Shown here in pieces: positions 1 through 64,000 of a DNA stretch of 64,000 bases. The first letter of the stretch is position 1. Each line of letters starts with the position of its first letter. The position numbers and the translations under genes are program-made. A model generated the notes under the pieces. The model made no database searches and was not told the DNA's origin. It saw nothing but the letters and a program-made list of their open reading frames with translations. This DNA comes from Pseudomonas leptonychotis (lineage in GTDB: Bacteria > Pseudomonadota > Gammaproteobacteria > Pseudomonadales > Pseudomonadaceae), in NCBI RefSeq assembly GCF_004920405.1, contig NZ_RFLV01000001.1, forward strand, positions 1,240,001 to 1,304,000, in the 5' to 3' direction.

Positions 1-1
1 C

Positions 2-481
2 CTGGCTGCCGCCTTGCTCGACGGTGGCTACAGCGCGCGCTTGCCCACACGCCTGGAGCGTGGCGAAGAATTGGTGTCCGGCGCATCCGCCTGGTATGAC
101 GGTTTTTCCCGTGGCGACAGCCTGTTCATTCTTTCCGCCACCCCCAACGTGCAAACCGGCAAGACCCTGGAGCAGGTCGAAGCGGGCCTGTGGCGCGAAC
201 TTAAAGACTTGCAAACCACCCCACCAAGCGCCGAGGAGCTGGCGCGTGTGCGTGCGCAAGTGATCGCCGGCCTGGTCTATGAGCGTGACTCGATTACCAG
301 CCAGGCCACCGCCATCGGCCAACTGGAAACCGTCGGCCTGTCATGGAAACTGATCGATCAAGAGCTGGCCGAACTGGAAGCCGTCACCCCGGCGGATATT
401 CAACAAGCCGCCAGCACCTTCTTTACCCGCGACCGCTTAAGCGTCGCCCACGTTTTACCTGAGGAGAAGGGCAATGAGTGA
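2..481 (+). CDS. M16 family zinc-peptidase-fold protein, C-terminal part (5' end outside window)
   Basis: This is the last 159 codons of a gene that enters from the left edge; the frame is open from base 2. The visible part has the look of an M16 (pitrilysin/processing-peptidase-like) C-terminal domain: a run resembling LFILSATPNVQTGKTLEQVEAG, then helix-rich sequence with LARVRAQVIAGL and a final ITPADIQQAASTFF-like element typical of the domain end. The catalytic HxxEH motif would lie upstream of the window, so it cannot be checked here. The stop overlaps the start of the next M16 gene by 8 bases, which points to translational coupling and a two-subunit product. The family assignment also rests on this neighbour. 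Confidence 0.85.
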   Translation: MAAALLDGGYSARLPTRLERGEELVSGASAWYDGFSRGDSLFILSATPNVQTGKTLEQVEAGLWRELKDLQTTPPSAEELARVRAQVIAGLVYERDSITSQATAIGQLETVGLSWKLIDQELAELEAVTPADIQQAASTFFTRDRLSVAHVLPEEKGNE

Positions 482-1961
482 GCGCAATGGCCTACGTTAT
501 GGCCTGCTCGGCTTAGGGCTACTAATACTGCTGGCGTTGCTGGCCCTGGTGATCAACCGTCCGACCAACAGCCAAGCAGCTACCCCAGCGCCCGCTGCGG
601 AATCCACTCGCATTGAATCCCTCGCCGCCCTGGGTGATCAAGCGCCCAGCCGGCGCGACCTGAATATCCAGACCTGGCAAACCGCCGAAGGCGCCAAGGT
701 ACTGTTCGTCGAAGCCCGCGAGCTGCCGATGTTCGACCTGCAACTGACCTTCGCCGCCGGCAGCAGCCATGATGACGGCGTACAGGGGCTGGCCATGCTG
801 ACCAACGCCATGCTCAACGAAGGCGTACCGGGCAAGGATGTCGGCGCAATCGCCGCCGGCTTCGAGAACCTCGGCGCTAACTTCGGCAACGGTGCATTTC
901 GCGACATGGCCATTGCCAGCTTGCGCAGCCTGAGTGCCGCCGAGCAGCGCGAACCGGCCCTGCAGCTGTTCAATCAGGTACTCGGTCAACCGACCTTCCC
1001 GGAAGACTCACTGGCGCGCATCAAGAACCAGCTGCTGGCCGGCTTCGAATACCAAAAGCAGAACCCCGCGAAACTGGCCGGCCTGGCCCTGTTCGAGCGC
1101 CTCTACGGCAACCACCCTTACGCGCACTCCAGCGATGGCAATTCCGAGTCGATCCCGGCCATTAGCCGTGAGCAGCTGCAGGCCTTCCACGCCAAGGCCT
1201 ATAGCGCCAACAACGCGATTATCGCCCTGGTCGGCGACCTCTCGCGCAGCGATGCCGAGGCCCTGGCCAACCAGGTTTCCGCGGCCCTGCCAAAAGGTCC
1301 GGCGCTGCCACGTATCGCTCAGCCTGAAGAGCCAAAAGCCGGTTTGCAGCATATCGAGTTTCCATCGAACCAGACCCATCTGATGGTTGCCCAGCTCGGC
1401 ATCGACCGCCGTGACCCGGACTACGCCGCGCTCTACCTGGGCAATCAGGTGTTCGGTGGCGGCGGTTTCGGTACTCGCCTGATGACCGAGGTGCGTGAAA
1501 AACGCGGCCTGACCTACGGCGTCTACTCCGGTTTCACCGCCATGCAGGCGCGCGGGCCGTTTATGATCAACCTGCAAACCCGCGCCGAACTCAGCGACGG
1601 TACCCTGCAGCTGGTCAAGAGCATGCTCGCCGACTTCATCAAGAACGGCCCGACCGAGCAGGAGCTGGACAATGCCAAGCGCGAGCTGGCCGGCAGCTTC
1701 CCGCTGTCCACCGCGAGCAACGCCGCCATCGTCGGCCAGCTCGGCTCCATGGGCTTCTACAATCTGCCATTAAGCTACCTGGAAGACTTTATGCGTGACG
1801 TGCAAGCGCTCAGCGTCGAGCAGGTCAAGGCCGCCATGGCCAAACACCTCGACCCGCAAGCCCTGGTGATCGTCACCGCCGGCCCGACCGTGGCACAGAA
1901 AGAACTGCCGCCGCCGACCGACAACCCCGCCGAGCAACCTTCTGCCATCCCGGAGCACTGA
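474..1961 (+). CDS. M16 family peptidase-like protein, membrane-anchored, lacking HxxEH
   Basis: 495 residues. A hydrophobic segment at about residues 8-29 acts as an uncleaved anchor or signal, so the protein is probably periplasmic or inner-membrane attached. Two M16 domains follow. At the place where active members carry HxxEH (about residues 105-117) the sequence reads GLAMLTNAMLNEG, so the zinc ligands and catalytic Glu are absent. The arginine/tyrosine substrate-binding segment (REKRGLTYGVYS, about residues 341-352) is present. In M16B heterodimers one subunit supplies the zinc site and the other the R/Y pair. Together with the 8-base overlap with the upstream M16 gene this suggests the non-catalytic partner of a heterodimer. 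The start has AGGAG 8 bases upstream. The stop overlaps the rsmD start. Confidence 0.9.
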   Translation: MSERNGLRYGLLGLGLLILLALLALVINRPTNSQAATPAPAAESTRIESLAALGDQAPSRRDLNIQTWQTAEGAKVLFVEARELPMFDLQLTFAAGSSHDDGVQGLAMLTNAMLNEGVPGKDVGAIAAGFENLGANFGNGAFRDMAIASLRSLSAAEQREPALQLFNQVLGQPTFPEDSLARIKNQLLAGFEYQKQNPAKLAGLALFERLYGNHPYAHSSDGNSESIPAISREQLQAFHAKAYSANNAIIALVGDLSRSDAEALANQVSAALPKGPALPRIAQPEEPKAGLQHIEFPSNQTHLMVAQLGIDRRDPDYAALYLGNQVFGGGGFGTRLMTEVREKRGLTYGVYSGFTAMQARGPFMINLQTRAELSDGTLQLVKSMLADFIKNGPTEQELDNAKRELAGSFPLSTASNAAIVGQLGSMGFYNLPLSYLEDFMRDVQALSVEQVKAAMAKHLDPQALVIVTAGPTVAQKELPPPTDNPAEQPSAIPEH

Positions 1962-2566
1962 TGAGCAAGCGACCCAAGGCGCCAAAAGCCAACCCCGCCC
2001 ACAGTGGCGATGGCCAACTGCGGATCATCGGCGGGCAATGGCGCTCACGCCAGTTCAACTTCCCCATGGCAGCAGGCCTGCGCCCAACACCAAACCGGGT
2101 AAGGGAAACCTTGTTCAACTGGCTGGCGCCCTATGTCGAAGGCGCCAAAGTACTCGACCTGTTCGCCGGCAGCGGCGCGCTGTTTCTTGAAGCACTGTCG
2201 CGCGGCGCCGGCAGCGCCCTGGCGTTGGACCTTAATCCAGCTGCCATCGCCAGCCTGCGCGGCCACCTGCAAACGCTGAACTGCGACAACGGCCAACTGC
2301 AGCAGATCGACGCCCTGCTCTTTCTGCAAAATCAGCCCGCCACGCCTTTCGACCTGGTGTTTCTCGATCCGCCGTTCAGTCAGGATCTGCTGCTTCCCGC
2401 CTGTAATTTGCTAGAGCAGAACGGCTGGCTGGCCGCCGACGCCTGGGTCTATACCGAAAGCGAAAACGCCCCCTCCAGCCTCGGCATGCCCGGCAACTGG
2501 CGCTTGCACCGCGAACAGAAGGCCGGCCAGGTGTATTACGCACTGTGGCAGCGTACGGCCGGCTAA
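1961..2566 (+). CDS. rsmD: 16S rRNA (guanine(966)-N(2))-methyltransferase RsmD
   Basis: 201 residues, the normal size for RsmD, which methylates G966 of 16S rRNA using S-adenosylmethionine. Visible family marks are the N-terminal RIIGGQWRSRQF, the NRVRETLFNWL element (residues 45-55), SAM-binding motif I VLDLFAGSGAL (64-74) and the catalytic DPPF motif (136-139). The ATG overlaps the stop of the preceding M16 gene, so the three genes form one translationally coupled unit. This M16-M16-RsmD arrangement downstream of ftsY is familiar from Pseudomonas; ftsY itself is outside the window. Confidence 0.96.
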   Translation: MSKRPKAPKANPAHSGDGQLRIIGGQWRSRQFNFPMAAGLRPTPNRVRETLFNWLAPYVEGAKVLDLFAGSGALFLEALSRGAGSALALDLNPAAIASLRGHLQTLNCDNGQLQQIDALLFLQNQPATPFDLVFLDPPFSQDLLLPACNLLEQNGWLAADAWVYTESENAPSSLGMPGNWRLHREQKAGQVYYALWQRTAG

Positions 2567-2573
2567 AGCTTTT

Positions 2574-2606
2574 GTAGGGTGGGTTAGCCTGCGGCGTAAC
2601 CCACCA
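2574..2606. repeat. Dispersed palindromic repeat, GTAGGGTGGGTTAGCC family, copy 1
   Basis: Starts 8 bases after rsmD. The 33 bases open with GTAGGGTGGGTTAGCC and close with GGCGTAACCCACCA, so GTGGGTTA pairs with TAACCCAC around a short centre. It matches the copy at 19770-19802 except for a three-base centre (TGC here, GAA there). There is no T-run on either side, so it is not a typical intrinsic terminator. Confidence 0.85.
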
Positions 2607-2639
2607 GGCAATAGACCAGGCGCTATAAAGCCCTCCCTA

Positions 2640-2712
2640 GGCCAGGCTCTGCCATTCAGGTGCTTCATTTAGCTTCCGTTGCGCCGCGCCTGGCTCTAGC
2701 CTGAGCGCTTTC
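2640..2712. repeat. Degenerate copy of the GGAGTTTAC/GTAAATGAGC-type repeat
   Basis: The spacer before the YheT-like gene contains GCCAGGCTCTGCC, a central CTTCATTTAGCTTCCG and then GCGCCTGGCTCTAGCC. The order and flanks parallel the better preserved element at 7650-7750, including the shared GCCTGGCTCTAGC end. The arms GCCAGGC and GCCTGGC can pair. Assignment is by eye and the copy is eroded. Confidence 0.4.
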
Positions 2713-2728
2713 CCAACTGATAACCGCC

Positions 2729-3718
2729 ATGAAAACGCCCTTCAAACCCGCCTGGTGGCTGCCCGGCCCGCACCTGCAAACGCTGTGGAACCCGATGTGC
2801 CGCACGCCCGCGAAACTTGAGCGCACGCGTGAGCGGTTGTGGCTGGAGGATGGTGACTTTCTCGACCTCGACTGGCACGGCCCGCATCAGGCGGACGCAC
2901 CGCTGGTGCTGGTGCTGCATGGCCTGACTGGCTCATCCAGCTCACTCTATGTACTGGGCCTGCAACAGCAGTTGGCGGCTCAAGGCTGGGCCAGTGTGGC
3001 GTTGAACTGGCGCGGCTGCTCGGGTGAGCCCAACCTGCTGGCCCGCGGTTACCACTCGGGCGCCAGCGAAGATTTGGCGGAAACCGTGCGTCACCTGCGC
3101 GCCCAGCGGCCAATGGCGCCGCTGTATGCCGTGGGCTATTCGCTGGGCGGTAATGTGCTGCTCAAGTACCTCGGGGAAACGGGCGCAGGCAGCCAGCTGC
3201 AGGGCGCAGTGGCTGTGTCAGTGCCGTTTCGTCTGGATCAGTGCGCCGACCGTATTGGCATGGGCTTTTCACGTGTTTACCAACGCCGCTTTATGCGTGA
3301 GATGGTGGCTTATGTGAAAGACAAGCAGCGCTTGTTCGCCCATCAGGGCATGGCGGACCGGCTGTCCACCCTGGAAAAACTCGGCCCCCTGGATGGCATG
3401 CGTACCTTCTGGGACTTCGACGGGCGCATCACCGCGCCCCTGCACGGTTACGACGATGCTCAGGATTACTACCGGCGCGCCTCCAGCCGCTACTTCCTGG
3501 GCCGGATTGAAACACCCACGCTGATCATCCAGGCCGCCGACGATCCCTTTGTGTTCCCCCACAGCCTCCCCGAAGCCAGCGAGCTGTCGCCGAGCATCGA
3601 ATTCGAACTGCACGCCCACGGCGGCCATGTCGGTTTTGTCGCAGGCAGCCTAAGAAAGCCGGTTTACTACCTAGAACAGCGCATCCCACAGTGGCTGGTC
3701 GAGCGCACCCGGACCTAA
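2729..3718 (+). CDS. YheT-family alpha/beta hydrolase
   Basis: 329 residues, the usual size for the YheT/UPF0017 branch of alpha/beta hydrolases. The start PFKPAWWLPGPHLQTLW is characteristic of the family. The oxyanion/HG element VLVLHGLTGSS lies at about 60-70, the nucleophile elbow GYSLGGN puts Ser at residue 138, an Asp candidate is in QAADDPF (about 270), and the catalytic His is in HGGHVGF (about 300). The substrate is unknown; relatives are described as esterases. It stands alone, separated from rsmD by repeats, and converges on the solute-binding protein gene with only 22 bases between stops. Confidence 0.9.
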   Translation: MKTPFKPAWWLPGPHLQTLWNPMCRTPAKLERTRERLWLEDGDFLDLDWHGPHQADAPLVLVLHGLTGSSSSLYVLGLQQQLAAQGWASVALNWRGCSGEPNLLARGYHSGASEDLAETVRHLRAQRPMAPLYAVGYSLGGNVLLKYLGETGAGSQLQGAVAVSVPFRLDQCADRIGMGFSRVYQRRFMREMVAYVKDKQRLFAHQGMADRLSTLEKLGPLDGMRTFWDFDGRITAPLHGYDDAQDYYRRASSRYFLGRIETPTLIIQAADDPFVFPHSLPEASELSPSIEFELHAHGGHVGFVAGSLRKPVYYLEQRIPQWLVERTRT

Positions 3719-3740
3719 GCACGCATGTCCACACGCCGCC

Positions 3741-4616
3741 TTATGGCGCCAGAGCAGGCGCTTCCACGGGCGTCAGCCATAGGCGGGTATCGCGAGCAGG
3801 CAAGCCAGGGGACGCTGGGTAATCGAGGGGAATCATCGTGCGCTGCTGCAACTGCGCCCGCTCGGCCAATTGACCAAAGTGACGTTGGAACAACGCGCGA
3901 AAACTACCATCGGCACGGATCAACGCAAGCCCCTCGGCGAACCGCTGCAGGAGTTGCGGGTTATCGCGATTAAAGGTGAAGAACACCGGCAGGTCGTAGA
4001 CCAGCGCCAGATGAGGCTCGACCATCAGCTGCGGGTATTGCTCGGCATGGGCCGCGAGTTCTTTCCAGGCTTCGTGCAAGCCGCGGTGGTAATAGGCAAA
4101 ACGACGCTTATTGAGCATCGGTAAAAGATTGTCCGGGTTAACCACCCCTATCACCGGCAAACGGTTGCGCGCGAACAACGCGAAATCGCCCCACTGGCTA
4201 CCAAAACCGCCCAGCAATTGGCGCAGATCATCAAGATTATTGACCTGGGCAAAACGCGCGGCATCGGCGCGATGAATCAACAACACACGGTAGCCGAGCA
4301 TGCCGTTGTGCAGATCGAACGGCAGCGTCAGAAAGTCGCGCTGGCGCGCCTCTGTTGGCGGCACGTAGGCCAGGTCGACTAAGCCCTTACCGAGCAACGC
4401 AAGGCAGCGCTCTTGCGATGGGTCTGGACCATCGCCGGGGAGGATTTGCCGCGCGCCATAGCGCTCAGCAGTACGATCAAGAATCAGCTGACCGAGCTCA
4501 ATCCGGTACGCGTATTTCTCCGCGTCATGCTGGCAGACCCGCAACCCGCTATCCGCAGGGGCAGTCGCGCTAAAGAGACAGCCAAGCAACACCAGCAAAG
4601 CCCTGATCTTGCGCAT
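3741..4616 (-). CDS. Periplasmic solute-binding-like protein (type 2 fold)
   Basis: 291 residues with a signal peptide (MRKIRALLVLLGCLFSATAPA, cleavage near ADS). The mature part looks like an extracellular solute-binding family 3-type domain: LRVCQHDAEKYAYR near the start, LGKGLVDLAYVPPTEAR, and a C-terminal FAEGLALIRADGSFRALFQRHFG, which resembles the closing helices of amino-acid-binding proteins. No permease or ATPase gene is adjacent, so it is probably an orphan sensor-like binding protein rather than part of an encoded transporter. The ligand is not predictable from what I see. Confidence 0.75.
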   Translation of the reverse strand: MRKIRALLVLLGCLFSATAPADSGLRVCQHDAEKYAYRIELGQLILDRTAERYGARQILPGDGPDPSQERCLALLGKGLVDLAYVPPTEARQRDFLTLPFDLHNGMLGYRVLLIHRADAARFAQVNNLDDLRQLLGGFGSQWGDFALFARNRLPVIGVVNPDNLLPMLNKRRFAYYHRGLHEAWKELAAHAEQYPQLMVEPHLALVYDLPVFFTFNRDNPQLLQRFAEGLALIRADGSFRALFQRHFGQLAERAQLQQRTMIPLDYPASPGLPARDTRLWLTPVEAPALAP

Positions 4617-4696
4617 ACACCCAAACTCACTGCAATTGGAGGTTAATTGTACGCGGCTGATGCGGCCGGGAGGACTACCTGCAAGCTAGCGCCTGG

Positions 4697-5356
4697 TCAA
4701 ATCACCTGATCGAGCGGCACATGCAGCTTGGCGTATAACGCCTCCACTGCCTCACGTGCTGGCGGCGCGATGTAGCCGCCCTCCAGCGCGAGCACTTGGT
4801 AAACACCACGGCGGAGCATTTCTTCACTGAGATCGCCTGGGTTGCCACGCGTGGTGCAGAGAAAACGCACCCAAGACGTCATGATGATCCAGCTATTGAG
4901 GGTCAACGCTTCGATTTGCGCGGCGTCCATCAACAGAATGCCGGCTTCGACAAAGCCCTGATAAATGCTCTGCGCCTGCACCAGGCAACGCTGGGCAAAT
5001 AGCCGGTAGCGCTCGGCAAGCTCGGCGTCGCTGTCCAATAGGTGTTCAAGGTCGCGGTGCAGGAAGCGGTAGTGCCACATGGCTGCCAGCAGTGCTTCGA
5101 GGTAGAAGGTCTTATCCTGCACCGTCAGGGCGCGACCCTCGGGGCGTCGCAGAAAGGTGCTTACCTGGCCTTCATAGAGGGCGAACAGCTCGGCGATGAT
5201 CGCCTGCTTGTTGCGAAAGTGGTAGTACAGGTTGCCCGGTGAAATCCCAAGGTGGGCGGCGATATGGTTGGTGGTGACGTTGCGCTCACCCTGGGCATTA
5301 AACAGCCCCAGGCTCTCCTGAATAATGCGTTCACGGGTTTTCAGTGGGGCTGACAT
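4697..5356 (-). CDS. laoR: TetR family repressor of the long-chain alcohol oxidation genes
   Basis: 219 residues from the ATG at 5356 (the open frame runs further up, but only from a TTG without support). The N-terminal TetR helix-turn-helix is clear at about residues 28-48 (NHIAAHLGISPGNLYYHFRNK), followed by a long helical ligand domain. It is divergent from an aldehyde dehydrogenase gene whose upstream region carries a perfect 18-bp palindrome. The gene set TetR / aldehyde dehydrogenase / small Tat protein / GMC oxidoreductase is the one described as LaoR-C-B-A in P. aeruginosa (PA0367-PA0364). The name is transferred by synteny and family, and the effector is not visible from sequence. 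Confidence 0.82.
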   Translation of the reverse strand: MSAPLKTRERIIQESLGLFNAQGERNVTTNHIAAHLGISPGNLYYHFRNKQAIIAELFALYEGQVSTFLRRPEGRALTVQDKTFYLEALLAAMWHYRFLHRDLEHLLDSDAELAERYRLFAQRCLVQAQSIYQGFVEAGILLMDAAQIEALTLNSWIIMTSWVRFLCTTRGNPGDLSEEMLRRGVYQVLALEGGYIAPPAREAVEALYAKLHVPLDQVI

Positions 5357-5427
5357 AACGACTCGTTCTCGATTCAAAAGCCCGGCAAAGGTACAGGCAG
5401 AAACGCTTAACGTGCTAGCCGAGCATG

Positions 5428-5457
5428 GCCCAACAACGCGCTAACGTTTCGTTGGGC
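5428..5457. repeat. REP-like inverted repeat in the laoR-laoC intergenic region
   Basis: GCCCAAC and GTTGGGC form arms around ACGCGCTAACGTTT, and the following GCTGCGCTCG is the tail often seen with GTTGGGCT-type intergenic repeats in Pseudomonas. It lies 30 bases upstream of the promoter for laoC and about 70 bases upstream of laoR. Confidence 0.6.
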
Positions 5458-5487
5458 TGCGCTCGTCGGCTGACTGCGTCATGCTAT

Positions 5488-5516
5488 TTGACAGATTAGA
5501 GCAATTGCTCTAAAAA
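5488..5516 (+). promoter_or_regulatory. Sigma-70-type promoter with embedded 18-bp operator
   Basis: A perfect -35 TTGACA (5488-5493), a 17-base spacer and a -10 of TAAAAA (5511-5516) face laoC. A perfect palindrome, TTAGAGCAATTGCTCTAA (5496-5513), fills the spacer and overlaps the -10. An 18-bp palindrome next to a divergent TetR gene is the expected repressor site. A repressor bound there would exclude RNA polymerase. The site is 140 bases from laoR, so feedback on laoR is possible but less direct. Confidence 0.82.
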
Positions 5517-5588
5517 TCCAGCACACCTTTTCTGCAGTGCGCGAGCTTGTTTGACGCACTGCATGCTGGAATGCCGAGGAGCAAGACC

Positions 5589-7031
5589 ATGGTCGCCGAT
5601 GTCACGTATCTGGAACAAAGCCTGCAAAACAGCCAACAACAGCTCAGCCAGTTGGAGAGCAGCTTTGCCCGGCAGCGCCAGGCATTCAAGGCCAACCCCA
5701 TGCCCTCGGCCGAACAGCGCATCCAGTGGCTGAAAGCGCTCGCGCAACTGCTCAGCGATTCGCGCGAGCCGCTGGTCCAGGCGATTTCCCAGGACTTTAG
5801 TAACCGCAGCGCGGATGAAACCTTGCTTGCCGAGCTGATGCCCAGCCTGCACGGCATTCATTACGCAACCAAACGCATCAAAAAGTGGATGAAGCCGTCG
5901 CGGCGCAGCGTTGGCATGCAATTTATGCCCGCAGCCGCCAAGGTGATCTACCAGCCGCTGGGCGTGGTCGGGGTGATCGTGCCGTGGAACTACCCACTGT
6001 TTCTCGCCATTGGTCCGCTGGTAGGCGCGCTGTCTGCCGGCAACCGGGTCATGATTAAGATGAGTGAGTCGACCCCGGCCAGCTCGCTGCTGATCAAGGA
6101 CCTGCTGGCCAAGGTCTTCCCCGAGGACCTGGTAAGTGTTGTGTTGGGCGAGGCAGAAGTCGGCATGGCTTTCTCCAAGTTGCCGTTCGATCACCTGCTG
6201 TTCACCGGTGCCACCAGCATCGGCAAGCACGTGATGCGCGCTGCGGCCGAGAACCTCACCCCGGTAACCCTGGAGCTGGGCGGCAAATCACCCGCCATCG
6301 TTTCCGCCGACGTGCCCTTAACCGATGCGGCTGAACGCATCGCGTTTGGCAAGACCATGAACGCCGGCCAGACCTGCGTCGCCCCAGATTACGTGCTGGT
6401 GCCGAAAGACCGCGTCGACGGTTTTGTCGAGGCCTACCGCAATGCCGTACAGGGTTTCTACCCAACGCTTGCGGATAACCCCGACTACACCGCCATCATC
6501 AACGAGCGCCAGCAGCAACGCCTCAACGGTTATTTGCAGGACGCCGAAAGCAAGGGCGCGACTGTCATCCCGCTATACCCCGCTGCCCAGGGCCGCCGCA
6601 TGCCGTATGCCGTACTGCTGAATGTAACGGACGAGATGAAGGTGATGCAGGACGAGATTTTCGGTCCGCTGCTGCCGATCATCCCCTACGACACCCTGGA
6701 AAACGCCTTCGCCTTTATCAACGAGCGCGACCGGCCGCTGGCGCTGTACTACTTCGGTTACGACAAAAGCGAGCAACAGCGCGTGCTGGTCGAAACCCAT
6801 TCTGGTGGCGTGTGCATTAACGACACCCTGCTGCACGTGGCCCAGGATGACATGCCGTTCGGCGGCATTGGCCCCTCCGGCATGGGCCACTACCACGGCC
6901 ATGAAGGCTTCCTGACCTTCAGCAAGGCCAAGGGGGTGTTTATTAAACAGCGCTTCAATGCCGCCAAAATGATTTACCCGCCTTATGGCAAGGCGATCCA
7001 GAAACTGGTCTACAAATTTTTCGTTCGCTAA
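5589..7031 (+). CDS. laoC: Aldehyde dehydrogenase (coniferyl-aldehyde-dehydrogenase-like), LaoC
   Basis: 480 residues from the ATG at 5589, chosen because GAGGAG sits 7 bases upstream; a longer frame from 5547 lacks this. NAD(P)-dependent oxidation of a fatty aldehyde to the acid is the expected reaction. Seen: VIVPWNYPLFLAIGP cofactor element, FTGATSIGKHV, general base Glu229 in TLELGGKSP, catalytic Cys263 in NAGQTCVAP (34 residues apart, as is normal), and C-terminal GGIGPSGMGHYHGHEGF. The ending IYPPYGKAIQKLVYKFFVR resembles the membrane-peripheral tail of class 3-like enzymes. First gene of the lao operon behind the palindromic operator. Automatic annotation would likely call it coniferyl aldehyde dehydrogenase; the lao context argues for long-chain aldehydes. 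Confidence 0.9.
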   Translation: MVADVTYLEQSLQNSQQQLSQLESSFARQRQAFKANPMPSAEQRIQWLKALAQLLSDSREPLVQAISQDFSNRSADETLLAELMPSLHGIHYATKRIKKWMKPSRRSVGMQFMPAAAKVIYQPLGVVGVIVPWNYPLFLAIGPLVGALSAGNRVMIKMSESTPASSLLIKDLLAKVFPEDLVSVVLGEAEVGMAFSKLPFDHLLFTGATSIGKHVMRAAAENLTPVTLELGGKSPAIVSADVPLTDAAERIAFGKTMNAGQTCVAPDYVLVPKDRVDGFVEAYRNAVQGFYPTLADNPDYTAIINERQQQRLNGYLQDAESKGATVIPLYPAAQGRRMPYAVLLNVTDEMKVMQDEIFGPLLPIIPYDTLENAFAFINERDRPLALYYFGYDKSEQQRVLVETHSGGVCINDTLLHVAQDDMPFGGIGPSGMGHYHGHEGFLTFSKAKGVFIKQRFNAAKMIYPPYGKAIQKLVYKFFVR

Positions 7032-7038
7032 CCCTCCC

Positions 7039-7067
7039 TGTAGGCGCGGGCACACCCCGCGCTTACG
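7039..7067. repeat. REP-like hairpin between laoC and laoB
   Basis: TGTAGGCGCGGGCACACCCCGCGCTTACG resembles the very common Pseudomonas intergenic palindrome of the type TGTAGGAGCGGGCTTGCCCGCG. Here GCGCGGG can pair with CCCGCGC around a short loop. It lies within the transcribed spacer of the lao operon and could stabilise the upstream message. Confidence 0.6.
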
Positions 7068-7091
7068 AACGCCTTTAGCGGTGATCACAGC

Positions 7092-7637
7092 ATGCACGAC
7101 AGCACTCTCGCAGCACCCGGCCTGTCACGGCGCGGCCTGCTTAAAATCGGCCTGATGGGCTCGGCCTTGCTTGCCACGGCCGGGCTTACCGCCAGCCTCA
7201 GCGGTTGCTCGGCCAGCACGCCAAAAGCCGGTTTTGCGGTGATCCGCGAATCCGACCTGGCCTTCCTGAACGCCTTGATTCCGGTGATGCTGGCCGGTGC
7301 GGTGACGCCCGAGAAAATGCCGCAAGCGGTGGCGGGCACCCTCACCAACCTCGATTACAGCCTTAATCACGTCTCGCCAGAACTGCTAAAGCTGACCGTG
7401 CAACTGTTCGACGTGCTGGCCATGCCGATCACCCGAGGCCCGCTGACCGGGGTCTGGGGCAGCTGGGAAACCGCAGCGCCCGCCGACGTGCAGGCCTTTC
7501 TCGAACGCTGGCAGAACAGCTCGATCGGTTTGCTGAAAATGGGCCACGCCTCTTTGCTCCAGCTGGTGATGATGAGCTGGTACAGCCGCACCGAATCCTG
7601 GGCGCACTGCGGCTACCCCGGCCCGCCTACAGTCTGA
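7092..7637 (+). CDS. laoB: Tat-signal small protein of the lao operon, LaoB
   Basis: 181 residues. The N-terminus has a twin-arginine signal, SRRGLLK (Arg13-Arg14), followed by a hydrophobic stretch that ends in LSGC, so Cys39 sits in a plausible lipobox; the product may be a Tat-exported lipoprotein. The mature region carries IRESDLAFLNALIPVML and looks like the small subunits that accompany GMC-type dehydrogenases (gluconate dehydrogenase subunit 3-like), though the similarity is only by impression. LaoB is reported as needed for long-chain alcohol oxidation with unclear function. Export of LaoB suggests that the GMC partner could be co-exported or membrane bound. Confidence 0.75.
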   Translation: MHDSTLAAPGLSRRGLLKIGLMGSALLATAGLTASLSGCSASTPKAGFAVIRESDLAFLNALIPVMLAGAVTPEKMPQAVAGTLTNLDYSLNHVSPELLKLTVQLFDVLAMPITRGPLTGVWGSWETAAPADVQAFLERWQNSSIGLLKMGHASLLQLVMMSWYSRTESWAHCGYPGPPTV

Positions 7638-7649
7638 CGGCTGGCTGCG

Positions 7650-7750
7650 CGTCGGCCAGGCGTTGTTGCAGATGCGCTCGGACTGCTCATTTACAACTCG
7701 TAAACTCCGCGTCCTCGCGCATCTGCGCCTAGCCTGGCTCTAGCTCGCTC
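7650..7750. repeat. Inverted-repeat element with GTAAATGAGC/ACTCCG core between laoB and laoA
   Basis: Long imperfect arms: GCCAGGCGTTGTTGCAGATGCGC on the left pairs with GCGCATCTGCGCCTAGCCTGGC on the right. The centre reads CTCATTTACAACTCGTAAACTCCG. The reverse strand, GGAGTTTACGAGTTGTAAATGAGC, matches the core of the element near 62290 (GGAGTGTAC and TTGTACATGAGCA). No ORF with a ribosome-binding site is present. Confidence 0.7.
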
Positions 7751-7790
7751 AACCTTTTATGCAGCGCGATCATAAAAAAGAGAATCTGAA

Positions 7791-9383
7791 ATGCCTGTAC
7801 CCGATAGTTTTAAAGAGGGCCTGGCCCGTGGCTGGAAAACCTATAACGGCTCGCAGCTGGACGGCGACTTAACGCTTGAAGCGGACGTGGCCATCGTCGG
7901 TAGCGGCGCAGGGGGCGGCACCACCGCAGAAATTCTCAGCGCGGCGGGTTACAAGGTGCTGCTGATTGAAGAAGGCCCGCTAAAGACCAGCAGCGACTTT
8001 AAAATGCTCGAAGACCAGGCCTACGCCAGCCTCTACCAGGAAGGCATCGGTCGCATGAGCAAAGATGGCGCAATCACCATCATGCAGGGTCGGGCCGTCG
8101 GCGGCACCACGCTGATCAACTGGACCTCCAGCTTTCGCACACCCACGCCGACCTTGGAACACTGGGCCAAGGAGCATGGCGTTCAAGGCCATAGCGCCGA
8201 AGAAATGGCCCCCTGGTTTGCGCAGATGGAACAGCGCCTGGGCGTTGCCCCCTGGGCCGTCCCGCCCAACGCCAACAACGAAGTGATACGCACGGGCTGC
8301 GAAAAGCTCGGTTACGAGTGGCAAGTCATTCCACGCAACGTGCGCGGCTGCTGGAACCTCGGCTATTGCGGCATGGGCTGCCCGACCAACGCCAAGCAAT
8401 CCATGCTGGTCACCACCATTCCGGCAACCCTGGAAAAAGGCGGTGAGTTGCTGTATCTGGCACGTGCCGAGCGTCTGTTGCTCGACGGTGACAAAGTCAC
8501 TGGCATTGAATGTCTGGGCATGGACGAACGCAGCGTCGCGCCCAACGGCCGCAAAATAACGGTCAAGGCCAAGCATTATGTGCTCTCAGGTGGTGGCATA
8601 AACACGCCGGGCATTCTTCTGCGCTCAGGCGCTCCCGACCCGCATAAACGCACTGGCAAGCGCACTTACCTGCATTTGGTGAATTTCTCTGCCGCCCTCT
8701 TCGAGCAGGTGATCAACCCGTTCTACGGGGCGCCACAATCGATCTACTCCGACCACTTCCAGTGGGATGACGGCGCGGCAGGGCGTCTTTCTTACAAGCT
8801 GGAAGTACCCCCTCTACAACCGGCGCTGACCGCCACCCTGCTCGGCCGCTTCGGCATCGATAACGCCATGCGCATGGAGCAACTGCCCAACACCAACGTC
8901 ATGCTGGCGCTGCTGCGCGACGGTTTCCACCCGGACAGCGCCGAAGGCAAAGTCGAGCTGCGCGGCGATGGCAGCCCGGTCCTTGATTACCAGATGACCG
9001 ACTACACCTGGGACGGCGTACGCCGCGCCTTTCATACCATGGCAGAGGTTCAATTCGCCGCCGGTGCCAAGGCCGTACTGCCCTTGCACACCGACGCCGG
9101 CTACGTGAAGACGCTGAGTGAAGCCAAGCGCCTGATCGACAACCTGAGCCTGGAGCTGTACCGCACCCGCCTGGGCAGCGCCCACGTGATGGGCGGTTGC
9201 GCCATGGGTGAAGACCCGCAACTGGCCGTGACCGACAGTCTTGGCCGCCACCATCAGTTGGCAAACCTGTCGATTCATGACGGCTCGCTGTTCCCCACCA
9301 GTATCGGCGCCAACCCGCAGCTGTCGATCTATGGCCTGACGGCCAAGCTGGCCAGCCAATTGGCTGAGCGGCTGCACGCCTAG
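7791..9383 (+). CDS. laoA: GMC-family alcohol oxidoreductase, LaoA
   Basis: 530 residues. FAD-dependent glucose-methanol-choline family: the dinucleotide motif VAIVGSGAGGGTTAEIL is at residues 33-49, a GRAVGGTTLINW element lies near 102-113, the active-site His region is GSAHVMGGCAMGED (about 463-476), and the C-terminal flavin motif is SIGANPQLSIYG. The cysteine-rich NLGYCGMGCPTNAKQSM is typical of the long-chain-alcohol/choline branch. In the lao scheme this enzyme converts a long-chain alcohol (for example 1-dodecanol) to the aldehyde used by LaoC. It is separated from laoB by a 153-base repeat-containing spacer, so expression may differ from laoCB. Confidence 0.88.
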   Translation: MPVPDSFKEGLARGWKTYNGSQLDGDLTLEADVAIVGSGAGGGTTAEILSAAGYKVLLIEEGPLKTSSDFKMLEDQAYASLYQEGIGRMSKDGAITIMQGRAVGGTTLINWTSSFRTPTPTLEHWAKEHGVQGHSAEEMAPWFAQMEQRLGVAPWAVPPNANNEVIRTGCEKLGYEWQVIPRNVRGCWNLGYCGMGCPTNAKQSMLVTTIPATLEKGGELLYLARAERLLLDGDKVTGIECLGMDERSVAPNGRKITVKAKHYVLSGGGINTPGILLRSGAPDPHKRTGKRTYLHLVNFSAALFEQVINPFYGAPQSIYSDHFQWDDGAAGRLSYKLEVPPLQPALTATLLGRFGIDNAMRMEQLPNTNVMLALLRDGFHPDSAEGKVELRGDGSPVLDYQMTDYTWDGVRRAFHTMAEVQFAAGAKAVLPLHTDAGYVKTLSEAKRLIDNLSLELYRTRLGSAHVMGGCAMGEDPQLAVTDSLGRHHQLANLSIHDGSLFPTSIGANPQLSIYGLTAKLASQLAERLHA

Positions 9384-9402
9384 ACCACCCAGGAGCCTGT
9401 CC

Positions 9403-9786
9403 ATGCTGCAGAAAGTGGTTTCCGTGCTGCTGATCATCGCCGGCATCATTCACTTGCTGCCGCTCAGCGGCGTCTTAGGAGCTGAACGCCTGGCGCAACT
9501 CTACGGCCTGACCTTCCAGGAGCCCAACCTGCTTTTACTGATGCGCAGTCGCGCCGTGCTGTTTGGCCTGCTCGGCGCCTTGCTGGTCTACGCTGCGTTC
9601 CGCCCGGCACTGCAGCCCATCGCCCTGATCGGCGGACTGCTTAGCGTGCTGAGCTTTCTTTACTTGGCCTGGAGTACTCCCGGCTACAACGAGGCGCTAC
9701 GCCGGGTTGTAATCGCCGACTGGGTGGCGCTGGCCTGCCTGGTGATCGCTGCCTTGCTGGTTTTTCTGGCCCGCAACAGAACCTGA
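9403..9786 (+). CDS. Small integral membrane protein (four predicted helices)
   Basis: 127 residues with about four hydrophobic segments, starting VVSVLLIIAGIIHLLPLSGV and ending VALACLVIAALLVFLARN. GAERLAQLYGL after the first helix and the overall layout recall DUF4345-like or phosphopantetheine-adenylyltransferase-neighbour membrane proteins. I do not recognise a function. Spacing of 19 bases after laoA, with AGGAGCC before the ATG, makes it probably the last gene of the lao transcript. I do not recall it as a named lao component. Confidence 0.75.
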   Translation: MLQKVVSVLLIIAGIIHLLPLSGVLGAERLAQLYGLTFQEPNLLLLMRSRAVLFGLLGALLVYAAFRPALQPIALIGGLLSVLSFLYLAWSTPGYNEALRRVVIADWVALACLVIAALLVFLARNRT

Positions 9787-12419
<2,633 letters not shown>

Positions 12420-12501
12420 CTCGTATTACAGGGTTCATCAGAGCGCAGAACCCCACAGGGCTGCCCAGCCAAAATCGCGGCAGCCCGGAAGCAGAAAGCT
12501 A

Positions 12502-12840
12502 TTAGTTCTGCTTATAACCGCTGGTCGTGCAGCCTAGGCAGCGTACAAAGGCCTCTTTGCCGGGCTCAACGACCAATGCACGGCCAGCCTCGCCAATATT
12601 CCCACCTGCTGCGGTGAACGGCAGACTCACCACGAATGCCACTGCACCGATGGCGGTTGCGCCGATCAACAGTGGGCGCGCGATGAGCAGATCACCAATC
12701 ATCGAAAATGCCTTAGGTGCATTCGCCGTATAAAGCGGGTCGCCGCTGGTGTTCTGCTGCGCCACGTCAGCAAGGGCTGGCAGCGCCAGCAGGCCAGTGG
12801 TCAGCGCCAGTGCAGCAGCGGTCGAGCGGAACAGTTTCAT
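12502..12840 (-). CDS. Conserved hypothetical envelope protein
   Basis: 112 residues with a signal peptide ([21 protein letters not shown]). One strong hydrophobic segment follows ([30 protein letters not shown]), then a soluble tail with CLGC near the C-terminus ([19 protein letters not shown]), where the two Cys might form a CxxC pair. Similar small proteins in Pseudomonas are sometimes labelled multidrug transporter, but nothing here supports that. It lies 76 bases downstream of the acyltransferase gene and converges on ggt. Confidence 0.75.
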
Positions 12841-12916
12841 GGGGCGATCCTTCAGCTATTAGGAGGCAGTAAGACTAACTATAACAGCGCATTGATAATT
12901 GTCAGCGTGACGGCCG

Positions 12917-13495
12917 TCAATCGCCACGAAAGGCATATTCAGGTTTTTTCGGGATATAGGGCCGGAAAAACGCCAGAATCGCCTTGAGGTCAGCCACTTC
13001 ATCTCCCGTCGGCATAAATGTCGGCCCGATCAATAGCCGTTTTTTCGGGTAATCCAACGCACCCAGAACGATCGGCACACCCGCCCCAAGAGCGATGTGA
13101 TAGAAGCCCATTTTCCAGCGCTCGACCTTCTTGCGCGTGCCCTCCGGCGAGAGAATCAGCATGAACTGCTCATGCTCGCTAAAAGCGCGCACCGCCTGCT
13201 CCACGGTATTGCCCTGACGCTCACGATGAATCGGGATACCGCCCCAGGCGCGCATCAGCCCGCCAAAGGGCCAGTTAAAGATGGTGTGCTTACCAAACCA
13301 GCGGGCATTCAGGCGCAGAACGAACTTCAGTGCAATAAAGATCACAAAGTCCCAATTAGAGGTGTGATGCGCACCAATCACGACAAATTTGTCGAGCTTC
13401 GGCAGCTCACCCTCAATGCGCCAACCCATCAGTTTCAGCGCCACGCGCCCCACCCATTCAGCCAGCGGGTTACGGGGCAGATAGTTACCGGACAT
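12917..13495 (-). CDS. PlsC-like lysophospholipid acyltransferase family protein
   Basis: 192 residues from the ATG at 13495 with GAGG 5 bases upstream. The acyltransferase block I motif HHTSNWD (HX4D, about residues 35-45) and block III SPEGTRKK are both present, with a PIHR-like block II (GGIPIHRERQG). Family members move an acyl group to lysophosphatidic acid or related acceptors at the inner membrane; this short form has no obvious transmembrane helix. The exact acceptor is unknown. It is followed by the small envelope protein on the same strand. Confidence 0.88.
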   Translation of the reverse strand: MSGNYLPRNPLAEWVGRVALKLMGWRIEGELPKLDKFVVIGAHHTSNWDFVIFIALKFVLRLNARWFGKHTIFNWPFGGLMRAWGGIPIHRERQGNTVEQAVRAFSEHEQFMLILSPEGTRKKVERWKMGFYHIALGAGVPIVLGALDYPKKRLLIGPTFMPTGDEVADLKAILAFFRPYIPKKPEYAFRGD

Positions 13496-13571
13496 CAATA
13501 CCTCGGCCTTTCTTATTGTTGTGCATACCTTGCTGGTAGCAGGCTCCAGCCATTAACTCAGTCATCGCGAC

Positions 13572-14384
13572 CTAACGCTGGCAGCGCGGGCAATAAACGC
13601 TGGCGCGCTGGCCCAGCTTGACCTCACGCAACGTGCTGCCGCAGAGCTTACAAAACTCGCCGCCGCGTCCGTAAACGAACAGCTCTTGCTGAAAATATCC
13701 GGGCTGGCCGTCGCCGCCGACGAAGTCGCGCAACGTGGTACCGCCCCGCTCAATGGCGTGGGCAAGAATGCGTTTGATCTCGCTCGCCAGCTTTAGATAG
13801 CGCGCCCGCGACAACGAACCGGCCTCGCGACGCGGATCAATGCCGGCGGCAAACAGCGCCTCCGTCGCATAGATATTGCCAACCCCGACCACGACGGCGT
13901 TATCCATGATGAACGGTTTAACCGCCATCACCCGGCCACGGGACTGTTGAAATAAACGCTCGCCATCGAACAAATCGGTCAAAGGCTCCGGCCCCAGCTT
14001 GCTGAGTAGCACGTGGTTCAGGGGTTCCGCGCTCCAGAGCAGCGCGCCGAAGCGGCGCGGGTCGGTGTAACGCAGGGCCAGGCCAGACTCCAACACGATA
14101 TCCACATGCTCATGCTTGGCAGCGGGCAAGCCCGCCTCGACCAGACGCAAGCTGCCGGACATGCCCAGATGGCTGATCAAGCTGCCGGTTTCAGCCTTGA
14201 TCAGCAGGTACTTGGCGCGCCGCTCAACGCATTCGATCCGCTGCCCGGACAACTGAATATCCAAGTCTTCCGGGATCGGCCAACGCAAACGCCGCTCACG
14301 GACGATCACGCGACTGACGCGCTGGCCTTCAAGGTACGGCGCGATGCCACGGCGGGTGGTTTCTACTTCAGGGAGTTCGGGCAT
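13572..14384 (-). CDS. mutM: Formamidopyrimidine-DNA glycosylase (Fpg/MutM)
   Basis: 270 residues, the standard length. It removes 8-oxoguanine and other oxidised purines and nicks the abasic site. The mature N-terminus [12 protein letters not shown] supplies the catalytic Pro and Glu; [16 protein letters not shown] carries the helix-two-turn-helix; the C-terminal zinc finger is CKLC...CPRC. Located 72 bases downstream of the HDOD gene on the same strand. Confidence 0.97.
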
Positions 14385-14456
14385 AGCAGCAAATCAGGCA
14401 GGAATCGGACGGGCACTCACCTTAGCAGGAATGCCCAAGAGCGACGATATGCGTGA

Positions 14457-15320
14457 TTACGCGCCCATATCGCGAATGCTCTCGCGCAGGTTCTCGAAGT
14501 CGTACTCAGACAAGCCGACATACTCCAGAACCAACCGCTCAATACTCTGCCACTCATGGTCATCCGGCTGATTGCCCAGCACCTGATGACTGGCACAGAT
14601 GTGTTCAGCCATTTTCAGAATCGCCAACAGGGTTTTCAGCTGCGCGTCACGACTGGAATCTTCGGTGAAAATCGCCAACGCATTGTGGTGGCTGGCAATC
14701 GCTTCACACAGGTGCAACGGCAGATTCCACGACTTGGCGGTGAAATAACCGACTACCGCATGGTTGGTATTGAGTAAGCGATTCTCAGTGTCCACCACAC
14801 GGCGCTCGTCGGTGGCATTGGCGTAGGCCTCTTCCAGCACCACCATATAATTGGGGAAGCGCTTGATCATCAGCGGGATGCCACAGTTGTGAAACAACCC
14901 AAGGGTGTACGCCTCATCCGGCGAGTGATAACCGATGCGTTTGGCCAGGGTCAGGCAGGTCATGGCCACGTCCTGAGCGGTGTCCCAAAAACGGTTGAGG
15001 GTGACAATCGCCTCATCCGTCAATTCACCACGAATCGACTGCGCATTGATCAGGTTGATCACCGTATTGCAGCCCAGCAGGTTGACCGCCTGCTGAATCG
15101 AAGCAATGCGGTTAGCCAGGCCAAAAAACGGCGAGTTCACCACCTTCAACAGCGTCCCGGATAGGCCGGGGTCTTGGCTGATCAGCTTGGCGATGGCGCG
15201 CAGGTCCGGGTTGGGCATGACCTGCTCCATCTGCAAATCCACCATGATCTGCGGCTGCGGCGGCACACTGATGCCCTGCAGCACTTGCTGGATATATTCG
15301 GCAGAGAGTTCTTGAGCCAT
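14457..15320 (-). CDS. HDOD domain protein
   Basis: 287 residues, essentially one HDOD domain (a metal-less relative of HD hydrolases): ELSAEYIQQVLQGISVPPQPQIMVDLQMEQVMPNP at the start, DPGLSGTLLKVVNSPFFG, and GLFHNCGIPLMIKRFPNY in the middle. HDOD proteins act in signalling, motility or stress responses without known enzymatic activity. It is divergent from the PfpI gene and upstream of mutM. Confidence 0.9.
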   Translation of the reverse strand: MAQELSAEYIQQVLQGISVPPQPQIMVDLQMEQVMPNPDLRAIAKLISQDPGLSGTLLKVVNSPFFGLANRIASIQQAVNLLGCNTVINLINAQSIRGELTDEAIVTLNRFWDTAQDVAMTCLTLAKRIGYHSPDEAYTLGLFHNCGIPLMIKRFPNYMVVLEEAYANATDERRVVDTENRLLNTNHAVVGYFTAKSWNLPLHLCEAIASHHNALAIFTEDSSRDAQLKTLLAILKMAEHICASHQVLGNQPDDHEWQSIERLVLEYVGLSEYDFENLRESIRDMGA

Positions 15321-15448
15321 GACCTGAATTCATACGTGGAGGTGCTCAACAGTCTAACGGTCGCCGACCGTCCCGCAACTTTAGTTTCGGTGAACTTTTG
15401 TAGTGGCTGCGCCTTCGAATCTGAACACCCACGAACAAGGAGAACGAC

Positions 15449-15988
15449 ATGACGCCCTCCCTCAAAGGTAAACACATCGCACTGCTAGTAACCGACGGAT
15501 TCGAACAAGTTGAGCTGACCGGCCCTAAAGAAGCACTGGAAAAGCTCGGGGCAACTGTCGATATTCTGTCCGACACCATTGATACCGTGCGCGGCTGGCA
15601 CCACGACAAACCCGCTGACGCGTTTAAAGTCAGCAAGACTTTCGAGGTCGCCAGAATCAATGATTACGACGCAGTGATACTGCCCGGCGGGGTCATGAAC
15701 GCTGATCAGATCCGCAGCATCCCGCGGGCTCAAGAACTGGTTAAACAGGCTGCCGCGCAGGAGAAACCCATTGCGGTTATTTGCCACGGCGCCTGGCTGC
15801 TGGTATCCGCTGGCCTCGTCAAAGGTCGAACTTTGACCAGCTGGAACTCGCTGAAAGATGACATTAGCAATGCCGGCGGGCATTGGATCGATAAGGCGGT
15901 GGTCAAAGATGGCAACTTAATCAGCAGCCGTAAACCGGATGATCTGCCCGCATTTAATCGTCAGTTGATCGAGTTGCTCGCTGCTTAA
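15449..15988 (+). CDS. pfpI: DJ-1/PfpI family protein (type 1 glutamine amidotransferase-like)
   Basis: 179 residues. The nucleophile elbow AVICHGAWLLVSAG carries the conserved Cys-His pair, and GFEQVELTGPKEALEKLG supplies the family Glu. PfpI relatives are proposed as peptidases, deglycases or chaperones; the P. aeruginosa homologue is linked to stress protection. AGGAG precedes the ATG. Divergent from the HDOD gene with 128 bases between starts. Confidence 0.9.
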   Translation: MTPSLKGKHIALLVTDGFEQVELTGPKEALEKLGATVDILSDTIDTVRGWHHDKPADAFKVSKTFEVARINDYDAVILPGGVMNADQIRSIPRAQELVKQAAAQEKPIAVICHGAWLLVSAGLVKGRTLTSWNSLKDDISNAGGHWIDKAVVKDGNLISSRKPDDLPAFNRQLIELLAA

Positions 15989-16032
15989 CCGCTGCCGCCC
16001 AGGCGCCCCAGCGAAGGCTGCGTCGCCTGGGC

Positions 16033-16038
16033 TATAAT
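16033..16038 (+). promoter_or_regulatory. Candidate -10 element for rlmI
   Basis: A perfect TATAAT 28 bases upstream of the rlmI ATG. No good -35 is seen at the usual distance, so the call rests on the -10 alone. Confidence 0.5.
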
Positions 16039-16065
16039 TCCGCTCTTTTCTGCGGAGTACCCACG

Positions 16066-17262
16066 ATGTCCTTGCCTAGCTTGCGCCTTAAAGCCAACGC
16101 CGATCGACGCCTGCGCGCCGGCCACCTGTGGGTTTACAGCAACGAAATCGACGTTGCCGCCACCCCGCTCGGTGGTTTCGCCGCCGGAGACCAAGCGATT
16201 CTCGAAGCGGCGGGCGGCAAGCCGTTGGGCGTCGTGGCGATGAGCCCGAACAACCTGATCTGTGCACGCCTGCTGTCGCGTGATGTCAAACACGTACTGG
16301 ACAAATCCTTGCTGGTGCACCGCATCAATGTGGCTCTGTCGCTGCGTGAGCGCCTGTTCGATAAACCCTGCTACCGCTTGGTATTCGGCGACTCCGACCT
16401 GCTGCCGGGGCTGGTGGTCGACCGTTTCTTCGACATCCTCGTGGTCCAGCTGGCTTCCGCCACCATGGAACAGCACAAAGAAGACGTACTCGCTGCGCTG
16501 ATTCAGGTGTGCAAGCCCAGCGGCATCCTGCTCAAGAATGATTCCGCCGCGCGTGACGCCGAAGGTTTACCACGCTATGTCGAAACCCCTTTCGGTGTAG
16601 TGCCGGAATGGGTCGCCCTGGAAGAAAACGGCGTGAAGTTCGAGGCTCCGGTCATCGAAGGGCAAAAGACCGGCTGGTTCTACGACCACCGCATGAACCG
16701 TGCGCGTATAGCCCCTTACGTCAAAGGCAAACGCGTACTCGACCTGTTCAGCTATATCGGCGGTTGGGGCGTGCAAGCCGCAGCGTTCGGTGCCAGCGAC
16801 GTGATGTGTGTGGACGCCTCAAGCTTCGCTCTCGATGGGGTTGAGCGCAACGCCGCGTTGAACGGCCTGACCGATAAAGTCGCTTGTGTTGAAGGTGATG
16901 TGTTCGAAGCCCTCAAGCAGCTGAAAGCCTCGGAAGAGCGCTTCGACGTAATCGTCGCCGACCCGCCGGCGTTTATTAAGCGCAAAAAAGACCAGAAAAA
17001 CGGTGAAGGTGCGTACCGTCGCCTCAACGAACAGGCCATGCGCCTGCTCAACAAGGACGGCATCCTGATCAGCGCCAGCTGCTCCATGCACTTGGAAGAG
17101 GACAACCTGCAGAACATCCTGCTGACCAGCGCACGCCACCTAGACCGCAATATGCAATTGCTTGAACGCGGCAGCCAGGGCCCGGATCACCCAGTGCACC
17201 CAGCCATTGCTGAAACCCGCTATATCAAGAGCCTGACCGTGCGCTTACTGCCCAACAGTTGA
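16066..17262 (+). CDS. rlmI: 23S rRNA (cytosine(1962)-C(5))-methyltransferase RlmI-type
   Basis: 398 residues. An N-terminal PUA domain (LRLKANADRRLRAGHLWVYSNEID) binds RNA; a RlmI-type linker and a Rossmann methyltransferase domain follow: VLDLFSYIGGWGVQAAAFGA motif I, CVDAS, and the catalytic DPPAFIKRKKD. ISASCSMHL matches motif VI of the family. The target is C1962 of 23S rRNA in E. coli. A strong intrinsic terminator follows, so it is monocistronic. Confidence 0.94.
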   Translation: MSLPSLRLKANADRRLRAGHLWVYSNEIDVAATPLGGFAAGDQAILEAAGGKPLGVVAMSPNNLICARLLSRDVKHVLDKSLLVHRINVALSLRERLFDKPCYRLVFGDSDLLPGLVVDRFFDILVVQLASATMEQHKEDVLAALIQVCKPSGILLKNDSAARDAEGLPRYVETPFGVVPEWVALEENGVKFEAPVIEGQKTGWFYDHRMNRARIAPYVKGKRVLDLFSYIGGWGVQAAAFGASDVMCVDASSFALDGVERNAALNGLTDKVACVEGDVFEALKQLKASEERFDVIVADPPAFIKRKKDQKNGEGAYRRLNEQAMRLLNKDGILISASCSMHLEEDNLQNILLTSARHLDRNMQLLERGSQGPDHPVHPAIAETRYIKSLTVRLLPNS

Positions 17263-17269
17263 GCACCAC

Positions 17270-17309
17270 GCACCTGTCGAGTGCGTCTCGGCAGGTGCTT
17301 CTTTCTCTC
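17270..17309 (+). terminator. Intrinsic terminator of rlmI
   Basis: GCACCTGTCGAG (17270-17281), loop TGCGT, then CTCGGCAGGTGC (17287-17298), a 12-bp stem with one T-G wobble, followed by a pyrimidine-rich TTCTTTCTCTCC. Confidence 0.8.
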
Positions 17310-17409
17310 CCGCGTTGTTACCACTCCCCACACTCGCCTGGCGCAACCCCACGCCTGGGCTAGGCTTAGACCCCAGCACCGCCGCGCTCGCGCTGCTCTG
17401 ACGGCGTAC

Positions 17410-17425
17410 TGGCACAGTGCTTGCG
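17410..17425 (+). promoter_or_regulatory. Candidate sigma-54 (-24/-12) promoter of the polyamine-type ABC operon
   Basis: TGGCACAGTGCTTGCG: the invariant GG (17411-17412) and GC (17423-17424) are separated by exactly 10 bases, and TGGCAC and TTGC match the consensus. It lies 115 bases upstream of the ATPase start, with no gene between. No enhancer-binding-protein gene is adjacent. The NtrC family or a remote regulator would have to act. Confidence 0.75.
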
Positions 17426-17539
17426 TAACTTGAACATTCAAACAAGTACCCGTCGAATCATAAAAGCGGGCCGGCGAATTCAAGCATTCAGATAGCGGCC
17501 ACAAGCGGCTGTCTGTTCAGAGCACATTTGGGGAGGGGT

Positions 17540-18658
17540 ATGGCTGACCTGGCTGGGGACACACCGTTCCTGCAATTCACTAACGTCAAGAAAACCTACG
17601 ATCACAAGAACCTGGTGGTCAAAGACTTCAACCTGGATGTGGCCAAGGGCGAGTTCATAACCCTGCTTGGTCCTTCCGGCTCCGGTAAAACCACCTGCCT
17701 GATGATGCTCGCCGGATTTGAGGATGTAACCAGCGGCGAAATCCTGATCAACGGCCGCTCGGTCACCAGCATCGCGCCCTACGAGCGCAATATCGGCATG
17801 GTGTTCCAGCAGTACGCGCTGTTCCCGCATATGACCCTGCGCGAGAACCTGGCTTACCCGTTGAAAATCCGCAAGCAGCCCAAAGACGTGATCAACGCCA
17901 AGGTCGATGAGTACCTGTCGCTGGTTGAGTTGCTGGATTTCGGCAACCGTTTCCCCGGGCAACTCTCGGGCGGCCAGCGCCAACGTGTGGCCCTGGCTCG
18001 CGCGCTGATCTTTGCCCCCGATATCGTGCTGATGGACGAACCCCTCGGTGCGCTCGATAAGAAACTGCGCGAACAGATGCAGTTCGAGATCAAGCGCCTG
18101 CATGAGCAGCTCGGCTTCACCGTGATCTACGTGACTCACGATCAAACTGAAGCCCTGACCATGAGTGATCGGATTGCCGTATTCGAAAGCGGCATCGTTC
18201 AGCAGTGCGCGCCGCCCAATGTGCTCTACGAGCGCCCGGCTAACCTGTTCGTCGCCGACTTTATTGGCGAGAGCAACAAACTCAAGGGTGTGATCGAAAG
18301 CGTCGGCGAGGACACCGTCGAGGTGCGCCTAGAAGATGGCAGCTTAATCAACGCGCAAAAAGCCAACTGCACACAAGTCGGCCTGCCGACCACCGTGTCA
18401 ATTCGCCCGGAAAAACTCAGCTTTACCGAGCGCCTTGGCAGCACCGGCAATCAGGTCATGGCGCGCTTCGTCACCCGGCATTACGTCGGCGAATACATTC
18501 GCTACCACTTCGAAACCGCTGACGGTACCGAACTGGTGGTGAAAAACATGAATGACAGTTCTGCACCGCAACTCAGCGCCAAGGATGAAGTCGCCCTAGC
18601 CTGGCTACCGCAAGACAGCCAGGCCTTGGACCGACCGGATGTTCCCCAGGCGCTCTAA
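17540..18658 (+). CDS. ABC transporter ATP-binding protein, spermidine/putrescine type (PotA-like)
   Basis: 372 residues from the ATG at 17540, directly after GGGGAGGGG; a TTG further up is in frame but is inside the ribosome-binding region. Nucleotide-binding domain: Walker A GPSGSGKTT, signature LSGGQRQRVALARAL, Walker B VLMDEPLGALD, switch His in YVTHDQTEAL. The C-terminal TOBE-like region begins near VADFIGESNKLKGV, typical of PotA/CUT1-type importers. It energises the two permeases encoded downstream. Confidence 0.92.
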   Translation: MADLAGDTPFLQFTNVKKTYDHKNLVVKDFNLDVAKGEFITLLGPSGSGKTTCLMMLAGFEDVTSGEILINGRSVTSIAPYERNIGMVFQQYALFPHMTLRENLAYPLKIRKQPKDVINAKVDEYLSLVELLDFGNRFPGQLSGGQRQRVALARALIFAPDIVLMDEPLGALDKKLREQMQFEIKRLHEQLGFTVIYVTHDQTEALTMSDRIAVFESGIVQQCAPPNVLYERPANLFVADFIGESNKLKGVIESVGEDTVEVRLEDGSLINAQKANCTQVGLPTTVSIRPEKLSFTERLGSTGNQVMARFVTRHYVGEYIRYHFETADGTELVVKNMNDSSAPQLSAKDEVALAWLPQDSQALDRPDVPQAL

Positions 18659-18691
18659 TAACCCTAAGACTAAAAAGCAATGGAGCACAGC

Positions 18692-19765
18692 ATGGCTAGA
18701 ACACTGACCACCCGCTTTTCCACATTCGCTTTAGCTGCCGCGCTAGGCACGGCAAGTTTTGCCGCCAGCGCCGAGGAAACTCTCACGGTAGTGTCATGGG
18801 GTGGTGCCTATGGCGCAGCCCAGCAAAAGCACGTGATTGACCCTTTCCAGAAAGACACCGGCAACAAGGTACTGTTCGAGGACTACACCGGCGGTGTGGC
18901 CGAGATCAAAGCCCAGGTCGAGTCCGGCAACATCCAGTGGGACGTGGTCGACTTCGAAGTAATCGACCTTGAACGCGCCTGCTCCGAAGGGCTGCTAGAA
19001 ACCCTGGATCACAGCGTTCTGCCCGCCGGCATCGACGGCGTAGCCGCCGACAAAGACTTTATCCCCGAAGCCCTGTCCAGCGACTGCGCGGTTGGCAATA
19101 TCGTTTGGTCGGTGGTTTTCGCCTATAACGAGAAAACCATCGGCGACACCAAGGCCGCCAGCATCACTGATTTCTTCGATACCCAGAAAATTGCCGGCAA
19201 GCGCGCTCTCCGCAAACGCCCTCAGGTCAACATGGAATGGGCGCTGCTGGCTGATGGCGTAAAACCGGCTGACGTTTATGAAGTACTGGCCACTCCAGAA
19301 GGTCAAGCCCGTGCGTTTGCCAAACTGGACACCATCAAGCAGGACATCGTCTGGTTTGATTCCTGGTCCCAGGCGCCGCAACTGCTGAACGACGGCGGTG
19401 CGGTACTGGTGCAATCGGCTAACGGCCGTTTCTATGACGCCATCCGCCAAGAGAAGAAGCCTTTTGTCATCGTCTGGGACGGTCACGTCTACGACCTCGA
19501 TGCCTGGGCCATCGTCAAAGGCTCGAAGAAGAAAGACCTGGCTATGAAGTTCATCGCCTACGCCACCGGCTCCAAGCCGCTGGCCGGCATGCCGGACGTG
19601 GCCTACGGCCCGACTCGCAAGTCGTCCATGCCGTTGGCCGATAAAAGCGCCGCACCACACCTGCCTACCGCTCACCTGAGCAAAGGCATCCAGGCCGGTT
19701 CGGACTTCTGGGCTGACTACGGTGAATCCCTCGGAGAAAAATTCAACGAGTGGCTGCTGAAGTAA
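18692..19765 (+). CDS. Polyamine-type ABC transporter substrate-binding protein (PotD-like)
   Basis: 357 residues from the ATG at 18692 (GGAG 6 bases upstream; a slightly earlier ATG overlaps that site). Signal peptide RFSTFALAAALGTASFAASA. The mature start EETLTVVSWGGAYGAAQQKHVIDPFQKDTGNKVLFEDY is typical of the PotD/PotF-like family 1/8 binding proteins; LDAWAIVKGSKKKDLAMKFIAYA and YGPTRKSS near the end also fit. The ligand may be a polyamine or a related amine. Followed by a large inverted repeat before the permease genes. Confidence 0.9.
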   Translation: MARTLTTRFSTFALAAALGTASFAASAEETLTVVSWGGAYGAAQQKHVIDPFQKDTGNKVLFEDYTGGVAEIKAQVESGNIQWDVVDFEVIDLERACSEGLLETLDHSVLPAGIDGVAADKDFIPEALSSDCAVGNIVWSVVFAYNEKTIGDTKAASITDFFDTQKIAGKRALRKRPQVNMEWALLADGVKPADVYEVLATPEGQARAFAKLDTIKQDIVWFDSWSQAPQLLNDGGAVLVQSANGRFYDAIRQEKKPFVIVWDGHVYDLDAWAIVKGSKKKDLAMKFIAYATGSKPLAGMPDVAYGPTRKSSMPLADKSAAPHLPTAHLSKGIQAGSDFWADYGESLGEKFNEWLLK

Positions 19766-19769
19766 CTAC

Positions 19770-19802
19770 GTAGGGTGGGTTAGCCGAAGGCGTAACCCAC
19801 CA
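19770..19802. repeat. GTAGGGTGGGTTAGCC repeat, copy 2 (left arm of an inverted pair)
   Basis: Starts 4 bases after the binding-protein stop. Same as the copy at 2574-2606 apart from the three-base centre. Faces copy 3 in inverted orientation. Confidence 0.9.
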
Positions 19803-19830
19803 CACCAACCGCTGTTACCTGTGGTCTTGA

Positions 19831-19867
19831 TGGTGGGTTACGCCGCTGCGCGGCTAACCCACCCTAC
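19831..19867. repeat. GTAGGGTGGGTTAGCC repeat, copy 3 (right arm of an inverted pair)
   Basis: Reverse-complement orientation relative to copy 2, ending CGGCTAACCCACCCTAC, with a centre longer by four bases. Together 19770-19867 can fold into one long stem with a 28-base loop. It lies inside the operon, just upstream of the permease ribosome-binding site (CGGAG at 19869). Confidence 0.9.
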
Positions 19868-19880
19868 ACGGAGTCATGTC

Positions 19881-21113
19881 TTGTCCTCTCTCACCAGCAT
19901 CGAAGCCAGTCAAGCCGCCAGTGGGCGACGCAAGAAACGCCTGACCGCGTTTATGTTTGTGCTGCCGTTGCTGATATTCATCATGCTGAGCTTCGTTGCC
20001 CCCATCGCCAGCATGCTCTGGCGCAGTGTCCATCACCCGACGGTGGCCACCCTAATTCCGCTGACCCTAAGCGAGCTACAACGCTGGGACGGCAAAACGG
20101 TTCCCGATCAGCAAACGTTGAGCGTATTTACCCAGGAGCTGCACGACCTGGCCAAACAACGCCAGTCCGGCAAGCTAGCCGAAGAGATCAACCGTGCCAC
20201 GGCTGGCATGTCCAGCGTGGTCAAATCCACCGCCCGAAAAATCTCACGCCTGAATGCCGAGCAACTCACGCAACAAGGCGCTGAGACCCTGCTCAAAGCG
20301 CATCGCAAGTGGAGCGACCCGGCCATCTGGTATGCCATCCAGCGCGCGGGCAAGCTTTACACCTATGACTACTACCTGACCGCGCTCGACCTTGAACTAG
20401 ACCCAGAGCAAGGCATTCAGGTGCGTGAGGACACGCAGATTTATGTCCAGCTCTACACCAAGACCCTGAGCATGGCGCTGGTGATCACGCTGTTCTGCGC
20501 TCTACTTGGCTATCCACTGGCGTACTACCTGGCCAACCTGCCGGAAAATCGCGCCAATTTGATGCTGGTGCTGGTGCTGCTGCCGTTCTGGACATCACTG
20601 CTGGTACGCACCACGGCCTGGATCGCGTTATTGCAGACCAACGGCGTGATCAACTCGTTTCTACTGAGTGTGGGTATTGTCGATCAGCCTATCGAGATGC
20701 TCTACACCTCGTTCGCCACGGTGGTGGCGATGACGCATATCCTGCTGCCGTTCATGATTTTGCCGCTGTACAGCGTGATGCGTGGCATCGACCCCAGCTA
20801 CCTGCGCGCCGCTTTGTCGCTGGGCGCTCGGCCGATTCCAGCGTTCGCCCGCATTTATTTCCCGATGACCCTACCGGGCCTGAGTGCGGGCGCCCTGCTG
20901 GTGTTCATTATCTCTGTGGGCTACTACATCACCCCGGCGTTAGTCGGCGGCACCGATGGGCAGATGATCAGCAACATCATCGCCTTCCATATGCAGCGTT
21001 CGAACAACTGGGAACTAGCCGCCGCGCTTGGCTCCTTGCTGCTCGCGCTGATCCTGCTGCTGTACTGGCTGTACGACCGCTTTGTCGGCGCCAGCAATAT
21101 CAAACTGGGATGA
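19881..21113 (+). CDS. ABC transporter permease, polyamine type (PotB-like) with periplasmic insert
   Basis: 410 residues from a TTG at 19881, chosen because CGGAG lies 7 bases upstream; the frame stays open through the repeat to 19821 but that extension is repeat-encoded. One N-terminal helix (FMFVLPLLIFIMLSFVAPIASML) is followed by an unusual soluble region of about 120 residues (Gln/Lys-rich, roughly 50-185), then five helices with the EAA-type loop LSLGARPIPAFARIYFPMTLPG. Ordinary PotB proteins are about 275-285 residues, so the insert is distinctive of this subfamily. It pairs with the next permease. Confidence 0.88.
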   Translation: MSSLTSIEASQAASGRRKKRLTAFMFVLPLLIFIMLSFVAPIASMLWRSVHHPTVATLIPLTLSELQRWDGKTVPDQQTLSVFTQELHDLAKQRQSGKLAEEINRATAGMSSVVKSTARKISRLNAEQLTQQGAETLLKAHRKWSDPAIWYAIQRAGKLYTYDYYLTALDLELDPEQGIQVREDTQIYVQLYTKTLSMALVITLFCALLGYPLAYYLANLPENRANLMLVLVLLPFWTSLLVRTTAWIALLQTNGVINSFLLSVGIVDQPIEMLYTSFATVVAMTHILLPFMILPLYSVMRGIDPSYLRAALSLGARPIPAFARIYFPMTLPGLSAGALLVFIISVGYYITPALVGGTDGQMISNIIAFHMQRSNNWELAAALGSLLLALILLLYWLYDRFVGASNIKLG

Positions 21114-21119
21114 GCTGAT

Positions 21120-21977
21120 ATGTCCAAGATTCCCGCCTACTATGGCTTCTGGCACCACCTGGGTAGCTGGCTGTTAAAAACCAGCTCCTGGCTGGTGCTG
21201 CTGTTTTTGATCATGCCGATCCTGGTGATCATCCCGCTGTCGTTCAACGTCGAGCCGTTCTTCAGCTTTACCGAAGGCATGCTCACCTTTCAGCCCGAGG
21301 CTTATTCGCTGCGCTGGTATACCGCCATCTTCACCGACGACAAGTGGCTGCTGGCGATAAAAAATAGCTTCTTGATCGGCTTTTTCGCCACCCTGCTGGC
21401 CACCGTACTCGGTACCTGCGCAGCTGTTGGTTTGGCCCGCGACGATATGCCGGCAAGGCGACTGATCACCGCACTGTTGCTGTCACCGATGATCGTGCCG
21501 CTGATCATCACCGCCGCCGGCATGTTCTTCTTCTATTCCGACCTCGGCTTAGCTGGCAATTACCTCGGCGTGATCATTGCTCACGCGGCCCTTGGCACCC
21601 CCTTCGTCATCATCACAGTGACCGCCACCCTCACCGGTTTCGATTACAGCCTGGCCCGCGCCGCGCTGAACCTGGGTGCCACGCCATTGCGGGTGTTCTT
21701 TGACATCATCATGCCGCTGATCCGTCCGGGGGTGATTTCTGGGGCACTGTTCGCCTTTATCACCTCGTTCGACGAGGTGGTGGTGATTCTGTTTATGGCC
21801 GGCCCACAGCAACGCACCATCCCGCGGCAGATGTTCTCGGGCCTGCGCGAGCAGATCAGTCCGAGCATTCTGGCCATCGCCACCCTGCTGATTCTGATGT
21901 CGATTGCGCTGCTGATCACCATCGAGCTGCTGCGCCGACGCGCCACCCGCATGCGCGGCATCGAAACGATCGAATAA
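21120..21977 (+). CDS. ABC transporter permease, polyamine type (PotC-like)
   Basis: 285 residues with six hydrophobic segments. N-terminal LVLLFLIMPILVIIPLSFNVEPFF, then ATLLATVLGTCAAVGLARDDMP, and the EAA loop LNLGATPLRVFFDIIMPLIRPG that contacts the ATPase. SFDEVVVILFMAGPQQRTIPRQMFSGLREQISP is typical of PotC-like permeases. Six bases after the other permease, so co-translated. Confidence 0.92.
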   Translation: MSKIPAYYGFWHHLGSWLLKTSSWLVLLFLIMPILVIIPLSFNVEPFFSFTEGMLTFQPEAYSLRWYTAIFTDDKWLLAIKNSFLIGFFATLLATVLGTCAAVGLARDDMPARRLITALLLSPMIVPLIITAAGMFFFYSDLGLAGNYLGVIIAHAALGTPFVIITVTATLTGFDYSLARAALNLGATPLRVFFDIIMPLIRPGVISGALFAFITSFDEVVVILFMAGPQQRTIPRQMFSGLREQISPSILAIATLLILMSIALLITIELLRRRATRMRGIETIE

Positions 21978-21999
21978 ATCGACGTGCGTGAATAAGCAG

Positions 22000-22026
22000 C
22001 CGGCGGCTTTCGCCACAAGCCGCCGG
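22000..22026 (+). terminator. GC-rich hairpin after the ABC transporter operon
   Basis: CCGGCGGCTT and AAGCCGCCGG form a perfect 10-bp stem with a 7-base loop. There is no T-run, so termination is likely weak or assisted. Confidence 0.5.
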
Positions 22027-22246
22027 GGATTAGAATCGCCACTCTCCTGCCACATCTAGGCAGACTTGTAGCCCGGCCACGCTGGCGCCCACCCTGCGTC
22101 AGCAGCACCCCACAGCCCAGTAAATGCACACTTGCATTTGCCTTCGGCCTGATCCCGGCTCACCATACGTACCAACAGCCCGTTGCCCGCACAGCGCCAG
22201 TGCCTGTGAACGCGTGACCTGATTAGCCTTTGCAGGATTTATCGCC

Positions 22247-24094
22247 ATGCCTGATTACCGCTCGAAGACCTCCACCCACGGCCGTAACATGGCCGGCGCC
22301 CGTGCCCTGTGGCGTGCCACCGGGATGAAGGATGAAGACTTCAAGAAGCCGATCATCGCCATCGCCAACTCCTTCACCCAGTTCGTGCCCGGTCACGTGC
22401 ACCTGAAAGACATGGGCCAGCTGGTCGCCCGCGAGATCGAAAAGCACGGCGGCGTGGCGAAAGAATTCAACACTATTGCGGTCGATGACGGCATCGCCAT
22501 GGGCCACGACGGCATGCTCTATTCGCTGCCGAGCCGCGAGATCATCGCCGACTCCGTGGAGTACATGGTTAACGCCCACTGTGCCGACGCCATCGTCTGC
22601 ATCAGTAACTGCGACAAGATCACCCCCGGTATGCTGCTGGCCTCCTTGCGCCTGAACATCCCGGTGATCTTCGTCTCCGGCGGGCCGATGGAAGCCGGTA
22701 AAACCAAGCTGGCCAGCCACGGCCTCGATTTGGTCGACGCCATGGTGATTGCTGCCGATGACAGCGCCAGCGATGAGACGGTAGCCGAATACGAGCGCAG
22801 CGCCTGCCCGACTTGCGGCAGCTGCTCCGGCATGTTCACCGCTAACTCGATGAACTGCCTGATGGAAGCCCTCGGCCTGGCCTTGCCCGGCAATGGTTCG
22901 ACCCTGGCCACCCACAGCGACCGCGAGCAGCTGTTCCTGCAAGCCGGGCGCACTGCCGTCGAGCTGTGCAAACGCTACTACGGCGACAACGATGACTCGG
23001 TACTGCCGCGCAATATCGCCAACTTCAAGGCGTTCGAAAACGCCATGACCTTGGACATCGCCATGGGCGGTTCGACCAATACCATCCTGCATCTGCTGGC
23101 CGCCGCCCAGGAAGGCGAAATCGATTTCGACCTACGCGACATCGACCGCCTGTCGCGCAAAGTGCCGCAATTGTGCAAAGTCGCACCGAACATCCAGAAG
23201 TACCACATGGAAGACGTGCACCGCGCCGGCGGTATCTTCAGCATTCTCGGTTCGCTGGCCCGTGGCGGCCTGCTGCACACCGACCTGCCGACTGTGCACA
23301 GCAAATCCATGGCCGAAGCCATCGCCAAGTGGGACATCACCCAGACCGACGATGAAGCCGTGCACACCTTCTTCCGCGCAGGCCCGGCCGGCATCCCAAC
23401 TCAAACCGCGTTCAGCCAAAGCACGCGCTGGGACACAGTCGACGACGACCGCGAAAACGGTTGTATCCGCAGTGTCGAGCACGCTTATTCGCAAGAAGGC
23501 GGCTTGGCCGTGCTCTACGGCAACATCGCCCTCGACGGCTGCGTGGTGAAAACCGCCGGCGTTGACGAGTCGATCCACGTCTTCGAAGGCAACGCGAAAA
23601 TATTCGAAAGCCAGGACAGCGCCGTGCGCGGCATCCTCGCCGACGAAGTGAAGGAAGGTGACATCGTCATCATCCGTTACGAAGGCCCGAAAGGCGGCCC
23701 GGGCATGCAGGAAATGCTCTACCCGACTTCGTACCTGAAATCCAAAGGCCTGGGCAAAGCCTGCGCCCTGCTTACCGACGGCCGCTTCTCCGGCGGTACC
23801 TCAGGCCTGTCCATCGGTCACGCTTCGCCAGAAGCCGCTGCTGGCGGCGCCATCGGCTTGGTTAAAGATGGCGACAAGGTGCTGATCGACATTCCTAACC
23901 GCACCATCAACCTGCTGGTCAGCGATGAAGAAATCGCCCATCGCCGTCACGAGCAGGACAAAAAGGGTTGGAAGCCGGTTGAAGTGCGTCCACGTAAAGT
24001 GACCACCGCACTCAAGGCCTACGCCCTGCTCGCCACCAGCGCCGACAAAGGCGCGGTACGCGACAAGGCCATGCTGGACAAACTGATGCCGTAA
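22247..24094 (+). CDS. ilvD: Dihydroxy-acid dehydratase
   Basis: 615 residues, the normal size. It dehydrates 2,3-dihydroxy-isovalerate and -methylvalerate in valine/isoleucine synthesis. Iron-sulfur ligands are seen in [10 protein letters not shown] and [42 protein letters not shown] and [21 protein letters not shown] are family signatures. It begins [23 protein letters not shown] like other proteobacterial enzymes. The 269-base leader has no evident attenuator peptide. Confidence 0.97.
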
Positions 24095-24112
24095 CACGCA
24101 TCAGTACACACG

Positions 24113-24142
24113 AAAGCCCGGCACTGAGTGCCGGGCTTTTTT
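24113..24142 (+). terminator. Intrinsic terminator of ilvD
   Basis: AAAGCCCGGCAC, loop TGA, GTGCCGGGCTTT then TTT. A strong symmetric stem that may also stop the convergent yitT-like transcript. Confidence 0.92.
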
Positions 24143-24163
24143 GCTTTCAGGAGTCGACGGCCG

Positions 24164-24811
24164 TTAACTCACGCCCATATAGCGCCCAGCGCGGTGATTG
24201 ATTGCCAGCACCATATTCAGCGCCAGCGCGCCGAGAATCGACAACGCCACTTTATCCAGCGGCACGACCAGTACCGCGCCCAGCACGATCAGCACATCGA
24301 TACCCATCTGCACCTTGCCCGCGCGCAGGCCGAAACGTTCCTGCAGGTACAGCGCGAGAATGTTCACCCCGCCTAGGCTGGCGCGGTGACGAAACAGCAT
24401 CAGCAAGCCCAAGCCCATGGCAAAACCACCAAACAGCGCGGCATAGACCACGTTCAGGTGGGTAAAGCCAATCCAGTGCGGGGTCAGCTCCGCCAATAAA
24501 GAAACCATGCCCACCGCGCAAAACGTGCGCAGGGTAAACGGCCAACCCATGCGCCAAATGGCCAGCACATAGAACGGCAGGTTAATCAGAAAGAACACCA
24601 GGCCGAACGGCCAGCCAAGCAAGTACTTCATTAAAAAAGCCAAACCAACGGTGCCACCGGTCAACAACCCCGCCTGGCTGTAGAGGGTAATTCCCAAGGC
24701 CACCATGGCAGTTCCCAGCACCAGGGCCAGGCCGTCTTCCCAAAGAGGGTGACGAATAAAGATCGCGGCAATACGGTCCGGCTCGGCCTGATCGGCATCA
24801 GCGTCATGCAT
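24164..24811 (-). CDS. YitT family membrane protein
   Basis: 215 residues from the ATG at 24811 (AGGTG 8 bases upstream). Five or six hydrophobic segments: LVLGTAMVALGITLYSQAGLLTGGTVGLAFLMKY near the start, FGLVFFLINLPFYVLAIWRMGW, and LFGGFAMGLGLLMLFRHRASLGGVNILALYLQERFGL. This matches the YitT/DUF161 family, whose transport or other function is undefined. It follows folA on the minus strand at a distance of 165 bases and converges on ilvD. Confidence 0.85.
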   Translation of the reverse strand: MHDADADQAEPDRIAAIFIRHPLWEDGLALVLGTAMVALGITLYSQAGLLTGGTVGLAFLMKYLLGWPFGLVFFLINLPFYVLAIWRMGWPFTLRTFCAVGMVSLLAELTPHWIGFTHLNVVYAALFGGFAMGLGLLMLFRHRASLGGVNILALYLQERFGLRAGKVQMGIDVLIVLGAVLVVPLDKVALSILGALALNMVLAINHRAGRYMGVS

Positions 24812-24976
24812 GGGAAACACCTGTAGAGGGCAAGCGGCAATAAACAGCGTAGCGGCCAGCAAGACAACGCCGGGACGCTTTTAACGCGACGCAGCAACGA
24901 CCTGCTGGGTGGTACGCCATACCGACGTTCACCCTGGCGCAGATCAATGCAGCACAGAAAATTCAACCCGGACGGG

Positions 24977-25489
24977 CTATTTGCGATCCCACACTTCGAA
25001 CACATAGCCGGGAGTTTCAAGGCTTTCCGGATGTTCAATGGCGGAAGACTGATGCCACTCGGCTTCGGCAAACGCGGGGAAATGAGCGTCACCCTGAGGG
25101 CTGATAGCGACGCGCGTCAGGTACAGACGCTGGGCCTGAGCCAGACCCAGCGCGTACAGCTGGGCACCGCCAATCAGCATCAACTCCTCGGCATCTTCTT
25201 CACGGGCCCAGGCTTCAGCACGCTCAAGGGCGGCCTCCAGACTGGTGAACACTTCAGCACCCTCCAACTGCAGATCCGGCTGGCGGCTGACCACCAGATT
25301 AAGCCGGCCCGGCAAAGGGCGACCGAGGGAGTCCCAGGTCTTGCGACCCATGATGATCGGCTTACCCAACGTCAGCGCCTTGAAGTGCTTGAGATCCGCC
25401 GGCAGGTGCCAAGGCAGTTGGTTATTGCGACCAATCACGCGATTTTCCGCGAGGGCGGCGATGATGCAGAGGGGGAGTGAAGTTTTCAT
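24977..25489 (-). CDS. folA: Dihydrofolate reductase
   Basis: 170 residues. It reduces dihydrofolate to tetrahydrofolate with NADPH. The start IIAALAENRVIGRNNQLPWHLPADLKHFK contains the substrate-site Trp and Asp; PIIMGRKTWDSLGRPLPGR binds NADPH; VIGGAQLYALGL-like LMLIGGAQLYALGL follows. It works in the folate cycle with ThyA (at 30810) and 5-FCL (at 56638). Confidence 0.96.
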   Translation of the reverse strand: MKTSLPLCIIAALAENRVIGRNNQLPWHLPADLKHFKALTLGKPIIMGRKTWDSLGRPLPGRLNLVVSRQPDLQLEGAEVFTSLEAALERAEAWAREEDAEELMLIGGAQLYALGLAQAQRLYLTRVAISPQGDAHFPAFAEAEWHQSSAIEHPESLETPGYVFEVWDRK

Positions 25490-25547
25490 AGGCGCGAGAA
25501 TACCGTCTGCGCATGAATCATTGAAGCCGTCCTTGCGTTCAGTTGAG

Positions 25548-26723
25548 CTAGCTCGCTTGTTTCTTGGCCACTACGCGGTTACGCCCTTGCTCCTTAGCCA
25601 GGTAGAGCGCGACATCTGCCAAACGCAAGGCATCCTCCAGACTCTGGTGGGTCTGCGGAGTCACATAGGCCATGCCGAGACTGAGGGTGACGACGTTAGC
25701 CGCATCCGAGCCGACATGACTCAATGCCAGGGCCTCGATACCGGCTCGGATATTTTCCATAATCGTCAGCAGCTGCTCCTCCGTCAGGCCATACCAAATC
25801 CCGACAAACTCCTCACCGCCATAACGCGCGGCGCAGTCGAGCGGCCGTCGGGCATGCTCACCAATTACCCGAGAGACCTGGCGCAAGGCCTCGTCACCCG
25901 CGGCATGGCCGTAGTGGTCGTTGTAGCGCTTGAAGAAATCGACATCCATCATCACCACGCCCAGCGCCTGCTTTTCACGCTGCGCTTGCCGCCAGCTGAG
26001 TTCTGCACGTTCGGTAAAGGCGCGGCGGTTGAGCAGCCCGGTGAGGAAATCCTTCTCGGCCAGGTCCTGCAGCAAGCCATGGGCCAGGAAGTTCTGCCGG
26101 GTGGCGTATTCCAGTGAGTAGCAGCCTACCGAGCCGATGATATTGGCCAGGGTCAAAAACAACACATTGCTCAGCAGCAGCTCACCCGCCAAGCCCACGC
26201 TCAACTCTACCGCCAGGTACGCCAGCAACGTTAACCAGCCGCACAATACTGCGGTGGTAAAACGCAGCCCGGTCAGAAAATAGAAGAACACCGTGACCAG
26301 AATGATGCCCTCATAAGGTAGGGCAAAGCTGTGATAACGGGCCAAGCCGATAATGCCCGCCACTGCGAGCCCGGAGAGCAACGCCACGAGGCCACCCACC
26401 CACTGCAAGTGATCGCGCAGACTCCGTTGATAGGTCGCCACCCAGGCCAACAACAGCAGCGGCTGAATAACCCCCAGGCGCAGGGTCAGCACCTGACCTC
26501 GCAAGGGGTCTGGCATATTGATCGCATCCAGCAGCACAAACAGCATCGCCAGCAGGGTAGCCACCAACAATGCCCAGCGCATGCGACGCAGGAACACATT
26601 GGCGTGATAACGCTTGAACGTCTGCTCCAGCTCATCATCAAAACGAAGACCACGAAAGCCCTGCTGATGCTGACGCAGGTACGGTGAATCCTGATTGACC
26701 CACTCCAGATGCGGTAATTTCAC
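25548..26723 (-). CDS. Membrane-anchored diguanylate cyclase (GGDEF)
   Basis: 391 residues if translation starts at the GTG at 26723 (KLPHLEWVNQDSPYLRQ); the start is uncertain and longer open frames exist. About five or six hydrophobic helices fill the first half (LLVATLLAMLFVLLDAI to LLSNVLFLTLANIIGSVGC). The GGDEF domain has VVMMDVDFFKRYNDHYGH and an intact active site GGEEF. RPLD, five residues before it, forms the RxxD inhibitory site, so an active, product-inhibited cyclic-di-GMP synthase is expected. A periplasmic or membrane signal is likely sensed through the helical region. Confidence 0.88.
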   Translation of the reverse strand: MKLPHLEWVNQDSPYLRQHQQGFRGLRFDDELEQTFKRYHANVFLRRMRWALLVATLLAMLFVLLDAINMPDPLRGQVLTLRLGVIQPLLLLAWVATYQRSLRDHLQWVGGLVALLSGLAVAGIIGLARYHSFALPYEGIILVTVFFYFLTGLRFTTAVLCGWLTLLAYLAVELSVGLAGELLLSNVLFLTLANIIGSVGCYSLEYATRQNFLAHGLLQDLAEKDFLTGLLNRRAFTERAELSWRQAQREKQALGVVMMDVDFFKRYNDHYGHAAGDEALRQVSRVIGEHARRPLDCAARYGGEEFVGIWYGLTEEQLLTIMENIRAGIEALALSHVGSDAANVVTLSLGMAYVTPQTHQSLEDALRLADVALYLAKEQGRNRVVAKKQAS

Positions 26724-26894
26724 GATGGCACTCGCTTTTATTGTTAAGCGTTCAGAGGCTGCTGGTCGAGGCACACGGCCGCCCGTCACCACCAGCCTAG
26801 CTGGACTGGCGACAGGAGTACACGCGCTCGCAGCTGTGCCATGTGCCAGCCGCTGCGGTTATGCTCTGGTTTCCACTCGTCTATGGAACATCGC

Positions 26895-28289
26895 GTGAGC
26901 CCACTCGACCAACCGACGCCCAACCGCCTGCATCGCCTCTGGCTCAGTGAAACCATCCGCCTGCGCGAGGAGCATGCCGGACCGCTGGAAGACAGTGAGA
27001 TCAATCGCCGCGTTCAGCTACAAGGCGACGCACTCGGCGAGCGCATCCAGACCCGCGCCTGGTTGCTGGGTGAGCGCGACGGCCAGGTGCAGGCGCTGCA
27101 GCATTGGCTGCATGGCGCACGTCTGGCCGCACTGCTGCTGCTACTGCTCTGCATCCTCAGCGGCAGCGGCCTGGCCGTCGCAGCCTTGGGCGACGGCCAG
27201 CGTCCGGTCAATGTGTTCTGGGCCTTAGGTAGCCTTCTCGGGCTGAACCTAATCCTGCTCGTGGGCTGGACGCTGGGCTTGCTGCTGAGCCGCGACAGCG
27301 CAGGTGCACTCGGCCATCTGTGGTTATGGCTGAGCGCCAAGCTCGCTCGCGATGTCCAAGCGGCGCAGCTGGCTCCAGCCTTACTGCTGATGTTGCAACG
27401 CCAGCGCCTTAGTCGCTGGGGGCTGGGCATACTCGTGCACGGCTTTTGGTTGCTGACCCTGCTCACCGCACTACTGACCCTACTCGCCTTGCTGGCTACC
27501 CGCCGTTACGGTTTTGTCTGGGAAAGCACATTGCTCGGCGGCGACAGCTTTATCGCCCTCACTCAAGCCCTCGGCAGCCTGCCAGCGTTACTCGGCTTCA
27601 GCCTGCCGGATGCCGAGCTGATTCGCGCCAGCGGCGACAGCGCACTGGCCAACGAAACCGCGCGATTAAGCTGGGCCGGCTGGCTGGTGGGGGTGCTGGT
27701 GGTCTACGGCCTGTTGCCGCGCTTGGCCTTACTGCTTTTCTGCCTGTGGCGCTGGCAACGAGGCTGCATTGCACTGAGCCTGGACCTCAGCCTGCCCGGC
27801 TACAGCCTGCTGCGCGAACGCCTGCAACCGAGCAGCGAACGCTTGGGCATCAGCGATGCAGCTCCCCCGCAGCTTTATCAGCCGCATGCTGGCAACCAGT
27901 TGGCTCAGAGCCAGGGCGCCGTGATTCTGGCCATCGAATTGGACCCACAGCGCAACTGGCCACCGACACTGCCCAAAGGTATCAGCGACGCCGGGGTGAT
28001 CGACAGCCGTGAACAACGTAATCAGCTGCTCGATCAGTTGAGCCGTTTCCCGCCAGCCCGCCTGTTGATTGCCTGCGACCCTCGCCGTTCGCCGGATCGC
28101 GGCAGCCTGGCGTTACTCGGCGAACTGTCCCGTACGGCCAGCGCCACCCGTATCTGGCTGCTGCAACCACCTGCAGGCGAAGCCCTCGACAGTGAACGAC
28201 TCAGCGATTGGCACCAGGCGCTGGAGCAATTGCAGCTCAGCTATAGCGACAGTGCGCCATTCAGCTGGCTGGAGCATGGCCATGACTAA
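26895..28289 (+). CDS. DUF2868 domain membrane protein
   Basis: 464 residues from a GTG at 26895, chosen because LHRLWLSETIRLREEHAGPLED close to the N-terminus matches the family start I remember; an ATG at 26883 is also in frame. Four or five helices: LAALLLLLLCILSGSGLAVAAL, ALGSLLGLNLILLVGWTLGLLL, WGLGILVHGFWLLTLLTALLTLLALLA and WAGWLVGVLVVYGLLPRLALLLFC. The C-terminal soluble part (ILAIELDPQRNWPP, LLIACDPRRSPDRGS) looks Rossmann-like. It overlaps the GTPase gene by 8 bases. Function unknown; the conserved pairing suggests a membrane receptor or scaffold for that GTPase. Confidence 0.85.
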   Translation: MSPLDQPTPNRLHRLWLSETIRLREEHAGPLEDSEINRRVQLQGDALGERIQTRAWLLGERDGQVQALQHWLHGARLAALLLLLLCILSGSGLAVAALGDGQRPVNVFWALGSLLGLNLILLVGWTLGLLLSRDSAGALGHLWLWLSAKLARDVQAAQLAPALLLMLQRQRLSRWGLGILVHGFWLLTLLTALLTLLALLATRRYGFVWESTLLGGDSFIALTQALGSLPALLGFSLPDAELIRASGDSALANETARLSWAGWLVGVLVVYGLLPRLALLLFCLWRWQRGCIALSLDLSLPGYSLLRERLQPSSERLGISDAAPPQLYQPHAGNQLAQSQGAVILAIELDPQRNWPPTLPKGISDAGVIDSREQRNQLLDQLSRFPPARLLIACDPRRSPDRGSLALLGELSRTASATRIWLLQPPAGEALDSERLSDWHQALEQLQLSYSDSAPFSWLEHGHD

Positions 28290-29658
28290 ACCGTTAAAAC
28301 TGGCCGTGGTCGGCCACACCAATGTCGGCAAGACCTCATTGCTGCGCACCCTGACCCGCGATGTCGGCTTCGGTGAAGTGTCGCATCGCCCCAGCACCAC
28401 CCGCCATGTTGAAGGCGCGCGCCTCTCGGTCAACGGCGAAGCGCTGCTAGAGCTGTACGACACCCCCGGCCTGGAAGACGCCATCGCCCTGCTCGACTAT
28501 CTGGAGCGCCTGGATCGCCCCGGCGAACGCCTGGACGGCCCGGCACGGCTAGAGCGCTTCCTCGACAGCAGCGAAGCACGCCAGCGTTTCGAGCAGGAAG
28601 CCAAGGTGCTGCGTCAGTTGCTCGCCTCCGCCGCCGGCCTGTATGTGATCGACGCACGCGAGCCGGTGCTGGCCAAATACCGCGATGAACTGGCCGTGCT
28701 GAGCATGTGCGGCCGGCCACTGCTGCCGGTGCTGAACTTCGTCAGCGGCAGCCAGCACCGCGAACAGGAGTGGCGCGACACCCTGGCCCGCCTCGGTCTG
28801 CATGCGCTGGTGTGCTTCGACAGCGTGGCGCCGCCGCTGGATGGTGAGCGCCGCCTGTACGACAGCCTCGCCTTGCTGCTGGAAAAAGCCCGCCCGCAAC
28901 TGCAACGGCTGATTGATGATCACCAGACACAGCGCCAGCTACGCCGCAGCAGCGGCGCACGACTGATCGCCGAACTGCTGCTGGACTGCGCCGCCTGCCG
29001 CCGCAGCGTGGCCGCCCAGAGCGAGCTTGAGCAAGGCGCGATCCGTGATTTGCACCAGGCCATCCGCCAGCGCGAGCAACGCTGCGTGGAAGCCCTGCTG
29101 CGCCTGTATGCCTTCCGCCAAGACGATGCGCACGCCACAGACCTCCCCTTACTCGACGGCCGCTGGGGCGACGACCTGTTCAACCCGGAAACCCTCAAGC
29201 AGCTCGGCCTCAACCTGGGCGGCGGGATGGCGGCGGGTGCGGCTACGGGCCTAGGCGTCGATCTGCTGGTGGGCGGCATTACCCTCGGTGCAGCCGCCGC
29301 ACTCGGCGCGCTGATCGGTGGCAGCGCACAAACCATACGTACTTACGGCTCGCGCCTAAAAGACAAACTCAAAGGTCAACGCGAACTGACGGTGGATGAC
29401 GCCGTGCTACGCCTGCTGACCTTGCGTCAACAGTTGCTGTTGCAAGCGCTGGAGGCTCGTGGCCACGCGGCTGTCGCAGCCATCAAGATGAGCCTTCCGA
29501 ACGACCCTAGCTGGCGCGAAGGCAGCCTACCGGACGCCCTGCGCAAAGCCCGCGCCCACCCTGAATGGTCATCACTCAACCCCGGCGCAGCGCTGGAAGA
29601 CAGCGAGCGCCAGGAGCAGATCAACGCATTAGCGGCCAGCCTGCTGATACTGGGCTAG
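28282..29658 (+). CDS. Era/TrmE-like GTPase with DUF3482
   Basis: 458 residues from the ATG at 28282 with GGAG 7 bases upstream; overlaps the DUF2868 gene. P-loop GHTNVGKTS (residues 11-19), switch region with PSTTRHVEG (Thr), and G3 DTPG (60-63). Where NKxD is expected (about 152-155) the sequence is NFVS, so guanine recognition may be altered. The C-terminal half is the DUF3482 region with a very glycine/alanine-rich hydrophobic stretch near 308-347 (GGGMAAGAATGLGVDLLVGG) that may insert into membranes. Together with DUF2868 it forms a two-gene unit of unknown role. Confidence 0.88.
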   Translation: MTKPLKLAVVGHTNVGKTSLLRTLTRDVGFGEVSHRPSTTRHVEGARLSVNGEALLELYDTPGLEDAIALLDYLERLDRPGERLDGPARLERFLDSSEARQRFEQEAKVLRQLLASAAGLYVIDAREPVLAKYRDELAVLSMCGRPLLPVLNFVSGSQHREQEWRDTLARLGLHALVCFDSVAPPLDGERRLYDSLALLLEKARPQLQRLIDDHQTQRQLRRSSGARLIAELLLDCAACRRSVAAQSELEQGAIRDLHQAIRQREQRCVEALLRLYAFRQDDAHATDLPLLDGRWGDDLFNPETLKQLGLNLGGGMAAGAATGLGVDLLVGGITLGAAAALGALIGGSAQTIRTYGSRLKDKLKGQRELTVDDAVLRLLTLRQQLLLQALEARGHAAVAAIKMSLPNDPSWREGSLPDALRKARAHPEWSSLNPGAALEDSERQEQINALAASLLILG

Positions 29659-29681
29659 TTCGCTGAGGCGCTAGACACAAT

Positions 29682-30749
29682 TTACGGCACGCCCAAGTAC
29701 AGCTGTTGCAGCTTGCGCCAATCCGAACCACTGATGGCACGCAGCAGCTCCAGATTGATGCGCTCGCGATAAGGGCTGCCGTCTGCCAGGGCAAAAGCAT
29801 AAGACTGGTTCTCGAAGGTGCCGGGCAGCAGCCGCAGGCCGCCCTTATTCATCTCACCATTGCGGTACTGCATGATTGGCTGGTCATACACCACCGCCTC
29901 GGCATCACCGTTTTGCACAGCGAGCATGGCCTCCAGCAAGTTGGGATAATCCGTGTGACGGATGCGTTGGCTGGACAGATAACGCGCACTGTCGGTTTTG
30001 TCGATGGTCGCGACATGGGCCCGGCGCAAATCCTCAGCGCCCTGAATGCCACCTTGCAGATTGCCCACGGTAAGGGCGCTGGCTACAGCCGCGGTAAAGG
30101 TCGACACCATGATCAAACCGGCAAACATCCACACCAACCCGACCAGTCGGCCGCCCAGCGTGACCGGGGCTTTGTCGCCATAACCGACCGTGGTCATGGT
30201 TACAGCGGCCCACCAAAAGCTGGAGCCGAGCCCTTGCACCGGCGTGCCGCCAAACTGCTCCTTGTTGCCACGCCGCTCAAACAACCAGAGCGCCGCGCCC
30301 ACCAGTAACAGCAACACCGCTAACCCCAGCACCAGGCTGAGGAACTGCCAGGACAGCAAACCCTTGAGCACTGTCCAGCCGCCCCCTTCACTGGCCAGTG
30401 GCACGCCAATGGCCAAACCCGTGCGATAGAACGGATGAGTAAAGTCAACACGGTCTTCGCGCTCAGCAGTCATGGTCAGCGCGCCGACCACCACATCAAG
30501 CTGGCCGTCTTCCAGACTCGGCAACAGACGCTCGAACGGCATGGGCAGCAACTCGAACTGATAACCCGCTTCTTTAGCGACGGTGTTCCATAGGTCGATG
30601 CTAATGCCGCGCCAGCTGCCATCCGGCTCTTTAATCACAAATGGCGGCACCTCGGTGATGCCCACTCGCAGTACCGGCTCACTCGGTTGTGCAGCGCTTA
30701 CATTCAGCCCAAGCAGCGCCAGCCACAGGACAATCAGAACTCTCAGCAT
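29682..30749 (-). CDS. Prokaryotic glutamate-receptor-like potassium channel (GluR0-type)
   Basis: 355 residues from the ATG at 30749 with GGGGGAG 6 bases upstream. Order of parts: signal peptide (1-20), first lobe of an amino-acid-binding domain (about 25-120; VGITEVPPFVIKEPDGSWRG), helix M1 (about 133-156), pore loop with the selectivity filter TVGYGD (187-192), helix M2 (about 199-222), second lobe (about 235-350). This S1-M1-P-M2-S2 order is that of the cyanobacterial glutamate-gated K+ channel GluR0. Ligand and ion are inferred from the motif. Often annotated only as a transporter substrate-binding protein. It stands downstream of thyA with 60 bases between. Confidence 0.88.
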   Translation of the reverse strand: MLRVLIVLWLALLGLNVSAAQPSEPVLRVGITEVPPFVIKEPDGSWRGISIDLWNTVAKEAGYQFELLPMPFERLLPSLEDGQLDVVVGALTMTAEREDRVDFTHPFYRTGLAIGVPLASEGGGWTVLKGLLSWQFLSLVLGLAVLLLLVGAALWLFERRGNKEQFGGTPVQGLGSSFWWAAVTMTTVGYGDKAPVTLGGRLVGLVWMFAGLIMVSTFTAAVASALTVGNLQGGIQGAEDLRRAHVATIDKTDSARYLSSQRIRHTDYPNLLEAMLAVQNGDAEAVVYDQPIMQYRNGEMNKGGLRLLPGTFENQSYAFALADGSPYRERINLELLRAISGSDWRKLQQLYLGVP

Positions 30750-30809
30750 GTGTTTCTCCCCCGTATAACCAAGCTTCAGGGTAACAAACACAGGCCAATA
30801 GTCCCGCAA

Positions 30810-31604
30810 TCACACCGCGACGGGTGCGCTGATATGCGGATGGGCCTGATAACCGACTAGCTCGAAGTCCTCGAACTTGAAGGCCAACAAGTCTTTCACT
30901 TCGGGGTTTATCTTCATGGTGGGCAGCGGCAACGGTTCGCGGCTCAGCTGCAAATCGGTCTGTTCGATGTGATTGGCGTACAGGTGACAATCGCCACCGG
31001 TCCAGACGAAATCGCCCGGCTGAAGGCCGCAAACCTGGGCGACCATCAACGTCAGCAACGCATAGCTGGCGATATTGAATGGCACGCCGAGGAAGATATC
31101 CGCCGAACGCTGATACAGCTGGCAGCTGAGCTTGCCGTCAGCCACATAGAACTGGAACAGCGCGTGGCACGGCGGCAGGGCCATCTGCTCGACCAGCGCG
31201 GGGTTCCAGGCGGAGACGATCAGTCGGCGTGAGTCCGGGTTCGTCTTGATCATCTCGATCAGCTTGCTGATCTGGTCGATCGATTCGCCATTCGGCGCGG
31301 GCCAGCTGCGCCATTGGTAGCCGTACACCGGGCCGAGGTCGCCGTTTTCGTCGGCCCATTCGTCCCAGATGCGTACGCCGTTATCCTTCAGGTACTTGAT
31401 GTTAGTGTCGCCCTGAAGGAACCACAGCAACTCGTGAATGATGGATTTGAGGTGACACTTCTTGGTGGTCACCAGCGGGAAGCCATCTGCCAGGTTGAAG
31501 CGCATCTGGTGAGCGAAAATGCTGTAGGTGCCGGTGCCGGTGCGGTCACTCTTGAAGGTGCCGGTGTCGCGTACCAGGCGCATCAGGTCGAGGTACTGCT
31601 TCAT
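30810..31604 (-). CDS. thyA: Thymidylate synthase
   Basis: 264 residues from the ATG at 31604, the standard ThyA length. It methylates dUMP to dTMP with methylene-THF. Catalytic Cys146 is in [29 protein letters not shown] and FNIASYALL are the folate/nucleotide-site motifs. The ATG overlaps the lgt stop (ATGA), so the pair is coupled, as in many gammaproteobacteria. The long upstream extension of the frame lies inside lgt and is not used. Confidence 0.97.
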
Positions 31605-32404
31605 TGCACAGCCTCCTGCGCCGCCTGACGTTTGTAGGCGTAAGCGATCAAGCCCAGGCCGCCGAGCACCATCGGCACGCAGAGCACCTGGCCCATGGTC
31701 AGCCAACCGCCTGCCAAGTAACCCAGCTGGGCATCCGGCACGCGGACGAATTCGACAATAAAGCGGAAGATCCCGTAGCACACCGCAAACATTCCAGACA
31801 CCGCCATGGTCGGCCGCGGTTTGCGCGAATAGAACCAGAGGATGGTGAACAGGGCCACGCCCTCCAGGGCGAACTGATACAGCTGCGAGGGATGGCGCGC
31901 CAGTTGCTGCGGGTCAGTGGGGAAGATCATCGCCCACGGCACATCAGTGGCCTTACCCCACAGTTCGGCGTTGATAAAGTTACCAATGCGCCCCGCGCCC
32001 AGACCAATCGGCACCAGTGGCGCGATAAAGTCCATCAGCTCAAAAAAGCTCTTATTGTTGCGCTTGCCGAACCACCAGGTGGCCAACATCACGCCGATCA
32101 GGCCGCCGTGGAACGACATGCCACCTTCCCAGATACGCAGCATGCGCACCGGCTCGGCGATATAGGCCGCCAAGTCGTAGAACAGCACGTAACCGAGACG
32201 CCCCCCAAGAATCACCCCCATCGCCACCCAGAACACCAGGTCGGAGAGTTTTTCCTTGTTCCAGGTTGGCGCGAAGGCATTGACGCGGCGCGAGGCCAAC
32301 CACCAGGCGCCGCCAATACCGATCAGGTACATCAGGCCGTACCAATGGATTTTCAGCGGGCCAAGGGCCAGGGCAACCGGGTCGATCTGCGGGTAAGGCA
32401 GCAT
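31601..32404 (-). CDS. lgt: Prolipoprotein diacylglyceryl transferase
   Basis: 267 residues from the ATG at 32404 (AAGGAG 6 bases upstream). An inner-membrane enzyme that adds diacylglycerol to the lipobox Cys. Seven hydrophobic segments; the Lgt signature [14 protein letters not shown] follows [17 protein letters not shown] contains the essential His, and ARHPSQLYQ is another conserved element. Gene order TauE-like, lgt, thyA on one strand. Confidence 0.96.
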
Positions 32405-32414
32405 CAAAAACTCC

Positions 32415-33197
32415 TTAAACGAGGAAACTCAGGCCCACGCTGAATAACAGCAGGGCAAATAAACGCTTGAGCAGACGCGGCGACAACCTGTGCGCCAGAC
32501 GCGCGCCTACTCGGGCAAAAAACATGCTGGGGATGGCAATCCCGACCAGCGCCGGAAGGTAGACAAACCCTAAGCTCCACTGCGGCAGCTCAGGTTTATG
32601 CCAACCCAACCAGATAAAACTCAGGGCACTGGCCAGCGCAATCGGCAGACCGCAGGCCGAGGAAGTGGCCACCGCTTTCTGCATCGGTACGCTGCGCCAG
32701 GTCAGAAACGGCACAGTCAGCGAGCCGCCGCCAATCCCGAAAATCGCCGAAGCCCAGCCAACCACACCCCCGGCCAGTGCCAACGCAGGCTTGCCTGGGA
32801 CCGTGCGACTGGCTTTGGGTTTCAGTTCCAGGGCCATTTGCACGGCGATGATGATGGCAAACACGCCGATGATCTTCTGCAGCATAGGCCCCTGAATCGC
32901 TGCGGCGGTCATAGCGCCCAGGCCCGCGCCGAGCAGAATCCCCAGGGTCATCCAGGCAAATACCGGCCACAGCACCGCGCCTTTACGCTGATGTTCGAGC
33001 ACCGAATTGATTGAGGTGAAAATAATGGTCGCCAGCGAAGTGCCGACCGCCAAGTGGGTCAGTACCGCCTGATCAAAGCCTTGCGCGGCAAAACTCAATA
33101 CCAGTACCGGCACGATAATAATGCCGCCACCCACGCCAAATAACCCGGCAAGCGTTCCGGCTGCAGCCCCTAAGACTAAATACAGCAGCAGTTCCAT
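32415..33197 (-). CDS. TauE/SafE family sulfite exporter-like membrane protein
   Basis: 260 residues from the ATG at 33197; earlier in-frame codons exist. About eight hydrophobic segments with the family repeats [23 protein letters not shown] near the start and [22 protein letters not shown] in the second half. Family members export sulfite, sulfoacetate or other organosulfur anions, but the substrate is not evident here. Ten bases upstream of lgt, so probably in the same transcript. Confidence 0.9.
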
Positions 33198-33318
33198 CAG
33201 CACCCCCGCAAACAATCCGGCATGGTAACGGATGCACGGGGCATGACTCTACTTTGGGCGATGGATGTCCGCCCTGGCTTTGCGTAAAGTGCTCCCATCG
33301 CTTGTGGAATAGACCAAC

Positions 33319-33687
33319 ATGCGCCCGACCCTGTACCTGAAACTGAGCTGTAACCAGATGCACCTGACGCATCTGCAAAGTGACCGCGTGCTGCACCTGC
33401 AGGCTGACCCGGCGTTCAGCAACCAACGCCTGCTAGTGGCCGACTTTGCGGCCGCGCAGCAATTGTTGCAACGCGGCGTCGATGAAATTCTGCCCAAACG
33501 TTTTCTGCGATTTAGCAGACCACCGCAACTGCTGATTCAACCGCTGGAGCGCCTGGAAGGCGGCCTGTCACAGGTCGAAGAGCGCATCCTGCTGGAGCTC
33601 GGCCTGGGTTGCGGAGCACGTAAGGTGCGCTTGTATATGGGAGCAGAACTGGACAGCGCCGGTGTACTGGCAAAATTAAGGGGTTAA
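33319..33687 (+). CDS. Conserved hypothetical protein, 122 residues
   Basis: Soluble, no signal peptide. Starts RPTLYLKLSCNQMHLTHLQSDRVLHLQADPAFSNQRLLVADFAAAQQLLQRG. The beta-strand pattern at the start recalls the first subdomain of actin-fold (MreB-like) proteins, but it lacks the phosphate loops and is too short, so this is only an impression. Followed after 3 bases by the NRDE gene, so the two are likely coupled. Confidence 0.7.
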   Translation: MRPTLYLKLSCNQMHLTHLQSDRVLHLQADPAFSNQRLLVADFAAAQQLLQRGVDEILPKRFLRFSRPPQLLIQPLERLEGGLSQVEERILLELGLGCGARKVRLYMGAELDSAGVLAKLRG

Positions 33688-33690
33688 CCC

Positions 33691-34437
33691 ATGTGCCTGA
33701 TCGTTCTGGCCTGGCGACCGGGCCATGCCCAGCCGCTGCTGCTGGCAGCCAATCGAGATGAATTCTACGAACGCCCAAGCCAGCCACTGGCGGAATGGCC
33801 TGATATGCCGGGCGTGCTCGCTGGGCGCGACCTGCAGGCCGCCGGCACCTGGCTAGGCGTCGGACCTGGCGGGCGATTTGCCGCGCTGACCAATATTCGC
33901 GACCCCGGCCAGGCTCAAGGCGGCCGTTCGCGGGGCGAACTGCCGGTGGCCTTTCTCACCGGCAACCATAGCGTCGAAGACTTTCTGCATGACCTGCACG
34001 AGCGGCGCCGGCACTACAGCGGCTTTAACCTGCTGCTAGGAGACAGCCAGCAACTCTGGCACTTCAACTCCCTGACCGGACGCGCCAGGCCCCTGGCGGA
34101 AGGCCTGCACGGCCTGTCGAATGCCGACCTGGATACGCCCTGGCCCAAGCTGCAGCGGGCCAAACAAGCGCTGCACAACGGACTGCATGAGCCGCATCCA
34201 CAGATGCTATTCAAGCTGCTCGCCGACCCCACACGCGCAGCGGACGCTGAGCTGCCGCAAACCGGCATCGGCCTGACCGGCGAACGCCTGCTCTCCAGCG
34301 TGTTTATTGCCAGCGTCACCTATGGCACCCGCGCCAGCACCGCCTTAATCGTCAATGCCGACGGCAGCCGCGTGCTGGCCGAGCGCACGTTCGGCAGCAA
34401 TGGCAACTGTTTGGGAGAGGTTGTTCTGCACTGTTGA
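33691..34437 (+). CDS. NRDE (TANGO2-like) family protein
   Basis: 248 residues. Begins MCLIVLAWRPGHAQPLLLAANRDEFYERP, with the family-naming NRDE motif at about 22-25 and the N-terminal Cys2 found in Ntn-hydrolase-like members. Later GGRFAALTNIRDP, GFNLLLGD and STALIVNADGSRVLAERTFG fit the family. TANGO2 relatives have been tied to haem or lipid handling; the bacterial function is unsettled. It converges on the next gene with 6 bases between stops. Confidence 0.88.
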   Translation: MCLIVLAWRPGHAQPLLLAANRDEFYERPSQPLAEWPDMPGVLAGRDLQAAGTWLGVGPGGRFAALTNIRDPGQAQGGRSRGELPVAFLTGNHSVEDFLHDLHERRRHYSGFNLLLGDSQQLWHFNSLTGRARPLAEGLHGLSNADLDTPWPKLQRAKQALHNGLHEPHPQMLFKLLADPTRAADAELPQTGIGLTGERLLSSVFIASVTYGTRASTALIVNADGSRVLAERTFGSNGNCLGEVVLHC

Positions 34438-34443
34438 TGCCGC

Positions 34444-35310
34444 TCAGTTACTGCGGGCGGGTTCGCTCAATCCATCCAGGGTAAACAGTGGCGAGGCAAC
34501 GGCCGGATCGTCGGCATCGGCGACCAGCAACGGGCGGCCGTCCGCCTGGAAGGCCAACCCTTCGATCTTCACCGCCGGCCTCAGCAAGGTCAGCTCGACA
34601 ATAGCCAAGTGCTCATCCAAACACCCAAGCACACTGCCGACACAGGCACCGTCCAGATAACTCGACTCAGTGGCCTCTGCGGTCGCACTGAAATACAGCG
34701 CGCCACTGGGCGCCACGCTGAGGTCGGTCAGGCTCAGCGGCACACCGTCTAACTCCGGCAGCTGCAGCGGCACAATCTGTAGCAAGGCGGCGCTCAATTG
34801 CCCATTCTCAAGATCGCGCAGCACCCGGGATAAATCGAGCAGCACCACGGCATTTTCCCGACCACGGCCATTGCCACGCTGCGCCAGCAGCAACTGCCCG
34901 CGGCAAACCACGCCACCTTCGATATTCAGCTCTTGAAAGTGCCCGGCGAGCGCCTGATACAGGGGACTCAGGTCGATAACGCGCACGCTGTCAGCCTCAA
35001 CCAGGCAACCACGACAACGCCGCTCAGTCGAGCCCGAACCCAGCGCCAACAGGCGATCGTCGGGTAAGGACAAGAGTGCCTCGAAGTCAGGCTTAAGGGG
35101 TTTGCGCTGCTTTGCATCGACGGGCAACGTGCCGGGCAGCAGGATCTGCTCGGCCTGCCAGTCGCCACTCAGGCTGTAGCGCTGCAAAACCAGGGCATCG
35201 TCTGCCAATAACCAGAGGCTCTGCCCCTGACACACCAAGGCGCTGGCTGCTGACAGGCGCAGACTGGCCAGTTGGCGCAGCGCCAGGACGTTATCCGCAA
35301 GGTTTAGCAC
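34444..35310 (-). CDS. Conserved hypothetical protein, probable beta-propeller-like
   Basis: 288 residues, no signal peptide. Repeating strand-like blocks (ALVCQGQSLWLLADDALVLQRYSL, FEALLSLPDDRLLALGSGST, IEGGVVCRGQLLLAQRGNG, LTDLSVAPSGALYFSATAEAT, VKIEGLAFQADGRPLLVADADDP) suggest a partial beta-propeller; I associate it with DUF6929-type proteins, but not firmly. Two Cys close together in ERRCRGCLVEA. It sits 13 bases downstream of ptsP on the same strand. Confidence 0.72.
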   Translation of the reverse strand: MLNLADNVLALRQLASLRLSAASALVCQGQSLWLLADDALVLQRYSLSGDWQAEQILLPGTLPVDAKQRKPLKPDFEALLSLPDDRLLALGSGSTERRCRGCLVEADSVRVIDLSPLYQALAGHFQELNIEGGVVCRGQLLLAQRGNGRGRENAVVLLDLSRVLRDLENGQLSAALLQIVPLQLPELDGVPLSLTDLSVAPSGALYFSATAEATESSYLDGACVGSVLGCLDEHLAIVELTLLRPAVKIEGLAFQADGRPLLVADADDPAVASPLFTLDGLSEPARSN

Positions 35311-35323
35311 GCGGCGCGCGTAC

Positions 35324-37603
35324 TCACGCCTGGATATCTGACGCCGGGTTGATCATGCGGCCCAAGCCGAGATTGCGCAGGGCCAGCTGCAGGGTGCTGT
35401 GGATCACCTGCGGGCTGTCAATGGTCATGATCTGCGCCAGCAAGTCCTTGGCCTTGCCCAGGCTGATCTGACGCAGCAACCACTTAACCTTGGGCAGGTT
35501 GGTGGCGTTCATCGACAGGCCATCGAAGCCCATCGCCATCAACAGCACCGCCGCCGCCGGATCACCGGCCATCTCACCGCAGATACTCACCGGCTTGCCT
35601 TCAGCATGGGCACCCGCCACCACAATTTGCAGTGCTTGCAGCACCGCAGGGTGGAGGAAGTCATAGAGATCAGCGACGCGCGGGTTGTTGCGGTCGACCG
35701 CCAACAGGTACTGCGTCAGGTCGTTTGAGCCAACCGAGAGAAAATCGACCTGGCGGGCCAGCTCGCGCACCTGATAGACCGCTGCGGGAATCTCGATCAT
35801 GACTCCAACCGGCGGCAGCGGTACATCGGTGCCTTCATCGCGCACTTCACCCCAGGCGCGGTGGATCAGGTGCAGCGCCTCTTCCAGCTCTTGAATACCG
35901 GAAATCATCGGCAGCAGGATGCGCAGGTTATTCAAGCCTTCGCTGGCCTTGAGCATGGCACGGGTCTGCACCAGGAAGATTTCCGGGTGATCGAGGGTCA
36001 CGCGGATGCCGCGCCAGCCGAGGAAAGGGTTGTCTTCCTTGATCGGGAAATAGCTCAGCGCCTTGTCACCGCCGATATCCAGGCTGCGCATGGTCACCGG
36101 CAATGGATGAAAGGCCGCCAGCTGCTCGCGGTAGATCGCCAGCTGTTCCTTCTCGCTGGGGAAGCGCTCCTTGATCATAAAGGGCACTTCGGTACGGTAC
36201 AGGCCAACGCCTTCGGCTCCGCGCTCCTGAGCACGCTTCACATCGGCAAGCAGACCGGTGTTGACCCACAACGGCATACGGTGGCCATCGAGCGTCTCAC
36301 AGGGCAAGGCGCGTAGTGCATCGAGGCCCTGGGCCAACTGGCGTTCTTCTTCGACCACTTCCGCGTATTGCTTGCGCAACAGCTCGCTGGGGTTGGTGAA
36401 CACCTCGCCGTGGTAGCCGTCGACGATCAACTGGATGCCGTCGATCTTCGAGTACGGCAGGTCGACCACACCCATTACCGTGGGAATACCCATGGCGCGG
36501 GCAAAAATCGCCACGTGCGAGTTGCCCGAACCCTGTACCGAGATCAAACCTACTAGCTTGCCTTCTGGCACTTCGCCGAGCATCGCCGGCGACAGCTCTT
36601 CGCTCACCAGGATGCAGTTATCCGGGTACACCAGGGTCTGCTGCCGCGCCTGTTGCAAATAGGCGAGCAGGCGACGGCCGAGGTCTTTGACGTCGCTGGC
36701 GCGCTCACGCAGGTAGGCGTCGTCCATCAGCTCAAATCGATTGATATGTTCGCCGATCACCTGGCGCAGCGCGCCCTGAGCCCACTGACCGGTCTTGATG
36801 ACCTTGACCACCTCGTTACCCAGCGCCGCGTCTTCGAGCATCATCAGGTAGACGTCAAACAGCGCACGCTCTTCTGGGCGCAACTGGGTGGCCATCTTCG
36901 CCGAAAGCGCGCGCATATCGCGGCGCACGCCCTCCAACGCGTTGTTGAACAGCGTCAGTTCGGCAGCAATGTCATCAACCGTTTTGTCTGGCACCACGTC
37001 CAAGTCAGCCGGCGGCAGCACCACCACGGCAGTGCCCACCGCGGCACCGGGCGAACCCGGCACCCCAATAAACTTGGCTTCCTGAATGCCTTTACCCTGA
37101 CGGCCGAGCCCGCGAATAGAACCGGTGGCCTCGGCATGGGCGATTACCCCGGCGAGCTGTGCACTCATGGTCACCAGGAAAGCTTCTTCACCTTCGTCGA
37201 ACTGGCGACGCTCTTTCTGCTGGATGACCAGTACACCCATCACTTTACGGTGGTGAATGATCGGCGAGCCGAGAAAGGAGGCATAACGCTCTTCGCCGGT
37301 TTCAGCAAAGTATCGGTAACGCGGGTGCTCAGATGCGTGTTCGAGGTTGAGCGGTTCTTCGCGGGTACCGACCAGGCCCACCAGGCCCTCGTTGGGCGCC
37401 ATGCTGACTTTACCAATGGCCTTCTTGTTCAAGCCCTCGGTGGCCATCAGCACGAAACGATTGGATTCTGGGTCCAACAGGTAAACCGAGCAGACCTGGC
37501 TGCCCATGGCTTCGCGCACCCGCTGCACAATAATACCCAGCGCCGCGTTAAGGTCCTTGGCGGCGTTTACTTCCTGGACAATCTTGCGCAGCGTATTGAG
37601 CAT
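35324..37603 (-). CDS. ptsP: Phosphoenolpyruvate-protein phosphotransferase PtsP (Enzyme I-Ntr)
   Basis: 759 residues. First component of the nitrogen-related phosphotransfer system, passing phosphate from PEP to NPr. An N-terminal GAF domain (about 1-160; LGIIVQRVREAMGSQVCSVYLLD) precedes the EI region. The phospho-accepting His363 is in GSGNSHVAIFARAMGIPTVMG. The PEP-binding domain has RSLDIGGDKALSYF and ends with the active-site Cys in SICGEMAGDP. Upstream on the same strand is rppH, a conserved pairing. In Pseudomonas PtsP influences virulence traits, PHA storage and stress responses. Confidence 0.96.
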   Translation of the reverse strand: MLNTLRKIVQEVNAAKDLNAALGIIVQRVREAMGSQVCSVYLLDPESNRFVLMATEGLNKKAIGKVSMAPNEGLVGLVGTREEPLNLEHASEHPRYRYFAETGEERYASFLGSPIIHHRKVMGVLVIQQKERRQFDEGEEAFLVTMSAQLAGVIAHAEATGSIRGLGRQGKGIQEAKFIGVPGSPGAAVGTAVVVLPPADLDVVPDKTVDDIAAELTLFNNALEGVRRDMRALSAKMATQLRPEERALFDVYLMMLEDAALGNEVVKVIKTGQWAQGALRQVIGEHINRFELMDDAYLRERASDVKDLGRRLLAYLQQARQQTLVYPDNCILVSEELSPAMLGEVPEGKLVGLISVQGSGNSHVAIFARAMGIPTVMGVVDLPYSKIDGIQLIVDGYHGEVFTNPSELLRKQYAEVVEEERQLAQGLDALRALPCETLDGHRMPLWVNTGLLADVKRAQERGAEGVGLYRTEVPFMIKERFPSEKEQLAIYREQLAAFHPLPVTMRSLDIGGDKALSYFPIKEDNPFLGWRGIRVTLDHPEIFLVQTRAMLKASEGLNNLRILLPMISGIQELEEALHLIHRAWGEVRDEGTDVPLPPVGVMIEIPAAVYQVRELARQVDFLSVGSNDLTQYLLAVDRNNPRVADLYDFLHPAVLQALQIVVAGAHAEGKPVSICGEMAGDPAAAVLLMAMGFDGLSMNATNLPKVKWLLRQISLGKAKDLLAQIMTIDSPQVIHSTLQLALRNLGLGRMINPASDIQA

Positions 37604-37621
37604 GCTTGGCTCTAGCCTGTA

Positions 37622-38101
37622 TCAGTCCCGCGCCAACAGGCGCGGGGCAAGTTCTTTTAAGGCGCGACGGTAAACCTCGCGCTTGAAGGTGACCACCTGG
37701 CCCAGCGGGTACCAGTAACTGACCCAGCGCCAGCCGTCGAACTCGGGTTTTCCGGTCAAATCCATGCGTACGCGATCCTCGGCGCCGGTTAAACGCAACA
37801 AGAACCACTTTTGCTTCTGGCCGATACACAGCGGCTGACTGTGCGTGCGCACCAGACGCTGTGGCAGACGATAACGCAACCAGCCTCGGGTGCAGGCGAG
37901 AATTTTTACATCCTGCTGTTCCAGCCCCACTTCTTCGTTCAATTCGCGGTACAGCGCTTCTTCCGGCGACTCATGGTCATTGATCCCGCCTTGCGGGAAC
38001 TGCCAAGCGTCCTGGTTTATCCGACGCGCCCACAGCACCTGGCCGACATCATTGGTCAGAATGATGCCGACATTAGGGCGAAAACCATCAGGATCGATCA
38101 C
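37622..38101 (-). CDS. rppH: RNA pyrophosphohydrolase RppH
   Basis: 159 residues from a GTG at 38101, giving [16 protein letters not shown] at the start as in other RppH; the longer frame adds unrelated sequence. It removes pyrophosphate from 5'-triphosphate mRNA and thereby starts RNase E decay. The Nudix box [23 protein letters not shown] is intact. GAGG is 9 bases upstream. Eighteen bases separate it from ptsP, so one transcript. Divergent from the HAD gene. Confidence 0.95.
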
Positions 38102-38243
38102 GGCGCACAACCTCGTAAACGCATGTTCCGGCATTGTTCCACAAAGGCCGCGGCAGCAGCAACGCGAGCGGTGTGCGTAATAGGAATGGCCCATAAAAGC
38201 CGTTATTCTCAGCGCCCTCACCCCTTGCGATGATAGGTGCCCC

Positions 38244-38897
38244 GTGCGTTTGGCTTTATTTGATCTCGATAACACCCTGCTCGGCGGCGACAGCGACCAT
38301 GCCTGGGGCGATTACCTCTGTGAGCGCGGCATCCTCGACGGCATTGCCTATAAAGCGCGCAATGACGCGTTTTATCAGGATTACCTGGCCGGACGCCTGA
38401 ATATCACCGACTACCTGAATTTCAGCCTGGAAATTCTTGGCCGCACGGAGATGGCTCAGCTGGAACAGTGGCACGGCGAGTTTATGCGTGACTGCGTCGA
38501 GCCGATCATTCTGGCCAAAGGCGAGGCGCTGCTGGCTGAACACCGTGAAGCTGGCGACAAACTGTTGATCATCACCGCCACCAACCGCTTCGTCACTGCG
38601 CCCATCGCCGCACGCTTGGGCGTCGACACCCTGCTGGCCACCGAGTGCGAGATGCAAGATGGCCGTTACACCGGACGCACCACTGACGTGCCATGCTTCA
38701 AAGAAGGCAAAGTCACCCGCCTGAATCGCTGGCTCGGCGAAACCGGTATGAGCCTGACTGACAGCAGTTTCTACAGCGATTCGATGAATGACCTGCCGCT
38801 GCTGGAACAGGTAACCCGCCCATTCGCCGTCGACCCCGACCCGACGCTGCGCGCCGAAGCTGAAAAGCGCGGCTGGCCGGTGATCTCCCTGCGCTAA
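38244..38897 (+). CDS. HAD-superfamily hydrolase (SerB/HisB-N-like, subfamily IB)
   Basis: 217 residues starting at a GTG. Motif [24 protein letters not shown] holds the nucleophile Asp; motif II is [10 protein letters not shown]; motif III/IV lies in [12 protein letters not shown] and [25 protein letters not shown]. This is the HAD-IB branch with helical cap. A phosphatase acting on a small phosphorylated metabolite is likely. The strand divergence from rppH leaves 142 bases for promoters. Confidence 0.9.
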
Positions 38898-38997
38898 GCC
38901 GCCGGGCGATCACACACAGGCTTGCCCAGCCCGGCGCGGCTTGTAACACTGCCCAGCAATGTTCATCGACCACCTGACCGAAAGAAGGTGAAGGCCC

Positions 38998-40050
38998 TTG
39001 CGTATCCTTATTACCGGTGGTGCCGGCTTTATCGGTTCGGCGTTGATTCGTCACCTGCTGAATCACACCGAACACCAGGTACTCAACCTCGACAAACTGA
39101 CCTATGCCGGCAACCTTGAGTCGCTGGTCAGTGTTGCGGAGCATCCACGCTATAGTTTTCTGCAAGCAGACATTGCCGATAGCGTGGCGGTGGGCACGGC
39201 ACTGAACGCCTTTCAGCCGGACGCAATCATGCATCTGGCTGCCGAATCCCATGTCGATCGCTCCATCGACGGCCCAGCAGCCTTTATCCAGACCAATATT
39301 GTCGGCACCTATGCACTGCTTGAAGCCACGCGCAGTTATTGGTCGCAACTGGATGCAGTGCGCCAGGCGGCGTTTCGCTTTCACCATATTTCGACAGATG
39401 AAGTGTATGGCGACCTCCATGGTGTGGATGACCTGTTCAGCGAAACCACGCCCTACGCGCCCAGCTCACCCTATTCGGCAAGTAAGGCTGCATCTGATCA
39501 CTTGGTACGCGCCTGGCAACGCACCTACGGCCTGCCAGTACTGCTGACCAATTGCTCCAACAACTACGGCCCCTATCACTTCCCGGAAAAACTGATTCCG
39601 CTGGTGATCCTCAACGCCCTGGATGGTAAGCCGCTACCGGTATACGGCAACGGCCAGCAAGTGCGTGACTGGCTGTACGTGGAAGACCATGCCCGCGCGC
39701 TGTTAACGGTAGTAAGCGAAGGCAAGGTCGGCGAAACCTACAACATCGGCGGGCACAACGAGCAGAAGAACCTGCATGTTGTGGAAAGTATCTGCGCCCT
39801 ATTGGACGAGCTGGCCCCACGCCAAAGCGGTTCCTATAAAGAGCAGATCAGCTTCGTCAGCGATCGCCCCGGCCATGACCTGCGTTATGCCATCGATGCC
39901 AGCAAGATAGAACGCGAACTGGGCTGGAAACCCACCGAGACCTTCGCCAGCGGCCTGCGTAAAACCGTACGCTGGTATTTGGACAACCTTGACTGGTGTC
40001 GCCGCGTGCAAGATGGCAGCTACCAGCGCGAACGCCTCGGCGCACTTTAA
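38998..40050 (+). CDS. rmlB: dTDP-glucose 4,6-dehydratase
   Basis: 350 residues from a TTG at 38998, preceded by GAAGGTGAAGG; the N-terminus [20 protein letters not shown] then aligns with the family. Second step of dTDP-L-rhamnose synthesis, making the 4-keto-6-deoxy sugar. NAD motif GGAGFIG, catalytic [12 protein letters not shown] (Tyr, Lys), [11 protein letters not shown] and [18 protein letters not shown]. First gene of the rml operon. Confidence 0.96.
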
Positions 40051-40060
40051 GGAGCGACCC

Positions 40061-40927
40061 ATGAAAGGCATCATTCTCGCCGGTGGCTCCGGCAGCCGCC
40101 TGCACCCCATTACCCTGGGCGTTTCCAAGCAGCTGCTGCCGATCTACGACAAGCCGATGATTTACTACCCTATTTCGGTGCTGATGCTCGCCGGGGTGCG
40201 CGACATTCTGATCATCTCCACCCCGCAGGACTTACCAAACTTTCGCAAGATGCTCGGTGATGGCAGCCAGTTCGGCGTGCGCTTCGCGTACATCGAACAA
40301 CCCTCGCCGGACGGATTGGCCCAGGCTTTTATTCTGGGCGAAGATTTTATCGGCACGGACTCGGTGTGCCTGATCCTCGGCGACAATATCTTCCACGGTC
40401 AGCACTTCACCGAGAAGCTCCTACGCGCCGCCGCCGAACCTTCGGGCGCCACGATTTTTGGCTATTGGGTTAATGATCCGCAACGCTTTGGTGTGGTCGA
40501 ATTTGACGCCCAAGGCAAAGCCATTGCCATCGAAGAAAAGCCCACACAACCTAAATCCAACTACGCTGTGACCGGTCTGTACTTCTATGACAATGACGTG
40601 ATCAAGATCGCCAAGGCGGTTAAACCCTCACCGCGCGGTGAGCTGGAAATTACCGACGTCAACAACGCCTACCTGCAACGTGGTGATTTGCGCGTCGAGC
40701 GCTTCGGCCGTGGCTTTGCCTGGCTCGATACAGGCACCCACGACAGCCTGCTGGATGCCTCGCAGTACGTGCAAACCATCGAGCATCGCCAGGGCCTGAA
40801 AGTCGCTTGCTTAGAAGAGATCGCCTATCAGCAGGGCTGGATTAATCGCCAGCAACTGCTGGAACAAGCCACGGTATTCGGCAAAACCGGCTACGGTCAG
40901 TACCTGTTCAAGCTGGCCGAGGAATGA
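40061..40927 (+). CDS. rmlA: Glucose-1-phosphate thymidylyltransferase
   Basis: 288 residues from the ATG at 40061, with AAGGAG 7 bases upstream. First step of the pathway, joining dTTP and glucose-1-phosphate. Signature [31 protein letters not shown]; later [26 protein letters not shown] and [19 protein letters not shown]. The upstream extension of the frame overlaps rmlB and is not used. Confidence 0.97.
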
Positions 40928-41475
40928 GCATGCAGGCTGTTAGCACCGACCTACCCGGCGTGATGATTCTCGAACCCAAGGTGTTTGACGATCCACGTGG
41001 GTTCTTCTTTGAAAGTTTCAATGCCCGCCGTTTCGCCGAGACCACCGGCCTGCAGTGTGTATTTGTCCAGGACAACCATTCGCGCTCACAACGCGGTGTG
41101 TTGCGCGGCCTGCACTACCAAGTGCAGCAGACCCAAGGCAAGTTGATGCGAGTTATAACCGGCCAAGTCTATGACGTCGCCGTTGATCTACGCCGCAGCT
41201 CGCCTACCTTTGGCCGCTGGGTCGGCGTGCACTTGTCCGCCGAAAACAACCGCCAGCTGTGGGTGCCGGAGGGGTTCGCCCATGGCTTTGTGGTACTTAG
41301 CGAGTTCGCCGAGGTTCTCTATAAAACCACCGACTACTACACCCCTGAGCATGAGCGCTGCATCCGCTGGGATGACCCGACCCTGGCCATCGACTGGCCA
41401 CTGGATGGCGCGCCGCAACTATCGGCCAAGGATCAGGCCGGACTCAGCTTCGCCGATGCACCAGTTTTCCCATGA
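40924..41475 (+). CDS. rmlC: dTDP-4-dehydrorhamnose 3,5-epimerase
   Basis: 183 residues if it starts at the ATG overlapping the rmlA stop; an ATG at 40930 has the better spaced GAGGA. The P. aeruginosa protein begins MSMK, which favours the first. RmlC cupin motifs: [34 protein letters not shown] (catalytic His), [39 protein letters not shown]. Overlaps rmlD at its end. Confidence 0.95.
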
Positions 41476-42350
41476 AGATTCTCCTGCTCGGCCAGCACGG
41501 CCAAATCAGCCAGGAACTGCAGCGCGCCCTGCACGGCGCAGATGAACTGACGGTACTGGGCCGCGAACAGTTGGATTTGGCCCAGGCCGAGCTGATTCGC
41601 CAACATGTGCAACGCCTGCGCCCCGAGCTGATCATCAATGCCGCCGCGCATACGGCGGTCGATCAGGCCGAGAGCGAGCAGGAACTGGCCTTCGCGATCA
41701 ACGCCACTGGCCCCGGCATCCTGGCTGAGGAGGCGGCCGCGCTGGGCGCTCCGCTGATCCACTACTCCACCGATTATGTGTTCGACGGCAGCCAGGCCGA
41801 GCCTTACCGCGAGAGCGATAGCACACACCCGCTGAGCGTTTACGGGCGCAGCAAACTGGCTGGGGAACAGGCGATTCAGGCGGCGGGGGGCATGCATCTG
41901 ATTCTGCGCACCAGCTGGGTCTATTCGCAGCACGGCAAGAACTTCCTGCTGACCATGCAGCGCCTGCTGCAGGAGCGCGAAAGCCTTTCCGTGGTGGCCG
42001 ACCAGATCGGCGCACCGACCTGGGCCGGCACTGTTGCGCAGACCACGGCGCAACTGATCGAGCAGTGGCGCACCGGCCATGGCGGCCCGTGGGGCGTGTA
42101 TCACCTGACCGCACAGGGCGAAACCAGCTGGTTCGGTTTCGCCAGCGCGATTGCCGCGCACCTGCACAGCCAGGGTAAACCCGTGGCGACGCTGCACTCG
42201 ATCCCCAGCAGCGCCTACCCAACCCCGGCGCAGCGCCCGCTTAATTCACGCCTGGATTGCAGCAGCCTGCAGCAGGACTGGCAGGTTCAACTGCCGACCT
42301 GGCAACAGGCGCTGGCCGAATGCTTAGCGACTAAACAACTGAGCCGCTAA
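41472..42350 (+). CDS. rmlD: dTDP-4-dehydrorhamnose reductase
   Basis: 292 residues. Last step to dTDP-L-rhamnose, the donor for LPS core, O-antigen and rhamnolipids. N-terminal [19 protein letters not shown] nucleotide site, [21 protein letters not shown] and the catalytic [26 protein letters not shown] is typical. The ATG overlaps rmlC. The stop overlaps the stop of the convergent chemoreceptor gene. Confidence 0.95.
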
Positions 42351-43972
42351 GCCCTGAAGCGCTGAATCTGCTGCTGCAAGCCGCTGGCCAGCTGCGCCAG
42401 ATCGCGACTGGCATGCGAACTCTGTTCGGCACCATTGACCACCTCACCAATGCTGTCGTTAAGGCTGCTGATGTTCTGGCTGATCTCGTTGGCCACAGCC
42501 GTCTGCTCCTCGGTGGCCGCTGAAATCTGCACGTTACCGTCGGCGATACCCTCGATGGCATGGACAATATGATTGAGCACCTCACCGGCTTCACGGGCAT
42601 GGCTGACGCTGTTCTGCGCCTGCTCGCGCGATAGCTGCATGGCGCTGACCGCACTGCGCGCGCCGCCTTGCAGGGCATCGATCATGCCGCGTATCGACTC
42701 GGTGGCTTTCTGCGTATTGCTGGCCAAGCTGCGCACCTCATCGGCCACCACGGCAAAGCCGCGCCCGGCCTCACCGGCGCGCGCTGCTTCGATGGCGGCA
42801 TTGAGCGCCAGCAGGTTGGTCTGCTCGGCAATGCTCTGGATCACCCCGAGCACCTTGCTGATCTCATCACTCTGATTGTGCAGGGTGTCGATCACCTCGC
42901 CGGCTTTTTCCACTGACACCGACAGACCCTGAATCGACTTGAGGTTGGACTGCACCAGCTCACTGCCCTGGCGCGCTTCTTTGTTCGCGTCCGCCGCATT
43001 ACTCGCGGTGGACTGTGCATTGCGCGCCACCTCCTGCACCGCCACGCTCATCTGGTGCACGGCGGTGGCAACCATGCTGGTTTGGTCACCCTGAGCCGTA
43101 GCGGCCTGGCTGACCTGCACACTGATCGCACTCATCTCCTCGGAAGCCGCCGCGAGCTGGGTTGCAGTGTCCATCAGGTGACGAATCAGCGCCTGCTGGT
43201 GCTCCAGCATGGTATTGAAGGCGCGCGCCGTATCAGCCACCTCATCCCGACCGCTGGCATCAGCACGCAAGGTCAAATCAGAAGACTGCTGGACTTCGTT
43301 GATCAGGCTGCGCAGCCCTGCCAGCGGGCGAATAATCGAGAGGCTGATCAACAGCGCCGCGACCAACACCAACAGCATCGCGATACCGCCGATGACAATA
43401 AAGGTGTTGCTGATCGACTGATACTGCGCCGTGGTTTCAGCATTAAGCTGCTCGCCTTCGCTTAATTGCAGGCTGATCAACCCCTCCAATTCGCCGCCCA
43501 GCGGATCGAAGGTGTCGTACAAGGTTCGATTGAATGCCCCTGCCTCAGCAGCTCGCAACTGGCCACTGGCGAGCTGCCCCATGTATTGGTCAGCCAATTG
43601 CTGCACGCGCTGCAAATGCGATTTAGCGCGCTCGACCCGGCGGCTTTCATCGGCGGTCAGGCGCGTGGCAATGTACTCACCCCAGGCCTTGTCACCGCGG
43701 CTGCGGGCCTCACTGAAGGCCTTGCGTAGCGCGGGCTCATCGAATATCCCCGCACGATACTTGTGTAAGGCGTCGACCATCGCCACCGCATAAGCGTCGG
43801 ACACCACTTTAAGCTGGCTGATCGGCCGCATGCGGTCGGTAAACAGCTCATCAAATTTTCCATTCAGCTTACTGGCGTTGGACAACGCCATGCCGATGAC
43901 CACAATCAGCACCAGCAACGGTACCACTGCCAACAGCAGTAGCCGCGCCCTAACCGTCAATTGAGCCAGCAT
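42347..43972 (-). CDS. Methyl-accepting chemotaxis protein
   Basis: 541 residues from the ATG at 43972. A short cytoplasmic start, TM1 ([20 protein letters not shown]), a periplasmic four-helix-bundle sensor (about 35-190), TM2 ([21 protein letters not shown]), HAMP, and a signalling domain with the conserved hairpin tip [34 protein letters not shown]. No C-terminal CheR/CheB pentapeptide. It lies next to dctBD, but the two are divergent, and I see nothing to name the ligand. Confidence 0.94.
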
Positions 43973-44141
43973 CGGAGTATCTCTAGGGACTAAGGCGCAG
44001 TCGTCCATGCAGGGCGCAAATAGGGCGGCACCATTACTCCAGGGCGATGCCGAACATTTTGAGTATTGACCCATATCGGCGAGCTTGCCCGCTTATTGCA
44101 TAACCGCCACTCTCAACAAACGCCCATCACCGAGTAAGCGC

Positions 44142-45956
44142 ATGCCCACCCCGCTACCCCACCCTCGCCGTCCACGCTGGAGAAGCCTAGGCGTTCTTGT
44201 CTTGCTGCTGGTGCCGCTACTGTGGCCACTGCAACACTTGACCGAGCGCTACTACCGCGCGGTGCTGGCCGAGCAAAATAGGCAAACCCTCGATCTCTAC
44301 GTGGCCAACTTGTTGGGGACCCTGCGCCGCTATGAAGTTTTACCGCCCATCCTGGCGGATCTACCGGCCTTGCGCAGCGCACTGCAAAGCCCCGAGCAAC
44401 CCCAGCTGCGCACGACGGCCAACCACTTACTCAGCCAGATCCGCCAGCAAACGGGGGCCGACGTTATCTACCTGATGGGCACCGATGGCACCACCCTGGC
44501 CGCGTCAAACTGGCAGCAGGAAGACTCCTTCGTTACGCGTAACTTCTCCTATCGCCCCTACTTTCGCGAGGCCATGCAGGGCCGTACCGGGCGCTTTTTT
44601 GGGTTGGGCACGACTTCCGGCAAGCGCGGCTACTTCTTTGCCGCGGCCATTCGCGAGGGCGAAAAAATCCTCGGCGTTATGGTGGTTAAAGTTGACCTCG
44701 ATCACACCGAAACCCTGTGGGGCAAACGCCCGGAGCATCTGCTCGTCACCGACAACTACGGCGTGGTCATTCTGACCTCGCAAGCCGATTGGCGCTTTCA
44801 CGCCACCCGCGAATTGGATAACGCCGAACGGGCGGCGATTGCCGATACGCAGCCCTATCGCATCCAGTCGCCACCGCCTCTGCAACTCAACCCCAAGGCC
44901 TGGCTGCGTCAGGGCCAACAACTCAATGAGATCGGCTGGACAGTCAGCATCCTCACCCCGCGCTCACAACTCGATCAACCGGTGCGCACCACCCTGGCGG
45001 TCGGCGGCAGCACCCTATTGGCGTTGATTCTGCTGATTGGCTTGTTGATGCAGCGCCGCCGCCATTATTTGGAACGCATCGCCCTCGATACCCAAGCCCG
45101 GCAACAGCTGGAGCAGCGCGTATTGGAGCGCACCTTGGATCTGGAGCGGCTCAACAGCCGGCTAAAGCAGGAAGTACTTGAACGCGAACAGGCGCAGCAA
45201 GAGCTGGTGCAGGCCCAGGACGAACTGGTACAGGCCAGCAAGCTGTCTGCGCTAGGCACCATGAGTGCCAGCATCAGCCATGAGCTCAACCAACCGTTGG
45301 CGGCGATCCGCAGCTACGCCGATAACGCCGGTGTGCTGCTCGACCATCAGCGCAGCGACGATGCCCGCGCCAACCTCAAGCTGATCAGCCAGCTCACCGA
45401 GCGCATGGCTTCGATTATTTCGCACCTGCGCGCCTTTGCTCGTCGCGACCGTCACGCGCCAGAAAGTGTCGCCCTGCAACCCGCCCTCGACGACGCCCTG
45501 GCGATGCTGGCTAAGCGCCGCCGCGCCATGGACGTGGAGCTGATCCGCGACCTCCCGGACGCTACCCTGTGGGTTCAGGCCGGTGAAACCCGCCTGCGCC
45601 AAGTGCTCGGCAACCTGCTGGCGAACGCCCTCGACGCCCTGAGTGAAGTGCCGCAACCACGCCGCCTATGGTTAAGCGCCGAACGCAGCGACTACGGCGT
45701 TGAACTGCACCTGCGTGACAACGGCCCAGGGTTTAGCCAAGACGCGCTGCAACGTGCCCGCGAGCCATTCTTTACCACCAAGACCAGCGCCCAAGGCCTC
45801 GGCCTGGGCCTGGCCATTTGCGATACCCTGATGCGTGCCCTGGGTGGTGAACTGTTGTTCGCCAATCACCCCAACGGCGGTGCACAGCTGACCCTGCGTT
45901 TGCGTGCGGCAGATCAGGGCATCAAACCGCAGTCGCCAGAGGACTTTGTTGTATGA
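44142..45956 (+). CDS. dctB: C4-dicarboxylate sensor histidine kinase DctB
   Basis: 604 residues from the ATG at 44142. TM1 (LGVLVLLLVPLLWPL), a periplasmic dCache-type sensor (about 40-290; YLMGTDGTTLAASNW, RNFSYRPYFREAMQG) that binds succinate-like ligands in DctB, TM2 (LAVGGSTLLALILLIGLLM), a coiled coil, and the kinase: His380 in SHELNQPLAAIRSYADN, N-box LGNLLANALDAL, G-boxes DNGPGFS and GLGLGLAI. Overlaps dctD (ATGA). DctB phosphorylates DctD when C4-dicarboxylates are present. Confidence 0.95.
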   Translation: MPTPLPHPRRPRWRSLGVLVLLLVPLLWPLQHLTERYYRAVLAEQNRQTLDLYVANLLGTLRRYEVLPPILADLPALRSALQSPEQPQLRTTANHLLSQIRQQTGADVIYLMGTDGTTLAASNWQQEDSFVTRNFSYRPYFREAMQGRTGRFFGLGTTSGKRGYFFAAAIREGEKILGVMVVKVDLDHTETLWGKRPEHLLVTDNYGVVILTSQADWRFHATRELDNAERAAIADTQPYRIQSPPPLQLNPKAWLRQGQQLNEIGWTVSILTPRSQLDQPVRTTLAVGGSTLLALILLIGLLMQRRRHYLERIALDTQARQQLEQRVLERTLDLERLNSRLKQEVLEREQAQQELVQAQDELVQASKLSALGTMSASISHELNQPLAAIRSYADNAGVLLDHQRSDDARANLKLISQLTERMASIISHLRAFARRDRHAPESVALQPALDDALAMLAKRRRAMDVELIRDLPDATLWVQAGETRLRQVLGNLLANALDALSEVPQPRRLWLSAERSDYGVELHLRDNGPGFSQDALQRAREPFFTTKTSAQGLGLGLAICDTLMRALGGELLFANHPNGGAQLTLRLRAADQGIKPQSPEDFVV

Positions 45957-47347
45957 GCATGATCGACTCCCGCACCCAGGTGCTGCTGATCGACGACGAC
46001 CCCCACCTGCGTCAGGCGCTGAGCCAAACCCTCGACCTGGCCGGGCTCAAGGTCAGCAGCCTGGCCGATGCCCATGGCGTAGCGGCGAAAATCGAGCACG
46101 ACTGGCCCGGCGTGGTGGTCAGTGACATCCGCATGCCCGGCATCGACGGCCTGCAACTGCTGCAGCAACTGCAAGCGCAGGATGCAGAGCTGCCGGTGCT
46201 GCTGATTACCGGTCACGGCGATGTCCCCCTGGCCGTGCAAGCCATGCGCGCCGGGGCTTATGACTTTCTGGAAAAACCCTTCGCCAGCGATGATCTGCTC
46301 GACAGCGTGCGCCGCGCCCTCGACGTGCGGCGTCTGGTACTGGATAACCGCAGCCTGCGCATGGCTTTGGCCGACCGCCATACCCTGTCGGCGCGCTTAG
46401 TTGGGCAGTCGCCGGCCATGCTGCGCTTGCGCGAACAGATCGGTGCCCTGGCCAGCATCAACAGTGACGTGCTGATCCTCGGTGAAACCGGCGCGGGCAA
46501 GGAGGTGGTCGCCCGTGCCCTGCACGACCTGTCGAGCCGACGTAACGGTCCGTTTGTGGCGATCAACGCCGGCGCCTTGGCGGAATCGGTGGTGGAAAGC
46601 GAGCTGTTCGGCCACGAACAAGGCGCGTTCACCGGCGCATCGAAACGCCGCATCGGTAAGTTCGAGTTTGCCAACGGTGGCACCCTATTCCTCGATGAAA
46701 TCGAAAGCATGAGCCTCGATGTTCAGGTCAAACTGCTGCGCCTGTTGCAGGAGCGAGTGGTCGAGCGCCTGGGCGGCAACCAGCAGATTGCGCTGGATAT
46801 CCGGGTAATCGCCGCCACCAAGGAAGACCTGCGTCAGGCCGCCGATCAGGGGCGTTTTCGCGCCGACCTGTATTACCGCTTGAATGTTGCGCCGCTGCGC
46901 ATTCCGGCCCTGCGCGAACGCGGCGAGGATGCCTTGCTGCTGTTCCAGCACTTTGCCGAAGCCGCCAGCAGCCGCCACGGCCTGCCTGAGCGCAACCTGC
47001 AACCCAGCCAACGGGCGGCCCTCCTGCGCCATCCCTGGCCGGGCAACGTGCGTGAATTGCAGAATGCCGCCGAACGTTTTGCCCTCGGCCTGGAGTTGGA
47101 CCTCGACCTGCAAGCCAATGTGGCACCCGTGCCTGAACTGGACAGTGGCAGCAACAGCGGCCTGAATGCGCAAGTGGAGGCGTTCGAGCGCAGCCTGATC
47201 AGCGCCGAACTGGGGCGCACTCACGGCTCGCTACGCAGCCTGGCAGAAGCCCTTGGCGTGCCACGTAAAACCCTGCACGACAAACTGCGCAAGCACGGGT
47301 TGAGCTTCGCTGATATTGGCGGAAGCTCGCCAGACAACCTCGATTAG
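45953..47347 (+). CDS. dctD: Sigma-54-dependent response regulator DctD
   Basis: 464 residues. Receiver domain with DDD near the start and phospho-acceptor Asp58 (SDIRMPG); AAA+ domain with Walker A GETGAGKE, the sigma-54-contact loop GAFTGA (residues 224-229) and Walker [11 protein letters not shown]; a C-terminal Fis-type HTH ([23 protein letters not shown]). It activates sigma-54 promoters for C4-dicarboxylate uptake; the -24/-12 element upstream of dctP is the obvious local target. Confidence 0.96.
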
Positions 47348-47365
47348 TTGGCGGTTTTCCGCCAA
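47348..47365. promoter_or_regulatory. Candidate DctD enhancer palindrome
   Basis: TTGGCGGTTTTCCGCCAA is a perfect inverted repeat (7-bp arms, 4-base centre) starting one base after the dctD stop and about 109 bases upstream of the -24 element of dctP. Position and symmetry fit an upstream activator site for DctD. It could instead act as a weak hairpin, but no T-run follows. Confidence 0.6.
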
Positions 47366-47422
47366 CACCCACCCCCACCCCGCCCTCGCGGGGCTGTGAT
47401 ACGTCTTGTAATAACTCGCTGA

Positions 47423-48634
<1,212 letters not shown>

Positions 48635-48727
48635 GGCCGAACGGGCCGCTCTGCGGCTCGCATTCACCTTCACTGAGCACCCGGGCCACTGTGCCCGGGT
48701 GTACCGCCCATCACTCTGGAGACTCTA

Positions 48728-49363
48728 ATGATGAACGCCTTGCGGCGCGTCTGGGACCACTTCGAGGAAGCCTTTATTGCTTTCCTGCTGGCTACCATGA
48801 CGCTGGTGACCTTCGTCTACGTGATCCTTAACAACCTCTACACGCTGTTCTATACCCTGGCCGATCGCTGGGAGGGCAGCAGTGAGTTCTTCTTCGCCAT
48901 TGGCGACAGCATTCTCGGCATGGCCCAGTCGATGACCTGGAGCATTGCCCTGACCAAGGCGTTATTCGCCTGGTTGATTTTCTTCGGCCTGGCCTACGGT
49001 GTGCGTACTGCAGGCCATATCGGTGTCGATGCGCTGGTAAAACTGGCGAGCAAACCGGTGCAACGGGCTATCGGCCTGATCGCCTGCCTGTGCTGCCTGG
49101 GCTATGCCGGGCTGATAGCCGTGGCCAGTTTCGACTGGGTGAAAACCCTGTTCACTGCCGGCATTGGCGCCGAGGACCTCGGTCATTACGGCGTCATGCA
49201 ATGGCACATCACCCTGATCGTGCCGTTCGGTTACGCCATGGTATTTATCCGTTTCTCTGAAATCTTCATACGCATTCTGCGCAATGAGCAGACCGGCTTA
49301 GGCCTGGCCGATGAAGCGGCCGACGCACTGAAGATCAATGAACACGGGGAGCACAAGCAATGA
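48728..49363 (+). CDS. dctQ: TRAP transporter small permease DctQ
   Basis: 211 residues from the first of two adjacent ATGs (GGAG 6 bases upstream). Four hydrophobic segments: EEAFIAFLLATMTLVTFVYVI, LFAWLIFFGLAYGVR, AIGLIACLCCLGYAGLIAVA, and LIVPFGYAMVFIRFSEIFIRI. Longer than many DctQ because of an internal segment (about 45-75). The stop overlaps dctM by 4 bases. Confidence 0.93.
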   Translation: MMNALRRVWDHFEEAFIAFLLATMTLVTFVYVILNNLYTLFYTLADRWEGSSEFFFAIGDSILGMAQSMTWSIALTKALFAWLIFFGLAYGVRTAGHIGVDALVKLASKPVQRAIGLIACLCCLGYAGLIAVASFDWVKTLFTAGIGAEDLGHYGVMQWHITLIVPFGYAMVFIRFSEIFIRILRNEQTGLGLADEAADALKINEHGEHKQ

Positions 49364-50643
49364 CCATTCTGTTCCTCTTTTTCCTGCTGTTTTTGCTGAT
49401 GTTTATTGGCGTGCCGATTGCTGCCTCCCTGGGCCTGGCCGGCTCAGTGACCATCATGCTGTTCAGCCCGGACTCGGTGCGCTCGCTGGCGATCAAGCTG
49501 TTTGAAACCTCCGAGCACTACACCCTGCTGGCCATTCCGTTCTTCCTGCTCTCGGGCGCCTTTATGACCACCGGCGGTGTGGCCAAGCGTTTGATTGATT
49601 TCGCCAACGCCTGCGTCGGTCATATCCGTGGCGGCCTGGCGATTTCCGCCGTCATGGCCTGCATGCTGTTCGCCGCCCTGTCCGGTTCATCGCCGGCCAC
49701 AGTTGCGGCGGTCGGCTCGATTGCCATCGCCGGCATGGTGCGCTCCGGTTACCCGCAAGCCTTTGGCGCCGGCATCGTGTGTAACGCCGGCACGCTGGGT
49801 ATTCTGATTCCGCCGTCGATCGTGATGGTGGTGTACGCCGCGGCGACCGAGCAATCGGTGGGCAAGCTGTTTATGGCCGGCGTCGTGCCGGGCTTACTGC
49901 TGGGCGTAGCGCTGATGGTGGCGATCTATATCGTCGCGCGGAAGATGAACCTGCCGGCCATGCCGCGCGCCACCCTGCGTGAATTCCTGCGCTCGGCCCG
50001 CGAGGCGATCTGGGGTCTGCTGTTGATGGTGATCATCCTCGGTGGTATCTACACCGGCATGTTTACCCCGACTGAAGCAGCCGCTGTGGCAGCGGTCTAT
50101 GCCGGTTTCGTCGCGCTGTTTGTGTACAAAGACCTGACCATCCGCGAGTGCCCCAAGGTGCTGCTGGACTCCGGCAAGTTGACCATCATGCTGATGTTCA
50201 TCATCGCCAACGCCATGCTCTTCGCCCACGTACTGACCACCGAGCAAATCCCTCAGACCATCACCGCCTGGGTGATTGAGATGGGCTTGCAGCCATGGCA
50301 GTTCCTGCTGGTGGTGAACATCGTGCTGCTGGTGGCCGGGGCCTTTATGGAGCCGTCGGCGATCATCCTGATTCTTGCGCCGATCCTCTTCCCGATTGCC
50401 GTGCAGCTGGGCATCGACCCAATTCACCTGGGCATCATCATGGTGGTGAACATGGAGATCGGACTGATCACCCCGCCGGTGGGGCTCAACCTGTTCGTTA
50501 CCTCAGCCGTGACCGGGATGCCGTTGACCGCCGTGGTGAAAGCGGCTTGGCCATGGCTGATGCTGCTACTGGGTTTCCTGATGATCATCACTTACATCCC
50601 TGCCGTATCCATGGCCTTGCCCAGCTGGCTGGGCATGAACTGA
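49360..50643 (+). CDS. dctM: TRAP transporter large permease DctM
   Basis: 427 residues, about 12 helices. Typical DctM sequence: FLLMFIGVPIAASLGLAGSV at the start, FFLLSGAFMTTGGVAKRLIDFANACVGHIRGGLA, SGSSPATVAAVGSI, GTLGILIPPSIVMVVYAAATEQSVGKLFMAGVVPG, and EIGLITPPVGLNLFVTSAVTG. Ion-coupled C4-dicarboxylate uptake with DctP and DctQ. Confidence 0.96.
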   Translation: MTILFLFFLLFLLMFIGVPIAASLGLAGSVTIMLFSPDSVRSLAIKLFETSEHYTLLAIPFFLLSGAFMTTGGVAKRLIDFANACVGHIRGGLAISAVMACMLFAALSGSSPATVAAVGSIAIAGMVRSGYPQAFGAGIVCNAGTLGILIPPSIVMVVYAAATEQSVGKLFMAGVVPGLLLGVALMVAIYIVARKMNLPAMPRATLREFLRSAREAIWGLLLMVIILGGIYTGMFTPTEAAAVAAVYAGFVALFVYKDLTIRECPKVLLDSGKLTIMLMFIIANAMLFAHVLTTEQIPQTITAWVIEMGLQPWQFLLVVNIVLLVAGAFMEPSAIILILAPILFPIAVQLGIDPIHLGIIMVVNMEIGLITPPVGLNLFVTSAVTGMPLTAVVKAAWPWLMLLLGFLMIITYIPAVSMALPSWLGMN

Positions 50644-50678
50644 CAGCGACTCCGTGTGTATTTCCCTACACACTTTCA

Positions 50679-50706
50679 GCCCGGCCTTGGTGCCGGGCTT
50701 TTTTTG
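50679..50706 (+). terminator. Intrinsic terminator of dctPQM
   Basis: AGCCCGGC, loop CTTGGT-type, GCCGGGCT then a run of seven T. It lies 36 bases after the dctM stop and 24 bases before the end of the convergent flavin hydroxylase gene. Confidence 0.93.
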
Positions 50707-50729
50707 CCTGTCACTAAACGGGCTGGCCG

Positions 50730-51947
50730 CTATAGCCGCGCCAACTCGGGTAAGTCCCCCGACAACCCCAGCGCCTGACGCACAAACAGCGCTTTGGCTT
50801 CCGGCAAGCCGTCCACCCAGTTCAAACCGCTGTTACGTAGCAAGCGCAGCGGCAATGGGTCGGCCTGGAACAACCGCTCGAAGCCTTCCATCGCTGCCAT
50901 CATCGCCAGGTTGTGCGGCATGCGCCGACGCTCGTAACGGCTGAGCACCTTCACATCGCTCAGACGCTCGCCGCGTTGTGCGGCATGCAACAGCACCTCG
51001 GCCAGCACCGCGACATCGAGAAAGCCCAGGTTGACGCCCTGCCCGGCCAACGGGTGAATGCTGTGCGCCGCATCGCCAATCAGCGCCAGGCCGTCTTCGA
51101 TATAGCGCTTGGCGTGGCGCTGACGCAGCGGGATGCACAAACGCTTATCAATGTGCAGCACCTCACCCAGGCGATGCTCGAAAGCAAAACCCAGGGCGCG
51201 GCGGAAACCGGCTTCATCCAGCGCCATCAGCCGTTCGGCTTCGCTCGGAGTCACCGACCAAACAATGGAGCACCAATGCTCACCCTCAGGACCAACCAGC
51301 GGCAGAAAGGCCAGCGGCCCGTCATCGGTGAAGCGCTGCCAAGCAGTCGCTTGATGCGGCTTGGCGCAACGCACACTGGTGACGATGGCGTGATGCAGGT
51401 AATCCCATTCACGGGTGGCGCAACCCGCCAGCCGGCGCACGGCCGAGTTGGCCCCGTCGGCGGCAACCAGCAACGGCGCACGCAGCTCACGGCCATCGGT
51501 CAGGGTCAGCAACCAGTCATCGCCGGAGCGGCGCAGTTGCTCCAGGCGCGCATTGGCCAGCAGGCCAATCGGGCTGTCGTGCAAGCGCTCCAGTAGCGCA
51601 TCTTGCACCACACGATTCTCAACGATATGACCGAGGGTTTCGGCGTGCACGCTGGCGGCGCTGAAATGGATCTGCCCGGTGCCAGAACCGTCCCACACCT
51701 GCATCTCGCCGTAAGGGCTGGCGCGCCGCGCGACGATACCCTGCCACACGCCCAGACGCTCAAGAATGCGCTGGCTGGCACCCGACAAGGCACTGACTCG
51801 CGGCTCGAATGCGGCTTGCGAATCAAAGGGGTTGACGCTCAGCGGGCCGCCATCAACCAGCAGGACTTCCAGCCCCTGATCTTGAAGGGCCAACGCCAAA
51901 GCGCTGCCAACCATTCCAGCGCCGACGATGATCAAATCTGCGTGCAT
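50730..51947 (-). CDS. ubiI: FAD-dependent ubiquinone hydroxylase (UbiI/VisC type)
   Basis: 405 residues from the second ATG (51947), which has AAGGA at the better distance. UbiH/COQ6-family flavin monooxygenase: HADLIIVGAGMVGSALALALQDQGLEVLLVD (FAD), ADGANSAVRRLAG (DG motif), and GLALIGDAAHSIHPLAGQGVNLGFLDVAVLAEVL (GD and COQ6 signature). It hydroxylates the ring of ubiquinone intermediates, C5 in E. coli UbiI. Which of the family's regiospecificities it has in Pseudomonas is not decided by sequence. Downstream of the DUF4442 gene on the same strand. Confidence 0.88.
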   Translation of the reverse strand: MHADLIIVGAGMVGSALALALQDQGLEVLLVDGGPLSVNPFDSQAAFEPRVSALSGASQRILERLGVWQGIVARRASPYGEMQVWDGSGTGQIHFSAASVHAETLGHIVENRVVQDALLERLHDSPIGLLANARLEQLRRSGDDWLLTLTDGRELRAPLLVAADGANSAVRRLAGCATREWDYLHHAIVTSVRCAKPHQATAWQRFTDDGPLAFLPLVGPEGEHWCSIVWSVTPSEAERLMALDEAGFRRALGFAFEHRLGEVLHIDKRLCIPLRQRHAKRYIEDGLALIGDAAHSIHPLAGQGVNLGFLDVAVLAEVLLHAAQRGERLSDVKVLSRYERRRMPHNLAMMAAMEGFERLFQADPLPLRLLRNSGLNWVDGLPEAKALFVRQALGLSGDLPELARL

Positions 51948-51956
51948 ATCCATTCC

Positions 51957-52439
51957 TTAGGCGGCCTGTCGGACGCGCGGCTTGAGCCGCACGTAGAGCG
52001 TTTTGTGCACGCGCGCCACCAGGGTGCCGCTGCCGTCGCGCACGTCCACATGCAGCTCGGGCAAGTACTTGTCACCGCCTGCGGTGTGCGCGCGAATGTC
52101 ATCAAGCAGCGTTTGCTCGATGCTGAAGTTGGCATACACCGGACCGGTGCCAGGGGCGATAAAGTCGATCCGCGCGGCTTTGTCCCAGACAATAAAATCG
52201 CGCCCGAGGTTTTCCATGATCATCAGCATAAAGAACGGGTCAGTCATCGAATACAGGCTGCCGCCAAACTGGGTGCCGACATAGTTGCGGTTATACCAGC
52301 CAAGGCCCATTTTCACCTGCACGTGGCGAAAGTCCGCGCTGATCTGCCGCACCCGTACACCGGCGCCTAAGTAAGGCGGATACAAGTTCATCGCCCAGCG
52401 CAGCAGCCGCGCTTTGCGCGCCAATTTATTCGCGGGCAT
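51957..52439 (-). CDS. DUF4442 (hotdog-fold) protein
   Basis: 160 residues. Hotdog-like layout: NLYPPYLGAGVRVRQISADFRHVQVKMGLGWYNRNYVGTQFGGSLYSMTDPFFMLMIMENLGRDFIVWDKAARIDFIAPGTGPVYANFSIEQ. The GTQFGGSLYSMTDP block is the DUF4442 counterpart of thioesterase active-site sequence. An acyl-thioesterase-like function is possible but unproven. It sits between the two ubiquinone hydroxylase genes, 3 bases from ubiH. Confidence 0.85.
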   Translation of the reverse strand: MPANKLARKARLLRWAMNLYPPYLGAGVRVRQISADFRHVQVKMGLGWYNRNYVGTQFGGSLYSMTDPFFMLMIMENLGRDFIVWDKAARIDFIAPGTGPVYANFSIEQTLLDDIRAHTAGGDKYLPELHVDVRDGSGTLVARVHKTLYVRLKPRVRQAA

Positions 52440-52442
52440 GCA

Positions 52443-53630
52443 TCAATGCTCCGAGCGGGTGCCGAGGCCCATGGCCTGGCGCGCGAACCAGCGTTTCGCC
52501 GGTGGAAGCAGATCCAGGCCCAGTAGACCGAGAGTGCGCCCGGCCGCCAGCAGCGGCTGACCGGTGCTGAATAGCCGGGTGACCTGATCGGAGAAACCCA
52601 CGGTCAGCTGTTGATCGCTCTGCTGGCTGCTCAGGTAGCGCTGCAGGGTGGCCAGATCGCCGAGCGGCGCAGTGCTCGCCATTAGGGTCTCAGCCAGCAC
52701 CCAGGTATCACGCAGCGACAGGTTATAGCCCTGCCCCGCAATCGGATGCAGGCTGTGCGCGGCATTGCCCAGCACCACCAGATGCTGGCGCACCTGCTCT
52801 TGGGCTGCGGTCAGGGCCAGCGGGTAAAGGTGTCGCGCGCCAATTTGACGCAAGCTGCCCAGGCGATAACCAAACGCCTGCTGCAACTCAGCGAGAAACG
52901 CCGCATCGTCCAGCCCCATTAACCGCTCGGCCTCGTCTGTCGCGCGCGTCCACACCAGTGCACAGCGGTTATCTGCCAGCGGCAACAGGGCCATTGGCCC
53001 CTCTTCGGTAAAGCGCTCGAAGGCCAGACCATTGTGCGCGTCTTGCGGGCTGACGTTGGCGATCAGCGCGCTCTGCCCATAAGGCGTATTACTGACGGTA
53101 ATGCCCAGTTGCTCACGCAGGCCGGAGCGACCGCCCTCGGCCATAATCGCCAGGTTGCATTCGAGCTCGCTGCCATCGTCCAGGGTCAGGCGGTAGCCAT
53201 CGGCCAAGGCCTGCATACGCGTGACCTGAGCCGGGCTGCGCCAACTCACCACCTGCTGATCCAGCGCCTGCCACAGGCATTCACCGAGCCAGGCGTTTTC
53301 CACCACGTAGCCCAGCGCCGGCACGCCTTCTTCCTCGGCGCTCAGGCGCGCAGCCGCAAAACGGCCACGGTCGGAAACATGGATTTGTTTGATCGGCTCG
53401 GCGCGCTGACTGATCTGCGACCACAGGCCGAGGCGCTGATAAATCTGCTGCGAGCCGAACGACAAGGCGGTGGAGCGCGCGTCATAACTGGGCTGATAAC
53501 CCGCACCCGGCGTGAACGGCTCAATCAGGCAAATGCGCCAACCGCGCAGCCGAGCTTCGGCCTGCAACGCCACGGCCAGGCTGGCACCGACCAGGCCGCC
53601 GCCGACAATCGCAATATCCACTCGCGGCAT
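52443..53630 (-). CDS. ubiH: 2-octaprenyl-6-methoxyphenyl hydroxylase UbiH
   Basis: 395 residues. FAD motif VDIAIVGGGLVGASLAVALQ, AEGGRSGLREQLG in the middle, and VVLGNAAHSLHPIAGQGYNLSLRDTWVLAETL near 285-317. The N in GNAAHS, where most relatives have D (GDAAH), is common for UbiH. It hydroxylates the quinone ring during ubiquinone synthesis. Directly follows pepP with one base between stop and start, a conserved arrangement in gammaproteobacteria. Confidence 0.93.
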   Translation of the reverse strand: MPRVDIAIVGGGLVGASLAVALQAEARLRGWRICLIEPFTPGAGYQPSYDARSTALSFGSQQIYQRLGLWSQISQRAEPIKQIHVSDRGRFAAARLSAEEEGVPALGYVVENAWLGECLWQALDQQVVSWRSPAQVTRMQALADGYRLTLDDGSELECNLAIMAEGGRSGLREQLGITVSNTPYGQSALIANVSPQDAHNGLAFERFTEEGPMALLPLADNRCALVWTRATDEAERLMGLDDAAFLAELQQAFGYRLGSLRQIGARHLYPLALTAAQEQVRQHLVVLGNAAHSLHPIAGQGYNLSLRDTWVLAETLMASTAPLGDLATLQRYLSSQQSDQQLTVGFSDQVTRLFSTGQPLLAAGRTLGLLGLDLLPPAKRWFARQAMGLGTRSEH

Positions 53631-53631
53631 A

Positions 53632-54966
53632 CTAAGCCGCCGCGCTGCGAGCGGCCGCCATCAGCGCTTCAATCTCGGCCACGGTTTTTGGCACGCCGTT
53701 GGTCAGAATCTCGCAGCCGTTCTTGGTCACCACTACATCGTCTTCGATGCGCACGCCAATGCCGCGCCACTTCTTTGCCACATCCAGGTTGTCCACGGCG
53801 ATATAGATGCCCGGTTCAACGGTCATGGCCATACCGACTTCCAACTCACGCCATTCGCCGCCGACCTTGTACTCGCCGACATCGTGCACGTCCATGCCCA
53901 GCCAGTGGCCGGCGCGGTGCATGTAGAAAGGTTTATAGGCCTCAGTGGTGATCAGTTCGGCAACCTCACCTTGCAGCAGGCCCAGCTCCACCAGCCCAGC
54001 GGTGATCACCTGCACTGTGGCTTCGTGGGCCTGGTTCCAGTGCTTGCCGGGGCCGATTTGCTTGAACGCGGCTTCCTGGGATGCCAGCACCAGCTCGTAG
54101 ATAGCTTTTTGCTCAGGCGAGAACGTGCCACTGACCGGGAAGGTACGGGTGATATCGCTGGCATAGCAGTCGATCTCACAACCGGCATCGATCAGCACCA
54201 AGTCGCCATCTTTCAGCACTGCGTCATTCTCACGGTAATGCAGAATGCAGGCGTTCTTACCGGCCGCGACGATAGAGCCGTAAGCCGGCATCTTTGCTCC
54301 GCCCTTGCGGAACTCGTAATCCAGTTCGGCTTCCAGGTGGTACTCAAACAGCCCGGCTCGGCTGGCCTGCATGGCGCGCACGTGGGCGCGGCAGGAGATA
54401 TCTGCCGCTTCCTTCATGACTTTGACTTCCGCCGCCGACTTGTACAAACGCAAGTCGTGCAGCAGGTGTTCGAGGGTGATGAACTCATTGGGTGGGGTCG
54501 CACCCTGGCGCGCTTTGGAGCGGATCACGTTGATCCACTCCATCAGCTGGCGATCGAACTCATGATTAGTCCCCATGGACGAGTAGACCCGGTCACGCCC
54601 TTCGATCAGGCCCGGCAGGATGTCGTCGATGTCGCCAATCGGAAACGCATCATCGGCGCCGTACTGGCTGATCGCGCCATCCTGGCCGGCACGCAGGCCA
54701 TCCCACATCTCGCGCAGCGGGTCACGCTCACGACAGAACAGCACGTACTCACCATGCTCACGGCCGGGAATCAGCGCAATCACCGCCTCCGGCTCGGGAA
54801 AGCCGGAGAGGTACTGAAAGTCGCTGTCCTGGCGGTAGATGTGCTCAACATCGCGGTTACGGATATACACCGGCGCCGCCGGCAGAATCGCGATGCTGTT
54901 GGGTTCCATCTGCGCCATCAGCGCCTTGCGCCGACGGGCGTATTCCGACTTGGGGATGCTGATCAT
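53632..54966 (-). CDS. pepP: Xaa-Pro aminopeptidase P
   Basis: 444 residues. Removes N-terminal residues before proline. N-terminal creatinase-like domain with YIRNRDVEHIYRQDSDFQYLSGFPEPEAV, then the pita-bread domain with metal ligands in DAGCEIDCYASDITRTFP (two Asp), HRAGHWLGMDVHDVG (His), VEPGIYI (Glu) and GVRIEDDVVVT (Glu). Upstream is the ygfB-like gene (33 bases), downstream ubiH. Confidence 0.96.
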   Translation of the reverse strand: MISIPKSEYARRRKALMAQMEPNSIAILPAAPVYIRNRDVEHIYRQDSDFQYLSGFPEPEAVIALIPGREHGEYVLFCRERDPLREMWDGLRAGQDGAISQYGADDAFPIGDIDDILPGLIEGRDRVYSSMGTNHEFDRQLMEWINVIRSKARQGATPPNEFITLEHLLHDLRLYKSAAEVKVMKEAADISCRAHVRAMQASRAGLFEYHLEAELDYEFRKGGAKMPAYGSIVAAGKNACILHYRENDAVLKDGDLVLIDAGCEIDCYASDITRTFPVSGTFSPEQKAIYELVLASQEAAFKQIGPGKHWNQAHEATVQVITAGLVELGLLQGEVAELITTEAYKPFYMHRAGHWLGMDVHDVGEYKVGGEWRELEVGMAMTVEPGIYIAVDNLDVAKKWRGIGVRIEDDVVVTKNGCEILTNGVPKTVAEIEALMAAARSAAA

Positions 54967-54999
54967 GGGCAGGTTAAGTCCACTTCTATGGGATGAGAA

Positions 55000-55554
55000 T
55001 CAATGCAGCGACGGTTTTACCGCCGCCACCTCAGGCTTGGCGCACTCGCTGAACAGCAGCAGCGGCGCAACGCGCAAGTACTCCATCACTTCCATGTAGT
55101 CGCTCTCACCGTCTTCGGATTCTTCCAGGGCATTCTGCACCTGGGAAATCGCCGCGAGGTCTTGCAGCACTTCCATGGCCTCAGCGCTCAGGGCGCTGTC
55201 ACGGGCAGTCAGCCCAAAGCCACCGAGGAAGCCCTGGCACCATTGCCCCAGCGCCACGGCACGCTCACTCAGCGGCGCCTCGTCGTTAGGCAATAACAGC
55301 ACCACGGTGACATCGGTACTGGTCAGTTCGCTCTTAACCATTTCCTGCAGACCGATCAGCGCCTGGCGCACAGTGTCTTGCGGGGCAGCACCGAGCAGCT
55401 CGGCGGCATCCACTAACCAGGCGTCGATTTCAAAGCCCGCACCGGCGCAGCTGCGACCGAGTAGAAGACCATGCAGCTCGGCGGGGGAAACGGTGTGGCC
55501 ACTGCTAACCAGCAGGGCGGTAAAAGCGGAGTACGGCGAAGTTGAAGTTGGCAT
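55000..55554 (-). CDS. YgfB/YecA UPF0149 family protein
   Basis: 184 residues. All-helical UPF0149 fold: [43 protein letters not shown], and [18 protein letters not shown] near the end. In P. aeruginosa a YgfB homologue is implicated in control of an intrinsic beta-lactam resistance pathway. Conserved neighbour of pepP. Confidence 0.92.
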
Positions 55555-55855
55555 AGATAACTAGGCGCCAAGCGGCGCAATCACTAGAATGGAGGCCTTG
55601 TATCCTAGCACTGGCAAGCACGCCAAGACTATTCAAGCGGCTCGACGGAGCGCACACAGACAGACGCGAGCCCAGCGTAAAAATTGCCACCCCGTGAACT
55701 GCGGGTGAATTGCATCAACCTCTAACGCGCCGATCTGCCCCACACTACCAAACGCGCCATTCGCCAGCACGCGACACCGCTTGGCACTGTCGAAGACGCC
55801 TTAAAGACGCTATTTTCACCTGCCAGCCCACTCACCTAGCCACGAGTAGAGAACC
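55555..55855. other. Divergent intergenic region without gene
   Basis: 301 bases between the divergent ygfB-like and zapB-like genes. No ORF with a credible ribosome-binding site in either direction. Pieces such as TTGGCAC with CTATTTT some 25 bases on could be promoter elements, but none is convincing. Confidence 0.5.
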
Positions 55856-56062
55856 ATGGAAGACGTCGACCTGCAGGCTCTTACAACCAAGCTGGACTTG
55901 CTGATCCAGCGTGTTGAGCAGCTCAAGGCGCAAAACCGACAGCTTCTGAAAGGCGAAAAGGCCTGGCGCGAAGAGCGCGCCCATTTAATTGAAAAGAACG
56001 AAATGGCCCGGCACAAGGTCGAATCCATGATTTCGCGCCTCAAAGCCCTGGAGCAGGATTAA
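55856..56062 (+). CDS. ZapB-like coiled-coil protein (TIGR02449 family)
   Basis: 68 residues, almost wholly heptad-like (LQALTTKLDLLIQRVEQLKAQNRQLLKGEKAWREERAHL). This small family sits directly upstream of zapA in Pseudomonas and is treated as a ZapB-like division factor. The stop overlaps the zapA start (TAATG). Confidence 0.9.
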   Translation: MEDVDLQALTTKLDLLIQRVEQLKAQNRQLLKGEKAWREERAHLIEKNEMARHKVESMISRLKALEQD

Positions 56063-56367
56063 TGACCCAGTCGAATACCTTGACTGTCCAGATTCTGGAC
56101 AAAGAATATTGCATCGCTTGCCCAAGCGATGAACGCAGCAATCTGGAAAGCGCCGCGCGCTACCTGGACGGCAAGATGCGGGAGATCCGCTCAAGCGGCA
56201 AAGTCGTCGGTGCCGACCGCGTTGCCGTGATGGCAGCCCTGAACATCACCCACGACCTATTACACAAACAGCAACACCTTGACCAACAGGCCGGCGCCAA
56301 CCGTGAACAGGTGCGTAGCCTGCTTAATCGCGTCGACAACGCGCTGGCTCAGGACACCGATGAGTAA
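56062..56367 (+). CDS. zapA: Cell division protein ZapA
   Basis: 101 residues. N-terminal globular head LTVQILDKEYCIACPSDERSNLESAARYLDGKMREIRSSGKVVGADRVAVMAALNITHDL followed by a coiled-coil tail. It cross-links FtsZ filaments. 6S RNA follows 41 bases downstream. Confidence 0.95.
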   Translation: MTQSNTLTVQILDKEYCIACPSDERSNLESAARYLDGKMREIRSSGKVVGADRVAVMAALNITHDLLHKQQHLDQQAGANREQVRSLLNRVDNALAQDTDE

Positions 56368-56376
56368 GGCGGCTGA

Positions 56377-56403
56377 TTGCACGCGGGAGGTTTCGGGTAT
56401 ACT
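56377..56403 (+). promoter_or_regulatory. Promoter of 6S RNA
   Basis: TTGCAC, a 15-base spacer and TATACT (56398-56403) place the start near 56409, which fits the expected 5' end of 6S RNA. Confidence 0.65.
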
Positions 56404-56408
56404 GGCCA

Positions 56409-56590
56409 CCGCTCCCTGGAGTGTGCGCCAGTTGGTCATGTCCCTGAGCCGATTCGCACAACCCCGGAGGTTGCACGTTGAGACCGGTGTGCATGTCCGC
56501 CTGACGGAAAGCCTTAACGTCTCCTGCAACTTCCACCTTGAACTTTCGGGTTCAAGGGCTAAGCCGACAGCGGCACGTCGGGGAGTCACT
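56409..56590 (+). ncRNA. ssrS: 6S RNA
   Basis: Between zapA and the 5-formyl-THF cyclo-ligase gene, the conserved ssrS location. Begins CCGCTCCCTGGAGTGT and ends near GGCACGTCGGGGAG, whose ends pair as a closing stem. Internal blocks typical of Pseudomonas 6S are visible: GTCCCTGAGCCGAT, GGAGGTTGC, GACCGGTGTGCATGTCCG, GGAAAGCCTTAACGTCTCCT and CTTTCGGGTTCAAGGGCTAA. It sequesters sigma-70 RNA polymerase in stationary phase. Ends are estimated within a few bases. Confidence 0.93.
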
Positions 56591-56637
56591 CTTTCCAGCC
56601 GGTTGCCCGTCCGCGGCAATCGCCGCAGCAATAAGCC

Positions 56638-57234
56638 ATGCTCGATACAACAGCGCTAAGTCGCGCGCAGCTTCGTCGTAAGTTGCGTGCGCAGCGCCGC
56701 GCGCTTAGCCGCCAAGCCCAAAAACAGGCCGCCCTCGGGCTATATAAACAACTGGCGCAACACCCGCTATTTCGCCGCGCGCAGCACATTGCCTTGTACC
56801 TGCCCAATGACGGCGAGATCGACCCACGCCCGCTGCTACGCGCAGCGCAACAGCGTGGCAAGGCGACCTACTTGCCAGTACTCAGCCCATGGCCGCGGAG
56901 CAAGATGGTGTTTCAACGTATCCGCGCCGGTGAACCCTTGCTGAAGAACCGTTTGGGTATTTACGAACCAAGGCGCAACTGCAAAACGCAGCGCAAAGTC
57001 TGGACACTGGATTTAATGCTATTGCCGCTGGTCGGCTTTGACCGCCACGGTGCACGTCTGGGTATGGGCGGCGGGTTTTATGATCGCAGCCTGGCCTACC
57101 GCAGCATGCGCAAAAATTGGCACAATCCGACGTTACTCGGCCTTGCCCATGAGTGTCAGCAGGTGGATCGACTGGCCATGGCCAGCTGGGATGTGCCACT
57201 GCAAGCCACAGTGACGGATAAGGCGTGGTATTGA
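56638..57234 (+). CDS. 5-formyltetrahydrofolate cyclo-ligase
   Basis: 198 residues. Converts 5-formyl-THF to 5,10-methenyl-THF with ATP. N-terminal LRRKLRAQRRALS; HIALYLPNDGEIDPRPLL; and the signature LPLVGFDRHGARLGMGGGFYDRSLA near the C-terminus. Sits 48 bases after 6S RNA and may be read through from it, as in other gammaproteobacteria (ygfA/fau). Confidence 0.95.
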   Translation: MLDTTALSRAQLRRKLRAQRRALSRQAQKQAALGLYKQLAQHPLFRRAQHIALYLPNDGEIDPRPLLRAAQQRGKATYLPVLSPWPRSKMVFQRIRAGEPLLKNRLGIYEPRRNCKTQRKVWTLDLMLLPLVGFDRHGARLGMGGGFYDRSLAYRSMRKNWHNPTLLGLAHECQQVDRLAMASWDVPLQATVTDKAWY

Positions 57235-57285
57235 TTCAGACTTGTCGTACAGGCTGTACCGCGCTCCCTGCGGTACTCGGCTGGC

Positions 57286-57420
57286 TCAATCAGCTGCTTG
57301 CGACTGGCTGATGGGTGCACCGGCCGGACGGTCCCACAGACTCTGGGTATAACCGGTAGTGACCACGCCAAGACTGAACAAAATGACCAATACCCACAAC
57401 ACATCTGGTTTACGTTTCAT
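57286..57420 (-). CDS. Small single-helix membrane protein, 44 residues
   Basis: Begins MKRKPDVLWVLVILFSLG, continues VVTTGYTQSLWDRPAGAP and ends SQAAD. One hydrophobic helix (about residues 7-23) after a positively charged start, so a bitopic inner-membrane protein with the C-terminus outside. The ribosome-binding site GGGGGAGG lies 6 bases before the ATG, as good as any in the window. I recall similar 40-45-residue proteins in other Pseudomonas at this place. Convergent with the 5-FCL gene. Function unknown. Easily missed for size. Confidence 0.8.
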   Translation of the reverse strand: MKRKPDVLWVLVILFSLGVVTTGYTQSLWDRPAGAPISQSQAAD

Positions 57421-57593
57421 TGAATGCCTCCCCCTTGCAAGGCATAGCGCACGCTGTATACGCGGCGATTATTTTTATGGATCCCACAGCAGCGTCCGTT
57501 TACACGCGCCGGTATACAAAATAGCAGTACACCGCGCACTACACGCGTAAACAGCTCCGCCCGCTAAAGGACTTAATTACAGGAGCAAAGTTC

Positions 57594-58043
57594 ATGCCTT
57601 ATTGGCTAATGAAGTCAGAGCCCGACGAACTCTCGATCCATGACCTGCAGCGCTTGCAACACGCGCGCTGGGATGGCGTGCGTAATTATCAGGCGCGTAA
57701 CTTCCTGCGCAGCATGCAACCAGGGGATCTGTTTTTCTTCTACCACTCCAGCTGCCCAGAACCAGGTATCGCCGGAATTGCCCGCATCAACGCGCCGCAT
57801 TATCCAGACCCCACCGCGCTAGAGCCTGGCAGCCACTACTTCGATGCCAAGGCCAGCACGGCCAAGAATCCTTGGAGCGCAGTTGATGTAGCCTTTGTTG
57901 AAGCGTTCAAGCGGGTCATTCCACTGGCCCAGCTAAAAACCCAGAGTGCCTTGCTGGAATTACCGCTGGTGCAAAAGGGCAGCCGCCTATCGGTCATGCC
58001 GGTCAGCACCGAAGAATGGGCAGCCGTTCTAGCACTGCGCTGA
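57594..58043 (+). CDS. EVE domain-containing protein
   Basis: 149 residues. Starts PYWLMKSEPDELSIHDLQR and continues RWDGVRNYQARNFLRSMQPGDLFFFYHS, the EVE (PUA/YTH-like) signature in which an aromatic cage may bind modified bases. It stands alone here. AGGAG lies 9 bases before the ATG. Binding of modified nucleic acid is inferred from the fold only. Confidence 0.93.
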   Translation: MPYWLMKSEPDELSIHDLQRLQHARWDGVRNYQARNFLRSMQPGDLFFFYHSSCPEPGIAGIARINAPHYPDPTALEPGSHYFDAKASTAKNPWSAVDVAFVEAFKRVIPLAQLKTQSALLELPLVQKGSRLSVMPVSTEEWAAVLALR

Positions 58044-58067
58044 AATAGGGCATGACTGGGCGAGCAC

Positions 58068-58487
58068 TTACTGAATGATCAGGTTGTTGAACAGTAGATC
58101 CTCAACCAGCGGTTTACCTTCCTCCTGAGTAAGCACGTCTTGTACCTGCTTGAGCGCTTCGGCCCGCAGCTTTTCCCGAGAGTCGGGAGCCGCCATAGCA
58201 ACCTCGGTTTGCTGGGAGAACAGCATGACCAGCTGATTGCGAATCAGTGGCTCATGATGTTTGACCTTCGCTTCTACGTCAGCCCCGGTCACCCGTAGAG
58301 ACAGGTCAGCTTTGAAGAACTTGAGCTTGGGGCCTTCACCAAAATTGCCCACGAGCGCCGGCACTAGGGTGACATAGGACACCACCGGGGCGGCCCCTTC
58401 TTTGCCTTCCTCGGCTTCTTTGTCGCTCGAAGCCTGCGCCATCAACGGCAGGGACAGGGCCAACAGCAATGCGATCCAGGCTTTCAC
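58068..58487 (-). CDS. FliL-like periplasmic protein (orphan)
   Basis: 139 residues with a cleavable-looking signal peptide (MKAWIALLLALSLPLMAQA). Then a charged stretch and the FliL-type domain: VVSYVTLVPALVGNFGEGPKLKFFKADLSLRVTGADVEAKVKHHEPLIRNQLVMLFSQQ. True FliL is a single-pass stator-associated protein encoded with flagellar genes; none are nearby. Convergent with the EVE gene. Confidence 0.85.
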   Translation of the reverse strand: MKAWIALLLALSLPLMAQASSDKEAEEGKEGAAPVVSYVTLVPALVGNFGEGPKLKFFKADLSLRVTGADVEAKVKHHEPLIRNQLVMLFSQQTEVAMAAPDSREKLRAEALKQVQDVLTQEEGKPLVEDLLFNNLIIQ

Positions 58488-58586
58488 AGGCGGTATTCCT
58501 CAAGAGTTCAGCCCCTAGCATAGCCACAGTCAGGCGGCGGCCCAAGCCCCAAGCTTATGCAGAACCATCAGGCACAAGCATGCTCG

Positions 58587-58614
58587 TTGACCGGGCACCA
58601 CCCGCACCTACACT
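58587..58614 (+). promoter_or_regulatory. Candidate sigma-70 promoter of the quinone oxidoreductase gene
   Basis: TTGACC, 16-base spacer, TACACT, 32 bases upstream of the ATG. Confidence 0.55.
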
Positions 58615-58645
58615 GCATGACCATTAACCGCAGAGGAAAAGCCCG

Positions 58646-59623
58646 ATGAAAGCCGTGCTGTGCAAAGCCTTCGGCCCCGCCGAAACCCTCGTATTGGAAG
58701 AAATCGCCAGCCCCGAAGCGAAGAAGAACGAAATTCTGCTCGACGTGCATGCGGCCGGAGTCAACTTTCCCGACACCCTAATCATCGAAGGCAAATACCA
58801 GTTCAAACCGCCCTTCCCGTTCTCACCAGGCGGCGAAGCCGCTGGCGTGGTCAGCGCGGTCGGTGAAAAAGTCAGCCACTTGAAAGTCGGCGACCGGGTG
58901 ATGGCTCTCACGGGGTGGGGTAGCTTCGCCGAGCAGGTCGCGGTACCGGGCTACAACGTCATGCCGATCCCATCAAGCATGGACTTCGCCAGCGCTGCCG
59001 CCTTCGGCATGACTTACGGCACCTCGATGCATGCGCTCAAGCAGCGCGCCAATCTTCAGCCAGGGGAAACCCTGCTGGTGCTCGGTGCATCCGGTGGCGT
59101 GGGCCTAGCCGCCGTGGAAATCGGCAAAGCCATGGGCGCCAAAGTCATCGCCGCCGCGAGCAGCGCCGAGAAGCTTGAAGTGGCCAAGGCCGCTGGCGCC
59201 GACGAGCTGATCAACTACAGCGAGAGCAACCTCAAGGATGAAGTGAAACGTCTGACCGGCGGCCAGGGCGCGGACGTGATTTACGATCCCGTCGGCGGCG
59301 ACCTGTTCGATATGGCCATCCGCAGCATCGCCTGGAACGGCCGCCTACTGGTGGTTGGTTTCGCCAGCGGGCGTATCCCCGAGCTGCCCGTCAACCTGAC
59401 GTTGCTCAAGGGTGCTGCCGTGGTCGGCGTCTTCTGGGGTGCTTTCGCCCAGCGCCAGCCACAGGACAACGCCGCCAACTTCCAGCAATTGTTTGCCTGG
59501 CACGCCGAGGGCAAGCTCAAGCCGCTGGTGTCACAAACCTTCCCGCTGGCGCAGGCTGCAGACGCAATCAACATGTTGGGTCAGCGTAAAGCCGTAGGCA
59601 AAGTGGTCGTGACGGTACGTTAA
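58646..59623 (+). CDS. NADPH:quinone oxidoreductase family protein (zinc-free MDR)
   Basis: 325 residues. Medium-chain dehydrogenase fold without zinc ligands. KAVLCKAFGPAETLVLEEI, AAGVNFPDTLIIEGKYQFKPPFPFSPGGEAAGVV and the NADPH site LVLGASGGVGLAAVEIGKAMGAKVIAAASS. Typical of QOR/enoyl-reductase-like proteins; the acceptor is uncertain. Single-gene unit ending in a strong terminator. Confidence 0.92.
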   Translation: MKAVLCKAFGPAETLVLEEIASPEAKKNEILLDVHAAGVNFPDTLIIEGKYQFKPPFPFSPGGEAAGVVSAVGEKVSHLKVGDRVMALTGWGSFAEQVAVPGYNVMPIPSSMDFASAAAFGMTYGTSMHALKQRANLQPGETLLVLGASGGVGLAAVEIGKAMGAKVIAAASSAEKLEVAKAAGADELINYSESNLKDEVKRLTGGQGADVIYDPVGGDLFDMAIRSIAWNGRLLVVGFASGRIPELPVNLTLLKGAAVVGVFWGAFAQRQPQDNAANFQQLFAWHAEGKLKPLVSQTFPLAQAADAINMLGQRKAVGKVVVTVR

Positions 59624-59635
59624 GTACGCCACATC

Positions 59636-59663
59636 AAAAAAGCCGCCCGAGGGCGGCTTTTTT
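59636..59663. terminator. Bidirectional intrinsic terminator
   Basis: AAAAAAGCCGCCC followed by GGGCGGCTTTTTT with a very short loop. Serves both the quinone oxidoreductase gene and the convergent ferredoxin reductase gene. Confidence 0.93.
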
Positions 59664-59674
59664 GATTCTTTCGA

Positions 59675-60643
59675 CTAACCGCGCGGCGCGTAGGCAAATA
59701 CGTCCGCACGCATCTGTTGAGCATCCATACCGGCCTCAACCAAGGCATCCAGAGTGGCATAGACCATCGCCGGCGAACCGCTGGCGTAGACGTGCAGCGT
59801 ATTAAGATTGGCGAAGTCTTCACGCACCGCCTCGTGCAGCAGGCCGCAGCGGCCCTGCCAGCCGCACTGATCACTAACCACTTGGTGCAGAAATAGATTG
59901 GGCACTTGCTGCCACTTTGCCCAATGTTCCAAGGCGTAAAAATCCTCCGGACGGCGCGCCCCCCAGTACAGATGCACCGGATGAGCAAAACCGCTGGCGC
60001 AGCAATGCTCAATCAAACTGTGCATCTGCGCCATACCTGTGCCGGCGGCAATCAATACCAGCGGGCCATCCGGCAACTCGGCCAGGTGAGTATCACCAAA
60101 CGGCATCTTCACCCGCACCAGGCCACTACGGCGCAACTCGGCGATCAGGCTGACTGTGGCCTCATCGCGAGCCAGCACATGCAACTCCAGCTCACGCCCA
60201 CTGTGCGGGGCCGAGGCCAGGGAGAAGGCCGCGTAATCGTCAGCATCGCGCTGCAGCAGCAGGTATTGCCCGGCGTGATAGCGCGGCACCTTACCGGCCG
60301 GGGCGTTCAGGCGCAGGCGGAACACATCGCCGCCCAGCTCATCGCAGCCGACCACTTGGCAAGCCAGCTCGCGCACCGGTAACTCACCGGGCGCGAGCAC
60401 GCCATCCCAGTGCAGCACACAGTCCTGCAACGGCTCGGCCAGGCAGGTAAACAATTCGCCGTGGTCCAGCTCAACACCACTCTGCTGCACACGCCCCTCC
60501 ACCAACAGCGCTGCGCAGATATGGCAATTGCCATTGCGGCAGCTCTGCGGACAGTCGTAACCCAAACGCCGGGCGGCATCGAGAATGCGCTCGCGGGGCT
60601 GCACGTCAAGTACGACACCCGAAGGGTTCAGGGTGACTTTCAT
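59675..60643 (-). CDS. Iron-sulfur flavoprotein reductase (CDP-6-deoxy-delta-3,4-glucoseen reductase-like)
   Basis: 322 residues. An N-terminal plant-type [2Fe-2S] domain with ligands Cys35, Cys40, Cys43 and Cys67 (SCRNGNCHIC ... FTC), then an FNR-like FAD domain (YAAFSLASAP) and NAD domain (AAGTGMAQMHSLIE). The start overlaps the ubiD stop (TGATG). Genes of this class next to ubiD in Pseudomonas resemble Fre/UbiB-neighbourhood flavin reductases; electrons may serve a quinone or flavin, for instance reduced prenylated FMN chemistry. That is inference. Confidence 0.9.
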   Translation of the reverse strand: MKVTLNPSGVVLDVQPRERILDAARRLGYDCPQSCRNGNCHICAALLVEGRVQQSGVELDHGELFTCLAEPLQDCVLHWDGVLAPGELPVRELACQVVGCDELGGDVFRLRLNAPAGKVPRYHAGQYLLLQRDADDYAAFSLASAPHSGRELELHVLARDEATVSLIAELRRSGLVRVKMPFGDTHLAELPDGPLVLIAAGTGMAQMHSLIEHCCASGFAHPVHLYWGARRPEDFYALEHWAKWQQVPNLFLHQVVSDQCGWQGRCGLLHEAVREDFANLNTLHVYASGSPAMVYATLDALVEAGMDAQQMRADVFAYAPRG

Positions 60644-62109
60644 CAATCAATTCCCAACTCAGACCACAGCGCATCAACGCGCTGTTTGACCGCTTCATCT
60701 TGAACGATAGCCCGGCCCCACTCGCGAGTGGTTTCGCCTGGCCATTTGTGCGTGGCATCCAGGCCCATCTTCGAGCCAAGGCCAGAGATCGGCGAGGCGA
60801 AGTCGAGGTAGTCAATCGGCGTATTGTCGATCAGCACCGTGTCGCGCTTAGGGTCCATGCGCGTGGTAATGGCCCAGATCACGTCATTCCAGTCCCGTGC
60901 GTTGATATCGTCGTCAGTGACGATAACGAACTTGGTGTACATGAACTGTCGCAAAAACGACCAGACACCCAGCATTACGCGTTTGGCGTGGCCGGGGTAT
61001 TGCTTCTTGATGGTCACCACCGCCATGCGATACGAGCAGCCTTCCGGCGGCAGGTAGAAGTCGGTGATTTCCGGGAACTGCTTCTGCAGAATCGGCACGA
61101 ACACTTCGTTCAATGCCACGCCGAGAATGGCTGGCTCATCCGGCGGACGTCCGGTGTAGGTGCTGTGGTAGATCGGTTTCTGCCGACGGGTAATGCGCTC
61201 GACGGTAAACACCGGGAAGCTATCGACCTCGTTGTAGTAACCGGTGTGATCACCATAGGGACCTTCGGGAGCCATCTCGCCTGGATGAATCACGCCCTCA
61301 AGAACGATCTCGGCACTGGCTGGAACTTGCAGATCGCTGCCCCGCGCCTTGACCAACTCGGTACGGTGGCCACGCAATAACCCGGCAAAAGCATATTCAG
61401 ACAAGGTGTCGGGTACCGGCGTGACCGCTCCAAGAATGGTGGCTGGGTCAGCACCCAACGCCACCGCCACGGGATACGGGCGGCCTGGATACTTCTCGCA
61501 CCAATCGCGAAAATCCAACGCACCACCACGGTGGCTGAGCCAGCGCATTATCACCTTGTTGCGACCAATAACCTGCTGACGGTAGATACCAAGGTTCTGC
61601 CGCTCTTTATTTGGGCCCTTGGTAATGGTCAGGCCCCAGGTGATCAGCGGGCCGACATCGCCCGGCCAGCAGGTTTGCACGGGCAGCTTGCCAAGGTCGA
61701 CATCATCACCCTCTTCAACCACTTCCTGGCAGGGCGCGTCTTTCAGCACCTTCGGCGCCATAGAAAAGACTTTTTTATAGATCGGCAGCTTCGACCAGGC
61801 ATCTTTCAGCCCTTTCGGCGGCTCAGGCTCTTTGAGGAAAGCCAGCAGTTTGCCGATTTCGCGCAGTTCGCTGACCTCTTCTGCGCCCATGCCCAAGGCG
61901 ACGCGCTTGGGCGTACCAAACAGGTTTCCCAGCACCGGCATATCAAAGCCGGTAGGGTTTTCGAACAGCAATGCGGGACCGCCTTTACGCAGGGTGCGGT
62001 CGCAGATTTCGGTCATGTCCAACACCGGGGAAACCGGCGTCTGGATGCGTTTGAGTTCGCCGCGCTGTTCCAGGCCGCGAATAAAATCGCGCAGATCACG
62101 ATACTGCAT
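60643..62109 (-). CDS. ubiD: 4-hydroxy-3-polyprenylbenzoate decarboxylase
   Basis: 488 residues from the ATG at 62109. Prenylated-FMN enzyme of ubiquinone synthesis, decarboxylating 3-octaprenyl-4-hydroxybenzoate. [21 protein letters not shown] at the start; the [19 protein letters not shown] stretch holds conserved active-site Glu/Asp; [27 protein letters not shown] and [12 protein letters not shown] near the end. Companion ubiX is not in the window. Confidence 0.97.
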
Positions 62110-62198
62110 GCAGATGCCTCGTTTCGGGCCGAACAATGGGGCGCAAAGTTTAGCGCCGAACTCGGTCTTTCAGAAGGGAAAGCCAATATCCAGAGACA

Positions 62199-62224
62199 CA
62201 AAAGCCGGGCGTGCCCGGCTTTTG
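62199..62224. terminator. Intrinsic terminator downstream of rho
   Basis: CAAAAGCCGGGC, loop GT, GCCCGGCTTTTG: a perfect 12-bp stem with T-rich flank in both directions. It separates rho from ubiD on the minus strand. Confidence 0.88.
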
Positions 62225-62231
62225 TAATTAG

Positions 62232-62395
62232 CGCATATTTAGGATCGTAGCGAGCGAAGGTGAGGCAAGGCGAAAACAGGCGAAGAAGTGGAGTGTACTT
62301 TTGTACATGAGCATGACTCGCTCCGCTCACCCCTTCGGGGCCGCACTAAAGTGCGTTAGCCGCAAGCAGCTTTCTGAGTCTGTTTTTAACGCCGC
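62232..62395. repeat. Dispersed composite repeat with terminal inverted ends
   Basis: GGTGAGGCAAGGCGAAAACAG near the left pairs imperfectly with CTGTTTTTAACGCCGCATCACC near the right. The centre has GGAGTGTAC and TTGTACATGAGCA, matching the element at 7650-7750 on its reverse strand. A segment of about 50 bases (ACTCGCTCCGCTCACCCC to TTAGCCGCAAG) separates ATGAGCA from CTTTCTGAGTCTG, which in related copies I remember lie close together. Confidence 0.7.
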
Positions 62396-62418
62396 ATCAC
62401 CGAGCGCAGTAGATCCCC

Positions 62419-63678
62419 TTACTTACGCTTCATCGACTGGAAGAACTCTTCGTTAGTCTTGGTCGCTTTCAGCTTGTCGGTGAGGAACTCGATGGCAGCA
62501 ATTTCATCCATCGGGTGCAGCAGCTTGCGCAGAATCCACATGCGCTGCAGTTCATCATCGGCGGTCAACAGTTCTTCGCGACGGGTGCCGGCGCGGTTGA
62601 TGTTGATCGCTGGGAACACACGCTTCTCGGCGATCCGACGGTCGAGTGGCAGCTCCATGTTGCCGGTGCCTTTGAACTCTTCGTAGATCACTTCATCCAT
62701 CTTCGAGCCGGTTTCTACCAGCGCGGTAGCGATGATGGTCAGCGAACCGCCTTCTTCGATATTACGCGCGGCACCGAAGAAGCGTTTCGGCTTCTCCAGA
62801 GCGTGGGCGTCAACACCACCGGTGAGGACCTTGCCGGAGCTTGGGATCACGGTGTTGTAGGCACGCGCCAGACGGGTGATGGAGTCGAGCAGGATGACTA
62901 CATCCTTCTTGTGCTCAACCAGGCGCTTGGCCTTCTCGATCACCATTTCGGCCACTTGTACGTGGCGAGTTGGCGGCTCGTCGAAGGTCGAAGCAACCAC
63001 TTCGCCGCGCACGGTGCGCTGCATTTCGGTCACTTCTTCCGGGCGCTCGTCGATCAGCAACACGATCAGGTGGCACTCGGGGTTGTTGCGCGCAATATTG
63101 GCCGCGATGTTCTGCAGCATGATGGTTTTACCGGCTTTCGGCGGTGCCACGATCAGGCCGCGCTGGCCCTTGCCAATCGGCGCGCACAGGTCGATCACGC
63201 GACCGGTGATGTCTTCGGTGGAGCCGTTACCGGCTTCCATGACCAGACGCTTGGTCGGGAACAGCGGCGTCAGGTTCTCGAAGAGAATCTTGTTCTTGGC
63301 ATTTTCCGGGCGGTCGTAGTTGATGGTGTCAACTTTGAGCAGCGCGAAGTACCGCTCGCCTTCTTTCGGCGGGCGGATCTTGCCGACAATGGTATCGCCC
63401 GTGCGCAAGTTGAAGCGGCGGATCTGGCTCGGCGAGACGTAGATGTCATCGGGGCCAGCGAGGTATGAGGCATCCGCAGAGCGGAGAAAGCCGAAACCGT
63501 CCTGGAGAATCTCCAGCACGCCATCACCGGAGATTTCCTCACCGCTTTTAGCGTGTTTTTTCAACAGGGAGAAAATCACGTCCTGCTTACGCGAACGGGC
63601 CATGTTTTCCAGGCCTTGTTGTTCAGCGAGTTCCAGCAGTTCGGTAATCGGCTTTTGCTTGAGTTCGGTCAGATTCAT
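62419..63678 (-). CDS. rho: Transcription termination factor Rho
   Basis: 419 residues from the ATG at 63678 ([10 protein letters not shown], as in other Rho). An RNA-binding N-domain with [36 protein letters not shown], then the hexameric ATPase: Walker A PPKAGKT, Walker [18 protein letters not shown]-loop [22 protein letters not shown]. An ATG six codons earlier is possible but atypical. Confidence 0.98.
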
Positions 63679-63881
63679 AGGAATGACGTAATTCATAAGG
63701 GAGGGGAAATAAGCTATTTAGCTTGGGAGCCCGCGCCGCAGAGAAGGCGAGTTGATCGCCTGCTGATGTATCGAAGGATTCGGATAGGAATGCGTCGGCG
63801 ACGGCTTGCAGGGGGCTGCATAGGAAATGCAGCGAGGCCGAATGTAACACCGGTTTTATTCATACGTCTAGCGCCCAAACA
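63679..63881 (-). promoter_or_regulatory. Leader region of rho
   Basis: About 200 bases between the trxA terminator and the rho start, pyrimidine-rich on the rho strand (for example ATTTCCCCTCCCTT just before the start). Rho autoregulates by premature termination in its leader in E. coli; a C-rich leader here is compatible with that. No clean -10/-35 is assigned. Confidence 0.5.
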
Positions 63882-63911
63882 GAAAAAAGCCCCGCAATGT
63901 GCGGGGCTTCT
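63882..63911 (-). terminator. Intrinsic terminator of trxA
   Basis: On the minus strand GAAGCCCCGCA, loop CAT, TGCGGGGCTTTTTTC: strong stem with T-run, 24 bases after the trxA stop. Confidence 0.93.
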
Positions 63912-63934
63912 AGTGCTTATTGCCGCCTGAACGC

Positions 63935-64000
63935 TTAGATGTTGCTGTCGAGGAAAGCCGCCAGCTGCGATTTGGACAATGCACCAACTTTGGTCGCTTC
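63935..64000 (-). CDS. trxA: Thioredoxin, C-terminal end (gene continues beyond window)
   Basis: The last 21 codons: EATKVGALSKSQLAAFLDSNI then TAA. VGALSKSQLAAFLDSNI is the familiar C-terminus of thioredoxin 1, and trxA-rho is a conserved gene pair. The CGPC active site lies outside the window. Confidence 0.93.
   Translation of the reverse strand, partial: EATKVGALSKSQLAAFLDSNI

Follow-up and report, generated by a model that had tools for sequence, protein, structure and literature searches.

A predicted LaoR operator in the laoC promoter of Pseudomonas leptonychotis and its conservation in relatives

The LaoABCR system of Pseudomonas aeruginosa PAO1, encoded by PA0364-PA0367, was reportedly described by Panasia and Philipp in 2018 and by Panasia et al. 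in 2019, the latter study being said to have located the site bound by purified LaoR and to have identified dodecanoyl-CoA as the releasing ligand; in P. aeruginosa LaoR itself is reportedly the repressor, with a mapped site. Passages of two further papers describe the system as an alcohol dehydrogenase, LaoA together with LaoB, an aldehyde dehydrogenase, LaoC, and the regulator LaoR (PMC10045523, PMC7318663). A section of another places the P. aeruginosa SDS pathway under both positive and negative regulation, with acyl-CoA esters as inducers, and its reference list includes a 2021 paper the title of which refers to LaoA-LaoB as a Tat-dependent dehydrogenase (PMC10779009).

The 64-kb stretch of P. 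leptonychotis DNA that was analysed, hereafter the window, contains laoC, laoB and laoA in the same direction with a laoR-type gene alongside, the gene set of LaoABCR; these names were transferred by family and gene order, rather than by direct comparison with the PAO1 sequences. The features of the locus are as follows.

4697..5356, minus strand: laoR, TetR-family regulator, 219 aa (Pfam TetR_N and PF13972)
5488..5493, plus strand: -35 hexamer TTGACA of the laoC promoter (6/6 match; conserved in relatives)
5496..5513, no strand: predicted LaoR operator, perfect palindrome TTAGAGCAATTGCTCTAA (sequence, uniqueness, conservation)
5511..5517, plus strand: -10 region TAAAAAT (promoter scan; A-rich block conserved in relatives)
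5589..7031, plus strand: laoC, aldehyde dehydrogenase, 480 aa (PF00171)
7092..7637, plus strand: laoB, 181 aa, twin-arginine-like N-terminus SRRGLLKIG, by eye (no Pfam match)
7791..9383, plus strand: laoA, GMC oxidoreductase, 530 aa (PF00732, PF05199)

The divergent gene adjacent to laoC had been taken for a TetR regulator matching LaoR, and both its domains and its place beside this gene set agree; it has an alternative in-frame TTG start at 5377. With GMC domains in LaoA and the twin-arginine-like segment of LaoB seen by eye, export of the enzyme is at most predicted. Between laoA and coaD lies a hydrophobic 127 aa open reading frame (9403-9786 of the window) with no Pfam match, which may belong to the operon as its fourth gene.

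The palindrome and the laoC promoter

The palindrome at 5496..5513 is exact over 18 bp, as two arms of nine with no gap, and is the sole perfect palindrome of at least 18 bp within the window. Allowing up to three mismatches, the 18-mer matches once in the window, where shuffles predict 0.02 matches, and at one place in the 4.39-Mb genome, where the reversed control matches nowhere. Twenty 64-kb sequences simulated with a Markov-1 model held a mean of 0.3 perfect palindromes of at least 18 bp, and 7 of 2000 simulated intergenic regions of 232 bp contained one. The palindrome per se is therefore only mildly unusual and constitutes weak evidence; it is conservation that is decisive. The original prediction of a perfect palindrome is borne out, and its suggestion that the motif might be common to other genes of the same genome is not, with no further copy found genome-wide at up to three mismatches. 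It is genes of relatives, unlike the other genes of this genome, that do carry the motif.

The -35 element was correctly predicted as perfect, TTGACA matching the consensus at every position, while the remaining promoter geometry requires some qualification. Two readings of the -10 fit: TAAAAA at 5511-5516, giving the 17-base spacer originally proposed, or AAAAAT at 5512-5517 with an 18-base spacer, the latter being favoured by the promoter scan (10/12 matches, with 0.2 such sites expected). The sequence CTAATAAT, read at the -10 place in several distant relatives, suits the 18-base spacer slightly better, and TAAAAA with a 17-base spacer is also possible. The -10, first described as AT-rich, is A-rich and conserved but bears a poor likeness to TATAAT. 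The palindrome does lie between the -35 and the -10 and fills most of the spacer, but was not placed there exactly as proposed, its final two to three bases running into the -10. The locus has the arrangement of a TetR-type operator on a sigma-70 promoter: a palindrome that overlaps the -35/-10 region near the regulator gene and is conserved with it.

The intergenic region between laoR and laoC spans 232 bp, from the ATG at 5356 on the minus strand to that at 5589, the best start for laoC, 75 bp past the palindrome. The laoC leader has inverted repeats at 5533-5563 and 5517-5570. A leader RNA hairpin at 5517-5570 was considered and rejected, since 22 aligned leaders gave no consensus structure and Rfam returned nothing up to E 0.1.

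Conservation of the site and its co-occurrence with LaoR

The original prediction staked itself on the palindrome being conserved upstream of laoC in relatives, and this check did not refute it. The operator block is present at all 80 of the nearest LaoR loci, which are the best 80 of 354 and hence close relatives, with LaoR 76-95% identical. Across the 81 intergenic regions formed by these and the window, TTGAC, the spacing and the TAGAG and CTCTA arms are invariant, the final A of TTGACA is found in 80, and the palindrome varies only at its outermost bases and its centre. About nine more bases on the laoC side of the block reach approximately 1 bit or above, beyond which values are mostly below 0.5 bit; a weaker conserved stretch, of up to 1.2 bits, is situated 28-43 bp upstream of TTGACA.

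A strict 25-mer was detected in 83 of 249 Pseudomonas genomes (reversed control, 0/249) and in none of the 18 that lack a LaoR match at E<=1e-50. Forty of the 148 LaoR-bearing Pseudomonas without the strict form were then sampled, non-randomly, from the better-scoring hits listed: 38 have a variant site upstream of laoR, matching 10-12 of 12 arm bases, and 30 of the 40 score 11 or more, where shuffles reached a score of 10 in 19/2000 cases and 11 never. Two sampled genomes lack a site upstream of laoR: G177, in which laoR adjoins coaD and laoC, laoB and laoA were not found in an 8-kb stretch, and G127, for which 400 bp were viewed.

TTGAC precedes the site in 26 of the 38 sampled genomes retaining it and is absent at that spacing in the other 12; placement in the spacer was accordingly rejected as a universal rule. 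In seven loci with an operator lacking TTGAC (L254, L264-L267, L269 and L270), the block ATCTTACGG is found farther upstream in five. By eye, the site in the seven ends approximately 24-29 bp short of the probable laoC start codon and no clear promoter is common to them, the sites probably overlapping the -10 or the transcription start. That the palindrome is retained where TTGAC has been lost bears on the proposal that it forms a hairpin in the transcript or arose by chance within a conserved promoter, for which might be cited its perfection and the further inverted repeats nearby in the leader. However, a loopless palindrome makes a poor hairpin, this one lies upstream of any start fixed by the -10, and Rfam gives no match; such an origin is exceedingly improbable.

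The association with LaoR extends across the order. Of 194 genomes, 46 have a LaoR orthologue at E<=1e-50, a threshold falling within a gap between matches of 3.5e-51 and 9.9e-39, where the paralogues begin. The pattern YTAGAGYANNNRCTCTAR is found in all 46 genomes with an orthologue versus 4 of 148 without one (Fisher 2.4e-40), and in none of the 35 having only a paralogue (E 1e-50 to 1e-25). The pattern was written after viewing the DNA upstream of laoR in 31 of the 46 genomes, 28 of them with the site and three without. The 15 previously unviewed genomes are a fairer test of the co-occurrence, and the pattern is present in 15/15 versus 4/148 (Fisher 6.5e-18); by coordinates, 13 of these sites lie no more than 200 bp from laoR, the remaining two (G345, G347) standing before laoC. 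An earlier search with only the Pseudomonas 18-mer had also landed, by coordinates, beside LaoR genes in G059, G064, G065 and G092. The reversed control pattern matches 31/194 genomes, therefore single sites can be chance.

These data also bear upon whether the palindrome might serve a different regulator, either a paralogue of LaoR or an activator, with the co-occurrence of LaoR being indirect. The helix-turn-helix residues 38-52 match the window's LaoR at a mean of 92% across 127 orthologue sequences, which include some genomes twice, compared with 70% for the ligand domain; 20 paralogues of around 35% identity share the LaoR segment SPGNLYYHF or a near-identical one, and could in principle bind. 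However, the regions upstream of all 20 have arm scores of at most 9/12, the level of shuffles, and the site is absent from all 35 genomes having only a paralogue. The paralogues have I or V in place of LaoR N30 and, in 18/20, D in place of H31, positions which may set specificity. An activator site between the -35 and -10 would be unusual, although the P. aeruginosa SDS pathway is reported, in the section mentioned above, to be under positive as well as negative control. Action by a different regulator consequently seems improbable, and the tracking of LaoR orthologues across the order, with the position of the site tracking laoC, supports the original interpretation as a LaoR operator.

Separated loci and sites before other genes

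Four genomes from a single genus (G313, G345, G373 and G419) have laoR and laoC at separate places; in every one the site precedes laoC (L233-L236) and is absent upstream of laoR (L176, L185, L187 and L302). In G082, laoBA are next to laoR, with laoC on another contig, and each has its own site. Five Pseudomonas genomes (L259-L263, from G020, G121, G217, G219 and G270) have a 398 aa gene, an MFS protein by Pfam in L259, intervening between laoR and laoC, and in all five the site is at laoC; four of these retain the operator at laoC although neither laoB nor laoA gave a hit within 13 kb. Since the palindrome accompanies laoC where the two genes part, its pattern of retention argues that it is a target site of laoC, beyond mere conserved intergenic DNA or synteny.

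The same loci speak to the idea that the site serves chiefly for autoregulation of laoR. Its position between the two divergent genes, with the laoR ATG 139 bp away on the opposite strand, would allow this, but the site stays at laoC and is missing at laoR in the genus with separated genes, and a scan of 5300-5620 found no sigma-70-like promoter directed towards laoR. Autoregulation is thus very improbable, and was rejected as the main role because the site accompanies laoC.

Extra sites were sought by pattern in 149 Pseudomonas genomes. A MAPEG-family gene has a site 41-55 bp before it in seven genomes (G013, G014, G027, G028, G054, G153 and G183), the proteins sharing 70-79% identity with the G014 one. 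In six of these (all except G014) a site is found 5-42 bp before the first ATG of an alpha/beta hydrolase gene, the products of which are 64-75% identical to that of G028; Pfam was run on one MAPEG protein and two hydrolases. The hydrolase query had only two hits in the window's genome, at 26-29% identity; the G014 MAPEG protein had none there, in a search made without a positive control, which shows little. Outside Pseudomonas, seven genomes (G077, G308, G340, G368, G415, G436 and G092; Pfam on three) have a site followed by a gene for a protein of approximately 180 aa and then an iron alcohol dehydrogenase. Another iron alcohol dehydrogenase is preceded by a site in three genomes (G064, G297 and G397; Pfam on two), and in G059 and G329 a site is flanked by the genes for a GMC oxidoreductase and an AraC-type regulator. 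The protein of approximately 180 aa, which occupies this position in two families (L250, L252, L253, L256, L291, L292 and L241) and had no Pfam match in either of two examples, may be a partner of the iron alcohol dehydrogenase.

Sixteen further sites away from laoR (L238, L239, L240, L242, L243, L245, L247, L255 and L293-L300), from the subset of such places fetched, have no neighbour of the gene kinds named above, with three inside long reading frames; among them are those found in the four LaoR-less genomes G076, G396, G400 and G423, and all are treated as chance or unknown. On balance we lean towards LaoR repressing a portable fatty-alcohol regulon, in which the same operator would stand before differing genes across lineages while accompanying laoC, the targets being two kinds of iron alcohol dehydrogenase, a GMC oxidoreductase, MAPEG proteins and alpha/beta hydrolases. 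If so, the operator could be used to find unrecognised genes for long-chain alcohols.

Proposed regulation and comparison with known systems

The sequence data make it very probable that the palindrome is a LaoR operator in the laoC promoter, acting in repression by blocking RNA polymerase. A LaoR dimer would sit on the palindrome with one helix-turn-helix per TTAGAG half-site, lying between and partly over the -35 and -10 and so keeping RNA polymerase off laoCBA. Oxidation and activation of a long-chain alcohol would supply a pathway acyl-CoA to bind LaoR, which would then leave the DNA and allow laoCBA to be expressed. We infer from the arrangement that it is this LaoR that binds, that the sign is repression and that a single dimer is involved. 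Counting against this explanation, part of a report on the SDS-degrading Pseudomonas strain AP3_22 describes its lao homologues as not differentially expressed (PMC6107682).

For many Pseudomonas and their relatives, the site provides a defined predicted operator of genes for fatty-alcohol oxidation, of potential use in predicting alcohol dehydrogenases for long-chain alcohols, as in the breakdown of alkanes, detergents and plastics, and as a promoter part sensing long-chain alcohol substrates. It is also a specific point to check for the G-to-A change between PP_5119 and PP_5120 that, according to a portion of one study, arose in 3/5 evolved P. putida KT2440 variants after growth on C16/C20 alcohols (PMC13291428).

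A text search of the literature did not find the exact 18-mer, which says little. The solved chain closest by sequence to the window's LaoR is the TetR-family structure 3nnr (219 bits, residues 5-213), and the closest named LaoR loci are from Pseudomonas, such as P. anguilliseptica at 94%. An excerpt of a ChIP-seq study gives the PA0367 motif as an example from a cluster with motifs more likely to be inverted repeats (eLife 2026, PMC13086498); by that description the palindrome would be of the same inverted-repeat type. Relative to LaoABCR of PAO1, the window represents another Pseudomonas species with the same gene set, matched by family and order. The lao system of P. aeruginosa and this type of switch are already known, and what is added here is a conservation map, the evidence of the separated genes and a wider set of targets, amounting to a modestly new regulon.
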